Assembly (NCBI RefSeq): GCF_026241335.1
Contig: NZ_JAPHAV010000005.1
Coordinates: 62,001 to 126,000 of the forward strand
Length of the DNA stretch: 64,000 nt
Reading direction: 5' to 3'
Origin: Ochrobactrum chromiisoli
Lineage (GTDB): Bacteria > Pseudomonadota > Alphaproteobacteria > Rhizobiales > Rhizobiaceae
Shown here: piece after piece, positions 1 through 64,000 of the stretch
How positions within the stretch are numbered: the stretch's first letter is position 1
Layout: every line of letters starts with the position of its first letter
Notes under the pieces: model-generated
What the model saw: only the letters and a program-made list of their open reading frames with translations
What the model was told of the DNA's origin: nothing
Database searches by the model: none
Position numbers and translations under genes: made by a program

Positions 1-698
1 TTGATCTTTGTGGCAATCGGTCCAAAAACGCCGTAAGAAAAAAAGATACCGGCAAATGTGCCCACAAGCGCTGCACCGATAAGGTGGCCGAGAACTTCTG
101 GTGACTGATTAAGCGCCCCCATGGCCTTGATGACACCGAGAACCGCCGCAACGATGCCAAGTGCGGGTAAGGCTTCGGAGATGCTGACCATTGCTTGATA
201 AGGCTTGAGCTTGTCGCGCGAGATCGTATGGATTTCTTCATCCATCAGCGCTTCAATTTCATGGGACCGAACATTGCCTACAATGATCAGGCGGCAATAA
301 TCGCAGATGAAGTGCATAAGGTCCTCATTTTTCATAATGCTTGGGAAAGCTTGAAAAATTGGAGATTCCTTCGGATTGTCGATATGGATTTCCACTTCAT
401 TGCGCGATTTTGCGCGCAACTCGCGCATCAGGCTGTAAAGCACACCGAGAACATCAAGATAGTCGCGCTGTTTCGGCACCTTGTTGGTGAAGGCTTCCAT
501 ACAGGCACGTCCGGTATCCTTCACCAGCGAAAATGGGTTGGCAATGAAAAATGTACCTAGTGCCGAGCCGAGGATGATGACGAATTCCCATGGCTGAATG
601 AGCACGCCGACATGACCGCCCATAGCGATGAAGCCACCAAGCATGCAACCCAGTGTGATGGCAAGGCCGATGAGAATACCCAAAGCTGAAAACCCCAC
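1..698 (-). CDS. motA: Flagellar motor stator protein MotA (C-terminus cut by window edge)
   Basis: MotA is the proton-channel subunit of the flagellar stator in the inner membrane; it pairs with MotB (14288-15394) to convert proton flow into torque. Reading the minus strand gives a protein with an N-terminal membrane segment ([16 protein letters not shown]), the MotA signature [15 protein letters not shown], a long cytoplasmic loop rich in charged residues ([13 protein letters not shown]) and the second membrane block [17 protein letters not shown]. About 232 residues are visible; the family is usually near 290, so the C-terminus lies beyond position 1. The frame is closed by a stop just upstream, and no ATG is available. 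I chose GTG at 698; TTG at 683 is the alternative. The gene is divergent from the rest of the island. Confidence 0.93.
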
Positions 699-781
699 AG
701 ATACAATTTCTTTGATTGCACCTTAAGAGGTTCGCCTTGCGCGAAGCTTGCCGTTGGGTTCTGAGCGCAATCAGCTTCGGA

Positions 782-815
782 CAAGCTTGACCTTTCATAA
801 AGAGGCAAATGCTAG
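782..815 (+). promoter_or_regulatory. Candidate promoter with CAAGCTT motif upstream of the DUF1217-flgF-fliI unit
   Basis: CAAGCTT (782-788) overlaps a sigma70-like -35 TTGACC (787-792), followed 17 bases on by TGCTAG (810-815). A related GAAGCTTG lies at 743-750 on the motA side. The same heptamer precedes flgB, fliF, flhA and flgJ. The promoter assignment is inference. Confidence 0.35.
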
Positions 816-833
816 CAGAGGGTCATTGCGGAA

Positions 834-1622
834 ATGGTCGATACGATGACAAGCTATCGCCTGATCGCGTCGGATATGACACGATCATTGCAGCGTGTGT
901 CGAAGGAACCTTTGGTGGAGCGGGAAACCGCTTATTACAAAGAAAATATAGGCACCGTGAAATCCATTGATGATTTCATGGCCGATACCCGGCTTTTCAA
1001 TTATGCGATGAAAGCTTATGGCCTTGAAGACATGGCTTATGCCAAGGCTTTCGTTCGCAAGATTCTCACTGAAGGCGTTGTCAGTGATGATGCTATGGCG
1101 AACAAGCTGACAGACAAACGTTATAAAGAATTCGCGACCACCTTCGATTTTGCGGCCAAAGGCGATAAGGCGACCGACACGCGTGCAGCACAGCAGGGCG
1201 TGATTGATAAATATATGCGCCAGACGTTGGAGACCGAAGCAGGCAGCCAAAATGAGGGCGTCCGTCTGGCGCTTTATTTCCAGCGTAAGGCCCCCAATAT
1301 TTCCAATGCTTATGAAATCCTTGGCGACAAAGCCTTGTTGTCAATGGTTCAGGCGACTTTTGGCTGGCCGTCAACCATGTCCAATGCCGACATCGACAAA
1401 CAGGCAAAGATGATCGCCGACCGCATCGATTTCGATAAAATGTCTGATCCTGATTATGTCTCGAAGTTCATTTCCCGTTTTACGGCCATGTATGAGATGA
1501 ACAATCCTACAGCGAGTTCGCCTGCATCTATTGCATCGCTGCTGTTGGGTGGCACCTCATCGGTTGGCATTTCGATGAATATTCTAAGTACCCTGCAAAG
1601 TTTTAAGCTGGGCGGACGCTAG
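834..1622 (+). CDS. DUF1217 flagellar-cluster protein
   Basis: This is a 262-residue soluble, helix-rich protein with no signal peptide. It has the features I associate with the alphaproteobacterial DUF1217 family: the N-terminal block ETAYYKENIGTVKSIDDFM, then NYAMKAYGLEDMAYAKAFVRKIL, then DKRYKEFA. Members are found in rhizobial flagellar clusters, but I know of no assigned biochemical role. It ends three bases before flgF, so it is probably translated from the flgF-fliI mRNA. ATG at 834 was used; an in-frame ATG at 846 is a plausible alternative because neither has a strong ribosome site. Confidence 0.8.
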   Translation: MVDTMTSYRLIASDMTRSLQRVSKEPLVERETAYYKENIGTVKSIDDFMADTRLFNYAMKAYGLEDMAYAKAFVRKILTEGVVSDDAMANKLTDKRYKEFATTFDFAAKGDKATDTRAAQQGVIDKYMRQTLETEAGSQNEGVRLALYFQRKAPNISNAYEILGDKALLSMVQATFGWPSTMSNADIDKQAKMIADRIDFDKMSDPDYVSKFISRFTAMYEMNNPTASSPASIASLLLGGTSSVGISMNILSTLQSFKLGGR

Positions 1623-1625
1623 AAG

Positions 1626-2357
1626 ATGCAGAACAATTCGATCTATGTTGGTCTTTCTTCCCTTGTCACACTTGAACGGCGGATGGATGCGATTGCGCAT
1701 AATGTTGCCAATGTTTCAACTGTTGGCTTTCGGGGTGAAGGCACAAAGTTTGAGTCCATTGTTTCTGACAAGGCCAGCAATGGGGTTAGTTTTGCAAGTG
1801 CCGGCAAAAGCTATATCCGCACCGAAGCCGGCCCGCTGATCAAGACCGATAATCCGCTTGATGTCGCGGTCAAAGGTGATGTGTGGATGGCTGTTTCTAC
1901 GCCGCAGGGACAGGTCTATACACGCGACGGCCGTATGAAGATGATGATGACGGGCGACCTTGTTTCGGTCATGGGTAACGCTGTTCTTGATGCAGGTGGG
2001 GCACCCATCGTGCTTGATCCGAATGGTGGGGCACCGAAGATTTCAAGTGATGGGGCTATCTATCAAAATGGTGCGCAAATTGGCGCTATCGGTCTTTATT
2101 CCATTCCAGAAGATGCTGAGCTGAAATATGCTGGTAATTCCGGTGTGGTTTCAAATAAGCCCGCTGTTCCCATTGTAGACAATAACAATGTGGGCCTCGT
2201 GCAGGGCATGATAGAAGGCTCCAATGTCGACGCCATGACGGAGATGACGCGGCTTATCAGCGTCAGCCGGGCCTTTGAGCAGGTCAATAATCTGCTGACC
2301 CAGCAGGAAAGCACGGTCGCTGAGGCTATTCGAACGCTGGGCTCTAAAAACGGATGA
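1626..2357 (+). CDS. flgF: Flagellar basal-body proximal rod protein FlgF
   Basis: FlgF is a structural subunit of the proximal rod that crosses the periplasm. The 243-residue product has the N-terminal rod/hook family motif (YVGLSSLVTLERRMDAIAHNVANVSTVGFR) and a C-terminal helix ending in VDAMTEMTRLISVSRAFEQ, the paired ends that coil together in axial proteins. Length is normal for FlgF. It overlaps fliI by four bases (ATGA), indicating translational coupling. Confidence 0.92.
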   Translation: MQNNSIYVGLSSLVTLERRMDAIAHNVANVSTVGFRGEGTKFESIVSDKASNGVSFASAGKSYIRTEAGPLIKTDNPLDVAVKGDVWMAVSTPQGQVYTRDGRMKMMMTGDLVSVMGNAVLDAGGAPIVLDPNGGAPKISSDGAIYQNGAQIGAIGLYSIPEDAELKYAGNSGVVSNKPAVPIVDNNNVGLVQGMIEGSNVDAMTEMTRLISVSRAFEQVNNLLTQQESTVAEAIRTLGSKNG

Positions 2358-3703
2358 TAGCCGATCTTCCGCTCGCACGACTTGCCGCTTTTGTTCGCCA
2401 GCAGGCAGTTGCACCCAGACCGCTTACAGGCCTCGGCGGTACGGTCAGTGATGTGTCGCGTTCAGCGATTGCGGTTCGTGGATTATCACGCAATGCGCGC
2501 TTGGGCGATGTGGTAGCGATCCGCGCGGGAGGTGGTCAAAGTCTTGGAGAGATTATTCGTGTCGCTGACCGGCAGGTACTGGTAAAGCCTTTTGATGACA
2601 GGATGATACCCGCGCTGGGGGCTGCGGTTTTTGAGGAAGGGCCTCTGGAAATCTCTCCTGCGGCTGAGTGGCGTGGTCGTGTGATCAATGCGCTTGGCAA
2701 TGCGGTCGATGGAAAAGGTGTTGTTCAGCCCGGAACACGCCCGATGGCGTGTGAAAACCTGGCTCCGGCGGCTTTGCGACGCACACGCGTGGATCGTGGT
2801 TTACGGACGGGCGTGAATGTCATCGATATTTTCACCCCGCTTTGTTTTGGTCAGCGCATCGGTATTTTTGCAGGGTCAGGCGTTGGAAAATCTACGCTGC
2901 TTGCCATGATGACACGGGCGGCCGATTTCGACACAGTGGTTCTCGCATTGACTGGTGAGCGCGGTCGTGAAGTGCGCGAGATGCTTGAAGAAACTATGGC
3001 AGGTTATCTCAACAAAACGGTAACGGTTGTCTCAACGGGCGATGAAAGTCCGATGATGCGCCGTTTGGCGCCCAACACGGCGACGGCAATCGCCGAATAT
3101 TTTCGCGATCTCGGTCAGAATGTTCTGCTGATCGTTGATTCCGTTACACGCTTTGCCCATGCAGCGCGCGAAGTGGCAATCGCTGCCGAAGAACCGCCGG
3201 TTTCGCGCGGCTATCCGCCGAGTGTGTTCAGCCAGTTGCCACGCTTGCTCGAACGCGCTGGTCCGGGGTTGAGCGACGCAGGCGGCAGTATTACCGGAAT
3301 TTATTCAGTGCTGGTTGACGGCGACGATCATAATGATCCGGTGTCAGATACGATTAGAGGCACGCTTGACGGCCATATTGTTCTGGATCGCGCGATTGCC
3401 GCGCAGGGGCGTTTTCCAGCGGTTGATATTCCAGGCTCCGTATCGCGTCTTGCAAAGCATAACTGGTCTGCCGACCAGCGCAAACTGGCCGGACAATTGC
3501 GCGCAATGATCGCACGATTTGAGGAAACGCGCGATTTGCGCGCAATCGGAGCCTATCAGAAGGGGCATGATGGATTGCTTGATCAGGCTGTTGATCTGGT
3601 GCCCCGTGTCTATGAAGCGCTGCAGCAATCGCCCGAAACAAGCGTCTCTGACGATCCTTATTCAGACCTTGCCGCAGCTTTGCGCGCAGATAAACAGGCA
3701 TAA
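2354..3703 (+). CDS. fliI: Flagellum-specific ATPase FliI
   Basis: FliI is the cytoplasmic hexameric ATPase that unloads chaperone-substrate complexes at the flagellar type III export gate. The 449 residues show the F1-beta-like layout: an N-terminal beta barrel, Walker A GSGVGKST near residue 175, the catalytic GERGREVREM block, Walker B NVLLIVDSVTRFA near 260 and the family signature PPSVFSQLPRLLERAG. Its partners FliH and FliJ are not obvious; candidates are the genes at 13620 and 28076. Confidence 0.96.
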   Translation: MIADLPLARLAAFVRQQAVAPRPLTGLGGTVSDVSRSAIAVRGLSRNARLGDVVAIRAGGGQSLGEIIRVADRQVLVKPFDDRMIPALGAAVFEEGPLEISPAAEWRGRVINALGNAVDGKGVVQPGTRPMACENLAPAALRRTRVDRGLRTGVNVIDIFTPLCFGQRIGIFAGSGVGKSTLLAMMTRAADFDTVVLALTGERGREVREMLEETMAGYLNKTVTVVSTGDESPMMRRLAPNTATAIAEYFRDLGQNVLLIVDSVTRFAHAAREVAIAAEEPPVSRGYPPSVFSQLPRLLERAGPGLSDAGGSITGIYSVLVDGDDHNDPVSDTIRGTLDGHIVLDRAIAAQGRFPAVDIPGSVSRLAKHNWSADQRKLAGQLRAMIARFEETRDLRAIGAYQKGHDGLLDQAVDLVPRVYEALQQSPETSVSDDPYSDLAAALRADKQA

Positions 3704-3709
3704 TGTATC

Positions 3710-4318
3710 ATGATAGGATCTCGTAAAAGCAAGGAAGAAGCAGTGCTGGCCGATCTCGCAGCAGAGGTGGAGGCTGCTGTTGTTCAGCAAAGCGGAAAGA
3801 AGTCGCAAAGCCCTGTGGATCGCTATCTTAAGTTCGGTGCGATCACGCTTGCTGCGATCTGCGCGATGCTTCCCTTTGTGACTTACTTGCAGCGTGTTGA
3901 TCTTGGGCTTGAAAAAAAGTCGGAAAGCAAGATCCTTGATCCGCTTGATCGCACGGACCAGAAGACCGTGCGTCGCTTTCCGTCGTTTCGGCCCAGTGAA
4001 GAAGTGGCACCGAATGCAGGTGTGGATAACACCATGACCGGGTCTGTCATGTCCAATGGCAAAGGCTTGCCCGGAACCAGCAATGGCCAGGGCGGGGACG
4101 GTGGCAGCGAGGGACAAAAGCTTCCAAAGCCTGTTTTTGCCCTACGCGAAGTCGTTGGCGGCATGGCCATGATTGAAGACGCATCTGGTTATTGGTTTGT
4201 GGAAAAAGGCTCGCTTTTGCCCGATGGCAGCCATCTTGTCTCGATCCGGCGTCAGCAGGGATCCGGTCTCTGGCAGCTTTCGACATCTAGTGGCGGCGTG
4301 ATTGAGTTGCGTAAATAA
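3710..4318 (+). CDS. Unnamed single-pass membrane protein of the flagellar operon
   Basis: I do not recognise a named family. The 202-residue product has a charged cytoplasmic N-terminus (residues 1-40), one membrane helix at about 41-62 (FGAITLAAICAMLPFVTYLQ), a Gly/Ser/Asn-rich flexible stretch at about 100-135, and a small C-terminal domain rich in V, G and aromatic residues (REVVGGMAMIEDASGYWFVEKG). It starts six bases after fliI, so it belongs to that operon, and genes in this position are common in rhizobial flagellar clusters. Topology suggests an inner-membrane anchor with a periplasmic domain. Function unknown. Confidence 0.75.
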   Translation: MIGSRKSKEEAVLADLAAEVEAAVVQQSGKKSQSPVDRYLKFGAITLAAICAMLPFVTYLQRVDLGLEKKSESKILDPLDRTDQKTVRRFPSFRPSEEVAPNAGVDNTMTGSVMSNGKGLPGTSNGQGGDGGSEGQKLPKPVFALREVVGGMAMIEDASGYWFVEKGSLLPDGSHLVSIRRQQGSGLWQLSTSSGGVIELRK

Positions 4319-4344
4319 GGGAATAGTTCTTCAACCTTACCCCG

Positions 4345-4357
4345 CGCAAGCTTGACG
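4345..4357 (+). promoter_or_regulatory. CAAGCTT motif with TTGACG -35 upstream of flgB
   Basis: CGCAAGCTTGACG lies 47-59 bases upstream of the flgB ATG. It includes the shared CAAGCTT heptamer (4347-4353) and a -35-like TTGACG (4352-4357). A weak -10 candidate occurs around 4374-4380. The 85-base gap between the upstream orf and flgB fits an internal promoter. Confidence 0.35.
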
Positions 4358-4403
4358 CAAGTTCCGACCTTTAAGTTAATCAAAGGTAAAGGCGGGAAAC
4401 TCC

Positions 4404-4784
4404 ATGAGCTCCATTCATCTGTTTGATCTGGCGACGAGGCAGGCACAGTGGTTGTCAGTAAGACAGGCGACTGTTGCAGGCAATGTCGCGAATGCAAACA
4501 CACCGGATTTCAGGGCACGGGATGTTCAGCCCTTCGCAGATGTGTTGAGCAAAACGCAGCTCACCATGGCCGCCACCGATGCGCAGCATCTGGAAGTGGA
4601 TGCCAGTGGCATTGCCGGTGCGCGTCTGCGTCCTGAAGACATTACCGAGCAAACCCATTCGGGAAACACTGTTGATGTTGAGCAGGAAATGATGAAGGCT
4701 GGTGAAATTGCGCGCGATTATTCGCTCAATACAAGCATCGTCAAAGCGTTTCACCGCATGATGCTCTCGGTTGCGAAAGGGTAA
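4404..4784 (+). CDS. flgB: Flagellar basal-body rod protein FlgB
   Basis: FlgB is the proximal rod subunit closest to the MS ring. The 126-residue product has the N-terminal rod motif in its FlgB form (QWLSVRQATVAGNVANANTPDFRARDVQPF) and the C-terminal helix GNTVDVEQEMMKAGEIARDY. It opens the flgB-flgC-fliE block, with flgC starting three bases after its stop codon. Confidence 0.94.
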   Translation: MSSIHLFDLATRQAQWLSVRQATVAGNVANANTPDFRARDVQPFADVLSKTQLTMAATDAQHLEVDASGIAGARLRPEDITEQTHSGNTVDVEQEMMKAGEIARDYSLNTSIVKAFHRMMLSVAKG

Positions 4785-4787
4785 TTG

Positions 4788-5210
4788 ATGTCTTCCGATG
4801 CTTTGCAGAACACATTGAAAATCGCGGCTTCTGGCCTCTCGGCACAGTCCACACGCCTGCGCATTGTTTCGGAAAACATCGCCAATGCGCAGTCCACGGC
4901 CAAGACTGCCGATGCCGACCCGTATCGCCGCAAAACCGTTTCCTTTCGCACTGAAGTCGAACAGGCAACGGGTGCTGCGCAGGTGCGTGTTGCGGAAATC
5001 GGAAATGATATATCGCCCTTTATCGAACAATATGATCCGAGCCATCCGGCAGCGGATGCACGGGGCTATGTTCAATATCCAAACGTCAACATGGTCGTTG
5101 AAATGGCGGATATGCGCGAAGCAAACCGTTCGTATGAAGCCAATCTCCAAGTGGTCAAGCAGGCACGTGAGTTGATCTCGATGACCATTGATCTGATGAG
5201 GAACACATAA
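4788..5210 (+). CDS. flgC: Flagellar basal-body rod protein FlgC
   Basis: FlgC is another proximal rod subunit. The 140-residue product carries the rod signature [23 protein letters not shown] and ends with the FlgC C-terminal helix [21 protein letters not shown] at 4788 is preferred over the in-frame TTG at 4785. Its stop codon shares one base with the fliE start (TAATG), so the two are coupled. Confidence 0.94.
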
Positions 5211-5545
5211 TGTATGACTCCATCATGAGTATTTCGGCGCGCAATGCTCTTTCGCGCCTCTCCGAGACGGTTGCTGAGACCAATGTGGGTGCCACAAGGG
5301 CGCCGCAGGCGGTTCCAAGTGCGTCCGTGACCTCTTTTGGCGAAATACTTTCTCAGATGACGGGTTCTGTCGGCCAGAAATTGCAGGCCGCAGAAGCAAC
5401 ATCAATTCAGGGTATCAAGGGTGATGCACCGATACGTGATGTGGTGAGTTCCGTTATGGAAGCGGAACAGTCGCTGCAAACCGCCATCGCCATCCGTGAC
5501 AAGATCGTGCAGGCCTATCTCGAAATCAGCCGTATGCCGGTTTGA
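5210..5545 (+). CDS. fliE: Flagellar hook-basal body complex protein FliE
   Basis: FliE joins the MS ring to the proximal rod and is exported early. The 111-residue length is typical. The C-terminal half has the conserved helix [37 protein letters not shown], in which the final LEISRMPV block is diagnostic. The N-terminus is variable, as usual for the family. Confidence 0.93.
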
Positions 5546-5561
5546 ATTCAACTCGAAGATA

Positions 5562-5622
5562 CCTCTTTGTTTTTCGCATTGCCCACCGCAAAGCCGCTAC
5601 GCACTTTTGCTGGTAATGCTCT
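5562..5622 (+). repeat. Half copy of a dispersed palindromic repeat between fliE and flgG
   Basis: The stretch ending GCACTTTTGCTGGTAATGCT matches the right half of the fuller copy at 31595-31697 with few differences. It fills most of the 88-base fliE-flgG gap, inside an otherwise tightly packed operon. Confidence 0.7.
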
Positions 5623-5633
5623 AAGGACGCGCT

Positions 5634-6431
5634 ATGAAAGCCCTGACGATCGCCGCAACTGGTATGAATGCCCAGCAGCTTAATCTTGAAGTGATTGCGA
5701 ACAATATCGCCAATATCAATACGACGGGCTTTAAGCGTGCGCGCGCAGAGTTTTCCGATCTGCTCTATCAGGCAGAGCGTACCGCAGGTGTTCCCAATCA
5801 GGCCAATCAGTCTGTCGTGCCGGAAGGTGCACTGGTCGGTTTGGGTGTTCAGACAGCAGCAGTGCGCAATCTGCATGTTCAGGGCGGCTTCAATCAGACA
5901 GGCAATGATCTTGATCTGGCGTTAACCGGCAAAGGTTGGTTTCAGATACAAAGCCCGACCGGGGAGACGCTTTATACTCGCGCCGGTGCATTCAACACCA
6001 ATGCGGATGGCCAGCTTGTGACCTTGGATGGAAATCTGGTTCAGCCAAACATTTCTATTCCGGCCAACACGATCGAAGTGGTGGTGAATGATTCCGGCGA
6101 AGTTTTTGCCAAGGTTCAAGGAAATGCCGGCATCGAAGTGGGCCCAGCACTTGGACGTATCGCGCTTGCGACCTTTACCAACGATGCAGGCCTTGAGCCA
6201 CTTGGTGGCAATCTTTACCGGGAGACAGAAGCATCTGGTGGCCCGATTGCGGGAAGTCCCGGCGATCCGGGTTTTGGTACGGTCAAACAGGGCTATCTTG
6301 AAGCATCCAATGTCGACCCGGTGAAGGAAATTACCGATCTCATTTCCGCACAGCGCGCTTATGAGATGAATTCAAAGGTCATTCAGGCTGCGGACGAAAT
6401 GGCAGCAACTGTTTCCAAGAACATGCGCTGA
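5634..6431 (+). CDS. flgG: Flagellar distal rod protein FlgG
   Basis: FlgG forms the distal rod, the drive shaft passing through the P and L rings. The product is 265 residues, the family norm. It has the N-terminal motif [30 protein letters not shown], the central FlgG domain ([24 protein letters not shown]) and the C-terminal helix [22 protein letters not shown]. It is followed closely by flgA. Confidence 0.96.
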
Positions 6432-6442
6432 CGGTGAGGGCT

Positions 6443-6928
6443 ATGATGAAGTGCCTCAAACGGGCTTTTCTGAAATCAAGTGCACTAATCGCCACGAGTT
6501 TTCTGGTATTGAGTGTACCGGCTGCACAGGCCGCAGAGCGCATGACTTTTGTCGTGCCCTCCGTCACTGTTTATCCCGGCCAGATCTTGAACAACATTTC
6601 GCTGGTTGAAAAACAATTCTACATCAGTCCACCAGCCGCAAAGCAATATGTGCTTTCACCAGCACAGGTCACGGGCAAGGTTGCACGCCGAACCCTGATT
6701 TCAGGAAAGCCGATCTTGGTGACGGCCCTTTCGGAACCCTCAATGGTCACGCGTGGTGAGCCTGCACTTATGATTTTTACTTCCGGCCCGTTGACGATCA
6801 CGGCGGCTGGTACGCCACTTGAATCAGGTGCTGTTGGTGATTTCATCCGAATTCGCAATGTCGATAGCGGGCTTATCGTTTCCGGTACTGTGTTGGCAGA
6901 CGGCCGTATTCAGGTGGGGATGCAGTGA
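6443..6928 (+). CDS. flgA: Flagellar P-ring assembly chaperone FlgA
   Basis: FlgA is a periplasmic chaperone that assists polymerisation of the FlgI P ring. The product has a signal peptide (KSSALIATSFLVLSVPAAQA) and then a SAF-type domain: VTVYPGQILNNISL, the block GKVARRTLISGKPIL and the C-terminal GDFIRIRNVDSGLIVSGTV, which is the FlgA signature. ATG at 6443 was chosen over the upstream GTG at 6434. The mature length (about 135 residues) is short because this lineage lacks the N-terminal extension of enteric FlgA. It overlaps flgI at GTGA. Confidence 0.9.
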   Translation: MMKCLKRAFLKSSALIATSFLVLSVPAAQAAERMTFVVPSVTVYPGQILNNISLVEKQFYISPPAAKQYVLSPAQVTGKVARRTLISGKPILVTALSEPSMVTRGEPALMIFTSGPLTITAAGTPLESGAVGDFIRIRNVDSGLIVSGTVLADGRIQVGMQ

Positions 6929-8154
6929 TCAAAACATGCGCCGCCCTTATCGCCTGTCTTGCTTTGGTGCTCACGCCAATGGCAGGCCTTGCGGATGAAT
7001 CATCAAAGAACGCAACCGAGTTTCGCTCGGCTGTTGAAGCCGATGCGGACTGGCTTGGTGCGGGAGGTGATCCGTCCAAAATGGCCTATGCCGAGCTTGG
7101 TCGTGGCAGTGCGGTTGCGCGTCTCAAAGACATTGCTACAATTCAAGGCGTGCGTGAAAATCAGCTTGTCGGTTATGGTCTGGTTATCGGTTTGAATGGT
7201 TCAGGCGACAGTCTGCGGAATTCGCCCTTCACAGAACAGTCCATGCGCGCAATGCTGGAAAATCTCGGCATCAATGCGCCACGCAATTCGACCCGTGCGA
7301 AGAACACGGCTGCTGTTATCGTTACAGCCAATCTTCCACCTTTTTCTGGTGCGGGGTCGCGCATTGATGTCACAGTGTCTTCGCTTGGCGATGCGACTTC
7401 CCTTCAGGGCGGTACATTGATCATGACGCCGCTTCAGGGTGCGGATAATCAGGTCTATGCGGTTGCACAGGGCAATATGATTGTATCTGGCTTTTCTGCG
7501 CAAGGTGAGGCCGCAAGCATCACGCAAGGAGTCCCCACATCGGGACGCATTCCCAATGGCGCATTGGTTGAGCGCGAAGTTGCAGGGAGTTTCGGCAGGG
7601 ATGCTGAGATGATTGTCGAGCTGCGCGACCCTGATTTTACCACCGCCGTTCGCGCTGCTGATACAATCAATGTTTTTGCCAAGCGACGATATGGACGGGG
7701 TGTTGCGCTTGCGCGCGATGCAAAGACCATTCGCATTACACGCCCGAAAAATGTGCCGCCTGCGCGCTTTCTTGCCGAGCTTGAAGGTTTGCCTATTACA
7801 ACCGACGAGGTTGCACGTGTCGTTGTGGATGAGCGCACGGGAACGGTGGTCATCGGGGACAAGGTGCGCATTTCCAAAGTCGCGATCAGCCATGGCAGTC
7901 TGACGGTTCGTGTGACTGAAACACCGATGGTTGTGCAACCTGAGCCATTCAGTCATGGCGAAACGGCGATGGAGCCGAATACGGAAATAGCCGTGAACCA
8001 GCCTGACGCCAAAATCGGTATTCTGACGGGGGCCAATCTCGAAAATCTTGTGAAGGGTTTGAACCAGATGGGTGTGAAGCCAAACGGGATCATCGCAATC
8101 CTTCAGGCGATCAAGACATCCGGTGCCCTTCATGCAGAACTGGTGGTGCAATGA
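6925..8154 (+). CDS. flgI: Flagellar P-ring protein FlgI
   Basis: FlgI builds the peptidoglycan-associated P ring that acts as a bushing for the rod. After a signal peptide cleaved near AGLA, the conserved body begins at about residue 55 (SAVARLKDIATIQGVRENQLVGYGLVIGL) and carries the family block GDATSLQGGTLIMTPL. The C-terminus ends MGVKPNGIIAILQAIKTSGALHAELVVQ, typical of FlgI. The protein is 409 residues, longer than the usual 365-375. The excess is an acidic stretch of about 35 residues between signal peptide and body. It starts with GTG overlapping the flgA stop and overlaps motE at ATGA. Confidence 0.95.
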   Translation: MIKTCAALIACLALVLTPMAGLADESSKNATEFRSAVEADADWLGAGGDPSKMAYAELGRGSAVARLKDIATIQGVRENQLVGYGLVIGLNGSGDSLRNSPFTEQSMRAMLENLGINAPRNSTRAKNTAAVIVTANLPPFSGAGSRIDVTVSSLGDATSLQGGTLIMTPLQGADNQVYAVAQGNMIVSGFSAQGEAASITQGVPTSGRIPNGALVEREVAGSFGRDAEMIVELRDPDFTTAVRAADTINVFAKRRYGRGVALARDAKTIRITRPKNVPPARFLAELEGLPITTDEVARVVVDERTGTVVIGDKVRISKVAISHGSLTVRVTETPMVVQPEPFSHGETAMEPNTEIAVNQPDAKIGILTGANLENLVKGLNQMGVKPNGIIAILQAIKTSGALHAELVVQ

Positions 8155-8735
8155 CTGTGACCAGCACGATGATCCGCCTGGGTTCCGCTTTGGTGTTTTT
8201 TCTTGGCGCCGCTCAGCTATCATTCGCGCAGCAGCTCGAAACGTCTGTTTCGCTTAATCCCCCGACGGCTCAAGCGCCGCTTGGTAATCTTGATGAAATC
8301 CGCAAGTACTGCGGTAATCTCGATAATCAGGCATCGGATGCCCGGTATTCACTTCAGCTCAAACAGCTTACAGAGCTGAAGGCTGATGTTGAAAAGCGTA
8401 TGCAGGCGCTTGAGGAAAAGCGCAAGGAATATGAAATCTGGCTCAAACGCCGTGATGATTTCGTCAATACAGCGCAGGATTCACTTGTCGATATTATTTC
8501 AAAAATGAAGCCTGATGCGGCAGCAGCGCAAATGGCACTCATCGGTGATGAAGCCGCAGCAGCGCTTATCCTTAAACTAAACCCGCGTGTTTCCAGCATC
8601 ATCCTGAATGAGATGCCAACGGAAAAGGCGGCAAAGCTTGCCCGCGTCATTGTCGGAGCACAGCGCACGACTGCAACGCTGCAACCCACCAAGGAGCAGC
8701 GAACGCAAGTGGAAACCGGGAAGAGCGTGCAATGA
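8151..8735 (+). CDS. motE: MotE-like periplasmic motility chaperone
   Basis: In Sinorhizobium, MotE is a periplasmic chaperone for MotC and is encoded between flgI and flgH, exactly as here. The 194-residue product has a signal peptide ending near AQLSFAQ, a coiled-coil region (LTELKADVEKRMQALEEKRKEYEIWLKRRDDF) and the MgtE-N/FliG-middle-like block MKPDAAAAQMALIGDEAAAALILKLNPRVSSIILNEM. Overlaps of four bases with both neighbours show tight coupling. MotC is encoded at 15391-16683. Confidence 0.88.
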   Translation: MTVTSTMIRLGSALVFFLGAAQLSFAQQLETSVSLNPPTAQAPLGNLDEIRKYCGNLDNQASDARYSLQLKQLTELKADVEKRMQALEEKRKEYEIWLKRRDDFVNTAQDSLVDIISKMKPDAAAAQMALIGDEAAAALILKLNPRVSSIILNEMPTEKAAKLARVIVGAQRTTATLQPTKEQRTQVETGKSVQ

Positions 8736-9460
8736 CAAAAAACATGAACAAAGCACCACTTGTGATTTTGTTGATGGCTTTGATGGCGGGTTGCGCTGTC
8801 AAGCCTGAAGAAATAGGTCGTGCGCCTGATCTTTCGCCTGTTGCAGCCAATCTTGGCGTGCAGAACAATCCGCAATATAGCGGCTATCCGGTTCGACCAA
8901 GCAAGGCTGCATATTCGTTGTGGGACCAGCGATCGACGAATTTTTTTAAGGACCCGCGTGCACAGGAACCAGGTGATGTGCTGACCGTGATCATCTCGAT
9001 CAATGATCGTGCCAACATCGACAACAAGACGGATCGCGAGCGTATTTCAAAGGGACTTTATGGCGCCGGTGCATCTTTTGATACGCGCAGCCTGTCCGGT
9101 TCGTTTGCCGGTGGTGACTTGGATGCCTCGGTCAATACTCGCTCTAACAGCTCGTCCAAAGGCAAGGGCACAATTGAGCGCAGCGAAGATATTCGTCTTC
9201 AGATCGCAGCAATCGTTACAGATACGCTGCCCAACGGCAATCTCGTTATCCGGGGTTCTCAGGAAGTGCGCGTGAATAATGAATTGCGGGTGCTGAATGT
9301 CGTTGGCGTCGTGCGACCGCGTGATATTTCCGGCTATAACACGATTTCTTACGACAAGATCGCCGAAGCGCGCATCTCTTATGGCGGGCGCGGGCGTTTG
9401 AGCGAAGTTCAGCAGCCACCTTATGGCCAGCAGATTCTCGATCAGATTTCGCCGTTTTAG
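8732..9460 (+). CDS. flgH: Flagellar L-ring lipoprotein FlgH
   Basis: FlgH forms the L ring in the outer membrane. The product has a lipoprotein signal peptide with lipobox LMAGC near residue 20. The FlgH body includes LWDQRSTNFFKDPRAQEPGDVLTVIISI, the block LPNGNLVIRGSQEVRVNNELRVLNVVGVVRP and the C-terminal PYGQQILDQISPF. Length of 242 residues is normal. It follows the P-ring gene through motE, keeping both ring genes on one transcript. Confidence 0.96.
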   Translation: MTKNMNKAPLVILLMALMAGCAVKPEEIGRAPDLSPVAANLGVQNNPQYSGYPVRPSKAAYSLWDQRSTNFFKDPRAQEPGDVLTVIISINDRANIDNKTDRERISKGLYGAGASFDTRSLSGSFAGGDLDASVNTRSNSSSKGKGTIERSEDIRLQIAAIVTDTLPNGNLVIRGSQEVRVNNELRVLNVVGVVRPRDISGYNTISYDKIAEARISYGGRGRLSEVQQPPYGQQILDQISPF

Positions 9461-9471
9461 AGTCCATCAGT

Positions 9472-9963
9472 ATGAGCGATATGTCTTCCGATAAAACTGG
9501 CAACAAAAAAGGCTCCATGATGGGCCTGCTGGTTGCCGTCGCCGTTTTGACGGGAATCGCCGGCGGTGGCGGGTGGTATCTTGGCGGCATGATTTCCGCC
9601 ACACAGCAAGCCAATGCACCAGCAACTGGCAAGGAAGACAAGCCCAAACAGGGCGAATTTGAATCCCGTACGATTGGAACCGTTGTGCCGTTGCAACCCA
9701 TTGTTACCAATCTCGGTATTCCCCAGACGACATGGGTGCGGCTGGAAGCATCGCTTGTGGCAAAACCGGGCCATGAAATTCCGCCCGCTGTTGCCGCCAA
9801 CGTCGGGGATGATTTCGTGAGCTTTTTGCGCAGTGTCAATCTGATGCAATTGCAGGGTGCGGCAGGGCTTGCCTATCTGCGCGCCGATCTTGAAGAACGC
9901 GCACGTCTGCGCTCGGAAGGCGTTGTCGAACGCGTCTTTATTTCGACACTGGTAGTGGAATGA
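9472..9963 (+). CDS. fliL: Flagellar basal-body protein FliL
   Basis: FliL is an inner-membrane protein that rings and stabilises the stator. The 163 residues comprise a short cytoplasmic N-terminus, one membrane helix (MMGLLVAVAVLTGIAGGGGWYLGG), a linker and a periplasmic FliL domain (VPLQPIVTNLGIPQTTWVRLEASLVAKPG ... RARLRSEGVVERVFISTLVVE). It overlaps fliP by four bases. A second possible FliL-like protein is encoded at 29580-30086. Confidence 0.9.
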   Translation: MSDMSSDKTGNKKGSMMGLLVAVAVLTGIAGGGGWYLGGMISATQQANAPATGKEDKPKQGEFESRTIGTVVPLQPIVTNLGIPQTTWVRLEASLVAKPGHEIPPAVAANVGDDFVSFLRSVNLMQLQGAAGLAYLRADLEERARLRSEGVVERVFISTLVVE

Positions 9964-10700
9964 AAAAAGTTTTTGGTTTTGGCGTTTTTTTGACGCTTGC
10001 TTTCACTGCCAACGCACCGGCGCAACAAGGCTTGTCGCTTGATACTCTGCTGCCTGCAGGCAGTGGGGCGGCAAGCGGCCAGATCGTGCAGATATTTGGT
10101 CTTCTGACCGTGCTTTCGATTGCGCCGGGTCTCTTGATCATGGTGACGAGTTTTACTCGTTTTGCCATTGCCTTTTCGCTTCTGCGTTCCGGGCTGGGCT
10201 TGCAGACAGCACCTGCGAGCATGGTGATGATTTCGTTGGCTATGTTCATGACCTTTTATGTCATGGCGCCGGTGTTTGATCGCGCGTGGAACAACGGTGT
10301 GGAACCACTGATGCGCAATGAGATTACGCAGCAAGTGGCTTTCAATGAAATTTCCTCGCCATTTCGTGATTTCATGATGAGTCAGGTGCGTGACAAGGAT
10401 TTGCGGCTGTTCGAAGACCTTGCCGATCCCTCATTCCGAACCGGCGAGGATGGTGTTGTCGATTTCCGCGTGCTTGTTCCGGCATTCATGATTTCCGAAT
10501 TGCGTCGCGGTTTTGAAATAGGCTTTCTCATCGTGTTGCCGTTTCTGGTTATCGATCTTGTTGTCGCGACACTCACCATGTCGATGGGCATGATGATGCT
10601 GCCGCCGACGGTCATATCATTGCCGTTCAAAATTCTCTTTTTTGTGCTGATTGATGGCTGGAATATTCTTGTTGGAAGCTTGATAAGGTCATTTTCTTAG
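9960..10700 (+). CDS. fliP: Flagellar type III export gate protein FliP
   Basis: FliP is the main subunit of the FliP5-FliQ4-FliR1 export gate. The 246-residue product begins with a cleavable signal peptide (ending ANAPAQ), a known feature of FliP, and then has the family signatures LTVLSIAPGLLIMVTSFTRF, FSLLRSGLGLQTAP and VVATLTMSMGMMMLPPTVISLPFKILFFVLIDGW. It closes the first large plus-strand operon. fliQ, flhA and fliR lie 14 kb further on. Confidence 0.97.
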   Translation: MKKVFGFGVFLTLAFTANAPAQQGLSLDTLLPAGSGAASGQIVQIFGLLTVLSIAPGLLIMVTSFTRFAIAFSLLRSGLGLQTAPASMVMISLAMFMTFYVMAPVFDRAWNNGVEPLMRNEITQQVAFNEISSPFRDFMMSQVRDKDLRLFEDLADPSFRTGEDGVVDFRVLVPAFMISELRRGFEIGFLIVLPFLVIDLVVATLTMSMGMMMLPPTVISLPFKILFFVLIDGWNILVGSLIRSFS

Positions 10701-10748
10701 CCACTATTTTTAAAAAATGTGCCGTCCGTTAAAAACGAAGAGTATGTA

Positions 10749-10764
10749 TTAATATTTTATTAAC
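10749..10764 (+). promoter_or_regulatory. Perfect CtrA-type box upstream of fliC
   Basis: TTAATATTTTATTAAC matches TTAA-N7-TTAAC, the consensus for the cell-cycle regulator CtrA. It lies 132-147 bases before the flagellin ATG in an AT-rich gap after fliP, where a promoter is expected. The match is direct; binding is inference. Confidence 0.65.
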
Positions 10765-10779
10765 AATTCACGCATAGGG

Positions 10780-10838
10780 ATGGTGGCATGATGGGTCCCG
10801 CGCGTTTCGCGGTGACAGGCATGATGCCGCTCCACCAT
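10780..10838 (+). promoter_or_regulatory. Structured 5' leader of the flagellin mRNA
   Basis: ATGGTGG (10780-10786) is complementary to CCACCAT (10832-10838). They enclose a GC hairpin (GTCCCGCG 10795-10802, loop, CGCGGTGAC 10808-10816). GGCATGATG occurs twice, at 10785 and 10818. The fliC start codon lies 58 bases downstream. FlbT, encoded at 23949-24407, is known in Caulobacter to act on the flagellin mRNA leader, so this could be its target. Confidence 0.5.
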
Positions 10839-10895
10839 GCCGGTTGTTTTCAAATCCGGCCTGTCCCTCAGTTTGTTTTCCCAAGGGGCACTACA

Positions 10896-11741
10896 ATGGC
10901 TAGCATTCTTACAAACTCTTCGGCTTTGACCGCGCTTCAGACTCTTTCTTCGACCAACAAGTCGCTGGAAACAACGCAGAACCGCATTTCGACCGGCCTT
11001 CGCATCGGCGAAGCTTCAGACAACGCTTCTTACTGGTCGATCGCAACCTCGATGAAGTCCGACAACAAGGCCAATTCGGCTGTTCAGGACGCTCTCGGCC
11101 TCGGCGCTGGCAAGGTTGATACTGCTTATTCCGCGATCAACAAGATCAAGGAATCGGTTGACGAAATCAAGACCAAGCTGGTTTCGGCGATGGGTGCGAG
11201 CGCTGAAGACAAGGGCAAAATTGCCACTGAAATCACATCGCTCGTTTCAAACATCAATTCGGCTCTCAGCAACGCCAACTATGCAGGGTCCAACCTGCTC
11301 AATGGTCCTACTGAAGATCTCGACATCGTTGCATCTTACAACCGCACCGGTTCGACCGTGACGATTGACAAGATCACTGTTGCATCGACGGCGACAGACG
11401 CCAAGACGATGGTTGCAGACGTTGTAGCCGCTACTCTGTTCACTGCCGCTTCAACGGATACAGAAATCGAAACGGCTCTGGGCACAGTTGAAACTGCTTT
11501 GTCCGAATTAACCACTGGTGCTGCAACGCTTGGTGCAGCAAAGTCACAGATCGACAGCCAGAAGAGCTTCCTTTCGGGTCTTCAGGATTCGATCGAAAAG
11601 GGCGTTGGTACGCTGGTCGATGCTGACATGAACAAGGAATCGGCTCGTTTGTCAGCTCTCCAGGTTCAGCAGCAGCTCGGCGTTCAGGCCCTGTCGATTG
11701 CCAATTCATCGAACCAAAACATCCTGTCGCTGTTCCGTTAA
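10896..11741 (+). CDS. fliC: Flagellin
   Basis: This is the filament subunit, exported through the flagellar type III system. The start is ATG at 10896 (MASILTNSSALTALQTLSS), with SD-like AGGGG at 10884-10888; the longer open frame upstream is the leader. The N-terminal D0/D1 coiled-coil region (STNKSLETTQNRISTGLRIGEASDNASYWSIA) and the C-terminal region ending QQLGVQALSIANSSNQNILSLFR are both canonical. At 281 residues the central surface domain is short. It is the only flagellin gene in the window, and it is transcribed alone between its own promoter region and a strong terminator. Confidence 0.97.
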   Translation: MASILTNSSALTALQTLSSTNKSLETTQNRISTGLRIGEASDNASYWSIATSMKSDNKANSAVQDALGLGAGKVDTAYSAINKIKESVDEIKTKLVSAMGASAEDKGKIATEITSLVSNINSALSNANYAGSNLLNGPTEDLDIVASYNRTGSTVTIDKITVASTATDAKTMVADVVAATLFTAASTDTEIETALGTVETALSELTTGAATLGAAKSQIDSQKSFLSGLQDSIEKGVGTLVDADMNKESARLSALQVQQQLGVQALSIANSSNQNILSLFR

Positions 11742-11768
11742 TAAACGGTGCTGCACGGGTTTCGGTCT

Positions 11769-11807
11769 AAAAATGAAGGCGCGGATTTATTCCGCGCCTT
11801 CATTTTT
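11769..11807 (+). terminator. Rho-independent terminator after fliC
   Basis: A perfect 17-base inverted repeat, AAAAATGAAGGCGCGGA (11769-11785) and its complement (11791-11807), has a 5-base loop and ends in a T run. It begins 27 bases after the fliC stop. The matching A run makes it potentially bidirectional. It isolates fliC from fliF. Confidence 0.92.
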
Positions 11808-11837
11808 AATTATCAGTTTTTTCTGCCGCCACTTTCG

Positions 11838-11850
11838 CACAAGCTTCGCG
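11838..11850 (+). promoter_or_regulatory. CAAGCTT motif upstream of fliF
   Basis: CACAAGCTTCGCG contains the shared CAAGCTT heptamer (11840-11846). It lies in the 64-base gap between the fliC terminator and fliF. The fliF promoter is a known target of FtcR in Brucella, so this is a candidate FtcR site; that link is inference. Confidence 0.35.
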
Positions 11851-11871
11851 ATCTAGTTTGCATCCATCAGG

Positions 11872-13617
11872 ATGGCGGTGGTATTGATGCAGCAGAATTT
11901 CCAACAATTGATCGAGCAACTCAAGGGGACGTTTGGCAAGCTTGGCCTGCGAAAACTCATTGCGCTCGGACTTGTCGGCACTGCCCTGATGGGCGCTATC
12001 CTTTATACAAGTATTTATCTCAGCCGCCCGTCTTATGAGACGCTTTATGTCGGACTTTCGCGCGATGATGTGAACCGCATGGGACTGGCATTGGGTGAGG
12101 CGGGTATTACATTTGATGTGAAATCAGATGGCTCATCCATTCTGGTGCCTATTGGCAAAGCCGAACAGGCACGTATGTATTTGGCAGAAAAAGGTCTGCC
12201 GACCTCCAACAATGCCGGCTATGAACTTTTCGACAATATGGGGTCGCTGGGCCTTACGTCCTTCATGCAGGAAATTACCCATGTGCGCGCACTTGAAGGC
12301 GAGATTGCACGAACCATTCAGGCTATTCGCGGCATAAAAGCTGCGCGGGTTCACATCGTGCTGGCCGAAAAGGGTTCTTTCCGTCGCGGCGACCAGAAGC
12401 CATCGGCATCGGTTGTTATTCGGGCGGAAGGTGGCTTTGCAGCGGAGTCCGCGCAATCAATCCGCCAGCTCGTGGCGGCTGCGGTTCCGGCACTTGAAGC
12501 GTCTGCGGTTACTGTTCTGGATACCAATGGGCGTCTTCTTGCGTCCGCCGGTGAAGCGGCCAATGGCGCGGCGTTGATGACGGCTTCGCTTGAGCAGCAG
12601 GTTGTCGACAATGTTGACGAGAGCATTCGCAAGGCGCTCGCGCCCTATCTGGGTATGGGGCATTTTCAGACCAGTGTTCAGGCGTCACTCGATACGGACC
12701 GCCGTCAGACCAATGAAACAAGCTTCGATCCTGAATCGCGCGTCGAGCGCTCCGTTCGAGTTGTGCGTGAAAGCGGCGACAGTCGCAATTCGCGCAGTGA
12801 CAATGCCACCGGCGTTGAACAAAATATTCCGCAAGAAGAAATTGGAAGCCAGAACGGCGAAAACTCGTCTGAAAAGACAGACCGCCGTGAGGAACTCACC
12901 AATTATGAGATGAACACGAAGACAGTGTCCACCGTCAGCGATGGTTATTCCATCAAGCGGCTTTCGATTGCTGTGGTGATTGATCAGGCGCGTTTGCTGG
13001 AAACGGCAGGCACGACACCTGCGCCGGCCGATTTTGTGGATCAGCAGATTACCAAAATTCGCGATCTTGTCGCGACTGCCGCGGGGCTCAACTCTGATCG
13101 CGGTGATGTCATCAATGTCACGGCGGTCAATTTCATGAATGCTTCAGGCGCAGATATGGAGCCGGTTTCGACACCGTGGACCGATACTTTGCTGCGCCAA
13201 AGCGGTTCCTATGTGAATGCGCTCGCAATTCTTGGCGCTGTAGCTCTTCTGATCTGGTTTGGCCTTCGTCCGCTTCTGCGTGATACGGGCGCCACGCCAA
13301 CTGGCACGCAGGTTGCCGTGCGTGAGCCGGGGGCGGTGGCTGTTCCAAATCTCGTCGCAGGAGCGGATCAGCTCTCGGACTCTGATGCCACAAAAGCTGT
13401 CCTTGGTGGGCCCGGAGCCTATGCAGATCAAATGAAAAGCAGCCTGAGCGATCTTCGCCAGCGCATGAAAATGCCCGCAAAGCTGCGCCTCGAACAAATG
13501 ATCGAGATGGATGAAGAACGTGTTGCAGCCGTTCTCAAGCAGTGGATTCATGAAAGTGCAGCGCCAAAAGAAACTAGCAAAATATCAACGTCCATGCCGG
13601 AGCTTGAGGCAGCCTGA
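11872..13617 (+). CDS. fliF: Flagellar MS-ring protein FliF
   Basis: FliF forms the inner-membrane MS ring, the foundation for rotor and export gate. The product is 581 residues (576 if ATG at 11887 is used, which is better placed behind GGCGGTGG). It has an N-terminal membrane helix (LIALGLVGTALMGAILYTSIYL), the YscJ-like ring domains (YETLYVGLSRDDVNRMGLALGEAGI, HVRALEGEIARTIQAIRGIKAARVHIVL), a disordered acidic stretch at about 290-345, a second helix near 445-465 and a cytoplasmic tail that binds FliG. It starts an operon with the FliH-like gene three bases downstream. Confidence 0.95.
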   Translation: MAVVLMQQNFQQLIEQLKGTFGKLGLRKLIALGLVGTALMGAILYTSIYLSRPSYETLYVGLSRDDVNRMGLALGEAGITFDVKSDGSSILVPIGKAEQARMYLAEKGLPTSNNAGYELFDNMGSLGLTSFMQEITHVRALEGEIARTIQAIRGIKAARVHIVLAEKGSFRRGDQKPSASVVIRAEGGFAAESAQSIRQLVAAAVPALEASAVTVLDTNGRLLASAGEAANGAALMTASLEQQVVDNVDESIRKALAPYLGMGHFQTSVQASLDTDRRQTNETSFDPESRVERSVRVVRESGDSRNSRSDNATGVEQNIPQEEIGSQNGENSSEKTDRREELTNYEMNTKTVSTVSDGYSIKRLSIAVVIDQARLLETAGTTPAPADFVDQQITKIRDLVATAAGLNSDRGDVINVTAVNFMNASGADMEPVSTPWTDTLLRQSGSYVNALAILGAVALLIWFGLRPLLRDTGATPTGTQVAVREPGAVAVPNLVAGADQLSDSDATKAVLGGPGAYADQMKSSLSDLRQRMKMPAKLRLEQMIEMDEERVAAVLKQWIHESAAPKETSKISTSMPELEAA

Positions 13618-13619
13618 CG

Positions 13620-14291
13620 ATGACCTCGCTCGCTTTAAGTCGCTATCTGCCTGATTTTTCAACGTATCGCATTGCTGACGATGCGATTGAAATTATTGAG
13701 GCTCCAGTTTCACAGGCGCCGCTTGCCGTTGAAAAACTGGATGTCGAGATGTCATTTAACGCTGAACGGGCTGAGGTCTCACAGATCTTAGCCTTCGAGG
13801 AAGAAAAGCGGTTGGCATTTGAAGCGGGACGTGAAGATGGCCACAAAGAAGCTGAAGCGCTTTATGCAGCGGAAAAAGCCCGGCTGTTGCGCGCGCATGA
13901 CGACGAAATCGAGGCACTGCGCGCAGCCTTTTCGCGGGAGCAGGCAAATCTTTTTGCCGTTTCTCTCACGCAGGCACTGGTTTTGCTTGAGCAAAATCTC
14001 TCGCAGCAGCTGGCAGAGATTTTGATGCCGCTTTATGCCCGAAAATTGCAGCAGGATGCCGTGGAAAGCTTTGCCGAACGGATCAGCACGCTGGCCCTTG
14101 AAGGCGAGGCACCGGAAATTTACGGACCCGCGTACCTGCTGGGGTCATTGCGTCAACACATGGATCTTTTGCCGTCTGGATGTCAGTTCATCGAAAATGA
14201 ATCCGGCGAAGTATCATTTTCCTTTGGCGAGCGGGTGCTTGAAACACGCCTCGCGCCACTTCTTGAAGAGATAGCGGAAACCGTCAGATGA
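13620..14291 (+). CDS. Probable FliH-type regulator of the FliI ATPase
   Basis: The 223-residue cytoplasmic protein has an acidic N-terminal third, then a long charged coiled coil (LAFEEEKRLAFEAGREDGHKEAEALYAAEKARLLRAHDDEIEALRAAF) followed by a compact C-terminal domain. The GREDGHKEA portion resembles the small-residue-x3-small-residue repeat of FliH/YscL, which dimerises and binds FliI. In many bacteria fliH lies near fliF, as here, and no other FliH is visible. The call rests on architecture and position, not a confirmed match. It overlaps motB by four bases. Confidence 0.6.
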   Translation: MTSLALSRYLPDFSTYRIADDAIEIIEAPVSQAPLAVEKLDVEMSFNAERAEVSQILAFEEEKRLAFEAGREDGHKEAEALYAAEKARLLRAHDDEIEALRAAFSREQANLFAVSLTQALVLLEQNLSQQLAEILMPLYARKLQQDAVESFAERISTLALEGEAPEIYGPAYLLGSLRQHMDLLPSGCQFIENESGEVSFSFGERVLETRLAPLLEEIAETVR

Positions 14292-15394
14292 GTATTGATC
14301 CGGAAACCAAACGCGAAATCATCATTGTGCGCCGAGGTAACCGCGACGATCATGACGGGCATCATGGTGGCGTTTGGAAGATCGCATATGCTGATTTTAT
14401 GACGGCTATGATGGCATTTTTTCTGGTTATGTGGCTTATTAACGCTGCAAATGAAGAAAGCAAAGCCGCAGTTGCGAGCTATTTCAATCCGGTTAAGTTG
14501 ATGGACCGGCATTCCAGCCCCAAGGGCGTGCAGGATGTCGATCAACAGGATGGCCGTGTCCGCTTTGACAGCGATCAGAAGGTTGAAAACAGCACCAAGG
14601 TTAACAATACCGGCAGCGTGGATGCTGCAAGTGATCAGGAAGAAAGCCGGATGTTCCGCGAACCCTATGCGGTGCTTGCAGAACTGGCACATGAAACAGG
14701 TATTTTGCAGAACCAGTCCGCGAAAGGCGATGGCGGCGTTTCCCAATCCGGTCCGCAGACCGGATCGGATGGCGGCGATGCCTATCGTGATCCTTTCAGT
14801 CCTGATTACTGGTCAAGCAAGGCTGCTGAGGCATTGACACAGCCTGAAACTGCACCTTCGACACCACCCACACCGTTAATAGATGCGAAGCCTGAAGAAG
14901 AGCGCGCCGAGAGCCAGGAAGCGCTTATTTCGGAATTGAAAAAGGCGGCTGAGGGCGACACAGCCAAGGCAGCAAATAACGCGCAAAAAGTGGAATCTAT
15001 GCCGGAGGTCACGGTTGTGCCTGTCGAGGGCGGCGTGATGATACAGCTCACCGACAAGATCGATTTTGGTATGTTTACGATTGGATCGGCCAAGCCGGAT
15101 GCGCGCGTTGTTGAAATACTGCGACGTATCGCTCAGGTCATTTCGCGCCAGCCCGGCGAGGTTATTATCAGTGGCCATACCGATTCACGCCCCTTTAAGA
15201 ATGCCAATTACGATAATTGGCGGCTGTCTTCCGCACGTGCGCAGATGGCCTATTATATGCTGATACATGGTGGGCTTGATGAGAAGCGGGTTCTGCGTGT
15301 CGAAGGCTATGCTGACCGGCAGCCCAAAAACCCCAATAATCCAAATGCCGCCGAAAATCGTCGTATCGATATTTTCTTGAAATCCAATCCATGA
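14288..15394 (+). CDS. motB: Flagellar motor stator protein MotB
   Basis: MotB anchors the stator to peptidoglycan and carries the proton-binding Asp. The 368-residue product has a short basic cytoplasmic N-terminus and one membrane helix with the motif WKIAYADFMTAMMAFFLVMW, in which the Asp near residue 37 is the proton acceptor. A long low-complexity periplasmic linker (about 90-250) follows, then a C-terminal OmpA-like domain (VIISGHTDSRPFKNANYDNWRLSSARA). The linker is longer than in enteric MotB (about 308 residues), as in rhizobia, where MotC interacts with it. It overlaps motC by four bases. Confidence 0.95.
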   Translation: MSIDPETKREIIIVRRGNRDDHDGHHGGVWKIAYADFMTAMMAFFLVMWLINAANEESKAAVASYFNPVKLMDRHSSPKGVQDVDQQDGRVRFDSDQKVENSTKVNNTGSVDAASDQEESRMFREPYAVLAELAHETGILQNQSAKGDGGVSQSGPQTGSDGGDAYRDPFSPDYWSSKAAEALTQPETAPSTPPTPLIDAKPEEERAESQEALISELKKAAEGDTAKAANNAQKVESMPEVTVVPVEGGVMIQLTDKIDFGMFTIGSAKPDARVVEILRRIAQVISRQPGEVIISGHTDSRPFKNANYDNWRLSSARAQMAYYMLIHGGLDEKRVLRVEGYADRQPKNPNNPNAAENRRIDIFLKSNP

Positions 15395-16683
15395 AGACGC
15401 TGTTCGCCCGCCCTTTGCTGGCGTCATTTGCGTGCCTCCTGTTGATGCTGGGGCCAATGGCAGTGTATGCATGGAGCGCCCCTGATACTCATGCGTCTCT
15501 TGCTGAAGGTCAGGACTTGCCGGTACTGGAGCCTTATAAGCTTGTGCGCTCGTTGCGCATGCTTCAGGATCAGTTGGTCACGGGAAAACCGGAAGCCGTG
15601 ATAATGCTGAATCGGCTTTTGAGCCTCATCAGTGCTGATATGCAGCGCGCGCCAGATGCTTTCTGGGACAAACCCGAGAATGTTTATGCTGCGATTATCT
15701 ATCTTTTCAATGGCGGTAATCCGGGTGCGGTGCGTGAGGTTCTTACCGGTTTAAAAGGCGAAGTGGTTTCATCTGAGCTTGTTAATGGTGCGCTTGCCTA
15801 CGCATCTGGCCAGAACATTGAAGTGGTGAAACTGTTTTCTGTGCCGCTTGCAGCAGATGTTCCAGTGGAATTGCGGTCGTCGATTGTTCTGGTAACAGCC
15901 AATCAGATGGCGGCATTGGATGCGGCGACGGCCTTGCGGCGCCTTGATCAGGTGCGACTTAGTGGGCCGGGCACGTTGTTTGAAGAAGCGGCTATTCGCC
16001 GTTCTATGCCCATTGCTGCCCGGCTTGGTGATGCAGACAAGATCAGGCTCTTGTCACGCAATTATCTCCAACGCTTTGCGCGCTCGCCCTATATGCGCGA
16101 TTTCATGCAGCAGTTTGTCGATGCTGCGCTGAAACTAAACGACCGGATTGACAATGCCGAATTGGCCAAGCTTATCGGCACAGCCGATCCGGCCTTGCAA
16201 TATTCATTTTATCTGCAAATTGCACGTGGATCGCTGGTGAATGGCCAGACGGAACGGGCACGCTTCATGTCTGGAGAAGCGCGCAAACTTGCTGATAGAC
16301 TAAAAACTGATCCAAGTCGCGCCAATCTTTATGCTGCAGCAAGCGGCGTGGCTTCTGATGGCGCGCGTGACGCCTTGCGCGAGCTTTCGCAGATTTCACC
16401 CGATCATCTGCAGGAGCGTGATCGCAAGCTTTTAAAGGCTGCGGAGGCTATCGCAATAGATGTTACACGCAAACCTGTTCTGGAAACCGATATTCCCACC
16501 ATGCCGGTGGCTGCTGGCACGTCGCCACCCGAAACTGTGGCGGTTGCTGAACCGCCGTCATCACCAGGTACAGGCTGGGCGCCAGCACCTAAGCAGCCGG
16601 AAGACGACTTGCAAAAAACCTTGGAAGAGGCGCGGCGCAAGATAGCAGAAATCGATGCTTTGCTAGGAAAGAACGTTCAATGA
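15391..16683 (+). CDS. motC: Periplasmic motility protein MotC
   Basis: MotC is a rhizobial periplasmic protein that binds the MotB periplasmic domain and is needed for rotation. The 430-residue product has a signal peptide (PLLASFACLLLMLGPMAVYA) and the MotC body beginning PVLEPYKLVRSLRMLQDQLVTGKPEA. It is largely helical, with a proline-rich stretch near 355-400 and a C-terminal coiled coil (LQKTLEEARRKIAEIDALLG). Its chaperone MotE is encoded at 8151. It overlaps fliK by four bases. Confidence 0.9.
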   Translation: MKTLFARPLLASFACLLLMLGPMAVYAWSAPDTHASLAEGQDLPVLEPYKLVRSLRMLQDQLVTGKPEAVIMLNRLLSLISADMQRAPDAFWDKPENVYAAIIYLFNGGNPGAVREVLTGLKGEVVSSELVNGALAYASGQNIEVVKLFSVPLAADVPVELRSSIVLVTANQMAALDAATALRRLDQVRLSGPGTLFEEAAIRRSMPIAARLGDADKIRLLSRNYLQRFARSPYMRDFMQQFVDAALKLNDRIDNAELAKLIGTADPALQYSFYLQIARGSLVNGQTERARFMSGEARKLADRLKTDPSRANLYAAASGVASDGARDALRELSQISPDHLQERDRKLLKAAEAIAIDVTRKPVLETDIPTMPVAAGTSPPETVAVAEPPSSPGTGWAPAPKQPEDDLQKTLEEARRKIAEIDALLGKNVQ

Positions 16684-17936
16684 GCATGGATATTTTGGCA
16701 AGAGCAGATCGGCGGCTTATATCTTTGGCAAAAAGCGCTCCGGCCCAGCAGAGCCAAAGTGGTGGACAGGCGCGCGAAGATCAGCAGATGTCGGATACAG
16801 CAAAGCTTTTTGGCGCATTGCTGGAAAAACCACAGAGCAAAGAGGCCGGAACGTCCGCACAGAAAGACGATCGTGATCCGCAGGAGGCGGACGCCGTATC
16901 CGCTGATCCTCTGCTTCAATCATATGTTTGCACTGTGCCACAGCGCCTTTTCAGCCTTGCTGCAAACCTCTCGGTGGCCCATGAAACAAATTCTCCATTG
17001 CCGGTCGGGGCTGACAGCCAACCTGCTGTTGTACCCGATGCCAATGAAGCCGATCCCACTTCATTAGCACCAGACGCTGCACTCTTTGCTCTCTCGACTG
17101 ATATTGAAAACAAACCTCTCGGACTTACCACGGTCGATAAGCGGCAAGCTGCTCCCATCAATACTAAAACGGGCAATGGAACGGAAGTGGTCCTAGAGAA
17201 CCGTGTTCTGAAACAAGACAATGCACCTCCAGAACGGGAAAATATGGCGGAAGAGGCCGCTATCGTGAAACGACCAGCCGAGGGGGGGGATGTGCAGGAT
17301 CGTATTGTCATTCAGCCGCCGCCGCAGATATCTCGCGGCAATGGGCCTATTGAAGCAAAGGTCGAAATTGTTGCCCAACAAGCATCTGCGCGCATCGACG
17401 ACATTCAGCTTATTTCTGAACGCAGTTTTGGCGCGGTCAAGACATTGCATATCAAGCTTGATCCTGTTGAGCTTGGGACGGTGACAGCACGTATTCGGAT
17501 GGAGGCCGACACGATTGAAGTGCATCTTATCGCCGACAAGGCACATGGCGCGGAAGCCCTGGTTGCGGATCGCGCGATGATAGAAAAAGCGCTGAAAGCT
17601 GCGGGCGTTACTGAAGATGCAAAAATTACGGTGACGGTCGCTGAGCGTGGTGCTCTCACTCTCCAGCAAACCACATCCAGTCAAAGTGCCGGGCATCAGC
17701 AGGCAGGCAATCAGCTGTCTGGCCAGCAACAGGGCTCCGGTATGCAAAGTGACGCCGATGGCCGTAACGGCTCACAGGGGCAGTCGCAGTCGCATTTCAT
17801 GGGTGGAGAAAGCAGGCAGAATGGTGAATCCGCACATACAAGACGTGGCCCTTCCGACGCACGCAGTCCGAATGCGGAGGCGATATTGGATGCTACCGCT
17901 CACAATAACGGTCGTCATCGCGGCCTGGTTGTCTAA
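16680..17936 (+). CDS. fliK: Flagellar hook-length control protein FliK (MotD-type)
   Basis: FliK is an exported molecular ruler that sets hook length and switches export specificity. The 418-residue product is mostly low-complexity and Gln/Ser/Ala-rich, as expected. It has one recognisable C-terminal Flg_hook domain at about 250-330 (FGAVKTLHIKLDPVELGTVTARIRMEADTIEVHLIAD), where LDPVELGTV is the family signature. In rhizobia this gene was first called motD and later recognised as fliK. The 3' end overlaps the start of the transglycosylase gene. Confidence 0.87.
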   Translation: MSMDILARADRRLISLAKSAPAQQSQSGGQAREDQQMSDTAKLFGALLEKPQSKEAGTSAQKDDRDPQEADAVSADPLLQSYVCTVPQRLFSLAANLSVAHETNSPLPVGADSQPAVVPDANEADPTSLAPDAALFALSTDIENKPLGLTTVDKRQAAPINTKTGNGTEVVLENRVLKQDNAPPERENMAEEAAIVKRPAEGGDVQDRIVIQPPPQISRGNGPIEAKVEIVAQQASARIDDIQLISERSFGAVKTLHIKLDPVELGTVTARIRMEADTIEVHLIADKAHGAEALVADRAMIEKALKAAGVTEDAKITVTVAERGALTLQQTTSSQSAGHQQAGNQLSGQQQGSGMQSDADGRNGSQGQSQSHFMGGESRQNGESAHTRRGPSDARSPNAEAILDATAHNNGRHRGLVV

Positions 17937-18450
17937 TGCGATTTTCGCCAATGCCGCGAATATTTGCGAACGTGAAATGCACCGCGCATCCTCGCGTTAT
18001 GGCGTCCCGCTTGGGATACTTTACGCGGTCGGTCTGACGGAGACAGGGCGAAAAAACTCTCTGCAGCCCTACGCTATGAATATTGAGGGGCGCGCTGAGT
18101 TCTTTTCGTCGCAAGCAGCAGCCCTGCGACGGTTTGAAGAGGCCCATGCCGAAGGCGTAAAGTTGATTGATCTGGGTTGTATGCAGATCAATCATTATTA
18201 TCACAGCGGCGAATTTCCATCGGTTGCGGCCATGCTGCAACCATCCCTGAATGTTGATTACGCCGCACGTTTTCTAAGGCGCCTTCGGGATCGCGAAGGC
18301 AATTGGACCATGGCAGTTGCACGCTATCATGCAGGCCCGAATAATGACCCTGCGCAGAAACGGTATGTTTGTCGCGTGATGACAAATATGGTCGTAACAG
18401 GCTTCGGAAAATGGACGGAGCAGGCAAAAAACTTTTGCTCGGTTTTATAA
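17872..18450 (+). CDS. Lytic transglycosylase, probable flagellum-specific peptidoglycan hydrolase
   Basis: This is a soluble lytic transglycosylase-type enzyme that cuts the glycan strand of peptidoglycan, probably to let the rod through. The product (192 residues) has an N-terminal hydrophobic export signal ending near AIFANA and an SLT fold. The catalytic Glu is in YAVGLTETGR, followed by LGCMQINHYYH and the AVARYHAGPNN block. The start is uncertain: ATG 17872 gives a basic MRRRYW n-region, whereas ATG 17890 has a better-placed GGAGG. Because FlgJ here (28563) lacks a muramidase domain, this is the best candidate for rod-gap opening. Confidence 0.85.
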   Translation: MRRRYWMLPLTITVVIAAWLSNAIFANAANICEREMHRASSRYGVPLGILYAVGLTETGRKNSLQPYAMNIEGRAEFFSSQAAALRRFEEAHAEGVKLIDLGCMQINHYYHSGEFPSVAAMLQPSLNVDYAARFLRRLRDREGNWTMAVARYHAGPNNDPAQKRYVCRVMTNMVVTGFGKWTEQAKNFCSVL

Positions 18451-18574
18451 GTAAGTGCTTAAAATTCAGTGGTTGTATCCGAATGGCAGATACACCTCAA
18501 TTTTAGGTGCACACTCTGAGGTTGCTTTAACTGAAGGGCTTAATTTAGGGATCAAGTTTTTAAGTCCTTGTAAT

Positions 18575-18773
18575 GAATCGTTAAATATCGTGAGGCGTTA
18601 ACGATTTGTTAACTTTTTTGCACCACTAATCGGGCATCATTGCAATTAAAGCGATTCCTGACGCATTAGGTTAATCTATTGCGGATCCCTATTTATTGGG
18701 GGCAACTATTTGTAATTGTCGCTGAGTCCTCCTGCCAGTTAGGTCTGCCTTAGATGGGGTAACATATTGATTC
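18575..18773 (+). promoter_or_regulatory. ftcR promoter region with CtrA box and four GANTC sites
   Basis: The 336-base gap between the transglycosylase gene and ftcR has no gene. It contains TTAACGATTTGTTAAC (18598-18613), a perfect TTAA-N7-TTAAC CtrA-type box. It also has GANTC (CcrM methylation) sites at 18575-18579, 18653-18657, 18724-18728 and 18769-18773. Both are cell-cycle signals in Alphaproteobacteria. The remainder (18451-18574) shows no clear terminator or other feature. Confidence 0.65.
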
Positions 18774-18786
18774 GGAAGGTGGGCCG

Positions 18787-19470
18787 ATGATCGTAGTCGT
18801 AGATGAGCGCGAACTTGTGACCGAGGGGTACTCCTCCTGGTTCGGCCGAGAGGGCATCACGACGACGGGGTTTCGTCCATGTGATTTCAACGATTGGGTT
18901 GAAACTGTACCACAGCATGACATTATGGCTGTCGAGGCATTCTTGATTGGTGAATGCGCTGGTCAAAGCGGTCTTCCCTCCCTTATTCGTGAACGGTGCA
19001 AAGCCCCGGTGATAGCGGTTAATGATCGCCCATCTCTTGAGCATACGTTAGAACTTTTTCAATCTGGGGTTGATGATGTTGTCCGCAAGCCGGTTCATGT
19101 GCGAGAAATTCTCGCGCGCATCAATGCGATCCGCCGCAGAATAGGCATCGCAGGTTCAAGTGACGACGATGGCACAGAGCTTGGACCAATCAAAGTGTTC
19201 TCTGATGGCCGTGACCCACAGGTCAATGGCATCGATTTTATTTTGCCACGTCGTGAGCGCCGCATTCTGGAATATCTGGTTGCCAATCAAGGCCGTCGTC
19301 TTAACAAGACCCAGATTTTCAACGCAATCTATGGCATTTTCGACAGTGAAGTCGAAGAGAATGTCGTTGAAAGCCATATCAGTAAGCTGCGCAAAAAACT
19401 GCGCGAGAAGCTTGGTTTCGATCCGATCGATTCCAAGCGCTTCTTAGGCTACTGCATCAACATCGAATAA
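18787..19470 (+). CDS. ftcR: Flagellar transcriptional regulator FtcR (OmpR-type, atypical receiver)
   Basis: FtcR is the flagellar master regulator described in Brucella melitensis, related to Rem of Sinorhizobium. The 227-residue product has a receiver-like domain (1-115) and a winged-helix DNA-binding domain (about 130-225: [31 protein letters not shown] ... [19 protein letters not shown]). The acidic pocket (D6, E7) and Lys101 remain, but the position expected to be the phosphorylated Asp is Glu50 ([10 protein letters not shown]) and the usual Thr/Ser is Asn79. Activity is therefore probably independent of phosphorylation. It lies between the two halves of the flagellar island. Confidence 0.9.
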
Positions 19471-19483
19471 GCATATCCTCCCT

Positions 19484-19585
19484 AGCGCATCCCGAAAAGT
19501 GGGAACCGGTTTTCGGAACGAGATGCGCGTGAAAACAAAGAGATAGAGCATTTCTAACGGTCCAACTTAAAAAAGAAATGTTCTA
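19484..19585 (+). repeat. Dispersed palindromic repeat between ftcR and flgE
   Basis: Two nested hairpins are visible. In the first, GCGCAT pairs with ATGCGC and CCGAAAA with TTTTCGG around a GTGGGAACCGG tip. In the second, AGCATTTCT faces AGAAATGTT. Related copies lie at 30571, 33961 and, more distantly, 41422. It sits directly upstream of the flgE promoter motif. Confidence 0.8.
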
Positions 19586-19606
19586 AATGCCAAGACGACA
19601 GTTTCA

Positions 19607-19619
19607 CGCAAGCGTCGCC
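19607..19619 (+). promoter_or_regulatory. CAAGCTT-like motif upstream of flgE
   Basis: CGCAAGCGTCGCC carries a one-base variant (CAAGCGT, 19609-19615) of the shared heptamer, 46 bases before the flgE ATG, at a similar distance to the other copies. Confidence 0.25.
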
Positions 19620-19661
19620 CGTTAGCCTCGTTGCGAGTTGATAATTTCTCAGGAGCTGCCA

Positions 19662-20852
19662 ATGAGCCTCTACGGTATGATGCGCACCGGCGTTTCAGGC
19701 ATGAATGCGCAGGCTAACCGCCTTTCGGCGGTTGCGGAAAACATCGCAAACGCCAGCACCGTTGGCTATAAGCGCGCTGAAACACAGTTTTCCTCACTTG
19801 TGCTGCCAAGCACTGCCGGTCAGTATAATTCCGGTAGCGTTCTGACCAACGTTCGTTACGGCATATCCGATCAGGGTGGAATAAGGTCGACCGCTTCAAG
19901 AACCGACCTTGCAATTGATGGAAACGGCTTTTTTGTTGTGCAGGGCGCGGATGGAACCAGTTACCTCACGCGTGCTGGCTCGTTTGTACCCGACAAAGAC
20001 GGCTATCTTGTCAATACAGCTGGATATTATCTTCTGGGCGCAGGTCCCGATGAAAGCGCCGGTGGCTTGACCATCGCGGGCCTTGAAAGGATTAATGCCA
20101 ATGCTGCGGATCTGGAGGCTCAGGCCAGCACATCTGGCACATTTACGGTTAGTTTACCGTTGAATGGACAGGTTCCTGCGGCAGGCGAATTTAATCATAA
20201 AACGTCTCTGATCTCTTATGATTCTCAGGGTAAAAAGATTACGCTGGACGTTTATTTTACAAAGTCTGCGGATAACAACTGGGATGTTTCGGTCAAGAAT
20301 GCCGCCGATGGGGTGGAAGTCGGAACAACGAGCCTTGAATTTGATCCTGCCAACGGAGATCTGGTTGCTGGCGGTGTGGTGAGCGTTGATCTTACAGGTT
20401 ACAACGGTTCAGCGCTCAGCCTTAATCTTGGGGCTTCCAAGGAGGCTTCAGGTGAGTACACAATTTCTGAGGCTGTTATCAATGGTCAGGCCAAGTCCTC
20501 AATGAAGAGTGTCGATGTGGCCAGTGATGGCTCTATTGTCGGTATCTATGAGAATGGTTCGCAAGTCATTCTTGGGCGGATTCCACTGGCCAAAGTTCCA
20601 AGCCCCGACCGTATGACTGTTGTGAGCGGCAACGTTTTTCTTGCCAGTGCTGAATCCGGCGAAATTTCTCTTGGCTTTCCGCAAAGCAGCGGAATTGGCA
20701 AGGTTATGTCGGGTTCACTTGAAGAGTCCAAGGCTGATATTGCACAGGAACTCACGGATATGATCGAAGCGCAACGAAGCTATACTGCCAATTCGAAAGT
20801 CTTCCAGACCGGTTCCGAACTTATGGATGTTCTGGTTAATCTGAAACGCTAA
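19662..20852 (+). CDS. flgE: Flagellar hook protein FlgE
   Basis: FlgE polymerises into the hook, the universal joint. ATG at 19662 (SLYGMMRTGVSGMNAQANRL) with AGGAGCT upstream was chosen over an earlier in-frame start at 19638. The 396-residue product has the N-terminal rod/hook motif VAENIANASTVGYKRAETQF, the FlgE core (DLAIDGNGFFVVQGADGTSYLTRAG), a variable central domain and the C-terminal helix DIAQELTDMIEAQRSYTANSK. Downstream (20853-21013) is a 161-base gap before flgK. Confidence 0.96.
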   Translation: MSLYGMMRTGVSGMNAQANRLSAVAENIANASTVGYKRAETQFSSLVLPSTAGQYNSGSVLTNVRYGISDQGGIRSTASRTDLAIDGNGFFVVQGADGTSYLTRAGSFVPDKDGYLVNTAGYYLLGAGPDESAGGLTIAGLERINANAADLEAQASTSGTFTVSLPLNGQVPAAGEFNHKTSLISYDSQGKKITLDVYFTKSADNNWDVSVKNAADGVEVGTTSLEFDPANGDLVAGGVVSVDLTGYNGSALSLNLGASKEASGEYTISEAVINGQAKSSMKSVDVASDGSIVGIYENGSQVILGRIPLAKVPSPDRMTVVSGNVFLASAESGEISLGFPQSSGIGKVMSGSLEESKADIAQELTDMIEAQRSYTANSKVFQTGSELMDVLVNLKR

Positions 20853-20889
20853 ACGAAATGATTTCCCGAAGAATAAACCTGGGAAAAAT

Positions 20890-20911
20890 AGCCGCTCCGC
20901 AACAAGCGGCT
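20890..20911 (+). terminator. Weak hairpin after flgE
   Basis: AGCCGCT (20890-20896) and AGCGGCT (20905-20911) form a 7-base stem with an 8-base loop, 38 bases after flgE. No T run follows, so it may be an attenuator or 3'-end stabiliser rather than a true terminator. Confidence 0.35.
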
Positions 20912-21013
20912 GAAGCATGACCGAAGGTCGGGTTCGAGAATTTATTAATTGGTCGTGGCTGTTTTCTGTCCTTATGGACGCGAGGCGCTACGGGGGTAGT
21001 AAATGGGGATAAA

Positions 21014-22459
21014 ATGTCACTTAGTTCTGCTCTACTGACAGCCAAAAGTTCGCTTGCGGCCACGTCCAAGCAGACCTCGGTTATCTCTCGCAATGTTGCA
21101 GGGGTAAACGATACGGATTATTCGCGCCGCACCGCTTCTCTCGTCTCTGGCCCTTATGGGTCGCTTTATGTGAATATAAATCGTTCTGCAGATACTGCGC
21201 TTCTCAACCGCTTCATGCAGTCTAACAGTGCGTCGTCGTCTTCATCCATTCTTGCCGGAGGCCTCGACCGCCTCTCATCGCTTTATTCGGCGGATAATTA
21301 TTCCGCCTCACCATCGGCTCTCATTGGTGATCTCCGTGATGCCCTGCAGACTTTTGCAGCTACGCCCGCAAACGCCGCACTCGGTAACAGCGTTGTCTCC
21401 ACCGCAGAGCAGCTTGCCAATGCACTCAACGATGGGACGAAGCAGATCCAGACCCTACGCAATGATGCTGATGCAGAGATTACGGACTCAGTGGCAAGCA
21501 TTAATGATGTGCTGGCTAAGTTTGAAAAGGTCAATCAGCAGATCTTGAGCGGCACGCGTGCTGGTAACGACATTTCTGATTTCCTTGATCAGCGTGATTC
21601 CTTGCTCAAGCAACTTTCGGGCGAGGTTGGCATCACGACGATGATGCGCGGCGATAATGACATGGTCATTTTTGCTGAAAACGGCGTGACTTTGTTTGAG
21701 ACCACAGCACGAAAAGTGAGCTTTGAAACCTCTCAAGGTCTTTCTGCCGGTGCCGCTGGGAATACGGTTCTGGTCGATGGCGTGCCATTGACACATGACA
21801 CGTTCGACCAGCCTTTTGGCACGGGCCGCTTGAGCGGTCTTCTTCAGCTACGTGACCAGATCGCACCGCAATATCAGATGCAGCTCGATGAAATTGCGCG
21901 TAGTCTGATCAGTATATTTGCTGAGAGCGATCAGAGTGGTGGCGGTGGCGCAGCGAAGACGGGCTTGTTCAGCTGGTCAGGGTCGCCGGCGGTCCCGGGC
22001 GCAGGCTTGTTATCGGGCCTGGCTGGTACGATCAAAGTGTCTTCAGCATTTATAGCATCTGCAGGTGGCAACGCACTGTTGCTGCGTGATGGCGCTAACT
22101 ACAATTACAATCTTGATAGTGCGGCTGGTTTTAGCGACAGGCTTCGCGCTTTGAATGAAGCGTTCAGCGAGCGAACGAGTTTTAGTGGTTCGACCGGGCT
22201 GAACTCGGAATCAAGTCTGATTGATTACAGCGCGTCTTCGATCAGCTGGCTGGAAAGCAAACGTCAGGCCGCGAATACAAGCTTTTCGTATAATCAGACT
22301 GTAGCAAAGCAGGCGGATCAGGCGCTGTCCAATGCCAATGGTGTTAATATCGACACTGAAATGGCTCTGCTTCTCGATCTGGAACATTCCTATCAGGCAT
22401 CAAGCCGGGTGTTGACGACGATCAATGCCATGCTTGATGACCTCATTAAAGCGGTGTGA
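21014..22459 (+). CDS. flgK: Flagellar hook-filament junction protein FlgK (HAP1)
   Basis: FlgK is the first of two junction proteins between hook and filament. The 481-residue product has the axial N-terminus (SSALLTAKSSLAATSKQTSVISRNVAGVNDTDYSRR), the FlgK block DFLDQRDSLLKQLSGEVGI and a C-terminal helix VNIDTEMALLLDLEHSYQASSRVLTTINAMLDDLI. The start is ATG at 21014. It is followed immediately by flgL. Confidence 0.93.
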   Translation: MSLSSALLTAKSSLAATSKQTSVISRNVAGVNDTDYSRRTASLVSGPYGSLYVNINRSADTALLNRFMQSNSASSSSSILAGGLDRLSSLYSADNYSASPSALIGDLRDALQTFAATPANAALGNSVVSTAEQLANALNDGTKQIQTLRNDADAEITDSVASINDVLAKFEKVNQQILSGTRAGNDISDFLDQRDSLLKQLSGEVGITTMMRGDNDMVIFAENGVTLFETTARKVSFETSQGLSAGAAGNTVLVDGVPLTHDTFDQPFGTGRLSGLLQLRDQIAPQYQMQLDEIARSLISIFAESDQSGGGGAAKTGLFSWSGSPAVPGAGLLSGLAGTIKVSSAFIASAGGNALLLRDGANYNYNLDSAAGFSDRLRALNEAFSERTSFSGSTGLNSESSLIDYSASSISWLESKRQAANTSFSYNQTVAKQADQALSNANGVNIDTEMALLLDLEHSYQASSRVLTTINAMLDDLIKAV

Positions 22460-22464
22460 AGTTC

Positions 22465-23511
22465 ATGAAAGCGCAATCTATCTCGACTTACGGCGCGTCT
22501 GCTGCTCTTAAAGCTCTGGTGAGCCAGAATAAGGCGCAGCTCGTCAAAGCACGGCAAGAGGCGACGACCGGAACTGTGTTTGATGTGGGGCTTGCCTTGG
22601 GTGCAAAATCCGGCCAGACAATTTCCTTGCGTAAGGAATATGATCGTCTGGATGTGCTCACCGATATGAACAAGCTTGTTCAGCAGCGCATGGCCACCAC
22701 GCAGACCGCCACCACAGCCATCATCGAGAAAGCGCAGAATTTTCTGGGTGATCTGACAGGTGCCAGCAATTCGCCAGAAAGTGTTGCGACCGCTGCAAAA
22801 TCTGCCCGCGCGATGCTGGATTCAATCACCGGTCTTTTGAACACAAGCTATAATGGCGAGTATATTTTTTCCGGCGTGAATACAGATGTAAAGCCGGTTT
22901 CTAATTATACCGCAGGTGGCTTGGCACAAGAGGCCATTCATCACGCTTTCAAAAATCATTTCGGTTTCGCATTGGATGATGCTCAGGTCGTGGGCATCAC
23001 CGGTGATGAAATGAAGGCCTTCCTGGATGGTGACTTTGCTGACCAGTTCAACGATACCAATTGGGGGCTGAATTGGTCCGATGCCTCTGACACCGTCATC
23101 AAAAGCCGCATTTCTCCAACAGAGACGACTGAAACATCGATTTCTGCAAATGCGGATGGTTTTCGCAAGGCGATGATGTCGGCGGTTATGATTGCAGAAT
23201 TCGCAACGATCGGTCTCAATAGTGCGGCTTTTGAGGCTCTGACGTCTAAAGCCCTGAGCACGACGACACAGGCAGTCACCGAAACCACATCGGAGCAGAC
23301 AACACTCGGACTGGCACAGTCGCGCACCACAGCAGCCACGACCCGTATTGCGGCGCAACAGAAGATTTTGAACCATTCAGTTAACAATCTTGAAGAAGTC
23401 GATCCTTATGAGGCTTCTGTGCGTGTCAATGCGCTGATGACACAGATGGAAACATCTTATGCACTGACCGTTCAGCTGCAAAATATGAGCCTGCTCAATT
23501 ATCTCAAGTAA
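22465..23511 (+). CDS. flgL: Flagellar hook-filament junction protein FlgL (HAP3)
   Basis: FlgL is the second junction protein, related to flagellin. The 348-residue product starts at ATG 22465, six bases after the flgK stop (an in-frame GTG at 22456 overlaps flgK). The flagellin-type N-terminus (ALVSQNKAQLVKARQEATTG) and C-terminus (LNHSVNNLEEVDPYEASVRVNALMTQMETSYALTVQLQNMSLLNYL) are present, as is NTSYNGEYIFSGVNTDVKPV, a common FlgL block. Confidence 0.92.
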   Translation: MKAQSISTYGASAALKALVSQNKAQLVKARQEATTGTVFDVGLALGAKSGQTISLRKEYDRLDVLTDMNKLVQQRMATTQTATTAIIEKAQNFLGDLTGASNSPESVATAAKSARAMLDSITGLLNTSYNGEYIFSGVNTDVKPVSNYTAGGLAQEAIHHAFKNHFGFALDDAQVVGITGDEMKAFLDGDFADQFNDTNWGLNWSDASDTVIKSRISPTETTETSISANADGFRKAMMSAVMIAEFATIGLNSAAFEALTSKALSTTTQAVTETTSEQTTLGLAQSRTTAATTRIAAQQKILNHSVNNLEEVDPYEASVRVNALMTQMETSYALTVQLQNMSLLNYLK

Positions 23512-23602
23512 TGGGTCGGCAGCGCGAGAGCGTTCAGAACTAAACACCATTTTGCGGTCTCATGAGGGGATCCGAAAAAGGGTGATGATAAGCGGAGAAA
23601 CC

Positions 23603-23947
23603 ATGTATCAGTTGCGCTACGAAGATGTCATGAATGACGATATGGCCAGCGCCAAAGAGCGCGAGCAGATGCTGTTTGACCGCTCGATCGCCATGCTCGC
23701 GGCCGCCAAGGCGAATGGCTCAGGCTCGCATGAAGCGATTGATGCTGCCTATTTCATCAACCGGCTCTGGACAACTGTTATCGACGACCTTGCTTCGGCT
23801 GAAAACGCGCTGCCCAAGGAATTGAAAGCTGCGATCATTTCGGTGGGAATATTTATTCTCAAGGAAATCGAGCGGATTCGACAGGGTGAAAGCGATGATT
23901 ACGACACGTTGATTGAGATCACGCGCTCCATCCGGGATGGTTTGTGA
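23603..23947 (+). CDS. flaF: Flagellar biosynthesis regulator FlaF
   Basis: FlaF is an alphaproteobacterial protein needed for flagellin synthesis or secretion; with FlbT it tunes flagellin output. The 114-residue product begins at ATG 23603 behind AGCGGAGA. It has the conserved stretch [56 protein letters not shown]. flbT starts two bases after its stop codon. Confidence 0.92.
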
Positions 23948-23948
23948 A

Positions 23949-24407
23949 ATGGCTATAACCCCCAAGTCGGCCATGCGTCTTTCGCTTCGGGCTGGCGAGA
24001 AGATTTATATCAATGGCGCTGTTTTGAAGACGGACCGAAAGGTCTCGCTGGAGCTCCTCAACGATGCGACATTTCTGCTTGAAAATCATGTGCTTCAACC
24101 GGAAGACACGACGACCCCGCTTCGTCAGCTTTATTTCGCAGCACAGATGATATTGATCGAGCCGACTATGCGCGAACAGGCGCATGATGCTTTTGCGCGC
24201 ATGTTGAAAGGAATGTTTTCGACTTTCGCCGATGCAACAATTCTCAAGGCTCTAAAAGAAATTGATGAGCTGGTTCACAACGGACGTATCTTTGAAGCGC
24301 TTAAAACCATTCGGGCGCATTATCCGCGTGAGACTGAATTGATGGGGACTGAGAGCGTGAATTCTGTTGTTGGCAAGTCGAATAATTCTGCGGAGATAAG
24401 CCTATGA
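23949..24407 (+). CDS. flbT: Flagellin mRNA regulator FlbT
   Basis: In Caulobacter FlbT binds the 5' leader of flagellin mRNA and promotes its decay until the hook is finished. The 152-residue product starts at ATG 23949. It has the FlbT motifs [41 protein letters not shown] and [15 protein letters not shown]. The likely target here is the structured leader of fliC (10780-10838). The stop overlaps flgD (ATGA). Confidence 0.93.
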
Positions 24408-24820
24408 CCACAACATCCGCTGTCGGCAACAACACGGCAAATACGAATACGAACAACAAATCGGACAGCAGTTCAGCGGCTGCCAAAGCAAGCGTTGATT
24501 ATAACTCATTCCTCAAACTTCTTGTTACTCAGATGCAGAATCAGGACCCGACGGCACCAATGGATGCGACACAATATGTCTCGCAGCTGGCGACTTTCTC
24601 AAGTGTCGAGCAGTCTGTGCAGATGAATGCCAAGCTGGAAACGCTCATCGCCAATTCATCGCTGTCACAGGCGGAGGGATTGATTGGAAGAACGGTGACA
24701 AGTGCCAACGGTACGGTGTCGGGCATCGTAAAAACCGTGACGATCCAGTCGACTGGTATGCTTGTAGAGCTTGAAGACGGCAAAACCATGCTGATTGAGC
24801 AGGGCACCAAGATCAGCTGA
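24404..24820 (+). CDS. flgD: Flagellar hook-cap scaffold protein FlgD (short form)
   Basis: FlgD caps the growing hook and guides FlgE assembly. The 138-residue product has the N-terminal signature [46 protein letters not shown] and a short C-terminal segment ([23 protein letters not shown]). The usual FlgD length is near 220 residues; the C-terminal beta domains are largely absent, as appears usual for rhizobial FlgD. It overlaps flbT and precedes fliQ by eleven bases. Confidence 0.93.
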
Positions 24821-24831
24821 GGATAAGAGCT

Positions 24832-25098
24832 TTGAACGAAGCTGATGCGCTCGACATCGTTAACTCGGCGGTTTGGACCGTGCTCATGGCGAGCGGGCCT
24901 GCCGTGCTTGCCGCTATGCTTGTTGGCATAGGCATTGCCTTGTTTCAGGCTCTGACCCAGATTCAAGAAATGACGCTGACCTTCGTGCCGAAGATTATCG
25001 TAATCTTCGTTGTGCTGGCACTGACCGCGCCTTTTGTCGGTGCACAGATCAACGCCTTCACATTGCTTGTCTATTCGCGGATTGAAAACGGTTTTTAA
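24832..25098 (+). CDS. fliQ: Flagellar export gate protein FliQ
   Basis: FliQ is the small two-helix subunit of the export gate. The 88-residue product has the family profile: EADALDIVNSAVWTVLMASGPAVLAAMLVGIGIALFQALTQIQEMTLTFVPKII. The best start is TTG at 24832, preceded by AGGATAAGAG; no ATG fits the conserved N-terminus. A 92-base gap then leads to flhA. Confidence 0.94.
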   Translation: MNEADALDIVNSAVWTVLMASGPAVLAAMLVGIGIALFQALTQIQEMTLTFVPKIIVIFVVLALTAPFVGAQINAFTLLVYSRIENGF

Positions 25099-25151
25099 AT
25101 CAAGCTGTTCAATCAGATCGAACGCGTTTTCAATTCGCGACGAAGCCCTCG

Positions 25152-25164
25152 CGCAAGCTTCGCA
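25152..25164 (+). promoter_or_regulatory. CAAGCTT motif upstream of flhA
   Basis: CGCAAGCTTCGCA includes the shared heptamer (25154-25160), 31 bases before the flhA ATG, in the 92-base fliQ-flhA gap. Confidence 0.35.
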
Positions 25165-25190
25165 TTCTATAGTCCATCTGACAACAGGAG

Positions 25191-27287
25191 ATGGATGTGC
25201 AGCAGGCAGTCGCTAAGCCCTTCACAAAACGCGGAATTTTGACCGGCAGCGACTTGGGCCTGGCTGCCGGTATTATCATTATTCTGACGGTGCTTTTCCT
25301 GCCGGTTCCGGCGGTGTTTCTGGATATTGGGCTGGCTTTTTCTATTGCCTTTTCAGTGCTTATCCTCATGGTCTCTTTGTGGATTCAGCGTCCGCTTGAT
25401 TTTTCTGTATTCCCCACCGTTCTGCTTATTGCCACCATGATGCGTTTGTCGCTTAATATTGCGACAACCCGTGTTATTCTTACACATGGTAACGAGGGGT
25501 ACCTAGCGGCAGGCCACGTTATTGATGGCTTCTCGCAATTCGTGATGGGTGGCGATTTCGTTATTGGTCTTGTGGTTTTCACGATCCTTATCATCGTTAA
25601 TTTTCTCGTTATTACCAAGGGCGCTACGCGCATCGCAGAAGTTGGTGCGCGCTTTACACTTGATGCTATACCCGGCAAGCAGATGGCAATTGATGCTGAC
25701 CTTTCATCGGGTCTAATCGATGAAAAGGAAGCACAGCATCGCCGTCGTGAACTCGAAGAGGAAAGCTCGTTTTTCGGTTCGATGGATGGCGCATCGAAAT
25801 TCGTGCGCGGCGATGCAATTGCCGGACTGATCATCACAGCAGTCAATGTTTTTGGTGGTATTATCATCGGCGCCACCCGCCATGGTATGAATATCTCGGA
25901 AGCGGCTGACGTGTTTACAAAACTGTCGGTGGGTGATGGTCTTGTAACGCAGATTCCTGCGCTGATTGTGTCGCTGGCCGCCGGTCTTCTGGTTTCCAAA
26001 GGTGGCACGCGTGGCTCTGCCGATCAGGCTATTTTCGGACAGCTTGGCGCTTATCCTAAAGCGCTTCTCATCGCATCCTTCCTTATGTTTGTTCTGGGCA
26101 TTCTGCCGGGACTTCCTGCATTTCCATTCTTCCTGCTTGGCAGCGCGATGGCTTTTGTGGGCATCGCGGTTCCACGCAAACAGGCGAAATTGCGCAATGC
26201 ACAAACTGCGCAAGCAGAGCTCAAGCAGCGTGATGCTGATGAGCAGGAACGTAATTCCGTTAAGGCATCGCTTGAAACCAGCCAGATTGAACTTTGTCTG
26301 GGTAAGCAACTCTCAGCACGCTTGATAGCATCGCAGCAGGAACTCGCGCATCGCGTCGCCAAAATGCGCAAGAAATTTGCGCAGGAATACGGATTTGTCA
26401 TACCTGAAATCAAGGTCACGGACGATCTTTCGCTGCCGCCCAAAAGCTACCGGATCAAGATCCATGGTACGTCAGTTGCGAACCATGAATTGCGCGTTGG
26501 TGAAATTCTGGTGGTTCTGGGCGAGCGCCCGATCCCGGCCGTTCCGGGTGAGGAAGTGCGCGAACCGGCATTTGGTATGCGGGCCTATTCGGTACCTGAA
26601 ACATTTGCAGCTGATTTACGTCGCGATCGCTATATGACTGTCGATAATCTTTCTGTTTTGCTCACCCATTTGAGCGAGATTATTCGCAACAATTTGTCTC
26701 AGCTTTTGTCCTACAAAGATATGCGTATTCTTTTGGACCGTCTTGGCTCGGAATATCGCAAGCTTCTCGAAGATATTTGTCCGGCAAATATCTCATATTC
26801 GGGTCTTCAGGCGGTTCTCAAACTTCTTTTGGCAGAGCGAGTTTCGATCCGTAACCTGCATCTCATCCTTGAATCGATTGCCGAGATTGCACCGCTGGTG
26901 CGCCGCCCTGAAATGATAGTCGAGCATGTGCGCATGCGAATGGCGCAGCAGATATGCGGCGATCTTTCAGACAATGGTGTGCTGAACGTGCTGCGGCTTG
27001 GCAATCGTTGGGATCTCGTTTTCCATCAAAGCCTTAAGCGTGATAACAAAGGCGAAATCGTTGAGTTCGACATTGATCCGCGTCAGCTTGAGCAATTTGG
27101 CAACGAAGCATCGGCTGTTATTCGCAAGCATTTTGAGAGCGGTGAGCGGTTCGTGCTTGTGTCGTCACCAGAAGCCCGTCCCTATATCCGCATGATCATC
27201 GAGCGGCTCTTTGCAACCTTGCCAGTGCTTTCGCATGTTGAAATTGCTCGCGGTGTGGAAGTGAAATCGCTCGGCGCGATTTCCTGA
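25191..27287 (+). CDS. flhA: Flagellar export apparatus protein FlhA
   Basis: FlhA is the large export-gate protein with eight membrane helices and a cytoplasmic nonamer that receives substrates. The 698-residue product has ATG at 25191 behind ACAGGAG, the hydrophobic N-terminal half with [27 protein letters not shown], and the conserved cytoplasmic loop [29 protein letters not shown] followed by [26 protein letters not shown]. The C-terminal cytoplasmic domain runs from about residue 340. fliR follows after thirteen bases. Confidence 0.97.
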
Positions 27288-27300
27288 CGGGAGAGAACTC

Positions 27301-28068
27301 GTGCCCATCGCACAATTGCCGCTCAACGAGATTGTTCTTGCAGCTATGCTTGCATTTTGCCGTGTTGGTGCCTGCATCATGCTCATGCCGGGCATTTCAA
27401 GCGCGCGCATACCTTTGCAAATTCGTTTGTTTATTGCATTGGCTTGCTCCTTTTCAGTGTTGCCCTTTGTGATTGGCAATATCGGTACGGGCTTTGACGT
27501 GGATCGGCCCTGGATCATATTTCGTCTCATGCTGAGCGAAATGTGTATTGGCGGAATTATCGGCATTCTGGCGCATATTTATTTTTGGGCTTTGCAGTTC
27601 ATGGCTAATACTATGGCCATGGCGGTTGGCTATTCCGGCTCGCCTGGCGATGCGATAACCGAGCCTGAGCCGCAGGCGGCACTAGCAACGATCGTCACTT
27701 TCAGTGCGCTGTTTTTGTTTTTTGCAACCGATATGCATCTTGAGATTTTACGCGCGCTTCTCAATTCTTATACGGCAATCCCGGTCGCTGGGCGTTTCCG
27801 TCCCGATGCTGCTATGATTGATTTCACCGACGCATTGTCCGATGCATTTCTTGTAACCTTGCGGATTGCCGCACCTTTTATTGTGTTTGCCGTCTTAGTT
27901 AATTTTGCAATTGGCCTCATCAACAAGCTTACACCGACCATTCCGATCTATTTTGTATCGATGCCCTTTGTTTTGGGAGGCGGTTTGTTGGTTGTCTATT
28001 TAATCCTCCCTGAATTGCTGCACTTTTTTACCCAAGAAAACGCAACGCATTTGCGTGATTTGTTCTGA
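27301..28068 (+). CDS. fliR: Flagellar export gate protein FliR
   Basis: FliR completes the FliPQR gate. The 255-residue product starts with GTG at 27301 behind GGGAGAG. It has the FliR features FCRVGACIMLMPGISSARIPLQIRLFIALA and multiple membrane helices, with LVNFAIGLINKLTPTIPIYFVSMPFVLGGGLLVVYL near the C-terminus. It lies directly after flhA, and the FliJ-like gene follows after seven bases. Confidence 0.95.
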   Translation: MPIAQLPLNEIVLAAMLAFCRVGACIMLMPGISSARIPLQIRLFIALACSFSVLPFVIGNIGTGFDVDRPWIIFRLMLSEMCIGGIIGILAHIYFWALQFMANTMAMAVGYSGSPGDAITEPEPQAALATIVTFSALFLFFATDMHLEILRALLNSYTAIPVAGRFRPDAAMIDFTDALSDAFLVTLRIAAPFIVFAVLVNFAIGLINKLTPTIPIYFVSMPFVLGGGLLVVYLILPELLHFFTQENATHLRDLF

Positions 28069-28075
28069 GGCTCAT

Positions 28076-28474
28076 ATGGTGCAGACAAAAGCAAAAAGCT
28101 TGAGCAAATTGGTGGCGCTGCAAAAGCTTGCAGCTAACCGGTTGGAGGCTTCACTTGGAGCCACGGATGCGCGACGTGTGAAGCTCATTGAAGAGCGCGA
28201 TGCACTAATCGCCATGCAGGAGAGGCGCTATGAAAGCGACGTCTTTGCCGTGGATCCAGCGCTTTTGATAAAGCGGATGGGAATCAACGCACTGGCGCAG
28301 GACCGCATTGAGCAGGAGCTGGAAACCCAGCGCAGTGCTCTTCTCAAACAACAACGCCGGGTAGAACATTTGACCTCAAGGCTTGAAGCCGTTCGCACAG
28401 AAAATGAGCGCAAGGATTTTGCCGTGCTGCTTGACGAATTTCTGAGCCGGAAAACCGCGGCGAAAACGGAGTAA
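28076..28474 (+). CDS. FliJ-like coiled-coil protein
   Basis: This 132-residue protein starts at ATG 28076 and is almost entirely charged coiled coil: KLVALQKLAANRLEASLGATDARRVKLIEERDALIAMQERRYE, then ELETQRSALLKQQRRVEHLTSRLEAVRTENERKDF. Size, composition and position beside flhA and fliR fit FliJ, the stalk protein that links FliI to FlhA, and no other FliJ is visible. FliJ proteins diverge strongly in sequence, so the call is structural inference. Confidence 0.6.
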   Translation: MVQTKAKSLSKLVALQKLAANRLEASLGATDARRVKLIEERDALIAMQERRYESDVFAVDPALLIKRMGINALAQDRIEQELETQRSALLKQQRRVEHLTSRLEAVRTENERKDFAVLLDEFLSRKTAAKTE

Positions 28475-28499
28475 TTCGCTTTTAATTTCCATTTTGCAC

Positions 28500-28512
28500 C
28501 GCAAGCTTCAGT
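28500..28512 (+). promoter_or_regulatory. CAAGCTT motif upstream of the flgJ-like gene
   Basis: CGCAAGCTTCAGT contains the shared heptamer (28502-28508), 55 bases before the flgJ-like ATG, in the 88-base gap after the FliJ-like gene. Confidence 0.35.
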
Positions 28513-28562
28513 CAAGATTAAAAAGATATTGTGCAATCAAGAGATGAAGAGGGAAAAATTGC

Positions 28563-29090
28563 ATGGCGATCAATCCGGTGTCAGATTTGGTGATGGACGT
28601 AGCGCGTGCTGCTGATCCGCAAGCCTATCGCGCGGCATCAGAGCGCCTAAAATCCCTGAGCGCGGTTGCAGATACGAAGGTCGGGTTCTCAAGCTATGCT
28701 GATCGTTTCAACGCTGGGGCCAAGGCAGAACCGCCAACGCAGGACCCGGCAAATTCCGCTTACCGGAAGTTTGAAGCTTTCATGCTGCAATCTTTTGTAC
28801 AGTCGATGTTTACAAGCGATGCTTCTACCACCTTTGGTAAGGGGATCGCCGGAGAATATTGGAAGTCGATGATGTCGGAGGCCATGGCAAACAAAATGGC
28901 TGATAGCGGGGGTGTTGGCATTGCGCGCTTGCTTGAAGAGCAGGCCACACGCAAGGCGCAGCTTGAACCTGCATCTGCGCTGGCAATAGCCGGGAACTCT
29001 GTAGCGAATGATTTGGTTCATGGATTTGAACGCCAACTCATTCAGTGGCAATTAAATAACAACGACAGGAAGGATAGCGCGAGCAGCTAA
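28563..29090 (+). CDS. flgJ: FlgJ-type rod-binding protein without muramidase domain
   Basis: The 175-residue product contains the Rod-binding domain of the N-terminal half of FlgJ (FEAFMLQSFVQSMFTSDASTTFGKGIAGEYWKSMMSEAMANKMADSGGVGIARLL). It acts as a rod cap or scaffold. Enteric FlgJ is about 313 residues and carries a C-terminal glucosaminidase; that is absent here. The peptidoglycan-cutting role probably belongs to the transglycosylase at 17872-18450. Confidence 0.85.
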   Translation: MAINPVSDLVMDVARAADPQAYRAASERLKSLSAVADTKVGFSSYADRFNAGAKAEPPTQDPANSAYRKFEAFMLQSFVQSMFTSDASTTFGKGIAGEYWKSMMSEAMANKMADSGGVGIARLLEEQATRKAQLEPASALAIAGNSVANDLVHGFERQLIQWQLNNNDRKDSASS

Positions 29091-29139
29091 GTTTGCGCGC
29101 ATATCATTCTGCTTTAGATAATGACTGAGGAACCCGATA

Positions 29140-29583
29140 ATGACCGATAGCTCCGAAATTAGTCTGCCAGAACAGCGCCAGATTGTTGCTGGCCAGGCTC
29201 AAAGTCTTGAACAGGAAGCAGCATTGAAGCCGGTTGTACGGGCGATCCGACACCTTGAGGACGTGATTGAAGCTGAAACGCGCCTTCTTCTTGAAGGCGG
29301 CACTCCTGATCTCGTTGAAATCAATGCACGTAAAAGCCGTGGCCTTTATGATTTCAACAAGGCGATGACCAAGGCGTCAAACCTTGCTGGACCCAGCATG
29401 ATGAAAAGCCTTCAGCCACTGCTTGATGGCTTCAAGCAGAAGCTTGAAAAGAACTGCGAGGCGCTGCAAATGCATCTGCGTGCCGTTGGCGAGCTTGCTG
29501 ATCTTATTCGCGGTGCGCTTGAAACCCAGGACGCTGATGGCACCTATAGTCGACAAAGTGCAAGACTTGGTCATGTTCGATGA
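29140..29583 (+). CDS. Probable FlgN-type export chaperone
   Basis: This small helical cytoplasmic protein (147 residues) has heptad-like helices (LKPVVRAIRHLEDVIEAETRLLLEGGTPDLVEINARKSRGLYDF). The pattern of an N-terminal helix pair, a 'leucine-then-Asn/Arg-Lys' turn (INARKSRGLYDFNKAM) and a C-terminal amphipathic helix resembles FlgN chaperones for FlgK and FlgL. Its position beside the FlgJ-like gene supports this. Sequence evidence alone is modest. It overlaps the next gene by four bases. Confidence 0.55.
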   Translation: MTDSSEISLPEQRQIVAGQAQSLEQEAALKPVVRAIRHLEDVIEAETRLLLEGGTPDLVEINARKSRGLYDFNKAMTKASNLAGPSMMKSLQPLLDGFKQKLEKNCEALQMHLRAVGELADLIRGALETQDADGTYSRQSARLGHVR

Positions 29584-30086
29584 TCCGCATTATTGTCATC
29601 GGTCTCTGGATCTGCGTCGTTGCTTTCGGCTCACTGTATTTTGCTGTGCAGAACAGTGCCGATCCCTCTGATGAGGCCGCATCGCCGGGTGGCTTTGGCG
29701 GGCTTGATTATGTGAAGACCGACGTCATGAGTGTGCCGATCATTACCAAGGGATCGGTTGCTGGCTATGTCGTGACGCAGCTGGTTTATACGGTCGATTC
29801 CAACACCCGTAAGAAGTTGACTGTGCCACTTGAATATTTCATTACCGATGAGATATTCCGTAAATTTTACGGCAGTTATTCGGACACGAAGGAAGTTGAG
29901 AAAGTCAGCTTTGAAGATGTGCGCGCGTCAATCATTGGAGACATTAATTCACGGTTTCCCGAGCCGGTAATCAAGGATATTCTAGTTGAGCAGTTCAATT
30001 ATATTTCCGCAGCCGAAATCCGAGCGATGAACACGCGTGGCAGTGCTAAACCTTCCGGGCAGCAGGCGAGCGCTCACAGCGAATAA
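29580..30086 (+). CDS. Single-pass membrane protein, possibly FliL-like
   Basis: The 168-residue product has an N-terminal membrane helix (IIVIGLWICVVAFGSLYFAV) and a periplasmic domain with a beta-rich start (GYVVTQLVYTVDSNTRKKLTVPLEYFITDEIF). A helix-strand ending (SFEDVRASIIGDINSRFPEPVIKDILVEQFNYIS) recalls the C-terminal part of FliL. It is coupled to the FlgN-like gene and is the last plus-strand gene of the island. FliL relationship is inferred from layout only. Its 3' end overlaps the convergent PilZ gene by 13 bases. Confidence 0.5.
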   Translation: MIRIIVIGLWICVVAFGSLYFAVQNSADPSDEAASPGGFGGLDYVKTDVMSVPIITKGSVAGYVVTQLVYTVDSNTRKKLTVPLEYFITDEIFRKFYGSYSDTKEVEKVSFEDVRASIIGDINSRFPEPVIKDILVEQFNYISAAEIRAMNTRGSAKPSGQQASAHSE

Positions 30087-30409
30087 TATTTGCCAGCAAG
30101 CTGGTTTAAACGCTCTTCATCCAACGGGGCGATTTCGCTGTTGAATTGAAACTGTAAGCCGATTTCGCGATTTTCACGCCAGACAATCTGCGCCAGCAAA
30201 GCACGGCCATAGAAATCGTCGAACAGCCAGAAACGTTCTGGCAAGTTGGGAACATCACATATTCTTAATCGCGCGCCGTGGGGCGCGATATCGCTGAACT
30301 GACATTCGATGATGAAACGCCCGTCAAGCCCGACGATTTTACCGGATCGCAAGCGCGTGCGCTGGCGTTCTTCGCTTCGCCTTTCATTTGGCGGCTTTTT
30401 GCGCACCAT
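30074..30409 (-). CDS. PilZ-domain protein
   Basis: This 111-residue protein is essentially one PilZ domain, which binds cyclic di-GMP. It has an RRSEERQR arginine-rich start matching the RxxxR motif and CQFSDIAPHGARLRI matching the (D/N)xSxxG motif, with GLQFQF near the C-terminus. ATG at 30409 with AGGCAGG upstream was chosen; the frame stays open to a GTG at 30487. Its place at the end of the flagellar island suggests a link between c-di-GMP and motility, but that is inference. It is convergent with the FliL-like gene. Confidence 0.75.
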   Translation of the reverse strand: MVRKKPPNERRSEERQRTRLRSGKIVGLDGRFIIECQFSDIAPHGARLRICDVPNLPERFWLFDDFYGRALLAQIVWRENREIGLQFQFNSEIAPLDEERLNQLAGKYYSL

Positions 30410-30570
30410 GACAACCTGCCTCTTGTTCCCTTTAAACGGATTTATAACAGCATTGTTTTCTGCAAGGGTTACGCTCGCCGGTGACACACCGGTTTCTTTC
30501 TGAATATGGCTAATTAGCGTAAATACGCGTGATTGGTAGGGGGCGACAAGCCGGAGTGGACGATGTGGGG

Positions 30571-30625
30571 GCGCATCCCGAAAAATGTGAGACGGTTTTC
30601 GATCTGATTGAATGCGATTTGCGCT
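30571..30625 (-). repeat. Degenerate copy of the dispersed palindromic repeat
   Basis: GCGCATCCCGAAAA is followed by a GTTTTCGA arm and then AATGCG and GCGC. It repeats the outer hairpin of the 19484 element in a less regular form, between the PilZ gene and the 3' end of the SorC-type regulator. Confidence 0.6.
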
Positions 30626-31582
30626 TTAACGTGGACCTTGCAGCAAAGCACTGGCCACGCCTTCATTCGTAACGAGACGATTGACATAGCCTCCGCGCAG
30701 AATAGCCCGAATGATGGGTATTTTGTTCAGTCCGCCGGAGACGAGAATGGATGCCGGCTTGAGCTTGAGCTTATCAGGCGGCAGGGCGATAATTGAATCG
30801 TTGAGAAAATGGTCGATCGGCTTGCCCTGTGCATCCAGAAAATATCCAAGAAACTCGCCGACTGCGCCAAGTTTCAGCACAGCATCGAGATTATCTTTAA
30901 CGACCCTTATGTGTGTGAGTGATGTCTCGGACGTAAGTGACCCACAGGATACAAGACCAATATCGGCAATTTCCGTTCGTGCCAGGACGTCAGTCAATTC
31001 ATCGCTCAGCAGAATTGCATCGCGGCTTTCTCTGTTCGCACAATAGATGGGGGCGGTGAGATAGTGGCATTCAACACCCAGCGCGCGCGCGAAGGCTGTT
31101 GCGACTTCAAACGTGTTGGTGGAGGAGCCGCTGGTTACACCGCCGGTCAAACCAACCACCCAGCTTTCAGGTTTTGGGCGCGCACGCAGACTGCGCACTG
31201 CAAAGCTGAGTGTGCGGCCGGATGCTATCCCTACACCCATATCGCGGTTTGCAATCAACTCGCTGGCCATTGCGCCGGCGGCTTCGCCGATCACACGCTT
31301 CTGCTCCAGATAATCATCAAGATCAGGAACAACGACAGCCTCCGCAAGGCCATAGCGGACCGCAACTTTCTCTGCGAGCTCAATACAATCCACAAGCGGC
31401 AGACTGACCCTGATTTGTATCTGGCCGGACTCGCGCACCTGCCCGATAATCTTATTGACCTTGAGACGCGTTATATTCAGACGCTGCGCGATTTCCTGTT
31501 GGGTCTGACCACCGACGAAATAGAGCCAGGCCACGCGTGCGCGCTCCTGATCCTCATCTACAGACACCAAATTTTCGTTCAT
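30626..31582 (-). CDS. SorC/DeoR-type sugar-binding transcriptional regulator
   Basis: The 318-residue product has an N-terminal helix-turn-helix (VAWLYFVGGQTQQEIAQRLNITRLKVNKIIGQVRESG, about 15-52) typical of the SorC family. The C-terminal sugar-phosphate-binding domain contains GVGIASGRTLSFAVRSL, LTGGVTSGSSTNTFEVA and TNEGVASALL. Members respond to phosphorylated sugars or polyols. No matching catabolic operon is adjacent in this window, so the effector is unknown. A dispersed repeat lies immediately in front of the start codon and forms much of the probable leader. Confidence 0.9.
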   Translation of the reverse strand: MNENLVSVDEDQERARVAWLYFVGGQTQQEIAQRLNITRLKVNKIIGQVRESGQIQIRVSLPLVDCIELAEKVAVRYGLAEAVVVPDLDDYLEQKRVIGEAAGAMASELIANRDMGVGIASGRTLSFAVRSLRARPKPESWVVGLTGGVTSGSSTNTFEVATAFARALGVECHYLTAPIYCANRESRDAILLSDELTDVLARTEIADIGLVSCGSLTSETSLTHIRVVKDNLDAVLKLGAVGEFLGYFLDAQGKPIDHFLNDSIIALPPDKLKLKPASILVSGGLNKIPIIRAILRGGYVNRLVTNEGVASALLQGPR

Positions 31583-31594
31583 TCACTGGTCCCT

Positions 31595-31697
31595 AGAGCA
31601 TTTCCTTTTTTGATTTAATCATCGGAAATGCCCTATCTATTTATTTTCACGCATTATCCAACGCAAAACCGCTTCGCACTTTTGCTGGAAATGCTCT
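31595..31697 (+). repeat. Full copy of the 100-base dispersed repeat
   Basis: The element is bounded by AGAGCATTTCC and GGAAATGCTCT. An internal hairpin pairs GCATTTCC (31597-31604) with GGAAATGC (31624-31631). The reverse complement of 45041-45140 matches it closely along its length, and 5562-5622 and 39479-39536 match its halves. It lies 13 bases upstream of the SorC-type start codon. Confidence 0.85.
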
Positions 31698-31887
31698 GGC
31701 AGGTCACATAGGCGTCTGCGAGTTGTTGCAGGAAGCATATCATGTCTCAACTCTTTCCATGAATTGGGGCCATGCTGCAATGACTTTTGATCGTGCGGAA
31801 CACTTAATTTTCAAAGTTTAGCAGCAACATCACACCTGTTGCATGCTGCTCGCATTTTAGAGAACTCACAAGACAATCCCAATATTA

Positions 31888-31928
31888 AGTCAAATAAACT
31901 TGACTATTAACATCATATTAAATAATGG
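31888..31928 (+). promoter_or_regulatory. Candidate promoter/operator upstream of a small membrane ORF
   Basis: AGTCAA (31888-31893) and TTGACT (31900-31905) form an inverted repeat. TTGACT may be a -35 with TAATGG (31923-31928) 17 bases on. TTAACATCATATTAAA (31907-31922) is one base off the CtrA consensus. The rest of 31698-31887 shows no clear feature. Confidence 0.35.
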
Positions 31929-31952
31929 ATGCGCGGCAGGAAAACTTCCCGT

Positions 31953-32090
31953 ATGGCGGGTATAGCGATGTTCATTAAAAATTGTCAGAAAATGCCTTTC
32001 AGTCGCTTCGTGGAAAGTGACATGTTCTGGGTTGCATATGGCGGGGCGTTTGCTTTGATCATCCTGATTGGCAATCTTTGGATGACTTAA
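31953..32090 (+). CDS. Possible 45-residue membrane peptide
   Basis: This short ORF reads as a basic N-terminus with FIKNCQKMPFSRF, then one hydrophobic helix (FWVAYGGAFALIILIGNLWMT). An internal ATG at 31968 behind GGCGGG could be the true start. A promoter-like stretch precedes it. It fits the size and topology of small single-pass membrane proteins. I do not recognise it and coding status is unproven. Confidence 0.4.
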   Translation: MAGIAMFIKNCQKMPFSRFVESDMFWVAYGGAFALIILIGNLWMT

Positions 32091-32102
32091 GACAGGCTCA
32101 AA

Positions 32103-33392
32103 TTACTCGCTGATCGGGTGTTCGGCAGATACGAGCAGTTTGTCGATGCGTCGTCCGTCAAGGTCAACCACTTCGAAAATCCAGCCATTTTTAACGAAAG
32201 TTTCGCCCACTTCCGGCAGATGCTTGAACTCTTCAAGAGCAAGTCCGGCAACCGTGCTGTATTCTGTGCCTTCATCGATTTCAAAGTGCAAAAACGCTGA
32301 AAATTCGTCAATCGGCATCCATCCAGATACCAGATAGGAGCCGTCATTCCGGCGTACGATGGCCAGTTCCTCGACATGGTCTTCCTGCATGGCGCCGATG
32401 ATGGCTTCCATCACATCGCCAGCGGTTATAAGCCCTTCGAAATGGCCATATTCATCATAGACAAGAACCATATGCGTTGGCGTGCCGCGTATCGCTTCCA
32501 CAACGTCCAGTGCATCCGAAAAATCAGATACGACCGGAACATCCTTCACGATGTCGCGGATATTGACGCTGCCCTTTAAGGAAAGCTGGTTGAAGAAATC
32601 CCGCACCTGTAAAACACCGATGATTTCATCGGAATTGTCACCACGCACCGGCAGGCGCGAGCGGCTGCTATGCTGCAATTGATCGCAAATTTCTTCGAAA
32701 CTGTCGCCAATATCGATCATTTCGACATCAAGACGCGGTGTCATCATACCGCGTGCGGTGCGATCAGCCAGACGCATCACGCCTGCAATCATGCGCGATT
32801 CTTCGGTTTCAATCACACCCGCACTCTGCGCTTCCGCCAATACGGATTTGATTTCCTCATCAGTCACACCATCGCCGGACTTACCCGATTGACCAAGAAG
32901 GTTAAGCACGAGACGCCCAGAATTATCCAGCAGCCACACGAGGGGGGCTGCCATTTTTGAGAGCATCTTCATTGTTGGTGCGACACGGCTAGCAATGACT
33001 TCCGGTTCGCGCAGTGCAATCTGTTTTGGTACCAGTTCACCGACGATGAGGGACAGATAGGTGATGAGAACAACGACGGAACCCACACCAAGAGCATCGG
33101 CGAATGAGGGCGATATACCCTGACTGAGCAGCCATCCACTTAGCCGTGCACCAAGGGTTGCGCCTGAAAATGCACCGGAAAGAATACCGACCAGTGTAAT
33201 GCCGATCTGGACTGTTGACAGAAATCTGCCTGGGTTTTCAGAAAGCTCGATTGCCATGCGCGCACCGAGGCTGCCTTTATCCGCCAGCACACGCAATCGG
33301 GCGGGGCGTGAAGAAACAACTGCGAGCTCCGACATTGCAAGGACGCCATTGAGGACCGTCAGCAATATCACCGTCACGATTTCAAATAACAA
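32103..33392 (-). CDS. CNNM/CBS-domain hemolysin-family membrane protein
   Basis: The 429-residue inner-membrane protein has an N-terminal CNNM/DUF21 domain with about four membrane segments (LTVLNGVLAMSELAVVSSRPARL, GITLVGILSGAFSGATLGARL). Paired CBS domains follow at about 200-330 (RGMMTPRLDVEMIDI, THMVLVYDEYGHFEGLITAGDVMEAI) and then a C-terminal CorC/HlyC domain (VSGWMPIDEFSAFL). These proteins are thought to move magnesium or other divalent ions, or to regulate such transport. The old name 'hemolysin' is not functional evidence. Confidence 0.9.
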   Translation of the reverse strand: MLFEIVTVILLTVLNGVLAMSELAVVSSRPARLRVLADKGSLGARMAIELSENPGRFLSTVQIGITLVGILSGAFSGATLGARLSGWLLSQGISPSFADALGVGSVVVLITYLSLIVGELVPKQIALREPEVIASRVAPTMKMLSKMAAPLVWLLDNSGRLVLNLLGQSGKSGDGVTDEEIKSVLAEAQSAGVIETEESRMIAGVMRLADRTARGMMTPRLDVEMIDIGDSFEEICDQLQHSSRSRLPVRGDNSDEIIGVLQVRDFFNQLSLKGSVNIRDIVKDVPVVSDFSDALDVVEAIRGTPTHMVLVYDEYGHFEGLITAGDVMEAIIGAMQEDHVEELAIVRRNDGSYLVSGWMPIDEFSAFLHFEIDEGTEYSTVAGLALEEFKHLPEVGETFVKNGWIFEVVDLDGRRIDKLLVSAEHPISE

Positions 33393-33503
33393 AACTGTCC
33401 CCGGAATTTAACTATTGGATTTCTATCATAGGAATTATCGTAGGTTGTTTCCAGTGGGGACTGAATGGAAATACAAAATTCATATGGCGCAGTGAGAGTT
33501 TTT

Positions 33504-33864
33504 TCAAAGAAAATCCACGTCTGGCATGCGGGGTAGGTTGTTTAATAGTTTACGCGTGTAGGCATGTTGAGGGTCGGTCAAGAGTTGTTGCGTATCACCT
33601 TGTTCGACAATCCGGCCCTTTTTCGGCACGATCAGCCATTGGCATAGCAAAGCAACAAGAGCAATATTTTGTGAAACCATCACAAAAGTCGTTCGTTCAG
33701 ACAATGTCCGCCTGCGTGACTGCGCAATCCTGGATCGATAAAGGGTGCGTGGACAATCGAGGATATCAAAGCAGCTTACTGGTAAACAAACAGTCGGACC
33801 ATGCGCAGAAACCTTCGGCCAGGATCAGTGCTTCAGGCTGTCGAGAGAGCTTTTCTTTCTTGGT
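33504..33864 (-). pseudogene. Decayed oligopeptide-type ABC transporter ATPase
   Basis: On the minus strand, two pieces in different frames resemble the C-terminal half of an Opp/Dpp-type ATPase. RQPEALILAEGFCAWSD (near 33850-33790) looks like a mutated Walker B/D-loop. TTFVMVSQNIALVALLCQWLIVPKKGRIVEQGDTQQLL, then DPQHAYTRKLLNNLP (33690-33510), matches the H-loop and tail. The H-loop His is Gln, and no Walker A or upstream half remains. The rest of the 845-base gap (33393-34237) holds only a repeat and the promoter region of the next operon. Confidence 0.72.
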
Positions 33865-33960
33865 TAGATGTCCGCCCGCATATAAGGTGAAGCGGGGAAC
33901 TTCGTTTTTCGGGTGGTCCGGTTCTTGAAAGCGCAGCGATCGGGAAAGGTGGCCTCTAAA

Positions 33961-34027
33961 GCAGGTGGCCCAAAAGTGGGATCCGGTTTTGGTTTGAAGA
34001 CATGCGGACAAACAAAGAGTTAAAGCG
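33961..34027 (+). repeat. Dispersed repeat copy
   Basis: The core AAAAGTGGGATCCGGTTTT, followed 19 bases later by AAACAAAGAG, matches the 19484-19585 element in the same order and spacing. It lies between the ABC pseudogene and the Ugp-like operon. Confidence 0.7.
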
Positions 34028-34237
34028 TGTTGCATTTTATCGTATTGATATAACGCGCTGTAAATGTTGATCCTTTTTACATTGAGATGCGCTCTGATGT
34101 CGGAATGACAAGGCCTTCAAACGATAACGGTGATCGCTTTTCCACACCTGTTGTCATTGAAGTTTCGTAAATCCGTCTTCCGGCTGTCAAGTTGAAGCAG
34201 CATAGGCATTCGCGCCTCAGTAAAGGAGCGCGTAGCA

Positions 34238-35377
34238 ATGCCTCAATCAATTGAACTCACGAACATCGGAAAAACCTTTGGCGGAAATGACGTCCTCAAA
34301 GGCATTGATCTTTCCATTCGTCCGGGCGAGTTCATTTCACTCGTCGGTATGTCCGGATGTGGTAAATCAACCCTGTTGCGGATTATCGCAGGGCTTGAAG
34401 CGCCCGATAGCGGCTCTGTCGCCATTGGCAATCAGGACGTAACCGACATCGACCCCAGCGATCGCAATCTCGCGATGGTTTTTCAATCCTATGCGCTTTA
34501 TCCGCATATGAATGTTCGCCAGAACATTGCGACACCGCTTAAAATGCGCAAGCTGAAGCTATCGGCACGACTGCCGCTGATAGGGCGTCTGTTTTCATCC
34601 GCTAAGGTGATGGCAGAAATCGACGATGCCGTTTTACAGGCTGCCGAGACTTTGCATATCGAGCATCTGCTTGATCGTAAGCCTGCGCAGCTTTCAGGTG
34701 GACAAAGACAGCGCGTTGCCCTTGCACGCGCCCTGGTACGCTCTCCGTCAGCCTTTCTCATGGATGAGCCGCTTTCCAATCTTGATGCCAAACTGCGCGC
34801 CCATATGCGCAACGAGCTTGCGCAGCTTCATCGCCGCCTTGGTGCGACCTTTGTCTATGTGACACACGATCAGATCGAAGCGATGACCATGTCAGACCGC
34901 ATTGCGCTCATGTCAGAAGGTCGTATCGAACAATTGGGAACGCCGGATGAACTTTACAGCCGCCCGGCAACGCTGACGGTTGCGCGCTTTATCGGCACAC
35001 CGTCGATCAATCTGCTTCCCGTTGAAATAGACGATCAGGGGCATGTAACCTTCATCGGGAAAGCACTCGGAATAGCGGTGGCACCGGGACAAAGCGGACC
35101 GGCGATGCTGGGTCTGCGTGCTGAAGATTTGCGTGTGGTGGAAAAAGGATTGGCTGCACGTGTTGAGCGCAGCGAAACCCATGGTGCTGATCGCTTTGTT
35201 ACCTGTCGTCTTCTCGATGATAACAACATCGAAATCACATTGCGCCAGCGTGCGGGCGATAGCTTCAATGAAGCCTCCGATGGCGTGCTTCATATTGGCT
35301 TTTCCCCGGATCGCATTCATTTGTTTGGCAATAATGGTTTGCGTATTGAAGCCATGCGCGAGCGGGTGCTGGCATGA
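34238..35377 (+). CDS. Ugp/MalK-type ABC importer ATPase
   Basis: This is the ATP-hydrolysing subunit of a carbohydrate-type importer. The 379-residue product has Walker A GMSGCGKST (about 36-44), Q-loop MVFQSYALYPHM, signature LSGGQRQRVALARAL, Walker B AFLMDEPLSNLDAKL, the H-loop TFVYVTHDQIEA and a C-terminal TOBE-type regulatory domain (about 245-365). There is an unusual insertion of about 20 residues (KLKLSARLPLIGRLFSSAKV) between Q-loop and signature. It overlaps the first permease by four bases. Confidence 0.93.
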   Translation: MPQSIELTNIGKTFGGNDVLKGIDLSIRPGEFISLVGMSGCGKSTLLRIIAGLEAPDSGSVAIGNQDVTDIDPSDRNLAMVFQSYALYPHMNVRQNIATPLKMRKLKLSARLPLIGRLFSSAKVMAEIDDAVLQAAETLHIEHLLDRKPAQLSGGQRQRVALARALVRSPSAFLMDEPLSNLDAKLRAHMRNELAQLHRRLGATFVYVTHDQIEAMTMSDRIALMSEGRIEQLGTPDELYSRPATLTVARFIGTPSINLLPVEIDDQGHVTFIGKALGIAVAPGQSGPAMLGLRAEDLRVVEKGLAARVERSETHGADRFVTCRLLDDNNIEITLRQRAGDSFNEASDGVLHIGFSPDRIHLFGNNGLRIEAMRERVLA

Positions 35378-36300
35378 CGAGCACCGATTTTAAAGACGTT
35401 AGTGCTCTCGGCTATCGGGCACGTCAGTCACGCACAGCAAGACATCTTGTCATGCGTGGATTGATGTTTGCAGCACCGGCAGGTCTGCTTTTGCTTGCAA
35501 CCTACATCATCCCGATGATCGTTCTGGCGGGATTTTCGGTGACTGATTATCAGCTTGGAGCCCTCTCGTCCCGTTTTGTGGGGCTGGGGAATTTTATCAA
35601 AGCTATTAGCGATCCCGTTTTCATACGGTCGCTGAGAAACACGGTTCTCTATGCGCTGATTGTCATACCGTTCGGCGTGTTTCTCGCGCTTGGCATTGCA
35701 CTGCTTGTTTACAATCGCAAGCGGAGCCGTGGGTTCTGGGAAGTTGCTTATTTTCTGCCGGTGACTGCAACTTTGGTTGCTATGGCAACCGTCTGGCAGT
35801 TCCTGCTGCATCCTTCCATCGGCCCGGTGAATGCCGTCATCAAATGGTTTGGGTTTGAGCCGGTATCATTTTTATCCAATCCCGCATTGCTTATTCCGAC
35901 CATGGCTCTGATTGGAATCTGGCAGGTGCTCGGCTTCAACATGGTGCTGTTTCTGGCGGGACTGACGGCAATCTCCAAAGATCTGCATGAAGCGGCGCGT
36001 CTTGATGGGGCGAAAAACCCGATTGATCGTTTTTTGACGGTGACGTGGCCTATGCTCGGCCCCACAACCATGTTCGTTGTCGTTACGACCTCCATTTCCG
36101 CATTCAAAGTGTTTGAGACGGTTGCGGTGTTGACCAAAGGGCGCTTCGGTTCAGAAACACTGCTTTTCAATCTTTACCTTGAAGGTTTCGAATATTCGAA
36201 CACCGGTTACGCAGCAGCCCTTACGCTGATTTTTCTGGCGATTGTGCTGGTGCTTTCCATTGGACAAACCCTCCATCTCGACAAGAAAGTGCACTACTGA
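35374..36300 (+). CDS. ABC importer permease, UgpA/MalF type
   Basis: The 308-residue inner-membrane permease has six membrane segments starting near residue 28 (GLMFAAPAGLLLLATYIIPMIVLAGFSV). The permease loop EAARLDGAKNPIDRFLTVTWPMLGPT is the EAA motif that docks on the ATPase. It pairs with the following UgpE-type permease, whose ATG overlaps its stop codon by one base. Confidence 0.93.
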   Translation: MTSTDFKDVSALGYRARQSRTARHLVMRGLMFAAPAGLLLLATYIIPMIVLAGFSVTDYQLGALSSRFVGLGNFIKAISDPVFIRSLRNTVLYALIVIPFGVFLALGIALLVYNRKRSRGFWEVAYFLPVTATLVAMATVWQFLLHPSIGPVNAVIKWFGFEPVSFLSNPALLIPTMALIGIWQVLGFNMVLFLAGLTAISKDLHEAARLDGAKNPIDRFLTVTWPMLGPTTMFVVVTTSISAFKVFETVAVLTKGRFGSETLLFNLYLEGFEYSNTGYAAALTLIFLAIVLVLSIGQTLHLDKKVHY

Positions 36301-37121
36301 TGGCCGCACTTCGAAAATATATGCCGCATCTCGTTTTGGCGCTGGGTGCGTTCGTTATGCTGCTGCCATTCTACTGGATGGTACTGACCTCAATTCGCTC
36401 TCCGGCAGAAGTCTTCAACGTATCGCTTTGGCCAATTCCGGAAAAATTTGATGCTGTCGAGAATTATACACGGGCGGCTGCTCAAGTGCCCATGGCGCGC
36501 TTCATGCTCAATGGTGTCATTGTCTGTTTCGGTATTCTGATCGTGCAGGTTCTAACTGCCGTTCCCGCTGCCTACGCACTGGCGAAATTGCGTTTTCCGG
36601 GCCGCAAACTCATGCTTGCCTTGGTGATTGCAGCTCTATGCGTGCCTATTCAGGCACTCGCTCTGCCGCTGTTTGTCGGTTTGGCAAAGATGCAATTGCT
36701 CAACACCTATTTCGCGATGATGGCTCCGTTCTTTCTGTCGGTTTTTGCGATCTTTCTGTTTCATCAGTCGTTTCGCAGCTATCCCGATGAAATCATCGAA
36801 GCGGCCCGTATGGACGGCTTTTCTGAGATGGAAATCTGCTGGGGTATCGTCCTGCGTGGTTCTCTGCCTTCGCTTGCAGCCTTCGCTGTCTTTTCACTCG
36901 TCGCACATTGGAACGATCTGTATTGGCCGATGGTCGTTGTCTCTGACACCAATCTCGCGCCACCACCACTCGGCATGCTGTTTTTCGCCGATATCGAGTC
37001 TGGTGCGAATTACGGCGCGCTCATGGCAGGGGCCACGATCATTACCGCGCCCATGGTCGTCTGTTTCCTGCTTGCACGCAGGCATTTCATCGCGGGCATC
37101 ACGATGACCGGCGTCAAATAA
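36300..37121 (+). CDS. ABC importer permease, UgpE/MalG type
   Basis: The 273-residue second permease has six membrane helices and the EAA loop EAARMDGFSEMEICWGIVLRGSLPSLAAF. The N-terminal helix FVMLLPFYWMVLTSIRSPAEVF is typical of UgpE-like proteins. It probably forms the transmembrane heterodimer with the preceding gene product. Confidence 0.93.
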   Translation: MAALRKYMPHLVLALGAFVMLLPFYWMVLTSIRSPAEVFNVSLWPIPEKFDAVENYTRAAAQVPMARFMLNGVIVCFGILIVQVLTAVPAAYALAKLRFPGRKLMLALVIAALCVPIQALALPLFVGLAKMQLLNTYFAMMAPFFLSVFAIFLFHQSFRSYPDEIIEAARMDGFSEMEICWGIVLRGSLPSLAAFAVFSLVAHWNDLYWPMVVVSDTNLAPPPLGMLFFADIESGANYGALMAGATIITAPMVVCFLLARRHFIAGITMTGVK

Positions 37122-37167
37122 TCCCGTTCACCACTTACTTTCCTCCCACTGTCCACTGGAGACTTTT

Positions 37168-38466
37168 ATGACCATCAATCGACGCCGTGTCATTAACGGC
37201 ATGCTTCTGGGCCTTGCCGTTGCGGGCCTTGCCAAGCCCGGCATTGCTGCCGCGGGCGATGTCACGCTCAACGTGCTTTACAATCTGCCAGGTTTCACGA
37301 AATTCCATCAGCCGCTGGCCGATGAATTCATGAAGAACAATCCTGATATCAAGATTAACTTTCTTGCGCCGGCAGTCGGTTACAATGAAGGCCAGCAGCA
37401 GGTGCTGCGTGCAGCGGTCACGGGCAATCTCCCGGATGTTTATTTCTCTGGTTATAATCTGACGGGTGAGTTGGTGCATACGCTTGCGCCACGCAATCAG
37501 ATTACCGATCTGGGACCCTTCATCGAGGCTGAAGGCGGTCAGGCGTTCCTCGATAAGAATTATAGTCCCAAGATGGCTGCACTTGGTCAGGTTGACGGCA
37601 AGCAATACGGTTTGCCGGTCAACGCATCATCGCCCATCATCTATATCAATTCTGATCTGGTGAAGAAGGCTGGCGGCGATCCTGAAAACATGCCGAAGAC
37701 CTTTGCCGGTCTTATTGAACTGGCAAAGAAGATTCACGCCCTTGATCCAAAGATTGCGGGGATGGGCTATGACATCAATGGTTGGCCGGATGACTGGTTA
37801 TGGCAGTCGCTGGTCTTTCAGCAGGGTGGCAAGCTGGTCGATGAAAAGACCAAAAAAGTTGCTTTTGATAATGAAATTGGCCTGAATGCACTTAAGCTTA
37901 CACGCCAGTTTGTGACGGAAGGTGGCCAGAATCTGCTCGATTGGGATCAGTCGCGCCAGCAGTTTGGTGCGGGCCTCACAGGGTTTATTTTCTCGACCCC
38001 AGCCCATGTCCAGACCATTGAAGGCCTTGTGGGTGATCGCTTCAAGCTTGTGACTGCGACTTTCCCGCTTGATAATGCTGAAAATGGCGGCGTTCCAACA
38101 GGTGGCAACTCGGCTGTTATCCTGACACAGGAAAAAGAAAAGCAGGATGCGGCCTGGAAATATCTGAAGTGGATAACCGGCCCCCAAGCACAGAACGTGA
38201 TTGTGCGCATTACCGGTTATTTGCCGACAAACAAGCTTGCGACCGGACCGGAATATCTGGCTCCATATTATGCCGAGCATCCCAATGTCGAAACCGCATC
38301 GCGACAGGCTGACCGCTCGTTGCCTTGGGCCGGTTATCCGGGTGGCGATTCCGTTCGTATCTGGCGCACGCAGCGTGACATTATTGGCACGGTCATGCGT
38401 GGCGAAATTTCGCCTGAAGACGGCCTCAAGCAGCTCGTTGAACAAACAAACGCACTGATGAAATAA
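37168..38466 (+). CDS. ABC importer periplasmic binding protein, UgpB type
   Basis: This 432-residue substrate-binding protein has a signal peptide ending near PGIAAAGD and an extracellular type 1 fold (FTKFHQPLADEFMKNNPDIKINFL, QQVLRAAVTGNLPDVYFSG, GLPVNASSPIIYINSDLVKKAGGDP). Proteins of this group bind glycerol-3-phosphate, glycerophosphodiesters or oligosaccharides. The downstream phosphoesterase favours a phosphodiester, by inference. Confidence 0.9.
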   Translation: MTINRRRVINGMLLGLAVAGLAKPGIAAAGDVTLNVLYNLPGFTKFHQPLADEFMKNNPDIKINFLAPAVGYNEGQQQVLRAAVTGNLPDVYFSGYNLTGELVHTLAPRNQITDLGPFIEAEGGQAFLDKNYSPKMAALGQVDGKQYGLPVNASSPIIYINSDLVKKAGGDPENMPKTFAGLIELAKKIHALDPKIAGMGYDINGWPDDWLWQSLVFQQGGKLVDEKTKKVAFDNEIGLNALKLTRQFVTEGGQNLLDWDQSRQQFGAGLTGFIFSTPAHVQTIEGLVGDRFKLVTATFPLDNAENGGVPTGGNSAVILTQEKEKQDAAWKYLKWITGPQAQNVIVRITGYLPTNKLATGPEYLAPYYAEHPNVETASRQADRSLPWAGYPGGDSVRIWRTQRDIIGTVMRGEISPEDGLKQLVEQTNALMK

Positions 38467-38486
38467 GAGCGGCATCCGATCATTGG

Positions 38487-38521
38487 GGCTGCGAAACCAG
38501 CGATAGTCGGCCTTCGCAGCC
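38487..38521 (+). terminator. Hairpin between the binding-protein and phosphoesterase genes
   Basis: GGCTGCGAA (38487-38495) pairs perfectly with TTCGCAGCC (38513-38521) across a 17-base loop, followed by TTATT. It lies 21 bases after the binding-protein stop and 26 bases before the phosphoesterase ATG, so it may attenuate read-through. Confidence 0.6.
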
Positions 38522-38546
38522 TTATTCATTCCCCGAAAGACAGATT

Positions 38547-39347
38547 ATGAAAATCATCCAGATCACCGATACCCATCTGATGCCATCGGGCATTGTGGTC
38601 AATGGTGTGGACCCTGAAAAGCAACTGCGGATCGCGGTCACAGACATTATCGAAAAACACAGCAACGCCGATCTTTTGGTGATCACTGGTGATCTTTGCA
38701 ATTATGGCGATCCCGAAGCCTATGAATTGCTGCGTGAAATTCTCGCTCCTGTGCCATTTCAAACGCGTCTGTTGTTAGGCAATCACGATCGCAGACCGGA
38801 ATTCATTACTGCCTTTCCCGATCATCCGCGCGATGAAAATGGCTATATCCAGTCTTATATGGATACCGATTTTGGTCGCTTGCTGTTTCTTGACAGCCAT
38901 GAAGCCGGCTTGATTGGCGGTATCTTTAAGGAAGACAGGCTTGCGTGGTTGGACGCAGCGCTTTCAGGCGCAGGCGATCTGCCTGTCACGGTTTTCATCC
39001 ATCATCCACCATTTGATGCTGGCATCGCTCATTTTGATGCGATCGGCATGCATGACAATGGCGCGCTTATGCATCGTCTTCATGCGCACCCTGCCGGTGT
39101 CCGTCACATTGTCTTTGGTCATATTCATGTGCCACTGGCAGGCACGAGTGCGCAAGGCATTGCTTATAGTTCGGGGCAGGCGTGCTCTCATCGCTTCATT
39201 ACGGAACTGGATATTCCAACCCCCTGGTGGACGGGCGGGCTACCATGCTACCGCGTGATCAAACTTGATGCGCATGGGGTGCGCGCCTATAATTTTGAGG
39301 TTGGACAGGTTCCCACAAGCCGGGCAGAAATCTGCGCTGGTCCTTAG
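38547..39347 (+). CDS. Metallophosphoesterase, GpdQ/CpdA-like
   Basis: This is a calcineurin-type two-metal phosphoesterase of 266 residues. All metal motifs are visible: ITDTHL near residue 6, VITGDLCNYGD near 45, GNHDRR near 75, IHHPP near 153 and VFGHIHVPL near 190. Cytoplasmic, with no signal peptide. The closest described types are glycerophosphodiesterase GpdQ and cAMP phosphodiesterase CpdA; its position after a Ugp-like importer favours glycerophosphodiester hydrolysis. The substrate is not proven by sequence. Confidence 0.85.
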   Translation: MKIIQITDTHLMPSGIVVNGVDPEKQLRIAVTDIIEKHSNADLLVITGDLCNYGDPEAYELLREILAPVPFQTRLLLGNHDRRPEFITAFPDHPRDENGYIQSYMDTDFGRLLFLDSHEAGLIGGIFKEDRLAWLDAALSGAGDLPVTVFIHHPPFDAGIAHFDAIGMHDNGALMHRLHAHPAGVRHIVFGHIHVPLAGTSAQGIAYSSGQACSHRFITELDIPTPWWTGGLPCYRVIKLDAHGVRAYNFEVGQVPTSRAEICAGP

Positions 39348-39478
39348 GTGGGTTTTGTAAACGATGGTCAGTCCAAGGTTGCTTCGTCAAAGACAATGAC
39401 CTGTCCGATGGTCTTTCAGTTTCCGTGATTGAGGGCTTAAAGCAAGGGGTAGTCGGGGCTTTGAAGGAAGCACCGCTT

Positions 39479-39536
39479 AGAGCATTTCCTGTTTTGATTG
39501 GAACATTGGAAATGTTTTCATGAAACAGGAAAACGC
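39479..39536 (+). repeat. Partial dispersed repeat between convergent genes
   Basis: AGAGCATTTCCTGTTTTGAT matches the left end of the 31595 element (as read from the 45041 copy). It contains CATTTCC facing GGAAATG and CCTGTTTTGA loosely facing AAACAGG. It lies between the convergent phosphoesterase and metal-ATPase genes and may serve both as a terminator. Confidence 0.7.
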
Positions 39537-39562
39537 AATAATCTTGGGAATTTTCTGGCGGA

Positions 39563-41407
39563 TCAGCCTGATGCAGGAGAGGTCCTCAGCACCCGCAGCG
39601 CATTCAGGATCACTGCGACATCAATGGCTTCCTGAAGGATCGCGCCTTGAACTGGAGGCAGATAACCAAGCGCTGCCACGATCATTGCTATAATGGATAG
39701 GCCTATGCCTAAGACAACACTCTCTAAAGCGATACCGCGCGACCGTTGAGCGATCTCTATACCCGTGCGGAGCCGATCTATCCTGTCGACGAGAAGCACG
39801 ACGTCAGCTGCTTCTGCAGACGCTGCGGCACCTCTGGCTCCCATCGCAACCCCGACGTCTGCAACGGCAAGCGCCGGCGCGTCGTTCACCCCGTCGCCGA
39901 CCATCATCACCGGGCCGTATTTTCGCTCGCTGATGACTGTGTGCACCTTTTGATCGGGTGTCAGTTCGGAGCGGATTGCATCCATCCCCAGTCCGCTTGC
40001 AATGCGTTGGGCAACTGCATCGCGATCGCCGGTTGCCAGAATGATGCGCTTGATGCCATCCTTGCGTAGCCCGTTGAGCGTCTGCATGACATCGCTGCGC
40101 ACGCGGTCGGCCATAATGATGAAGCCCGCCATCTTGCCGTCTATTGCCACTGCAACCACGGCAGACCCGGCTTCTGTTTCAGGGACTTCAATCTGCTCTG
40201 ACTGTGTCTGTTTTCCAACGAAGCTATTGCCGCCGACAGCAATGTTTCTGCTATCGACACGCCCTGCCACGCCATCTCCGGCAATTTCCGAAACCTCTGA
40301 TGGTAGCGCAAGATTGATGCCACGTCTTTGCGCTGCCAATACCAGTGCCTGCGCCATTGGATGTTTGGACATTTGATCAAGAGAGGCAGCGAACCGCAGC
40401 ACCTCATTTTCGGTGAATCCCTGCTCAACATGGATAGAAACAATCTGCGGGCGGCCATCGGTCAGAGTTCCTGTCTTGTCCAGCACCAGCGTATTGATGC
40501 GGGCCATATTCTCCAATGGACGGGCACCTTTGACCAAAACGCCGAAGTGAGCGCAGCGTGAGACACCCGCAACAAGAGCGACGGGGACTGCAAGAATGAG
40601 AGGGCAGGGTGTTGCCACAACAAGAACCGCCACCGCCCTGATCGGGTCTCCCGTGAGCCACCATGCGCAAAACGCGATCACGATGGTCACAATCAGAAAG
40701 CCGACAGACCAGCGATCTGCCAGCCTCGACATTGGAGCCTTTGAGTGCTGAGCCTTTTCGACAAGGCGAACAATGCCAGCGTAGGTGCTGTCCTTGGCTT
40801 CGTGCTTGGTAACGATATCAAAAGCATCACCAGCATTCATCGAGCCACTGAGCACATCCGCGCCGCGAGAAAGTGAAACGGGAAGTGACTCTCCCGTCAG
40901 TGCCGACATGTTTATGAAGGCATTTTCGGACGCGATGCTTCCATCGACGGGGATGATTTCGCCCTGCCGGATCAGCAGCCGATCATCCTGCCGAACGATA
41001 TCAACGGCAACTTCCTGCAGGTGGTCATTCTCATACCGCATTGCCGTTCGTGGAACACGAGACAGCAGATCATGCATTTCGCGCCGTGCTTGCCCTTCGG
41101 CAAAATTTTCAAGGAACGCTCCGCCTGTGTACATGAGCGCCACAATTGTGGCCGCCAGTGTTTCCCCAAATGCAAGAGCCGCCGACATTGACATCGCAGC
41201 AACGATATCCAGCCCAAATTCTCGTCGCCATAGGCTGCGGATGATATCGACGAATAACGAAGCAAGTACCGGCAAAGTGGCAATGGTCCAAGTGAGCCGT
41301 GCGCTTTGCGTATAATTGAAAAAATGCAGGACGAGCCCGATAATTAGCCCGCAAAGGGCAAATATCAGAAGACTGGCTTTAAACGTGTCTTTAGCCGAGC
41401 GTTGCAT
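39563..41407 (-). CDS. P1B-type heavy-metal ATPase with TPCPL motif
   Basis: This metal-exporting P-type ATPase (614 residues) starts at ATG 41407 behind GGAGA. It has the phosphorylation motif DKTGTLTDG, the actuator TGES, the SKHPMAQ histidine-proline motif and the hinge GDGVNDAPAL. The membrane metal site is VVATPCPLILAVP, so the motif is TPCPL rather than CPC or SPC, and the last helix has QEAIDVAVILNALR. There is no N-terminal metal-binding domain. TPCPL is associated with the P1B-5 group (Nia of Sinorhizobium), suggesting nickel or iron rather than copper or zinc. No C-terminal hemerythrin domain is present. Confidence 0.88.
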   Translation of the reverse strand: MQRSAKDTFKASLLIFALCGLIIGLVLHFFNYTQSARLTWTIATLPVLASLFVDIIRSLWRREFGLDIVAAMSMSAALAFGETLAATIVALMYTGGAFLENFAEGQARREMHDLLSRVPRTAMRYENDHLQEVAVDIVRQDDRLLIRQGEIIPVDGSIASENAFINMSALTGESLPVSLSRGADVLSGSMNAGDAFDIVTKHEAKDSTYAGIVRLVEKAQHSKAPMSRLADRWSVGFLIVTIVIAFCAWWLTGDPIRAVAVLVVATPCPLILAVPVALVAGVSRCAHFGVLVKGARPLENMARINTLVLDKTGTLTDGRPQIVSIHVEQGFTENEVLRFAASLDQMSKHPMAQALVLAAQRRGINLALPSEVSEIAGDGVAGRVDSRNIAVGGNSFVGKQTQSEQIEVPETEAGSAVVAVAIDGKMAGFIIMADRVRSDVMQTLNGLRKDGIKRIILATGDRDAVAQRIASGLGMDAIRSELTPDQKVHTVISERKYGPVMMVGDGVNDAPALAVADVGVAMGARGAAASAEAADVVLLVDRIDRLRTGIEIAQRSRGIALESVVLGIGLSIIAMIVAALGYLPPVQGAILQEAIDVAVILNALRVLRTSPASG

Positions 41408-41421
41408 TTTTCACGTCTCCG

Positions 41422-41469
41422 CATAAGCGTTTTGGAAGAGGGAACCGGCGTTCGAAACGCGCGCTTATG
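41422..41469 (+). repeat. Diverged palindromic element upstream of the metal ATPase
   Basis: CATAAGCG (41422-41429) pairs with CGCTTATG (41462-41469), with an inner CGTTT/AAACG pair and a tip containing GGGAACCGG, the same tip as the 19484 repeat. It lies in the 200-base ATPase-VIT1 gap, where I see no other feature. Confidence 0.5.
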
Positions 41470-41608
41470 GCAACGAGAGAGGTGAGAATAAAGACATCTT
41501 CGATGCTTCTGCCGTCATATAAGCCATGGGTTATTGCGTGCTTTTTCGAAGGGTGCTGGCGCTTGCCAACTTGTCTTAAGGTGCGCAGCCAAAACAGCAT
41601 GGAGATGA

Positions 41609-42304
41609 TCAGACGGCCGTGCCGACCAGGGCGCCTATGCCTGCGGTCAGTGCCATTGCCAATGCGCCCCAGAAAGTAACCCGCGCGGTGGCTTTCATCA
41701 CATCTGCCCCTCCTGTTTTGGCCCCGATTGCGCCAAGTAAAGCCAGAAACAGCAAGGAAGCGATGGCGACTGCGTACAGCAGGATCGAAGGCGGCGCGAT
41801 GATGACCATGAAGAGCGGTAGAGCTGCACCAACTGAGAAAGTGGCGGCGGACGTCAGTGCTGCCTGCACAGGGCGCGCTTCCATGTGCTCGACGATGCCG
41901 AGTTCTTCGCGGGCGTGCGTTTCGAGAGCGTTGTGTGCCGTTAGTTGAACTGCCACCTGCCGCGCCAGATCATGGGTCAGGCCCCGTTCAATATAGGTTT
42001 GCGTTAACTCGTCAAGCTCGGCTTCGGGCTGCGTTTCCAGTTCTTTTCGCTCACGGGCGAGGTCGGCTGTTTCCGTGTCAGACTGAGAGCTGACCGAAAC
42101 ATATTCACCTGCTGCCATGGACATTGCGCCGGCGACAAGGCCTGCAACGCCAGCAACCATGATCTGTGTTGTGCCAGGTGAGGCGGATGCGACACCCATA
42201 ATCAGACTGGCCGTTGAGACAATACCATCATTTGCCCCAAGGACTGCAGCGCGCAGCCAGCCGATCCGGGATACGAGATGTTTCTCTGTATGTGATCGGG
42301 TCAT
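41609..42304 (-). CDS. VIT1/CCC1-family iron/manganese transporter
   Basis: The 231-residue membrane protein is of the vacuolar iron transporter family. It starts with the motif WLRAAVLGANDGIVSTASLIMGV and has GAMSMAAGEYVSVSSQSD in the second helix, a charged cytoplasmic loop rich in Glu (the metal-binding domain) and three C-terminal helices. ATG at 42304 behind GGGAGA was chosen over an earlier in-frame start at 42322. Bacterial members export ferrous iron or manganese. Its neighbour, a P1B ATPase in the same orientation, suggests a small metal-efflux group. Confidence 0.9.
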   Translation of the reverse strand: MTRSHTEKHLVSRIGWLRAAVLGANDGIVSTASLIMGVASASPGTTQIMVAGVAGLVAGAMSMAAGEYVSVSSQSDTETADLARERKELETQPEAELDELTQTYIERGLTHDLARQVAVQLTAHNALETHAREELGIVEHMEARPVQAALTSAATFSVGAALPLFMVIIAPPSILLYAVAIASLLFLALLGAIGAKTGGADVMKATARVTFWGALAMALTAGIGALVGTAV

Positions 42305-42471
42305 ATATTCGTCTCCCGCCAATCAATGTCCGCTGCTATCTTAGCTTTAATGGGACCTTTTACCAGTGGGCTACTTTTTTGTCATTAATGGCCTGCACAC
42401 ACTTGAGCCTAAAGGGAGTTGTGCAGGCAGAGTGGTTGATAAAACTATTAAGATGAGGGATTGCACAGCAA

Positions 42472-42504
42472 TTCAATATATATTATATTATTTTTTATAT
42501 TGAA
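42472..42504 (+). promoter_or_regulatory. AT-rich palindrome, probable BigR operator
   Basis: TTCAATATA (42472-42480) and TATATTGAA (42496-42504) form a perfect inverted repeat with a 15-base AT-only spacer. It lies 16 bases before the blh start codon. BigR binds AT-rich palindromes in front of its own operon in Xylella and Agrobacterium, so this site fits autoregulation. Confidence 0.72.
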
Positions 42505-42520
42505 CCAATAGGAGGCAAAA

Positions 42521-43819
42521 ATGCCTATCACCAGGATATCAGAAAAGCTGTCGGTATCGTCTCAGCCAAGCTTGGATGAGTTGCATTCACTGCGTGGCCG
42601 TGGCTTTGGGGCGCTTATCAATAACCGACCCGATGGCGAAGATGCTGATCAGCCCGGAAACCAAACTGAATACGATCTGGCCCGTCAAAGCGGTCTCTCC
42701 TATAGTTTCATTCCGGTTACAATGAATTCGATCACTGAGGCCGATGTGCGGGCTTTTCAAAAGGTGGTCAGAGAGTCTGAAGGGCCGGTGCTCGCTCACT
42801 GCAGGACAGGGACTCGCGCGCTTAGCCTTCACCTGATTGGCGAGATGCTTGATGGGCGAATGTCTGCCGATGAGGTCACGGCATTGGGGCGTCTTCATGG
42901 TTTTGATATGAGTGCTGCCATTGCTTGGTTCAAGCAGTTTAAGCAACGTCGACCGCAGGTAAAGGGCTTCTTCGACAAAAGGACCTGGAGCGTGCAGTAT
43001 GTGGTGTCAGATCCAGAAACCCGTATGTGCGCCATAATTGATCCGGTTCTCGACTTTGATGAAAAGTCAGGCTCAACCGCGACGGCCAATGCAGACGCGA
43101 TCCTTGATTACGTTCGCGAGAATGATTTGACGGTCGAATGGATACTCGACACGCATCCGCATGCCGACCACTTTTCCGCAGCGCAGTACCTGAAAGAGAA
43201 AACCGGCGCAAAAACTGCGATAGGCGAGCATGTTGTCGATGTTCAGGCGCTTTGGAAGCAAATCTACAACTGGCCTGAGCTGGCTGCTGATGGCTCGCAA
43301 TGGGATCGGCTGTTTGTTGATGGCGATACATTCAGTATTGGCTCGATCAATGCCACGGTGATGTTTTCTCCCGGACACACGCTTGCTTCGATCACTTACG
43401 TGATCGGTGACGCTGCCTTCGTTCATGACACGCTCTTTATGCCCGACAGCGGCACGGCGCGCGCCGATTTTCCCGGCGGAGATGCAGATGTCTTGTGGCA
43501 TTCGATCCAGGCGATCCTGAGGCTTCCGGATGAAACCAGAATATTCACCGGCCACGACTATCAGCCGTGCGGTCGGGCACCACGCTGGGAAAGCACGGTT
43601 GGGGATCAGAAGAAGTTTAATGCCCATATTGCCAGCATGACGGAAGATGCGTTTGTTGCACTGCGCAACAAACGGGACAAGACATTGCCGATGCCTAAAC
43701 TGATCCTGCATGCCTTGCAGGTGAACATACGCGGCGGGCGTCTTCCTGAGCCGGAAGCCAACGGAAAGCGCTACCTTAAGTTTCCACTGGACGCATTGGA
43801 GGGAGCTGCATGGGAATGA
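42521..43819 (+). CDS. blh: Blh-type fusion: DUF442 phosphatase-like/rhodanese-type domain plus ETHE1-like persulfide dioxygenase
   Basis: This 432-residue two-domain enzyme belongs to the bigR sulfide operon. The N-terminal DUF442 domain (about 1-135) has a phosphatase-like loop AHCRTGTRALS with Cys94. The C-terminal metallo-beta-lactamase domain (about 150-405) has DTHPHADHFSAAQYL, MFSPGHTLASI, FVHDTLFMPDSGTARADFPGGD and IFTGHDYQP, the motifs of ETHE1-type persulfide dioxygenases. It likely oxidises glutathione persulfide to sulfite during sulfide detoxification. The 3' end overlaps bigR by ten bases. Confidence 0.9.
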   Translation: MPITRISEKLSVSSQPSLDELHSLRGRGFGALINNRPDGEDADQPGNQTEYDLARQSGLSYSFIPVTMNSITEADVRAFQKVVRESEGPVLAHCRTGTRALSLHLIGEMLDGRMSADEVTALGRLHGFDMSAAIAWFKQFKQRRPQVKGFFDKRTWSVQYVVSDPETRMCAIIDPVLDFDEKSGSTATANADAILDYVRENDLTVEWILDTHPHADHFSAAQYLKEKTGAKTAIGEHVVDVQALWKQIYNWPELAADGSQWDRLFVDGDTFSIGSINATVMFSPGHTLASITYVIGDAAFVHDTLFMPDSGTARADFPGGDADVLWHSIQAILRLPDETRIFTGHDYQPCGRAPRWESTVGDQKKFNAHIASMTEDAFVALRNKRDKTLPMPKLILHALQVNIRGGRLPEPEANGKRYLKFPLDALEGAAWE

Positions 43820-44157
43820 CCAATGACATGAATATGATGATGAAGGGTGGTTTGTCCCCAACAGAGCTTTCTTCGCGAGCAGGTGAGGTTGCAAACCTGC
43901 TCAAAACGCTGTCGCATCCGGCGCGGTTGATGCTTGTCTGCAGTTTGGTGGAAGGCGAATATTCCGTCGGCGAACTCGAAGAAAAAGTTGATGTTCACCA
44001 ACCGCATCTGTCGCAGCACCTGACCGTTTTGCGCGGTTCGGGGATTGTCGAAACCAGGCGCGAGGGGAAACAAATCTTTTACAGCCTGACGGAAGACAAG
44101 GCGGCACAATTGATCAATGCCCTTTATGCCATTTTCTGCGTGGAGACACAAAAATGA
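43810..44157 (+). CDS. bigR: ArsR-family sulfide/persulfide-sensing repressor BigR
   Basis: This 115-residue winged-helix repressor has the recognition region VGELEEKVDVHQPHLSQHLTVLRGSGIVETRREGKQIFYSL. Two cysteines, Cys44 in LMLVCSL and Cys110 in AIFCVETQK, occupy the positions that form the redox disulfide or polysulfide bridge in BigR/SqrR-type sensors. It is embedded in the operon it should control and overlaps both neighbours by a few bases. Confidence 0.9.
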   Translation: MGMTNDMNMMMKGGLSPTELSSRAGEVANLLKTLSHPARLMLVCSLVEGEYSVGELEEKVDVHQPHLSQHLTVLRGSGIVETRREGKQIFYSLTEDKAAQLINALYAIFCVETQK

Positions 44158-44564
44158 ACATTTACCTCTCATCGCTGGTTGGTGGGATGCTAATCGGCAC
44201 TTCCGCCGCGATGCTGCTGGTCCTTAACGGCAGGATTGCAGGGATCAGTGGCATTGTCGGACGCCTGATACAGGGGAACGGTGTGCTGCTCAACTTTGCC
44301 TTCGTTCTGGGGCTCATACTTGGCCCGGTCGCCTATCTGATCATTTTTGGCAATTGGCCAGCTGTTCAGATCACGGTTGGCTGGCCACTGATCATCGTCG
44401 CCGGTTTGCTGGTTGGCTTTGGATCGCGCATGGGATCGGGTTGCACCAGCGGCCATGGCGTGCTGGGACTCGCGCGTCTGTCACCACGATCTATGGCCGC
44501 AGTTGCCACTTTCCTGACAACTGGAGTGATTGCCGTGACTGTGCTGAGGGGGCTGGGCCTATGA
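44154..44564 (+). CDS. YeeE/YedE-family transporter, first half
   Basis: The 136-residue membrane protein has a repeated glycine-rich hydrophobic pattern (LLVLNGRIAGISGIVGRLIQGN) and the family motif GFGSRMGSGCTSGHGVLGLARLS, whose Cys is the likely sulfur-relay residue. YeeE-type proteins import thiosulfate or move sulfur species. It is coupled to bigR and to a second YeeE/YedE gene, so the two halves probably form one transporter. Confidence 0.88.
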   Translation: MNIYLSSLVGGMLIGTSAAMLLVLNGRIAGISGIVGRLIQGNGVLLNFAFVLGLILGPVAYLIIFGNWPAVQITVGWPLIIVAGLLVGFGSRMGSGCTSGHGVLGLARLSPRSMAAVATFLTTGVIAVTVLRGLGL

Positions 44565-44992
44565 ACCGGAAGATCTATGAGTTCTGCGTTGCTCTTGCCG
44601 CTGGGGGCATTTTTGGCTTCGGCCTGTCTTTGTCTGGAATGCTGAATCCGGTCAACGTGCAAGGCTTTCTCGATATTTTTGGCGCATGGGATCCACGTCT
44701 TGCCTTTGTTCTGGGCGGCGCCGTGATGGTGGCCTTTATTGGCGTACAGATAGCGAAGCGGATGCAGCATCCTGTTTTTGCCGAGACGTTTCATATGCCC
44801 ACCAACCGGCGAATTGATACGCCACTGATTCTAGGCTCTGCGCTGTTTGGTCTGGGCTGGGGGATCGGTGGCTTCTGTCCCGGTCCTGCCATCGCATCAT
44901 TGTCGCTCGGGTTGCCGCAGAGCATTCTGTTCGTTGTTGCGATGCTGGTCGGCATGGCTTTTCATGACGCATTTTGGAGCAGACGCGCGTAA
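44561..44992 (+). CDS. YeeE/YedE-family transporter, second half
   Basis: The 143-residue membrane protein starts at ATG 44561, overlapping the previous stop. It has FGFGLSLSGMLNPVNVQGFLDIFGAWDPRLAFVLGGAVM and the Cys motif LGWGIGGFCPGPAIASLSLG. It is homologous to the second half of longer YeeE proteins. As the last gene of the bigR operon, it probably moves sulfite, thiosulfate or persulfide products. Confidence 0.88.
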   Translation: MNRKIYEFCVALAAGGIFGFGLSLSGMLNPVNVQGFLDIFGAWDPRLAFVLGGAVMVAFIGVQIAKRMQHPVFAETFHMPTNRRIDTPLILGSALFGLGWGIGGFCPGPAIASLSLGLPQSILFVVAMLVGMAFHDAFWSRRA

Positions 44993-45040
44993 GCTGACCT
45001 TTTCTTGCGGCCATTGGCTTCGGAATGATAGTTGGTTAGG

Positions 45041-45140
45041 GTCTTTTCAGCAAAACTGCGCAGCGGTTTGCGTGGGATAACGCTTGAAAACAAATAGATA
45101 GGGCATTTCCGATGATTTAATCAAAACAGGAAATGCTCTA
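45041..45140 (-). repeat. Full copy of the 100-base dispersed repeat, inverted
   Basis: Its reverse complement begins AGAGCATTTCCTG and continues collinearly with 31595-31697 through ATCATCGGAAATGCCCTATC and a GCAAACCGCTGCGCAGTTTTGCT end. It ends 44 bases before the AraC-type gene. Confidence 0.85.
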
Positions 45141-45184
45141 GCCCGTTTGGGCACGCGAATGTAACGAAAGCAGAGAACATTTTT

Positions 45185-46222
45185 ATGCCGGCGATACCAT
45201 TGCCCTTTGTTGTCGCCCTGCTCTTGAGCATTCTGCTTATTCGCGTGTTTGTTGAGAAGAGGGCATTTTTCAGACCGGCCCCCGTCTTCATCAGCGCTTG
45301 TATTCTTTTGATGATCACGGTTGGATTGCGCTGGAGTATCGATCTTCCATGGATTCGTTTCATCCAGCCGGCCATTGCTTCGCTCTTGCCACCGGTCGCC
45401 TGGCTTTGCTTTTCAAGACTGCGGCAGTCATCTGCAATGCGGGCATGGCCGCATTTTCTTCTTCCCGCAGCGGTGGTGTTCCTTTCGGCCTTTTGGGTTC
45501 AATGGCATCCGCCGATTGATCTTATTCTCGCCGTTGTTTACTTCGGGTACGGGGCTGCTCTTCTTCGCAGTGGGTCTGCGGGGGCTGATTGTTTTGAACG
45601 CGTCCGACTGAGCGATACGGACGGCGCGCTCAAGGCCGTTTCCACGGTTGGTGGTCTTCTGCTTTTTTCGGGGATTATTGATCTCATAATTGCCGGAGAT
45701 TTCGGTTTTTATCGTGGACACCACGCGGCTTTGATCGTTGGGATCGCCAATATGATCATGCTTCCGATCATTGCTTATGCAATTGCTGTTATCGGTCGAA
45801 GCATACCTGATGATGAGAACCGCGAGGCTGAGCCGGAGGTTCCGTTTATCACAGAGCAAGATCGGCAGATCGTTGATATGGTCGATGTGATGATGCTTTC
45901 GAAGAAGCTTTATCGCGATCCTGATCTGACACTGAGCCGGCTATCACGCCAACTTGGTATTCCTTCCCGGCAAATATCAATGGCAATCAACCGTGCGCTT
46001 GGGCGCAATGTGTCTCAAGTCGTCAACGAATACCGGATCCGGGACGCCCGGCGCCTGCTGGAAGAGACGGATCTGCCGATCACAGCCGTGATGTTCGAAT
46101 GCGGCTTTCAAACGAAGTCAAACTTCAATCGGGAATTTACCAGAGTGACCGGCGCGACCCCAAGCGACTATCGTCGCCTGGGCGCACAGCGCACGAATAC
46201 CGAGCGTGGTCCTATGGTTTGA
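45185..46222 (+). CDS. Membrane-bound AraC-family regulator (seven predicted helices)
   Basis: The 345-residue protein has about seven hydrophobic segments in residues 1-220 (for example FVVALLLSILLIRVFV, LIVGIANMIMLPIIAYAIAVIG) and a C-terminal AraC DNA-binding domain at about 240-340. That domain has LSRLSRQLGIPSRQISMAINRALG and ITAVMFECGFQTKSNFNREFTRVTGATPSDYRR. A receptor-like membrane domain fused to an AraC domain suggests direct transmembrane signalling. It converges on the alpha/beta hydrolase gene with an 11-base overlap, a possible target. Confidence 0.87.
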   Translation: MPAIPLPFVVALLLSILLIRVFVEKRAFFRPAPVFISACILLMITVGLRWSIDLPWIRFIQPAIASLLPPVAWLCFSRLRQSSAMRAWPHFLLPAAVVFLSAFWVQWHPPIDLILAVVYFGYGAALLRSGSAGADCFERVRLSDTDGALKAVSTVGGLLLFSGIIDLIIAGDFGFYRGHHAALIVGIANMIMLPIIAYAIAVIGRSIPDDENREAEPEVPFITEQDRQIVDMVDVMMLSKKLYRDPDLTLSRLSRQLGIPSRQISMAINRALGRNVSQVVNEYRIRDARRLLEETDLPITAVMFECGFQTKSNFNREFTRVTGATPSDYRRLGAQRTNTERGPMV

Positions 46223-47240
46223 TCGGGAGGGCCGTGGCTAGAAACCCGATTACCAGAAAGGAAATCTCCCGGTGGATTTCTTCGCGCTCGCGTGTTCCCG
46301 CCTCCTTGCAAACAATCCCGTCACCTGGCGTTTCTTCTTCAATCAGTGCGGCAGCGCCGGGTTTGCAAAGCTGCATGAAACTGAAATGAAGTGCATCGGG
46401 AATGTCGACATAGGTCGAAGAGGCTTTGCGCAAATGCTGCGCAAGATAGCCGCTTTCAAGCACGGCAGGCATATCGCCAATATCAGTGCCAGCACTGATA
46501 ACAAGTGACGGGATGTCGATGCTTGCCAGACTTTCCGGCGAAAACCCGCGCGCCAGCCCCAAATCAAGGGAAATGAAAGCTCCAAGACGCGGATCACCCA
46601 TTTCCTTCTCAAGTTCGCGGTTTCCAAGCCCGAGTTCTGCCGAAAGGCTGCACGCACGGGGGCTAGTATGGATCTTGCAATCCTGTTCGAAGCGGGCAGT
46701 ATCAAAGCGCGCACCTGCAAGCGCGGTTACGGTCCATCCGCCTAACGAATGGCCGATAGCGGCAATCCGCTGTGCATCAATTTGTCCGCCAAGTTGAGGA
46801 TCGGCCATCAGGGCATCGATAACACGGCTCAGATCATGTGGCCGTTCCCATAATTTGCCAGCCTGATCCGCATTTTTATTGAAGGTCGTTGTCCCAGGGT
46901 GATCCGGTGCAGCGACAATATAGCCTTGCTGAGCAAGATCGCTCGCAAGCCAGTTTAAATTGCGCCAGTTACCGCCATACCCATGCGAAAGAACCACCAG
47001 CGGATGCGAACCGGGCGTGGGGGCTGCTTCTTTCACTGCGGGCGTGCCATAAAATACGCTATTCTCGCCTACAGTTGAGGTTTTGGACGGATCATCCGTT
47101 GGATACCAGATCGCAATAGGCAGGGATCGCGCAGCGCCTTTATCAAGTTCAATCTGCCTAAAACCGACAGTTTCGGCAGAATGAGCGAGCGTTGCGATGG
47201 ACAGCCACATTGCGGCAGTCAAAAAGGAAAACTTCAGCAT
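46212..47240 (-). CDS. Secreted alpha/beta hydrolase
   Basis: The 342-residue product has a signal peptide (FLTAAMWLSIATLAHSAE) and an alpha/beta-hydrolase core: oxyanion region VVLSHGYGGNWRNLNWLASDLAQQGY and nucleophile elbow AIGHSLGGW. A catalytic acid and a C-terminal His (DALHFSF) are plausible. The layout resembles PAF-acetylhydrolase/dienelactone-hydrolase-like enzymes. The substrate is unknown. Confidence 0.85.
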   Translation of the reverse strand: MLKFSFLTAAMWLSIATLAHSAETVGFRQIELDKGAARSLPIAIWYPTDDPSKTSTVGENSVFYGTPAVKEAAPTPGSHPLVVLSHGYGGNWRNLNWLASDLAQQGYIVAAPDHPGTTTFNKNADQAGKLWERPHDLSRVIDALMADPQLGGQIDAQRIAAIGHSLGGWTVTALAGARFDTARFEQDCKIHTSPRACSLSAELGLGNRELEKEMGDPRLGAFISLDLGLARGFSPESLASIDIPSLVISAGTDIGDMPAVLESGYLAQHLRKASSTYVDIPDALHFSFMQLCKPGAAALIEEETPGDGIVCKEAGTREREEIHREISFLVIGFLATALPIKP

Positions 47241-47397
47241 GAAAGCCTCTTGGTTGATTTAACACGGCTCACATGCTTCAAAATCAGGGCATTGGAGACC
47301 TCAAACGCGATTGAGGACGTGCCATCGACCCTGATTTATGCGCCTTATCAAAGCGTGTCTGGTCAAACGTGTGCTGACAGACGCGCTGGCGGTCAAC

Positions 47398-48300
47398 TTA
47401 TGCCCATGGCGGACCTGCCGCCCATTCTCGGCGCAGTGCTTCTATAAAACGGCGCACCTTGGGCGAGACGTGACGGCGGGTGGGGTAAACTGCGGTGATT
47501 GGCAGTTCTTGGCGGTGTTGCGCCTGCAGGACAGGCACAAGGCGACCCCGCTTTATATCTTCGCCGACGAGGAAAGCCCCAAGCTGGGCAATGCCAAGAC
47601 TGTTGAGCGCTGCATCGCGAATGGCTTCGGTGTTATTGAGCCTTAAGTTCCCCTGAACGGCAACGTCACGTAGCTCGTCACCGATCTGGTAACGCCATGG
47701 CACTGGCGCGTTTGCATAGGTGAATACAATCTTCTTGTGATGCTGGAGATCGTCTAGACCTTGCGGGGTTCCGTGCTGTTGCAGATAGGCCGGTGAGGCG
47801 CAGGTGATAAGATGGTGGGGGGCGAGAACCTGTCGGATCAATCCACTGTCAGTCGGTCCACCAATGCGAACGGCGACATCAATTCCATCGCTGACGAGAT
47901 CGCAATAATCGTCTGAGAATGTGATGTCTGCTTCCAACTCTGGCCAGTCAGCCAAAAATCGGTGAAGCACGGGCAGCACGTGCAATCGACCAAAAGCCGT
48001 TGGCACATCAAGGCGAAGTCGGCCCTTGGGGACTTGATTGCGCTCAGCCAGTATCGCCTCCGCATCATCGACCTCGCACAGGATGCGCAGCGCGTGGTCA
48101 TAAAACAGTCGGCCTTCCTCGGTCAGGCTGACACTGCGCGTTGTACGGTGGACCAAACGGGTGGCGAGGTTTTCTTCAAGCCGGGCAATGCTCTTTCCGA
48201 CGGCTGATCGCGTGACGCCTAGCTTCTCGGCAGCCTGGGTAAAGCTTGCTGTGTCTGCAACACGAACAAAGGCCAGCACATCACCAAAATGATCAAGCAT
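47398..48300 (-). CDS. LysR-family transcriptional regulator
   Basis: ATG at 48300 gives the usual 300-residue LysR length; an upstream in-frame start at 48339 is possible. The N-terminal helix-turn-helix is FVRVADTASFTQAAEKLGVTRSAVGKSIARLEENLATRLVHRTTRSVSLTEEG. The C-terminal effector domain resembles the group acting on aromatic or oxidative stress genes. It is divergent from the MFS exporter at 48420 and most likely regulates it. Confidence 0.9.
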   Translation of the reverse strand: MLDHFGDVLAFVRVADTASFTQAAEKLGVTRSAVGKSIARLEENLATRLVHRTTRSVSLTEEGRLFYDHALRILCEVDDAEAILAERNQVPKGRLRLDVPTAFGRLHVLPVLHRFLADWPELEADITFSDDYCDLVSDGIDVAVRIGGPTDSGLIRQVLAPHHLITCASPAYLQQHGTPQGLDDLQHHKKIVFTYANAPVPWRYQIGDELRDVAVQGNLRLNNTEAIRDAALNSLGIAQLGAFLVGEDIKRGRLVPVLQAQHRQELPITAVYPTRRHVSPKVRRFIEALRREWAAGPPWA

Positions 48301-48419
48301 TGTATCCAAATTGTCCCATCTGTTGCCGATTTCAATCACTTTATCAATTTATCAGACCCAGTAAAGACTGCACTCACGCTGGGGCGCAGTTCTTTCGCCT
48401 TCGATAAGAGGTAGCCGAT

Positions 48420-49595
48420 ATGGATATGATGACTGAATCAGAACAGACGACGAAATATGGAGGATGGGCATCGGTCTATGTGGTGGGCCTCACGACTTTC
48501 GCGGTCGTGACAACAGAAATGCTGCCTGTCGGCCTCATGACCGCAATTGCAAGGGCAATGGATGTTTCAGTCGGAACCGCCGGATTTATAATCTCGGCCC
48601 CTGCAATCCTTGCAGCATTCTTTGCCCCTGTTGTCGTTGCCATAGCGGGCGACATTGACAGACGGAAAATTCTTGCTGGTCTTCTCACTGTGTTGACTGT
48701 CGCCAATATTGCCTCGGCCATTGCCCCATCCTTCCAATGGCTCCTTGTCGCGCGGGTCGCCGTTGGGTTTTGTATGGGCGGTATATGGGCTGTTGCCGGA
48801 GGACTTGCACCGCGACTGGCGCCAGCCCAATCCGTTGGAGTGGCGACGGCAATCATTTTTGGTGGCGTCGCCGCCGCGTCGGTGATGGGTGTGCCGCTTG
48901 GCGCCATGATTGGGGATGCCGCCGGGTGGCGATGGGCATTTGGCACAATGGCAGGGTTCAGTGCGACCGTGCTCGGTCTTAGTCTGTTGGTTTTACCTGC
49001 TTTGCCGGTTAATCAGTCTATCGGGTTCAGCAAATTTACAGCTGTGTTAAAGCACAGGCTGGTTCAGCTTGGGTTGATCCTTACGCTGCTGCTCGTCGCA
49101 GGACATTTTATGGCCTACACGTTCATAGGGCCGCTTTTACGAACAGTCTCCGGGGTTGCGCCCGAATGGATCGCTGCGCTGTTATTCATTTATGGGGCGG
49201 CGGGAATTGTGGGAAATTTTCTGGCAGGCACGATGGCCGCAAAGAGGCTCGGATTAACTCTCGGGTCAATTATTATTGGTCTTTCAGCGGCAATCCTGGG
49301 GTTTGCCGTTCTGGGCGAGACACCCGCTACAACTCTCGGACTCCTCGTTTTATGGGGGCTGGCCTATGGCGGTGTTTCCGTCACTTTACAGATATGGATG
49401 ATGAAAGCCGCACCATCTGCCATTGAGATCGTGACCGCGCTTTTCGTCTCTATCTTCAACATTGGCATTGCAGCCGGATCGTTTCTTGGTGGGCTAACTG
49501 TCGACCACTTCGATCTGCATGCAAACCTTCTTTTTGCTGCCATTTTACCCGCTTTTGCGCTGCTTCTCATGTTCGTTCTTCAACGGAGAGACTGA
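48420..49595 (+). CDS. MFS drug/nucleoside exporter (DHA1 type)
   Basis: The 391-residue transporter has twelve predicted helices. The MFS loop is GDIDRRKILAGLLTVLTVANIASAIAPSF, and GFCMGGIWAVAGGLAPRLAP in helix 5 recalls the DHA1 antiporter motif. Related proteins (NepI, AraJ, YdhP types) export nucleosides, sugars or drugs by proton antiport. The hydrolase gene at 49597 starts one base after its stop codon, forming an operon. Confidence 0.9.
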   Translation: MDMMTESEQTTKYGGWASVYVVGLTTFAVVTTEMLPVGLMTAIARAMDVSVGTAGFIISAPAILAAFFAPVVVAIAGDIDRRKILAGLLTVLTVANIASAIAPSFQWLLVARVAVGFCMGGIWAVAGGLAPRLAPAQSVGVATAIIFGGVAAASVMGVPLGAMIGDAAGWRWAFGTMAGFSATVLGLSLLVLPALPVNQSIGFSKFTAVLKHRLVQLGLILTLLLVAGHFMAYTFIGPLLRTVSGVAPEWIAALLFIYGAAGIVGNFLAGTMAAKRLGLTLGSIIIGLSAAILGFAVLGETPATTLGLLVLWGLAYGGVSVTLQIWMMKAAPSAIEIVTALFVSIFNIGIAAGSFLGGLTVDHFDLHANLLFAAILPAFALLLMFVLQRRD

Positions 49596-49596
49596 A

Positions 49597-50607
49597 TTGA
49601 CCTATGATATTTTTGAACTTGGCGACATCCAGTTACAATCAAAACGCTGCATCCGCGATGCGAAGCTGGCTTATAAAACCTATGGCACTCTGGCTCCTGC
49701 CAAGGACAACGTTATCCTTTATCCGACGTCCTTTGCCGCCACACATGATGATGCAGCATGGCTAATCGGTCCGGGAAGGGCGCTTGATTGTGATAAATAT
49801 TTTATCATTGTGCCCGATATGTTTGGGAACAGCCTATCCAGTTCTCCCAGCAATACGCCAGCGCCAGCGGGCGCAAGCCGCTTTCCGACGGTGACGATCC
49901 ACGACAATGTCAAACAACAACACCGCCTTTTGACCGAAAGGTTTGGCATTGAGACGATACATCTCGCCATAGGCTGGTCTTTGGGCGGTGCGCAGGCGTT
50001 CGAATGGGCGGCGGCTTTCCCCGATATGGTAAAACGCCTCTTTGCTTTTCAAAGTGCTGCCCGCACATCGCGACATTTTTATCTGTTCTTTGAGAGTGTG
50101 CGCGCTGCAATCGAGTTGGATGCCAGTTTTAAGAAAGGCTTTTATACAAAACCACCCCACCGTGGGCTGCGTGTCGCCGCCCGTATCTATGCGGCATGGG
50201 GCTTTTCGCAGGCATTCTTCCGGCAGCGGTTGGACGAAAAGGCGTTGGGCTATGCATCGCTTGATGACTTCCTCATCGACTTCTGGGAGGGGTGGTTTTT
50301 AAAACGGGATGCAAACGACATCCTGTCCCATCTGTGGACCGGGCAGCATGCCGACATCAGCGCAAACGAAAAATACCTCGGCGATCTCAGCAAGGCGCTG
50401 GCCGCAATCCAAGCCGACACGATCATTATGCCTGCATCCAGTGATCTGTATTTTCCAGTTGACGATGCTGTCCGGGAAGCGTCGCAAATTTCGAAGGCGG
50501 AACTGCGGGTCCTGGAATCTGTCTGGGGGCATGTGGCTGGCGAAGGAATGAACGATGATGATACTGCGGTCATTGAGCGTGCCATCACCGACTTGTTGAG
50601 CCGATGA
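49597..50607 (+). CDS. MetX-like alpha/beta hydrolase (homoserine O-acetyltransferase family)
   Basis: This 336-residue protein starts from TTG at 49597 with GGAGAG six bases upstream; the open frame upstream overlaps the MFS gene and is not likely coding. Family motifs include DAKLAYKTYGTLAPAKDNVILYPTSF, the GNSLSSSPSN block, nucleophile elbow IGWSLGGAQAFEWAAAFP and a C-terminal WGHVAGEG with the catalytic His. True MetX proteins have a longer lid region; this is more like the acetyltransferase-like hydrolases in the family. Substrate unknown. Confidence 0.8.
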   Translation: MTYDIFELGDIQLQSKRCIRDAKLAYKTYGTLAPAKDNVILYPTSFAATHDDAAWLIGPGRALDCDKYFIIVPDMFGNSLSSSPSNTPAPAGASRFPTVTIHDNVKQQHRLLTERFGIETIHLAIGWSLGGAQAFEWAAAFPDMVKRLFAFQSAARTSRHFYLFFESVRAAIELDASFKKGFYTKPPHRGLRVAARIYAAWGFSQAFFRQRLDEKALGYASLDDFLIDFWEGWFLKRDANDILSHLWTGQHADISANEKYLGDLSKALAAIQADTIIMPASSDLYFPVDDAVREASQISKAELRVLESVWGHVAGEGMNDDDTAVIERAITDLLSR

Positions 50608-50654
50608 TACCTCAATGAGGTTGGACATCCGCGCGATTTTCGTTCGACAACAGC

Positions 50655-50694
50655 GGATACTTGTGGGTCGCAGATACCAGGCCGACAAGTATCC
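50655..50694 (+). terminator. Long inverted repeat after the MetX-like gene
   Basis: GGATACTTGT (50655-50664) pairs perfectly with ACAAGTATCC (50685-50694) across a 20-base loop, followed by TTCTTT. It is 48 bases after the gene and may end the MFS-hydrolase operon. The remainder of the 422-base gap to 51030 shows no gene or clear motif. Confidence 0.5.
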
Positions 50695-51029
50695 TTCTTT
50701 CGGGCACGCGAGGGTTGTTTTGAGATGTACTTCGCCTGTCTTTTGCTCGCGCCTGAGTCGGCGTATCTGTCTTATAAAATTGAAATACTTATATTTTACT
50801 CCCATCGTCGAATGAATGCGAAAGCTAAACAGCTCAAATTCGTGATGGCTTAAACAGAATGCCGATTTCCTCTGCCATAAGATCAGAACAATTTGCTTTA
50901 CGTACCTCAAACTCGACGCTAAGATCGTTCACGTGACGCTTTGGGAGGAGTTCACATGCGATCAAATATGGGATCACTGATAAGCCGTAATGCGCCTTGT
51001 TCAGACAACGCTGTCTTTGGCGTGCGCGC

Positions 51030-52550
51030 ATGAGTGCGACTGAGAAAGAGAACGCTGTTCCGCTTCTCGAAGCGGTATCGCTGTCGAAGTCTTTCGGGCC
51101 GGTTCAGGTTCTCAAGAATATCAACCTGAAAATTTACGGCGGCGAAGTTCACGCGATTATCGGCGAAAACGGCGCTGGCAAATCGACATTGATGAAGCTT
51201 CTTGCCGGTAATGAGCGTCCGACCAGTGGCGAAATTCGCGTTGATGGCAAGCCGATAGCTTTTTCGAACCCGGTGGAGGCCGAGGCGCAGGGTATCGTGC
51301 TCGTGCATCAGGAAATTCTGCTGGCGCCTGATCTCACCGTAGCGCAAAACATCTATTTAGGTCGTGAGCTTTCTAACGGGCTTGTTGTCGATGATAAATC
51401 GATGCGCGAGGGCGCGCGCAAAGCCATTCGTGATCTTGGTGCTGATATTGATCCTGATATCATCGTGGGCCGTTTGTCGATAGCGCAACGTCAACTGGTG
51501 CAGATTGCCCGCGTGCTGCTTGTCCCCCATCGCGTTGTGATTTTCGACGAGCCAACAGCATCGCTGACGCCGGTTGAAACCGAAGCACTGCTGAAGGTTA
51601 TTTGCGATATTCGCGCCAAGGGCGTTGCCGTTCTTTACATCTCCCACCGCCTGCCGGAAGTGAAAGAAATTTCTGATCGGGTCACGGTTCTGCGCGATGG
51701 AACGCTCGTTGCTGCTCACATGACGTCCGAGCTTCAGCCAAATGATATGGCGCGCCTGATGGTTGGCCGTGACGTTGCCAAGCTTTATCCGGACAGATCC
51801 ACCCAGCATGGGCAGGAAAAGTTGCTTGAGGTCGAAGATTTCAGCGTTCCGGGTTATGTCAAAACAGCAAGTTTCACCCTGAGCCGCGGCGAAATTCTGG
51901 GCTTTGCAGGTCTCGTTGGTGCGGGGCGTACCGAGCTTATGGAGGCGGTTGTCGGCCTTCGGCCCGGTAAGGGGCAGGTTCGCCACAATGGCAGGGCAGT
52001 CAATTTCCATAATGCGCATGAAAGTTTGTCTGCGGGGATCGCTTATCTGAGTGAGGACCGAAAAGGCAAAGGCTTGTTGCTTGGCAAAGACCTTGGCATC
52101 AATCTGACATTGGCATCGATCCGCAAGTTTGTCCGCGGTTTGCAGATCGACCGGCAAAAGGAGCGTGTGGCGCTCGATGATGCGATCAAGGAATTTGATA
52201 TTCGCACAGGCCGCAAGGATATTCTGGCCGGTCAACTTTCCGGCGGAAATCAGCAAAAGTTGCTGCTGGCCAAGATGATGATGCTCAATCCCTCTATTGT
52301 CATCATTGATGAACCAACACGTGGCATCGACGTGGGCACGAAAGAGCAGATTTATCAATTCATCGCCAATCTGGCCGATGAAGGAAAATCGATCATCGTT
52401 GTTTCGTCTGAAATGCCAGAATTGATCGGTATATGTGATCGTATCGTCGTCATGCGTGAGGGCCGTATTGCCGGTGAGGTGACCGGTGAGCGCATGAACG
52501 AGCATGATATTGTTGTCCTTGCAACAGGCGTCAGCACGCAAGCAGCATAG
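51030..52550 (+). CDS. Sugar ABC importer ATPase, RbsA type (tandem domains)
   Basis: The 506-residue protein (ATG 51030; an earlier in-frame start at 50997 is possible) has two ATPase domains. The first has Walker A GENGAGKST, the signature-region variant LSIAQRQLVQIARVL and Walker B VVIFDEPTASL. The second has a degenerate Walker A (GLVGAGRTEL), signature LSGGNQQKLLLAKMM and IVIIDEPTRGIDVG. This layout is that of RbsA/XylG/AraG. It pairs with one permease gene and one periplasmic binding protein. Confidence 0.93.
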   Translation: MSATEKENAVPLLEAVSLSKSFGPVQVLKNINLKIYGGEVHAIIGENGAGKSTLMKLLAGNERPTSGEIRVDGKPIAFSNPVEAEAQGIVLVHQEILLAPDLTVAQNIYLGRELSNGLVVDDKSMREGARKAIRDLGADIDPDIIVGRLSIAQRQLVQIARVLLVPHRVVIFDEPTASLTPVETEALLKVICDIRAKGVAVLYISHRLPEVKEISDRVTVLRDGTLVAAHMTSELQPNDMARLMVGRDVAKLYPDRSTQHGQEKLLEVEDFSVPGYVKTASFTLSRGEILGFAGLVGAGRTELMEAVVGLRPGKGQVRHNGRAVNFHNAHESLSAGIAYLSEDRKGKGLLLGKDLGINLTLASIRKFVRGLQIDRQKERVALDDAIKEFDIRTGRKDILAGQLSGGNQQKLLLAKMMMLNPSIVIIDEPTRGIDVGTKEQIYQFIANLADEGKSIIVVSSEMPELIGICDRIVVMREGRIAGEVTGERMNEHDIVVLATGVSTQAA

Positions 52551-52566
52551 ATAAAAAGGGGAGTGA

Positions 52567-53568
52567 ATGACTGACGTAGTGAATGACAAGAGCAAAGCGC
52601 CGAAGACGTCAAAAGACTGGGATTTAAGGGCGATCGCGCCTTTTATTGCGCTGCTTTTGCTGCTTGTTCTCGGAACGCTTGCCAATCCGAATTTCATCAG
52701 CATCGACAATTTGCTGAATGTTGCAACGCGCAGTGCTTTCATCGCAATCATTGCGCTGGGCGCGACTTATGTCATCTCATCGGGAGGGCTTGACCTCTCG
52801 GTTGGTGCCATGGCTGCCTTTGTCGGCAGCATCATGATTTTGTTCATGAATAGCGGCGTTATTGCCGATCCGGTGATGATGTTGATCGCGGCCGTGCTTT
52901 TGGCCGTGGTTGTGGGTGCGCTGTGCGGGCTGACCAACGGATTGATCACCACTCTAGGCGGAATTGAGCCCTTTATCGCAACACTTGGCACGATGGGCAT
53001 CTATCGCGGTCTGACGACATGGCTGTCGCAGGGCGGGGCTATTACGCTGCGCAATCCAGAGATCCAGTCGCTTTACCGTCCTGTTTATTTCGGTGATGTG
53101 TTTGGTGTGCCAATTCCGGTCATTGCGATTTTCGTAACGGCAGCAATTGCGGCCTTTGTGCTCTATCGCACGCGCTATGGACGGCATGTCATTGCGGTCG
53201 GCTCCAGCGAAGATGTCGCGCGCTATTCGGGTATTTCTGTCAGGCGCGTTCGCACCATTGCTTATGTTGTGCAGGGCCTTTGCGTGGCTGTCGCCGTCTT
53301 GCTTTATGTTCCACGACTGGGTTCGACTTCCGCCACGACCGGCATGTTGTGGGAGCTTCAGGCAATTACAGCCGTTGTGGTTGGCGGTACGGCTTTGCGC
53401 GGTGGCGTGGGGCGCGTCTGGGGCACGATCTGCGGCGCCTTCATTCTCGAAATCGTCGGTAATATCATGCTGCTTTCCAACTTCATCAGCGAATATCTGA
53501 TCGGCGCCATTCAAGGTGCGATCATCATTATCGCTATGTTGGTGCAACGCTCGCTCTCGCGACGATGA
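52567..53568 (+). CDS. Sugar ABC importer permease, RbsC type
   Basis: The 333-residue inner-membrane protein has about ten hydrophobic segments. RbsC-type features include FISIDNLLNVATRSAFIAIIALGATYVISSGGLDLSVGAM and VGSSEDVARYSGISVRRVRTIAYVVQGL, with the C-terminal TAVVVGGTALRGGVGRVWGTICGAFILEIVGN. It starts behind GGGGAGTG, 16 bases after the ATPase gene. Confidence 0.93.
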   Translation: MTDVVNDKSKAPKTSKDWDLRAIAPFIALLLLLVLGTLANPNFISIDNLLNVATRSAFIAIIALGATYVISSGGLDLSVGAMAAFVGSIMILFMNSGVIADPVMMLIAAVLLAVVVGALCGLTNGLITTLGGIEPFIATLGTMGIYRGLTTWLSQGGAITLRNPEIQSLYRPVYFGDVFGVPIPVIAIFVTAAIAAFVLYRTRYGRHVIAVGSSEDVARYSGISVRRVRTIAYVVQGLCVAVAVLLYVPRLGSTSATTGMLWELQAITAVVVGGTALRGGVGRVWGTICGAFILEIVGNIMLLSNFISEYLIGAIQGAIIIIAMLVQRSLSRR

Positions 53569-53679
53569 AATGCCGGGGTGCGATGTCAGGTATGTCACAC
53601 CCCGAATGACAAGTTTGACAGGATTGAAGGGGCGGTCCGGTCACAAAGGGTAAAGCCCCCGACCACTTGGGAGGAAAAA

Positions 53680-54642
53680 ATGCGAGGAAAGTTTTTAAGT
53701 CTGGCTTTTGCTGCTTTGACAGCCGGAGCTGTGGCCGTCACCGGCATGGCAAGCGCTCAGGACAAGAAGGTAACGATCGGCGTCTCGATTCCTGCTGCGG
53801 ATCATGGCTGGACCGCTGGTGTCGTCTATCATGCGGATCGTGTGGCCAAGCTTTTGATGCAAGAGCATCCGGGGCTTAACGTGATCGTCAAGACATCGCC
53901 CGATGCTGCCAGTCAGGCAAATGCGTTGCAGGATCTTGCCGTTCAGGGGCTTGATGGGCTTGTCGTCTTGCCGACCGATCCTGATCCACTGGTCAATGCA
54001 ATCAAGGAAATCAAGGACAAGGGTACTTTTGTTGCGCTTGTTGACCGTGCGCCAAGCAATAACGACAATTCGATCCGCGATCTTTACGTCGCGGGCAACA
54101 ATCCGGCGCTCGGACAGGTTGCAGGCGAATATATCGCTAAAAATATGCCCGATGCTCAGGTTGTGGTCATTCGCGGTATGCCGATCCCGATCGATCAGCA
54201 GCGTCAGGACGGCTTTGACAAGGGTATTGAAGGCTCCAACGTCAAGGTCCTTGATCGCCAGTATGGCAACTGGAATCGCGATGATGCTTTCCGCGTGATG
54301 CAGGACTTCCTGACCAAATATCCGAAGATCGATGTCGTCTGGTGTCAAGATGACGACATGGCAGTTGGTGTGCTTGAGGCCATCAAACAGGCCAATCGTG
54401 ATGATATTCAGTATGTTATCGGTGGCGCGGGTTCCAAGGACATGATCAAGAAAGTCATGGACGGCGACAAGCTCATGCCGGTTGATGTGCTTTATCCGCC
54501 TGCGATGGTTTCAACAGCCATGCAGCTGGTAGCCGGTCACTTCTACGATCAGATTCCGGTCAGCGGCGAGTATATTCTCGATGCAACACTGATCACCAAG
54601 GACAATGCCGAGCAGTTCTACTTCCCGGATTCACCGTTCTAA
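53680..54642 (+). CDS. Sugar ABC importer periplasmic binding protein
   Basis: The 320-residue protein starts at ATG 53680 behind GGGAGG. It has a signal peptide cleaved near GMASAQ and a type I periplasmic-binding fold (VTIGVSIPAADHGWTAGVVYHADR, ALQDLAVQGLDGLVVLPTDPDPL, DVVWCQDDDMAVGVLEAIKQ). It is RbsB-like; the ligand cannot be read from sequence. The downstream isomerase and dehydrogenase genes suggest a polyol, ketose or oxidised sugar. Confidence 0.92.
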   Translation: MRGKFLSLAFAALTAGAVAVTGMASAQDKKVTIGVSIPAADHGWTAGVVYHADRVAKLLMQEHPGLNVIVKTSPDAASQANALQDLAVQGLDGLVVLPTDPDPLVNAIKEIKDKGTFVALVDRAPSNNDNSIRDLYVAGNNPALGQVAGEYIAKNMPDAQVVVIRGMPIPIDQQRQDGFDKGIEGSNVKVLDRQYGNWNRDDAFRVMQDFLTKYPKIDVVWCQDDDMAVGVLEAIKQANRDDIQYVIGGAGSKDMIKKVMDGDKLMPVDVLYPPAMVSTAMQLVAGHFYDQIPVSGEYILDATLITKDNAEQFYFPDSPF

Positions 54643-54651
54643 TATTCAAAT

Positions 54652-54674
54652 GCGCGCCCGGTTCACGGGCGCGC
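54652..54674 (+). promoter_or_regulatory. GC-rich hairpin between binding-protein and isomerase genes
   Basis: GCGCGCCCG (54652-54660) and CGGGCGCGC (54666-54674) form a perfect 9-base stem with a 5-base loop, ten bases after the binding-protein stop. No T run follows. Such hairpins often stabilise the upstream mRNA, raising the amount of binding protein relative to distal genes. Confidence 0.65.
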
Positions 54675-54720
54675 GGTTGCACAAATTCAATAAAGTTGCG
54701 TTCGATTTGGAGGACTTTTG

Positions 54721-55773
54721 ATGAAAACGATCAAGGGGCCGGGGATTTTTCTCGGGCAGTTTGCTGGCGATGAAGCGCCATTTAATACATGGGATGGCAT
54801 TACCAAATGGGCTGCGGAAAAGGGCTATGCGGGTGTGCAGGTGCCGACCTGGGCAAGCCAGTTGATCGATCTTAAAAAGGCTTCCGAATCCAAAGATTAC
54901 TGTGACGAATTTGCCGGTGTCGCGCGTGAAAACGGCGTGGAAGTGACAGAGCTTTCCACCCATCTGCAAGGTCAACTTGTTGCTGTTCATCCGGCCTATG
55001 ATGAAGCATTTGATGGTTTTGCTGTGCCGGAAGTGCGCGGTAATCCCAAAGCCCGTCAGGCATGGGCGGTTGAGCAGGTGAAGATGGCCATCCGCGCCTC
55101 GCGCAATTTGGGCATTGGCGCTCATGCAACATTCTCAGGTGCTTTGGCGTGGCCGTTTATCTACCCATGGCCGCAGCGTCCCGCTGGTCTGGTTGAGACT
55201 GCTTTTGACGAATTGGCACGCCGCTGGTTACCGATCCTTGATCATGCAGATGAGCATGGGGTAGACATCTGCTACGAAATCCATCCGGGCGAAGACCTGC
55301 ATGACGGTGTGACGTTTGAAATGTTCCTTGAGCGGGTGAAGAACCACCCGCGTGCGAACATGCTTTATGATCCGTCGCATTATGTGCTGCAATGTCTGGA
55401 TTATCTCGACAATATCGACATTTACAAAGACCGTATCAAGATGTTCCACGTCAAGGATGCCGAGTTTAATCCGACAGGTCGGCAGGGTGTCTATGGCGGT
55501 TATCAGGGCTGGGTTAATCGCGCTGGCCGTTTCCGTTCGCTGGGTGACGGACAGGTTGATTTTGGCGCAGTGTTCTCGAAAATGGCTGCCAATGATTTCG
55601 ATGGCTGGGCGGTTGTTGAGTGGGAATGTGCGCTCAAGCATCCTGAAGATGGTGCGCGTGAAGGTGCGGAGTTTGTGAAACACCATATCATTCGCGTGAC
55701 GGAAAAAGCCTTTGATGATTTTGCCGCTGGCGGAACCGATGATGCAGCCAACCGGCGTATGCTCGGACTTTGA
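54721..55773 (+). CDS. Sugar isomerase/epimerase-type TIM-barrel protein
   Basis: The 350-residue protein starts at ATG 54721 behind GGAGG. It has the xylose-isomerase-like/AP endonuclease 2 TIM-barrel fold. Likely metal ligands are visible in CYEIHPGEDL (Glu), MLYDPSHYVLQ (Asp/His), KMFHVKDAEF (His/Asp) and WAVVEWECALK (Glu). Homologues act as ketose isomerases, epimerases or dehydratases. The adjacent Gfo/Idh/MocA dehydrogenase suggests oxidation followed by isomerisation. The substrate is unknown. Confidence 0.87.
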   Translation: MKTIKGPGIFLGQFAGDEAPFNTWDGITKWAAEKGYAGVQVPTWASQLIDLKKASESKDYCDEFAGVARENGVEVTELSTHLQGQLVAVHPAYDEAFDGFAVPEVRGNPKARQAWAVEQVKMAIRASRNLGIGAHATFSGALAWPFIYPWPQRPAGLVETAFDELARRWLPILDHADEHGVDICYEIHPGEDLHDGVTFEMFLERVKNHPRANMLYDPSHYVLQCLDYLDNIDIYKDRIKMFHVKDAEFNPTGRQGVYGGYQGWVNRAGRFRSLGDGQVDFGAVFSKMAANDFDGWAVVEWECALKHPEDGAREGAEFVKHHIIRVTEKAFDDFAAGGTDDAANRRMLGL

Positions 55774-55782
55774 GGAAACACG

Positions 55783-56955
55783 ATGACCATTGAAGCAAAA
55801 ACCAAAGAAACCGCCAATCCACGCATTCGTTTGGGTATGGTTGGCGGTGGTGCCGGTGCGTTTATCGGCGGTGTGCATCGTATGGCATCCCGTCTCGATA
55901 ACCGCTTTGAACTGGTGGCCGGCGCATTGTCCTCCTCGCCTGAAAAGGCACAAGTTTCGGGACGCGAACTTGGGCTTGCGGAAGATCGTATTTACTCAAG
56001 CTATAAGGAAATGGCGATCCGCGAAGCACGCCTTAAGAATGGCATTGAAGCGGTGGCGATCGTGACGCCAAACCACGTGCATTACGATGCGGCAAAGGAG
56101 TTTCTGCGCCGCGGCATTCATGTGATTTGCGACAAGCCGCTGACCTCGACTTTGGCTGATGCAAAGAAGCTCAAGAAAGTGGCCGATGAGAGCGGCGCAT
56201 TGTTTGTGCTTACGCATAATTACACCGGCTATCCGATGGTTCGTCAGGCGCGTGAGATGATCGCTAATGGTGAGCTTGGCGATCTGCGCGTTGTGCAGGT
56301 GGAATATGCGCAGGACTGGCTCACCGAAGCGGTTGAGGAAACAGGTGCCAAGGGGGCTGTCTGGCGCACCGATCCGGCGCAATCCGGTCTTGGTGGCGCA
56401 ACGGGTGATATCGGTACCCATGCGTTCAACCTTGCATCCTTTGTCACCGGCCTGACGCTGGACAGCCTGGCGGCTGATCTCGATAGCTTTGTTGCGGGGC
56501 GTCGTCTTGACGATAATGCCCATGTGATGCTGCGTTTTGCAGGTGGTGCTAAGGGTATGCTCTGGTGCAGTCAGGTGGCACCGGGCAATGAAAATGCGCT
56601 GCGGCTGCGTGTTTATGGCACCAAAGGCGGCATTGAATGGGCGCAGGAAGATCCAAACCGGCTGTGGTTTACACCGTTTGGTGAACAGAAGCGCCTAATC
56701 ACCCGTGGTGGTGCGGGTGTCGGGGATGCCGCAACACGTGTCACGCGTATTCCGAGCGGTCATCCGGAAGGCTATCTTGAAGCTTTTGCGACGATCTACA
56801 GTGAAGCTGCCAATGCTATTCAGGCGCGACGCGACAATACAAAACCTGAGAGTGCGGTGATCTATCCGACTGTCGATGATGGCGTGAAGGGCGTTGCCTT
56901 CATTGACGCTTGCGTGCGATCGTCTAATAAAAATGGCGGATGGGTCAGTCTTTGA
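55783..56955 (+). CDS. Gfo/Idh/MocA-family oxidoreductase
   Basis: This 390-residue NAD(P)-dependent sugar dehydrogenase has an N-terminal Rossmann fold with LGMVGGGAGAFIGGVHRMA (GxGxxG-type variant), the cofactor motif HVICDKPLTSTLADAKKLK (the EKP motif as DKP) and the substrate-domain motif GGATGDIGTHAFNLASFVTGL with the catalytic His. It starts nine bases after the isomerase gene and is the last gene of the sugar operon. Confidence 0.92.
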   Translation: MTIEAKTKETANPRIRLGMVGGGAGAFIGGVHRMASRLDNRFELVAGALSSSPEKAQVSGRELGLAEDRIYSSYKEMAIREARLKNGIEAVAIVTPNHVHYDAAKEFLRRGIHVICDKPLTSTLADAKKLKKVADESGALFVLTHNYTGYPMVRQAREMIANGELGDLRVVQVEYAQDWLTEAVEETGAKGAVWRTDPAQSGLGGATGDIGTHAFNLASFVTGLTLDSLAADLDSFVAGRRLDDNAHVMLRFAGGAKGMLWCSQVAPGNENALRLRVYGTKGGIEWAQEDPNRLWFTPFGEQKRLITRGGAGVGDAATRVTRIPSGHPEGYLEAFATIYSEAANAIQARRDNTKPESAVIYPTVDDGVKGVAFIDACVRSSNKNGGWVSL

Positions 56956-56970
56956 CATGAAATAAAACCG

Positions 56971-57001
56971 AAAAAACGCCGTCCTTTTGGGCGGCGTTTT
57001 T
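56971..57001 (+). terminator. Rho-independent terminator of the sugar ABC operon
   Basis: AAAAAACGCCGTCC (56971-56984) folds on GGGCGGCGTTTTT (56989-57001) with a short loop and a T run, 15 bases after the dehydrogenase stop codon. Confidence 0.88.
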
Positions 57002-57156
57002 GCTATGTCGTCAAAGCTTGTTGGATGACACAGCTCATCTGCCGTAGAAAAGCCATCTTGATTTCATGTTTGTCCGAAATGTGCCTGATAAAGCCAACCA
57101 GTTTTCGGTCGTCGCTGTAGGGTGCGCGAATTCAATACCGTTCGAAAGCGTGTACC

Positions 57157-58812
57157 ATGCAGAAATTCCGTCCTGTGATTGCCAGCGGACCGCTGTGCCT
57201 TTTAACGGCACTTTATGTGCTCATTTTTACAAACACATCGTTCTGGCGCGCGGCCGGAAATTTTTATGCCGATTCACCGCTCAGGCTTGCAGGCATAGTC
57301 GTCGTTGTTTTGCTGCTTTATGTGGCACTTTTTGTTTTGTTTTCCGCGAAATATGTCATCAAGCCGATGCTGATATTTTTCATATTGGTCGCGGCTGGCG
57401 GTTCTTACTTCACAGATACCTTTGGCACAATTATCGATAAATATGTCATTGAAGCGGCGCTGACGACAACGCAGGCTGAATCCGGCGCACTGCTTACGCC
57501 AAGCTTTATGTGGCACATGTTTCTTTACGGTGTTGTGCCTTCTTTATTCATCGTATGGGTTCGCGTTAAACATCGACCCATTCTGGGTAAATTGCTGGTC
57601 AATACAGGCGTTATCCTAAGTTGCGTCATAGCATCGCTTGTCATCATTGGTACGAATTACGCGGCTTATTCATCGATGTTTCGTGAGCATGGTGCTGATA
57701 TCATGCAAAAGCTTATGCCAAGCACACCGATTGCCAGCACGATCCAATATGTATCGCATGTTTATAAAAACCGCTCTATTGTGATGGAGCCGCTTGGGTT
57801 GGATGCGCGGCAGGCGCTGACGCAATTGCCGGGAGGCAAAAAGCTTGTCACCGTTGTCGTCGTGGGCGAAACAGCACGTGCGCAGAATTTCAGCCTCAAT
57901 GGCTATGCGCGGGAAACCAATCCTGAATTGAAGCAGCGCGACGTTATTGCCTTCACCGATACGACGAGTTGTGGCACGGAAACCTCTGTGTCTGTGCCTT
58001 GCATGTTTTCGCCTTTCACCCGCAAGGATTATTCCAATACGAAATTTCGCGGTTCGGAAAACCTGATGGATGTGCTTAAACATGCAGGTGTCGACGTGAG
58101 CTGGTATGAGAATAATACCGGCAGCAAGGGCGTTGCCGAGCGGATCAAACTCATTGATTTGCAGGGTGCACAAGACAAGCGTTACTGCGACGGCGGCGAA
58201 TGCATTGATCAGATTCTGGTCGATAATTTGTCAAAGGCACTGGATGACATATCGCAAAATACGACGATCGTTCTGCATATGACGGGCAGTCACGGTCCGG
58301 CTTATTATCGCCGCTATCCGGCGGAATATGCAGGTTTTACGCCGGATTGCCGCTCGAATGATTTCGCAAAATGCTCGCGGGAAGAAATTGTCAACGCCTA
58401 TGACAATTCGATCCTCTATACGGATCATATTCTCTCGGAGATCATCGATCTTCTCAAAGCGCATGAGGACAAGCTTGCACCCGCGATGATTTATATGTCT
58501 GATCATGGCGAGTCGCTTGGCGAAGACGGTCTTTACCTTCACGCCGCGCCCTATTTCATCGCGCCATCGCAGCAGACGCATGTTCCCTTCATTACATGGT
58601 TTGCGCCTGATTATGTCGCGGATATGGGACTCAATCTTGTTTGTCTGCGCAAGACAGCGGGCGAGCCATCATCGCATGATAATCTGTTTCATACTGTGCT
58701 CGGCATGATGGCGGTAAAGACGTCGGCTTATGATCAGAAACTTGATCGATTTGCGGCCTGCCGGACACCGCATAATGTCGTGTTGCAAGAGCCGCAGGGA
58801 TCAAAGAGCTAA
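57157..58812 (+). CDS. Lipid A phosphoethanolamine transferase, EptA type
   Basis: This 551-residue inner-membrane enzyme transfers phosphoethanolamine from phosphatidylethanolamine to lipid A or LPS core. The N-terminal part has about five membrane helices. The periplasmic sulfatase-like domain has the nucleophile Thr239 in VGETARAQNFSLNGY, a TTSCGTETSVSVPCMFS block, HMTGSHGPAYYRRYP and YMSDHGESLGEDGLYLHAAPY. In Brucella a related enzyme (LptA) modifies lipid A and affects polymyxin sensitivity. It stands alone between terminators. A 155-base stretch (57002-57156) before it shows no clear promoter. Confidence 0.93.
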   Translation: MQKFRPVIASGPLCLLTALYVLIFTNTSFWRAAGNFYADSPLRLAGIVVVVLLLYVALFVLFSAKYVIKPMLIFFILVAAGGSYFTDTFGTIIDKYVIEAALTTTQAESGALLTPSFMWHMFLYGVVPSLFIVWVRVKHRPILGKLLVNTGVILSCVIASLVIIGTNYAAYSSMFREHGADIMQKLMPSTPIASTIQYVSHVYKNRSIVMEPLGLDARQALTQLPGGKKLVTVVVVGETARAQNFSLNGYARETNPELKQRDVIAFTDTTSCGTETSVSVPCMFSPFTRKDYSNTKFRGSENLMDVLKHAGVDVSWYENNTGSKGVAERIKLIDLQGAQDKRYCDGGECIDQILVDNLSKALDDISQNTTIVLHMTGSHGPAYYRRYPAEYAGFTPDCRSNDFAKCSREEIVNAYDNSILYTDHILSEIIDLLKAHEDKLAPAMIYMSDHGESLGEDGLYLHAAPYFIAPSQQTHVPFITWFAPDYVADMGLNLVCLRKTAGEPSSHDNLFHTVLGMMAVKTSAYDQKLDRFAACRTPHNVVLQEPQGSKS

Positions 58813-58852
58813 AGAGAGCTTTGCGTGTCTGAAAGTCTTTCGAAGTTTAAAA

Positions 58853-58881
58853 GAAAACCCCGCTCATTGAGCGGGGTTTTC
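58853..58881. terminator. Bidirectional terminator between eptA-type gene and xylA
   Basis: GAAAACCCCGCTC (58853-58865) and GAGCGGGGTTTTC (58869-58881) form a perfect 13-base stem with a 3-base loop. A and T runs on both sides suit both the plus-strand eptA-type gene and the minus-strand xylA gene, which ends 15 bases away. Confidence 0.93.
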
Positions 58882-58895
58882 TGTTTTGCGTATGA

Positions 58896-60203
58896 TTAAA
58901 CGTAGCGGTTGACCACGTTTTCCAGATATTCCTGACGGCCAGATTTTGGCTGCGGATTGATATCCTTTGCTTCGACTTCTGACGTGATTTGCTCCAGCGA
59001 TAGGCCCGTTGCAAGCTTTTTGCCAAAATCGCTCGACCATCCTGCATAACGCTCATCGAGAGGCTTGGACAGCGCGCCGTCTTCCAGCATACGAGCGGCA
59101 GCCTTGAGGCCGCGGGCGCAGCAATCCATGCCGCCGATGTGGCCAATCAGAAGATCCTGTGGATCAAGCGACTGACGGCGCAGTTTGGCGTCGAAATTGG
59201 TGCCACCATTCTTGAAGCCGCCGTCGAGCAGAACCTGATAATAGGCCAGCGCCATTTCCGGCACATTGTTCGGGAACTGATCCGTGTCCCAGCCCGACTG
59301 ATAGTCGTTGCGGTTCATATCGATAGACCCGAGAATACCGAGGCTGCGGGCCAGTGCCAGTTCATGCTCGAACGAATGGCCTGCAAGGATGGCATGGCCC
59401 TGTTCGATATTGACCTTCACTTCATTTTCAAGGCCATAGCGCTTGAGGAAGCCGTAAACCGTTGCCACATCATAATCATATTGATGCTTGGTTGGCTCCT
59501 GCGGCTTTGGCTCAATCAGGATCGTGCCCTTGAAGCCGATCTTGTGCTTGTACTCAACCACCAGATTGAGGAAACGGCCCATATTGTCGAGCTCGCGACC
59601 GAGATCTGTATTGAGCAGGGTTTCATAACCCTCGCGACCGCCCCAAAGCACATAATTATCACCGCCAAGGCGCTTGGTTGCATCCATACACGTTTTGACG
59701 GTAGCAGCGGCGAAGGCGAACACTTCAGGGTCGGGATTTGTTGCCGCACCTGACATATAGCGGCGGTGCGAGAAGAGATTGGCGGTGCCCCACAGAAGCT
59801 TGATGCCGGTTTCCGCCTGCTTCTTTTCAAAGATATCGACGATTGCTTCGAGGTTGCGGGTATTTTCGGCAAAGTTATTGCCTTCCGGGCGCACATCGGC
59901 ATCGTGGAAGCAATAGAAAGGCGCGCCGAGAAGCGAAAAGAATTCGAATGCCACATCCGCTTTTAGCTTTGCAGCTTCAAGACCATCCTTATACCACGGG
60001 CGATCGAATGTACGCCCACCGAACGGATCGCCGCCTTCCCATGCGAATGTGTGCCAATAGGCGACCGCAAAACGCAGGTGATCTTCAAGGCGCTTGCCAA
60101 GGACGATTTCGTCCGGGTTGTAGTGGCGGAACGCCAGCGGATTATCGCTGTCTGGTCCTTCGTAACGTATTTTCTGGATGTCGCCGAAAAATCCGGTGCT
60201 CAT
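58896..60203 (-). CDS. xylA: Xylose isomerase XylA
   Basis: XylA converts D-xylose to D-xylulose in the cytoplasm with two divalent metals. The 435-residue product has the family blocks [18 protein letters not shown] with the catalytic His, [21 protein letters not shown], and [18 protein letters not shown] with metal-binding Glu. ATG at 60203 is favoured over 60206 on spacing to GGAGG. Length and sequence fit group II xylose isomerases and closely recall Brucella XylA. It is followed, on the same strand, by a bidirectional terminator. Confidence 0.97.
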
Positions 60204-60247
60204 CATGCTCCTCCAATGTTGATGTGAGTGTGCTGTGCTCTTGCTTG

Positions 60248-61699
60248 TTAAGCGAGTGGACGCAATGCGGGGTAAAGTGCGTGATAGCGCTGATAGGCTT
60301 CGTCATAGGACGAAAGCAGCGCCTGTTCGGGCTCGATGGTGCGGGCTGTGCGCGGTGGCGTGCAGATCGCGAAAGGATCAGCACCACTGGCAGCGATCAG
60401 CCCGAGGCGCGCCGCACCAAATGCCGCGCCAAAGTCGCCTTCTTCCGGCAGCGAAATGGGGACATTCAAGGCCGTTGCGATTGATTTAAGCCAATAGGTG
60501 GACCGTGAACCGCCGCCCACAGCGATGAGTGATTTGATCTGCGTGCCCGTCGATTGCAAGGCGACAAGATTGTCACGGATGGCAAAGGCCACGCCTTCAA
60601 GAACTGCCTGCGTCATAGCCTTGCGATCAGTCTCATGCTCAAGGCCGCTGAAAACGCCACGGATTTTTGCATCATTATAAGGCGTGCGCTCGCCGGAAAG
60701 ATAAGGCAGGAATGTCACGCTGCCAGGAGCTTTGAGTGCGTCGCCAAGCTCAGTGTCGAGCGCATGCGGTGTTGCGCCTGCGATGCGGGAAAACCACTCA
60801 AGCGCGCTGGCTGCTGACAGGATAACGCCCATCTGGTGCCAAGTGTGGGGAAGCGCATGACAGAAGGCGTGAACAGCACTTTCAGGCTTCGGCTGATAAG
60901 CGCCATTGGCTGCAAACAACACGCCTGATGTGCCGAGTGAAACAAAAGCATTGCCGGGTTGAACAGTCCCCATGCCACATGCGGATGCCGCGTTGTCACC
61001 TGCGCCGCCTGCAACGACAGGCGCCTTTGAAATTCCCCAGCGCGCAGTCAGCTCCGCGCGCAAAATGCCAGTCGCGTCGCTGCCTTCGGCAAGCTTGGGC
61101 ATCTGGCTTTCAGTCAGTCCCGTCTTCGAGAGAAGTTCAGCCGACCATTTTCGTGCGCCGGTATCCAGCCAGCTTGTGCCTGCGGAATCGGACATGTCGG
61201 ACACATATTCGCCGGTCAGCCAGAGGCGCAGATAATCTTTTGGCAAAAGAACCATGCGGGTACGGGCAAAAATATCCGGCTCATTGCGCGCAACCCAGAC
61301 GAGTTTCGGCGCTGTGAAACCCGGAAAAACGATGTTGCCGGTGATCGCACGGAAGGCTGGATCAGCATCTAATTCTGACGCTTCCTTATAGCTTCGGGTG
61401 TCATTCCAAAGAATGCAGGGGCGAAGCACCTGATCGTTTTCATCAAGCAGCGTTGCGCCATGCATCTGGCCGGAAAGGCCAATGCCTGCAATGGCTGCAA
61501 ATTCCTTTGGATGGGCTGTGCGCAGGCCATCAATTGCCGTTTCGCAAGCCTTGATCCATTGTGCTGGATCCTGCTCGCTCCAGCCCGGATGCGGACGCGA
61601 AACATCAAGTTCACCATGCGCGGAGCCGATAAGCTTCTGCTCGCCATCGATCAGAAGCGCCTTTACGCCAGATGTTCCAAGATCAAGCCCGAGATACAT
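60248..61699 (-). CDS. xylB: Xylulokinase XylB
   Basis: XylB phosphorylates D-xylulose to xylulose-5-phosphate, the step into the pentose phosphate pathway. The 483-residue FGGY-family kinase has the N-terminal phosphate-binding [15 protein letters not shown], the [12 protein letters not shown] block, and the C-terminal [20 protein letters not shown] and [17 protein letters not shown] motifs. It lies 44 bases upstream of xylA on the same strand. Confidence 0.96.
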
Positions 61700-61734
61700 A
61701 TTTGCTCCAGTTGAATTGCCGTTTGGTCTGCGCC

Positions 61735-62769
61735 TCAGTCGAGCTGCGGCAGGTTGTCTTTGAGAAAAATTTCGATGCGGATATGTTCCTGCCCCTGCAC
61801 AATGGCGAGGCGGTCCGCAGTGGCTTTAAGAATGCGAATGGCGCTGCGAATTTCATGACCGGCGTCCTGCGCAAGCACGGCATGAACGAGGCCGTCTTTG
61901 AGTGCCTGCGATGTAACGCCGTCGCGCTCGTGGGCGATGACCAGAGGCCGATTGTCATTGCGTGACGCTGCAAGCGCACGGACAAGTCCGCTGTTCCCGG
62001 CTCCCAAACTATAAATTCCAGCCAGATCTTTGCGTTTTGCGAGAAGATCAAGCGCAAGTTTTTCAACGCGCGCGCTTTCGTCAAAACCTTCGAGAACCGG
62101 CAGGATCGTACGCCCGGAAAAATCGGTCGCCATCGCGCTTTTGAATCCCTCAAAACGCGCCAGATGATCGTGCACTTTCAGCGAGCCAGCGATAACCGCA
62201 ATGGCACCATCGGTGCCGCTCGCAAAGAGACCCAGCAAACGCGCCGCCGTGCGTCCGGCTGCAACATTATCGATGCCGACATAATGCGCGCGCGAAGAAC
62301 CGCCAAGATCAGACACCAACGTGACGGCATGGATGCCTGATTCGGCCAGTCTCTTACATGCTTGACGCACCGGATCAGTATCGACGGCTACAAAAGCCAC
62401 CCCATCGGGTTTGCGTTCAGCACTTTCATCCAGCGCTTTCACAAGAGCTACTTCATCAAATGCCGGAATAAGCACCAGATTGATCAGAACCCGCTCGGAA
62501 TATCCACGCTCGGTGGCCGCTTCAAGCTCGCTGCGCAGGCTTTGCATGAAGGTGTTTTCGTTATCCGGTAAAATGAAATCGAACTGATAAAGCCTGCCGC
62601 GTGCGAGATTGGCAGCGCTGACATCACGCACGTAGCCAAGCGTGTTCATCGCGTCCGTTACACGCTCGCGGGTTTTCGCTCTTACGCCGGGGCGGTCGTT
62701 CAGCACACGGTCAACCGTGGCGAGACTGACGCCCGCAGTTCTGGCTATATCATGCACGGTAGGTTTCAT
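61735..62769 (-). CDS. LacI-family xylose regulator (XylR candidate)
   Basis: The 344-residue repressor starts at ATG 62769 behind GAGGAG. Its LacI-type helix-turn-helix (VHDIARTAGVSLATVDRVLNDRPGVRAKTRERVTDAMNTLGY) is followed by a periplasmic-binding-type sugar domain with VALDESAERKPDG-like and GAGNSGLVRAL elements. It lies 35 bases upstream of xylB and diverges from xylF, so it most likely controls the xylose genes; that is inference from position. Confidence 0.9.
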   Translation of the reverse strand: MKPTVHDIARTAGVSLATVDRVLNDRPGVRAKTRERVTDAMNTLGYVRDVSAANLARGRLYQFDFILPDNENTFMQSLRSELEAATERGYSERVLINLVLIPAFDEVALVKALDESAERKPDGVAFVAVDTDPVRQACKRLAESGIHAVTLVSDLGGSSRAHYVGIDNVAAGRTAARLLGLFASGTDGAIAVIAGSLKVHDHLARFEGFKSAMATDFSGRTILPVLEGFDESARVEKLALDLLAKRKDLAGIYSLGAGNSGLVRALAASRNDNRPLVIAHERDGVTSQALKDGLVHAVLAQDAGHEIRSAIRILKATADRLAIVQGQEHIRIEIFLKDNLPQLD

Positions 62770-62797
62770 TTTCACTCCTCGGAGCGCAACATATGAG

Positions 62798-62843
62798 CAA
62801 AAATGAGGTACGTAAATCAAAAAATGCTTGCTATTCATTTTTG
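62798..62843. promoter_or_regulatory. Candidate operator in the xylR-xylF divergent promoter
   Basis: CAAAAATGA (62798-62806) and TCATTTTTG (62835-62843) form a perfect 9-base inverted repeat with a 28-base spacer in the 290-base divergent gap (62770-63059). Paired half-sites suit a LacI-type dimer or looped tetramer. Nothing else obvious lies in the gap. Confidence 0.4.
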
Positions 62844-63059
62844 TTTCCGTATCAATTGCACCTGAGGATGGGGTCGTGTGCTTGCGCGCGGTCCTGCTTT
62901 GGTGATCTTGGTGCATTGCACCGTGGGAGGATCAGCCAGATAAAGAATGAAGGGCCTCTTCGGAGGTCGCTTGTCGTGCCAGACTCCGGGGGCGGGTTCG
63001 TTCGGGGCGAGGTCTTTTATCAACCGGCATCAAGCCGGCGGTGATTGGAGGAAACGTGC

Positions 63060-64000
63060 ATGAAACGTCGTAATTTTTTGACAGGCGCGCTTGTCGCAGC
63101 AGCGCTCGGTATCGGTGCCATGAGTACCACGAGCGCCTTTGCATCGCCTGAAAATCCGGTTATCGGTTTTTCTATTGACGATCTGCGCGTAGAGCGCTGG
63201 GCGCGTGACCGTGATTATTTCATCGCGGCAGCGGAAAAGCTGGGTGCCAAGGTCAATGTTCAGTCGGCTGATGGCAATGAAGAAAAGCAGGTTAAGCAGG
63301 TTGAAAACCTGATTTCGCAGGGCGTTGATGCCATCGTGATCGTACCAATGAACTCAAAGGTTTTCGATGCGGTCGTGGCGGATGCAAAGGCTTCGGGCAT
63401 CAAGGTTCTTTCTTATGATCGCCTGATCCTCAACGCCGATATCGACGCTTATATTTCCTTCGACAATGAACGTGTTGGTTACATGCAGGCGGAAGCTGTG
63501 CTGAAGGAAAAGCCGGAAGGCAATTATTATCTGCTCGGCGGTTCTCCAACGGATAACAATGCGAAGCTGCTGCGTGCAGGCCAGGAAAAGGCGCTGAAGG
63601 AAGCAGTCGATTCCGGCAAAGTCAAGATTGTCGGCTCGCAGTGGGTTAAAGAATGGAGCCCGACAGAAGCGCTCTCCATCATGGAAAATGCGCTGACTGC
63701 GAACCAGAACAAGATCGACGCTGTTGTTGCTTCCAATGACGGTACTGCTGGTGGTGCAATTCAGGCACTCGCAGCACAGGGCCTTGCAGGCAAGACAGCT
63801 GTGTCGGGTCAGGACAGCGATCTGGCCGCTGTAAAGCGTCTGGTTGACGGTACACAGACCGTGACTGTTTATAAGCCGCTCAAGCTGATTGCTGAAGAAG
63901 CAGCAAAGCTCACGGTTCAGCTCGTTCGTGATGAAAAGCCTGAATTCAATGGCAAAATCGATAATGGTTCCAAGGAAGTCGACACACTTCTGCTGACGCC
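63060..64000 (+). CDS. xylF: D-xylose periplasmic binding protein XylF (C-terminus cut by window edge)
   Basis: This is the high-affinity periplasmic receptor for a xylose ABC importer. ATG at 63060 lies behind TTGGAGGAA. The product has a signal peptide ending near SAFAS and XylF/ChvE-type features: IGFSIDDLRVERWARDRDYF, KQVENLISQGVDAIVIVPMNS, VLSYDRLILNADIDAYISFDNERVG and NDGTAGGAIQALAAQG. About 313 residues are visible and the end lies beyond the window. xylG and xylH probably follow. Confidence 0.93.
   Translation, partial: MKRRNFLTGALVAAALGIGAMSTTSAFASPENPVIGFSIDDLRVERWARDRDYFIAAAEKLGAKVNVQSADGNEEKQVKQVENLISQGVDAIVIVPMNSKVFDAVVADAKASGIKVLSYDRLILNADIDAYISFDNERVGYMQAEAVLKEKPEGNYYLLGGSPTDNNAKLLRAGQEKALKEAVDSGKVKIVGSQWVKEWSPTEALSIMENALTANQNKIDAVVASNDGTAGGAIQALAAQGLAGKTAVSGQDSDLAAVKRLVDGTQTVTVYKPLKLIAEEAAKLTVQLVRDEKPEFNGKIDNGSKEVDTLLLT

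What the first reader, a model, noticed from the sequence alone, without database searches (positions are those of the whole stretch)
18575..18773. Cell-cycle signals stacked on the flagellar master-regulator promoter
The ftcR promoter has a perfect TTAA-N7-TTAAC box (18598-18613) and four GANTC sites in about 200 bases, several-fold more than chance (one per 256 bases) predicts. This points to CtrA and CcrM coupling flagellar synthesis to the cell cycle in Brucellaceae, with FtcR placed below CtrA as flagellar genes are in Caulobacter.
Basis: partly seen in the sequence, partly recalled or inferred. Interest (0 to 1): 0.78.

Follow-up and report, generated by a model that had tools for sequence, protein, structure and literature searches.

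The report
Methylation-marked promoter of flagellar regulator
The switch in front of the flagellar master gene ftcR carries a cell-cycle DNA-methylation site that evolution has kept in one place, inside the likely promoter, in many relatives from Brucella to rhizobia, which suggests that building the flagellum may be tied to DNA replication through methylation as well as, or instead of, through the better known regulator CtrA.

Summary
In detail: TTAACGATTTGTTAAC at 18598-18613; GANTC at 18575, 18653, 18724 and 18769. Judging by its nearest named relatives, the genome is an environmental Brucella (Ochrobactrum). Clustering alone is weak evidence: 14% of random placements give such a cluster somewhere in 64 kb.

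Conservation is the strong evidence. In 27 Brucella/Ochrobactrum upstream regions the box half-sites and all four GANTC sites are almost unchanged while the box spacer varies. Across 143 aligned promoters of the wider sample (14 Bartonella, which lack both sites, left out), one site 63 bases before the start is kept in 124 and one 18 bases before it in 139. The first lies between -35-like and -10-like elements, and its middle base takes all four letters while GA and TC stay: the signature of selection for a CcrM site. The second abuts the ribosome-binding region and is uninterpretable. The CtrA box is patchy outside Brucella. FtcR lacks the phosphorylation site, so its promoter is its likely control point.

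A review names CtrA as a possible regulator of ftcR in Brucella; in S. meliloti CtrA neither binds nor regulates rem. Best reading: a CcrM/GcrA-type promoter with a lineage-specific CtrA input. Methylation, GcrA binding and start site were not tested.

The parts
18787..19470 (+). ftcR (Rem family): OmpR-type regulator with a degenerate receiver, 227 aa
   Evidence: phospho-Asp column is D in 1 of 147 loci
18598..18613 (.). CtrA-type box TTAAC-N6-TTAAC (palindrome GTTAAC-N5-GTTAAC from 18597)
   Evidence: half-site columns take 0,0,0,0,0,0,0,1 changes against 3,9,4,9,5,5,1 in the 7 spacer columns, 27 sequences
18575..18579 (.). GANTC site at -212 (GAATC), within a conserved block TTGTAAWGAATCGT
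   Evidence: 27 of 27 Brucella/Ochrobactrum upstreams; not general in the wider sample
18653..18657 (.). GANTC site at -134 (GATTC)
   Evidence: 27 of 27 Brucella/Ochrobactrum upstreams
18724..18728 (.). GANTC site at -63 (GAGTC), inside the predicted core promoter spacer
   Evidence: 124 of 143 aligned promoters, Bartonella left out; N = T72 G30 A12 C10; column changes 7,5,[25],10,10 against a median of 28
18769..18773 (.). GANTC site at -18 (GATTC), next to the Shine-Dalgarno run
   Evidence: 139 of 143; N is T in all 140 sites seen, neighbouring bases also nearly invariant, so constraint not separable from translation
18716..18721 (+). predicted -35-like element (TTGTCG)
   Evidence: TTG in 86 of 104 and 115 of 143 aligned promoters
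18738..18746 (+). predicted -10-like element (G-N-TA-N4-T)
   Evidence: TA in 99 of 104; in the larger alignment, where the gap falls elsewhere, 102 of 143; without alignment, TA 15-17 nt after the site in 124 of 127
18774..18783 (+). Shine-Dalgarno region
   Evidence: sequence; columns with few changes
10749..10764 (+). second CtrA-type box (TTAATATTTTATTAAC) upstream of the flagellin gene
   Evidence: the ORF from 10896 best matches flagellin models (245 bits, under the 311 cut-off)

Best explanation
The region is the regulated promoter of ftcR. A sigma70-type core promoter (TTG near -71, TA near -47) carries a CcrM methylation site in its spacer, probably read by GcrA or felt directly by RNA polymerase, so that transcription would depend on the methylation state, which changes when the replication fork passes. 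In Brucella/Ochrobactrum a CtrA box about 190 bases upstream of the start codon and two extra GANTC sites would add a second cell-cycle input. Because FtcR is a pseudo-receiver without the phosphorylation site, its amount rather than its phosphorylation should set flagellar gene expression. Shown here: presence, position and conservation of the sites with the pattern of purifying selection; genes for CtrA, GcrA and a CcrM-like enzyme; absence of the phospho-Asp. Inferred: promoter elements, methylation, GcrA reading, cell-cycle timing.
For: The GA.TC columns at -63 are the most conserved XX.XX pattern of 73 outside the ribosome-binding region on the FtcR tree (sum 32, next 43), while N varies to all four bases; site intact in 124 of 143 (94 of 104 in the first alignment). 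Of 127 regions with a GANTC at -66 to -50, 102 also have TTG 7-9 nt before it and TA 15-17 nt after its first base, 22 have the TA only, 3 neither. In Brucella/Ochrobactrum 15 of 16 fixed GANTC columns and 7 of 8 box half-site columns are unchanged. The genome encodes CtrA (NF045991, 420.7 bits, cut-off 350) and a CcrM-like enzyme (NF050803, 633 bits, under its 830 cut-off), GcrA and a RAMA domain in that enzyme. Phospho-Asp kept in 1 of 147 loci. Literature: B. abortus GcrA ChIP-seq peaks are 4.4- and 4.7-fold richer in GANTC on the two chromosomes (PMC6813329, passages); A. tumefaciens CcrM depletion gives motility defects (PMC11514494, abstract and passages); CtrA named at ftcR (PMC12548446, passage).
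Against: No start site, methylation or binding data were available here. Only 12 of 94 intact -63 sites fit the extended Caulobacter GcrA motif YGAKTCK (motif from PMC8725594, passage; count); this window's does not. 19 of 143 aligned promoters lack the site in register, and 14 of 14 Bartonella upstreams lack both sites although 3 of 3 Bartonella genomes tested keep GcrA and the RAMA enzyme. In Ensifer, cell-cycle promoters are not enriched in GANTC and 904 non-cell-cycle transcripts have it (PMC8725594, passage). GcrA/CcrM regulons are rewired between close genera (PMC7987155, passages). The main text of the B. abortus GcrA paper names neither ftcR nor flagella (0 occurrences each), and that of the A. 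tumefaciens CcrM paper gave no hit on the rem gene in the 12 of 13 places shown. A rhizobial review speaks of two rem promoters (PMC8429497, passage), so a single core promoter is too simple for S. meliloti. The GcrA model also hit Sulfolobus among 14 control genomes. The sample is biased: the 80 best of 428, and loci that I chose from the printed best matches.
Confidence: 0.57

Rival explanations
1. CtrA is the main cell-cycle input: CtrA~P binds the box and sets ftcR timing; the GANTC sites are secondary.
For: Box half-sites almost unchanged in 27 Brucella/Ochrobactrum upstreams; a review names CtrA at ftcR and fliC; a box also lies upstream of the flagellin gene in this window.
Against: TTAA-N7-TTAA at -200 to -180 in 26 of 27 Brucella/Ochrobactrum and 16 of 33 Rhizobium-type (28 of 33 have one at -112 to -100), but 0 of 21 Phyllobacterium-like, 3 of 62 Mesorhizobium-type and 0 of 14 Bartonella (3 of 14 Bartonella have one at -243). 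In S. meliloti CtrA neither binds rem nor changes it.
Confidence: 0.3
2. The conserved sites are parts of operators for other regulators (VjbR or VisNR, MucR, the RpoE1 pathway) and resemble GANTC by chance.
For: VisNR activates rem (PMC8429497, PMC4018554, passages); VjbR partly activates ftcR and loss of rpoE1 raises its promoter activity (PMC8781033, passages); MucR is said to target ftcR. The -212 and -134 sites lie in conserved blocks with a fixed N.
Against: At -63 GA and TC are nearly fixed while N and both flanks vary, the pattern expected of GANTC recognition and not of a longer operator.
Confidence: 0.2
3. The -63 and -18 sites are conserved for translation or for a short upstream reading frame, not for methylation.
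For: The -18 site abuts the Shine-Dalgarno run and its columns are nearly invariant. Around -63 one frame reads like a short peptide in some species (by eye).
Against: I see no triplet rhythm in the column changes (by eye), and the 25 against 26 nt spacing between groups breaks any common frame. A real doubt remains for -18.
Confidence: 0.15
4. Chance cluster without function.
For: 14% of random placements give a 4-in-199 cluster somewhere in 64 kb.
Against: Conservation over 143 promoters and in 27 close relatives.
Confidence: 0.03

Closest known systems
GcrA/CcrM-regulated sigma70 promoters of Caulobacter (Haakonsen 2015, not read; Fioravanti 2013, passages)
   Same: GANTC site inside a likely sigma70 core promoter; GcrA and CcrM-like genes present. 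B. abortus and S. meliloti GcrA were put into a Caulobacter gcrA mutant to test this (PMC3667746, passage; outcome not in the passage)
   Different: Target is ftcR/rem, not named as such in the passages I saw; most -63 sites do not fit YGAKTCK; methylation and GcrA binding untested
CtrA-controlled flagellar promoters (Caulobacter, S. meliloti flagellins, Brucella)
   Same: TTAA-N7-TTAA box upstream; CtrA gene present
   Different: Box lies about 190 bases before the start codon, far from the predicted core promoter, and is absent there in several related groups; rem in S. meliloti is not a CtrA target
VisNR-Rem flagellar cascade of rhizobia
   Same: FtcR is the Rem-type regulator and sits among flagellar genes
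   Different: In Brucella the LuxR-type input reported is VjbR
Pseudo-receiver response regulators (PMC12632262, passage, names Rem)
   Same: FtcR/Rem lacks the phospho-Asp
   Different: None found here

Membership tests
GcrA/CcrM-regulated promoter | GANTC site in the core promoter under selection | tested here: met
   124 of 143 in aligned register, N free, GA/TC nearly fixed; that this is the core promoter is itself a prediction
GcrA/CcrM-regulated promoter | CcrM and GcrA encoded in the genome | tested here: met
   (CcrM model matched below its curated cut-off)
GcrA/CcrM-regulated promoter | extended motif YGAKTCK at the promoter site | tested here: not met
   -63 site: 12 of 94 intact sites; this window's TGAGTCC does not fit. 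-18 site: 100 of 104 fit. The motif was defined in Caulobacter
GcrA/CcrM-regulated promoter | site is methylated, GcrA binds, expression depends on both | not testable with these tools
   no methylome or ChIP data held
CtrA-regulated promoter | TTAA-N7-TTAA(C) box conserved among close relatives | tested here: met
   26 of 27 Brucella/Ochrobactrum upstreams
CtrA-regulated promoter | CtrA binding in vivo | not testable with these tools
   named for ftcR in a review table; primary paper not read
CtrA-regulated promoter | box conserved across the family | tested here: not met
   0 of 21 Phyllobacterium-like, 3 of 62 Mesorhizobium-type, 0 of 14 Bartonella at -200 to -180; 16 of 33 Rhizobium-type

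The most novel reading that the evidence does not exclude
In much of the Brucella-Rhizobium family the entry gate to the flagellar cascade is a CcrM methylation switch built into the core promoter of a phosphorylation-independent regulator, so that replication-fork passage times flagellar commitment independently of CtrA; CtrA was added or kept in some lineages, and Bartonella dismantled the switch while keeping GcrA and CcrM.
Probability: 0.35. Interest if true: 0.7.

Novelty: new member of a known kind. Interest (0 to 1): 0.52.

Why it matters
How rhizobia and their relatives tie flagellar synthesis to the cell cycle is unsettled: in S. meliloti most motility genes depend on CtrA only indirectly, and the suspected go-between, rem, was not bound or changed by CtrA. 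A selected methylation site in the likely rem/ftcR core promoter gives a concrete, testable alternative input, and could help explain the motility defect of CcrM-depleted Agrobacterium.

Tried and rejected
Cluster statistics alone: rejected as proof. Strict box pattern as proof: rejected, the reversed control pattern is commoner in the genome. Short upstream peptide: rejected for lack of visible triplet rhythm and because of spacing changes. Loss of CcrM or GcrA as the reason for Bartonella's missing sites: not supported. The first column test used 104 promoters; it was repeated with all 143 non-Bartonella ones of the 160 (14 Bartonella and 3 distant loci left out) with the same result for the -63 site; the -10 column was less clean there because the gap fell elsewhere. 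In one search minus-strand loci were not turned; redone.

Literature on GANTC at ftcR or rem: ten searches showed no title or abstract start reporting it; several listings were cut (for example 15 of 17) and supplements could not be read. Francis 2017, Leonard 2007, Rotter 2006 and Haakonsen 2015 were not read. No B. melitensis or B. abortus locus was among those fetched, so conservation there was not tested here.

Full report
WHAT IS THERE. The window is part of a 4.65 Mb draft genome whose FtcR is 87-88% identical to that of named environmental Brucella (Ochrobactrum) such as B. tritici and B. daejeonensis. The left part of the window holds flagellar genes (by eye from the translations; one scored as flagellin). 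ftcR (18787-19470) follows 336 bases after the previous ORF.

IS IT MORE THAN CHANCE. GANTC is rare in the window (84 found, 278 expected), so four in 199 bases is striking locally. But some 4-in-199 cluster appears in 14% of random placements in 64 kb, and 7 of 159 intergenic regions of at least 100 bp in 464 kb of this genome, the ftcR one included, have four or more. With a mechanical ORF map, the ftcR promoter holds all 4 intergenic GANTC of the window. The strict CtrA pattern has 35 hits in the genome, its reversed control 56. Statistics on one genome are therefore not enough.

SAMPLE. 194 ftcR-type loci came from protein searches: 30, the best 80 of 428, 24 new ones and 60 that I picked for variety of genus from the printed matches. 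In one search, 250 of 297 genomes had a match; weaker matches were not printed, so distant orthologs are under-represented. The loci gave 160 distinct upstream regions. Many are near relatives; the tree-based counts below are meant to allow for that.

CLOSE RELATIVES. In the 27 distinct Brucella/Ochrobactrum regions the sites at -212, -134 and -63 are present in 27 of 27 and the site at -18 in 26 of 27. TTAA-N7-TTAA is present in 26 of 27; the exception, L017/L099 (B. grignonensis), differs by one base in a half-site. Column changes on the FtcR tree: half-sites 0,0,0,0,0,0,0,1; the seven spacer columns 3,9,4,9,5,5,1. That is what a two-half binding site looks like. The whole region is well conserved, though: 40% of the last 250 columns show no change.

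THE WIDER SAMPLE. Of the 160 regions, 127 have a GANTC at -66 to -50 and 140 have one at -22 to -14. By group, first and second site: Brucella/Ochrobactrum 27 and 26 of 27; Phyllobacterium-like 21 and 21 of 21; Rhizobium-type 32 and 33 of 33; Mesorhizobium-type/other 47 and 60 of 62; Bartonella 0 and 0 of 14; three distant loci 0 and 0 of 3. In strict alignment register the Rhizobium-type count is 29 of 33 and the total 124. Of 56 labelled genera outside the window's genus, 44 have a site at -66 to -50 (42 in strict register) and 53 the near-start site. 30 of 33 Rhizobium-type promoters have a further GANTC at -54 to -49.

THE SIGNATURE OF SELECTION. With 143 promoters aligned (14 Bartonella and 3 distant loci left out), the five columns of the -63 site need 7, 5, 25, 10 and 10 changes on the FtcR tree, against a median of 28 for the columns from -100 to -23; its GA.TC sum, 32, is the lowest of 73 placements of that pattern, the next being 43. 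N is T 72, G 30, A 12, C 10 among the 124 intact sites. The stretch from the TTG column to the TA column is 25-26 nt in 104 of 104 promoters of the first alignment, TTG itself being present in 86 and TA in 99. In the larger alignment the gap falls elsewhere and the TA columns read TA in 102 of 143. Checked without alignment, 102 of 127 regions have TTG 7-9 nt before the site and TA 15-17 nt after its first base, 22 the TA only, 3 neither. I read these as -35 and -10 elements of a sigma70 promoter; the consensus behind that reading is recalled, not from a call. The -18 site is even more conserved, but its bases and the adjoining Shine-Dalgarno bases are nearly all fixed, so nothing can be said about methylation there, although 100 of 104 fit YGAKTCK.

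THE CtrA BOX OUTSIDE BRUCELLA. TTAA-N7-TTAA at -200 to -180 occurs in 16 of 33 Rhizobium-type, 3 of 62 Mesorhizobium-type, 0 of 21 Phyllobacterium-like and 0 of 14 Bartonella; 28 of 33 Rhizobium-type have one at -112 to -100. In S. meliloti a CtrA motif in the rem promoter was noted, but CtrA did not bind it and its depletion left rem unchanged (PMC4433202, passage). A review table names CtrA and VjbR as possible counter-silencers of MucR at ftcR, and CtrA at fliC, in Brucella (PMC12548446, passage); the main text of the MucR ChIP-seq paper itself does not name ftcR (0 occurrences, PMC10746212). So a box can be inert in one genus and apparently used in another.

WHY THE PROMOTER MATTERS. In 147 of the 194 loci whose proteins I aligned (some are duplicates), the column of the phosphorylated Asp is D once, E 112 times and otherwise other residues, and one acidic-pocket Asp is Arg in 145. 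Rem is already discussed as an atypical regulator, held back by MirA in Agrobacterium (PMC12632262, passage), and its relative LafR works without phosphorylation (PMC8429497, passage). Activity should therefore follow abundance, unless a partner holds it back.

MACHINERY. The genome has CtrA, GcrA and a CcrM-like enzyme. In 20 chosen genomes GcrA was found in 19 and the RAMA domain in 20, both in 3 of 3 genomes labelled g115, which is Bartonella. So Bartonella's loss of the sites is not explained by loss of the enzymes. The GcrA model also hit one archaeon among the 14 control genomes, so presence by this model alone is not perfectly specific.

JUDGEMENT. Shown: the sites exist and are conserved in the way selection would keep them; the -63 site behaves as a CcrM recognition site inside a likely core promoter; the CtrA box is conserved in Brucella/Ochrobactrum. 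Inferred: methylation-dependent, GcrA-read, replication-timed transcription. The main weaknesses are the poor fit of the -63 site to the extended Caulobacter motif, the lack of a mapped start, the report of two rem promoters, and the known looseness of GANTC as a predictor (PMC8725594).

Noticed in passing
window 10749-10764: A second CtrA-type box, 147 bases upstream of the flagellin ATG at 10896; a review table names CtrA at fliC in Brucella.
   Followed up: partly
window 31907-31921: The only other TTAA-N7-TTAA in the window, in a 520-base gap (31583-32102) between two minus-strand ORFs; target unknown.
   Followed up: no
L053 (and L027), start of ftcR: In Brucella cytisi the first codons of ftcR are out of frame with the rest of the gene; either a real lesion or an assembly error. 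Not mended.
   Followed up: no
G002, G004, G005, G012, G013, G025, G027, G031: 8 of 35 genomes of the genus have only weak hits to FtcR (1e-13 to 1e-19), so probably no ortholog; G005 and G012 are incomplete assemblies. May reflect loss of the flagellar regulator.
   Followed up: no
L048 and L058, about -87 to -72: A near-perfect palindrome TCCCAATAAATTGGGA just upstream of the predicted -35; possible operator for an unknown dimeric regulator.
   Followed up: no
Rhizobium-type loci such as L124 and L140, about -140 to -127: A palindrome-like CTACTATATGTAG, with a GTTAACTTTTCCAC block further upstream; candidate VisNR site, by guess only.
   Followed up: no
L255:12871-13317 (G000 C11): An intergenic region with 6 GANTC sites, the most in the 464 kb sampled; flanking genes not identified.
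   Followed up: no
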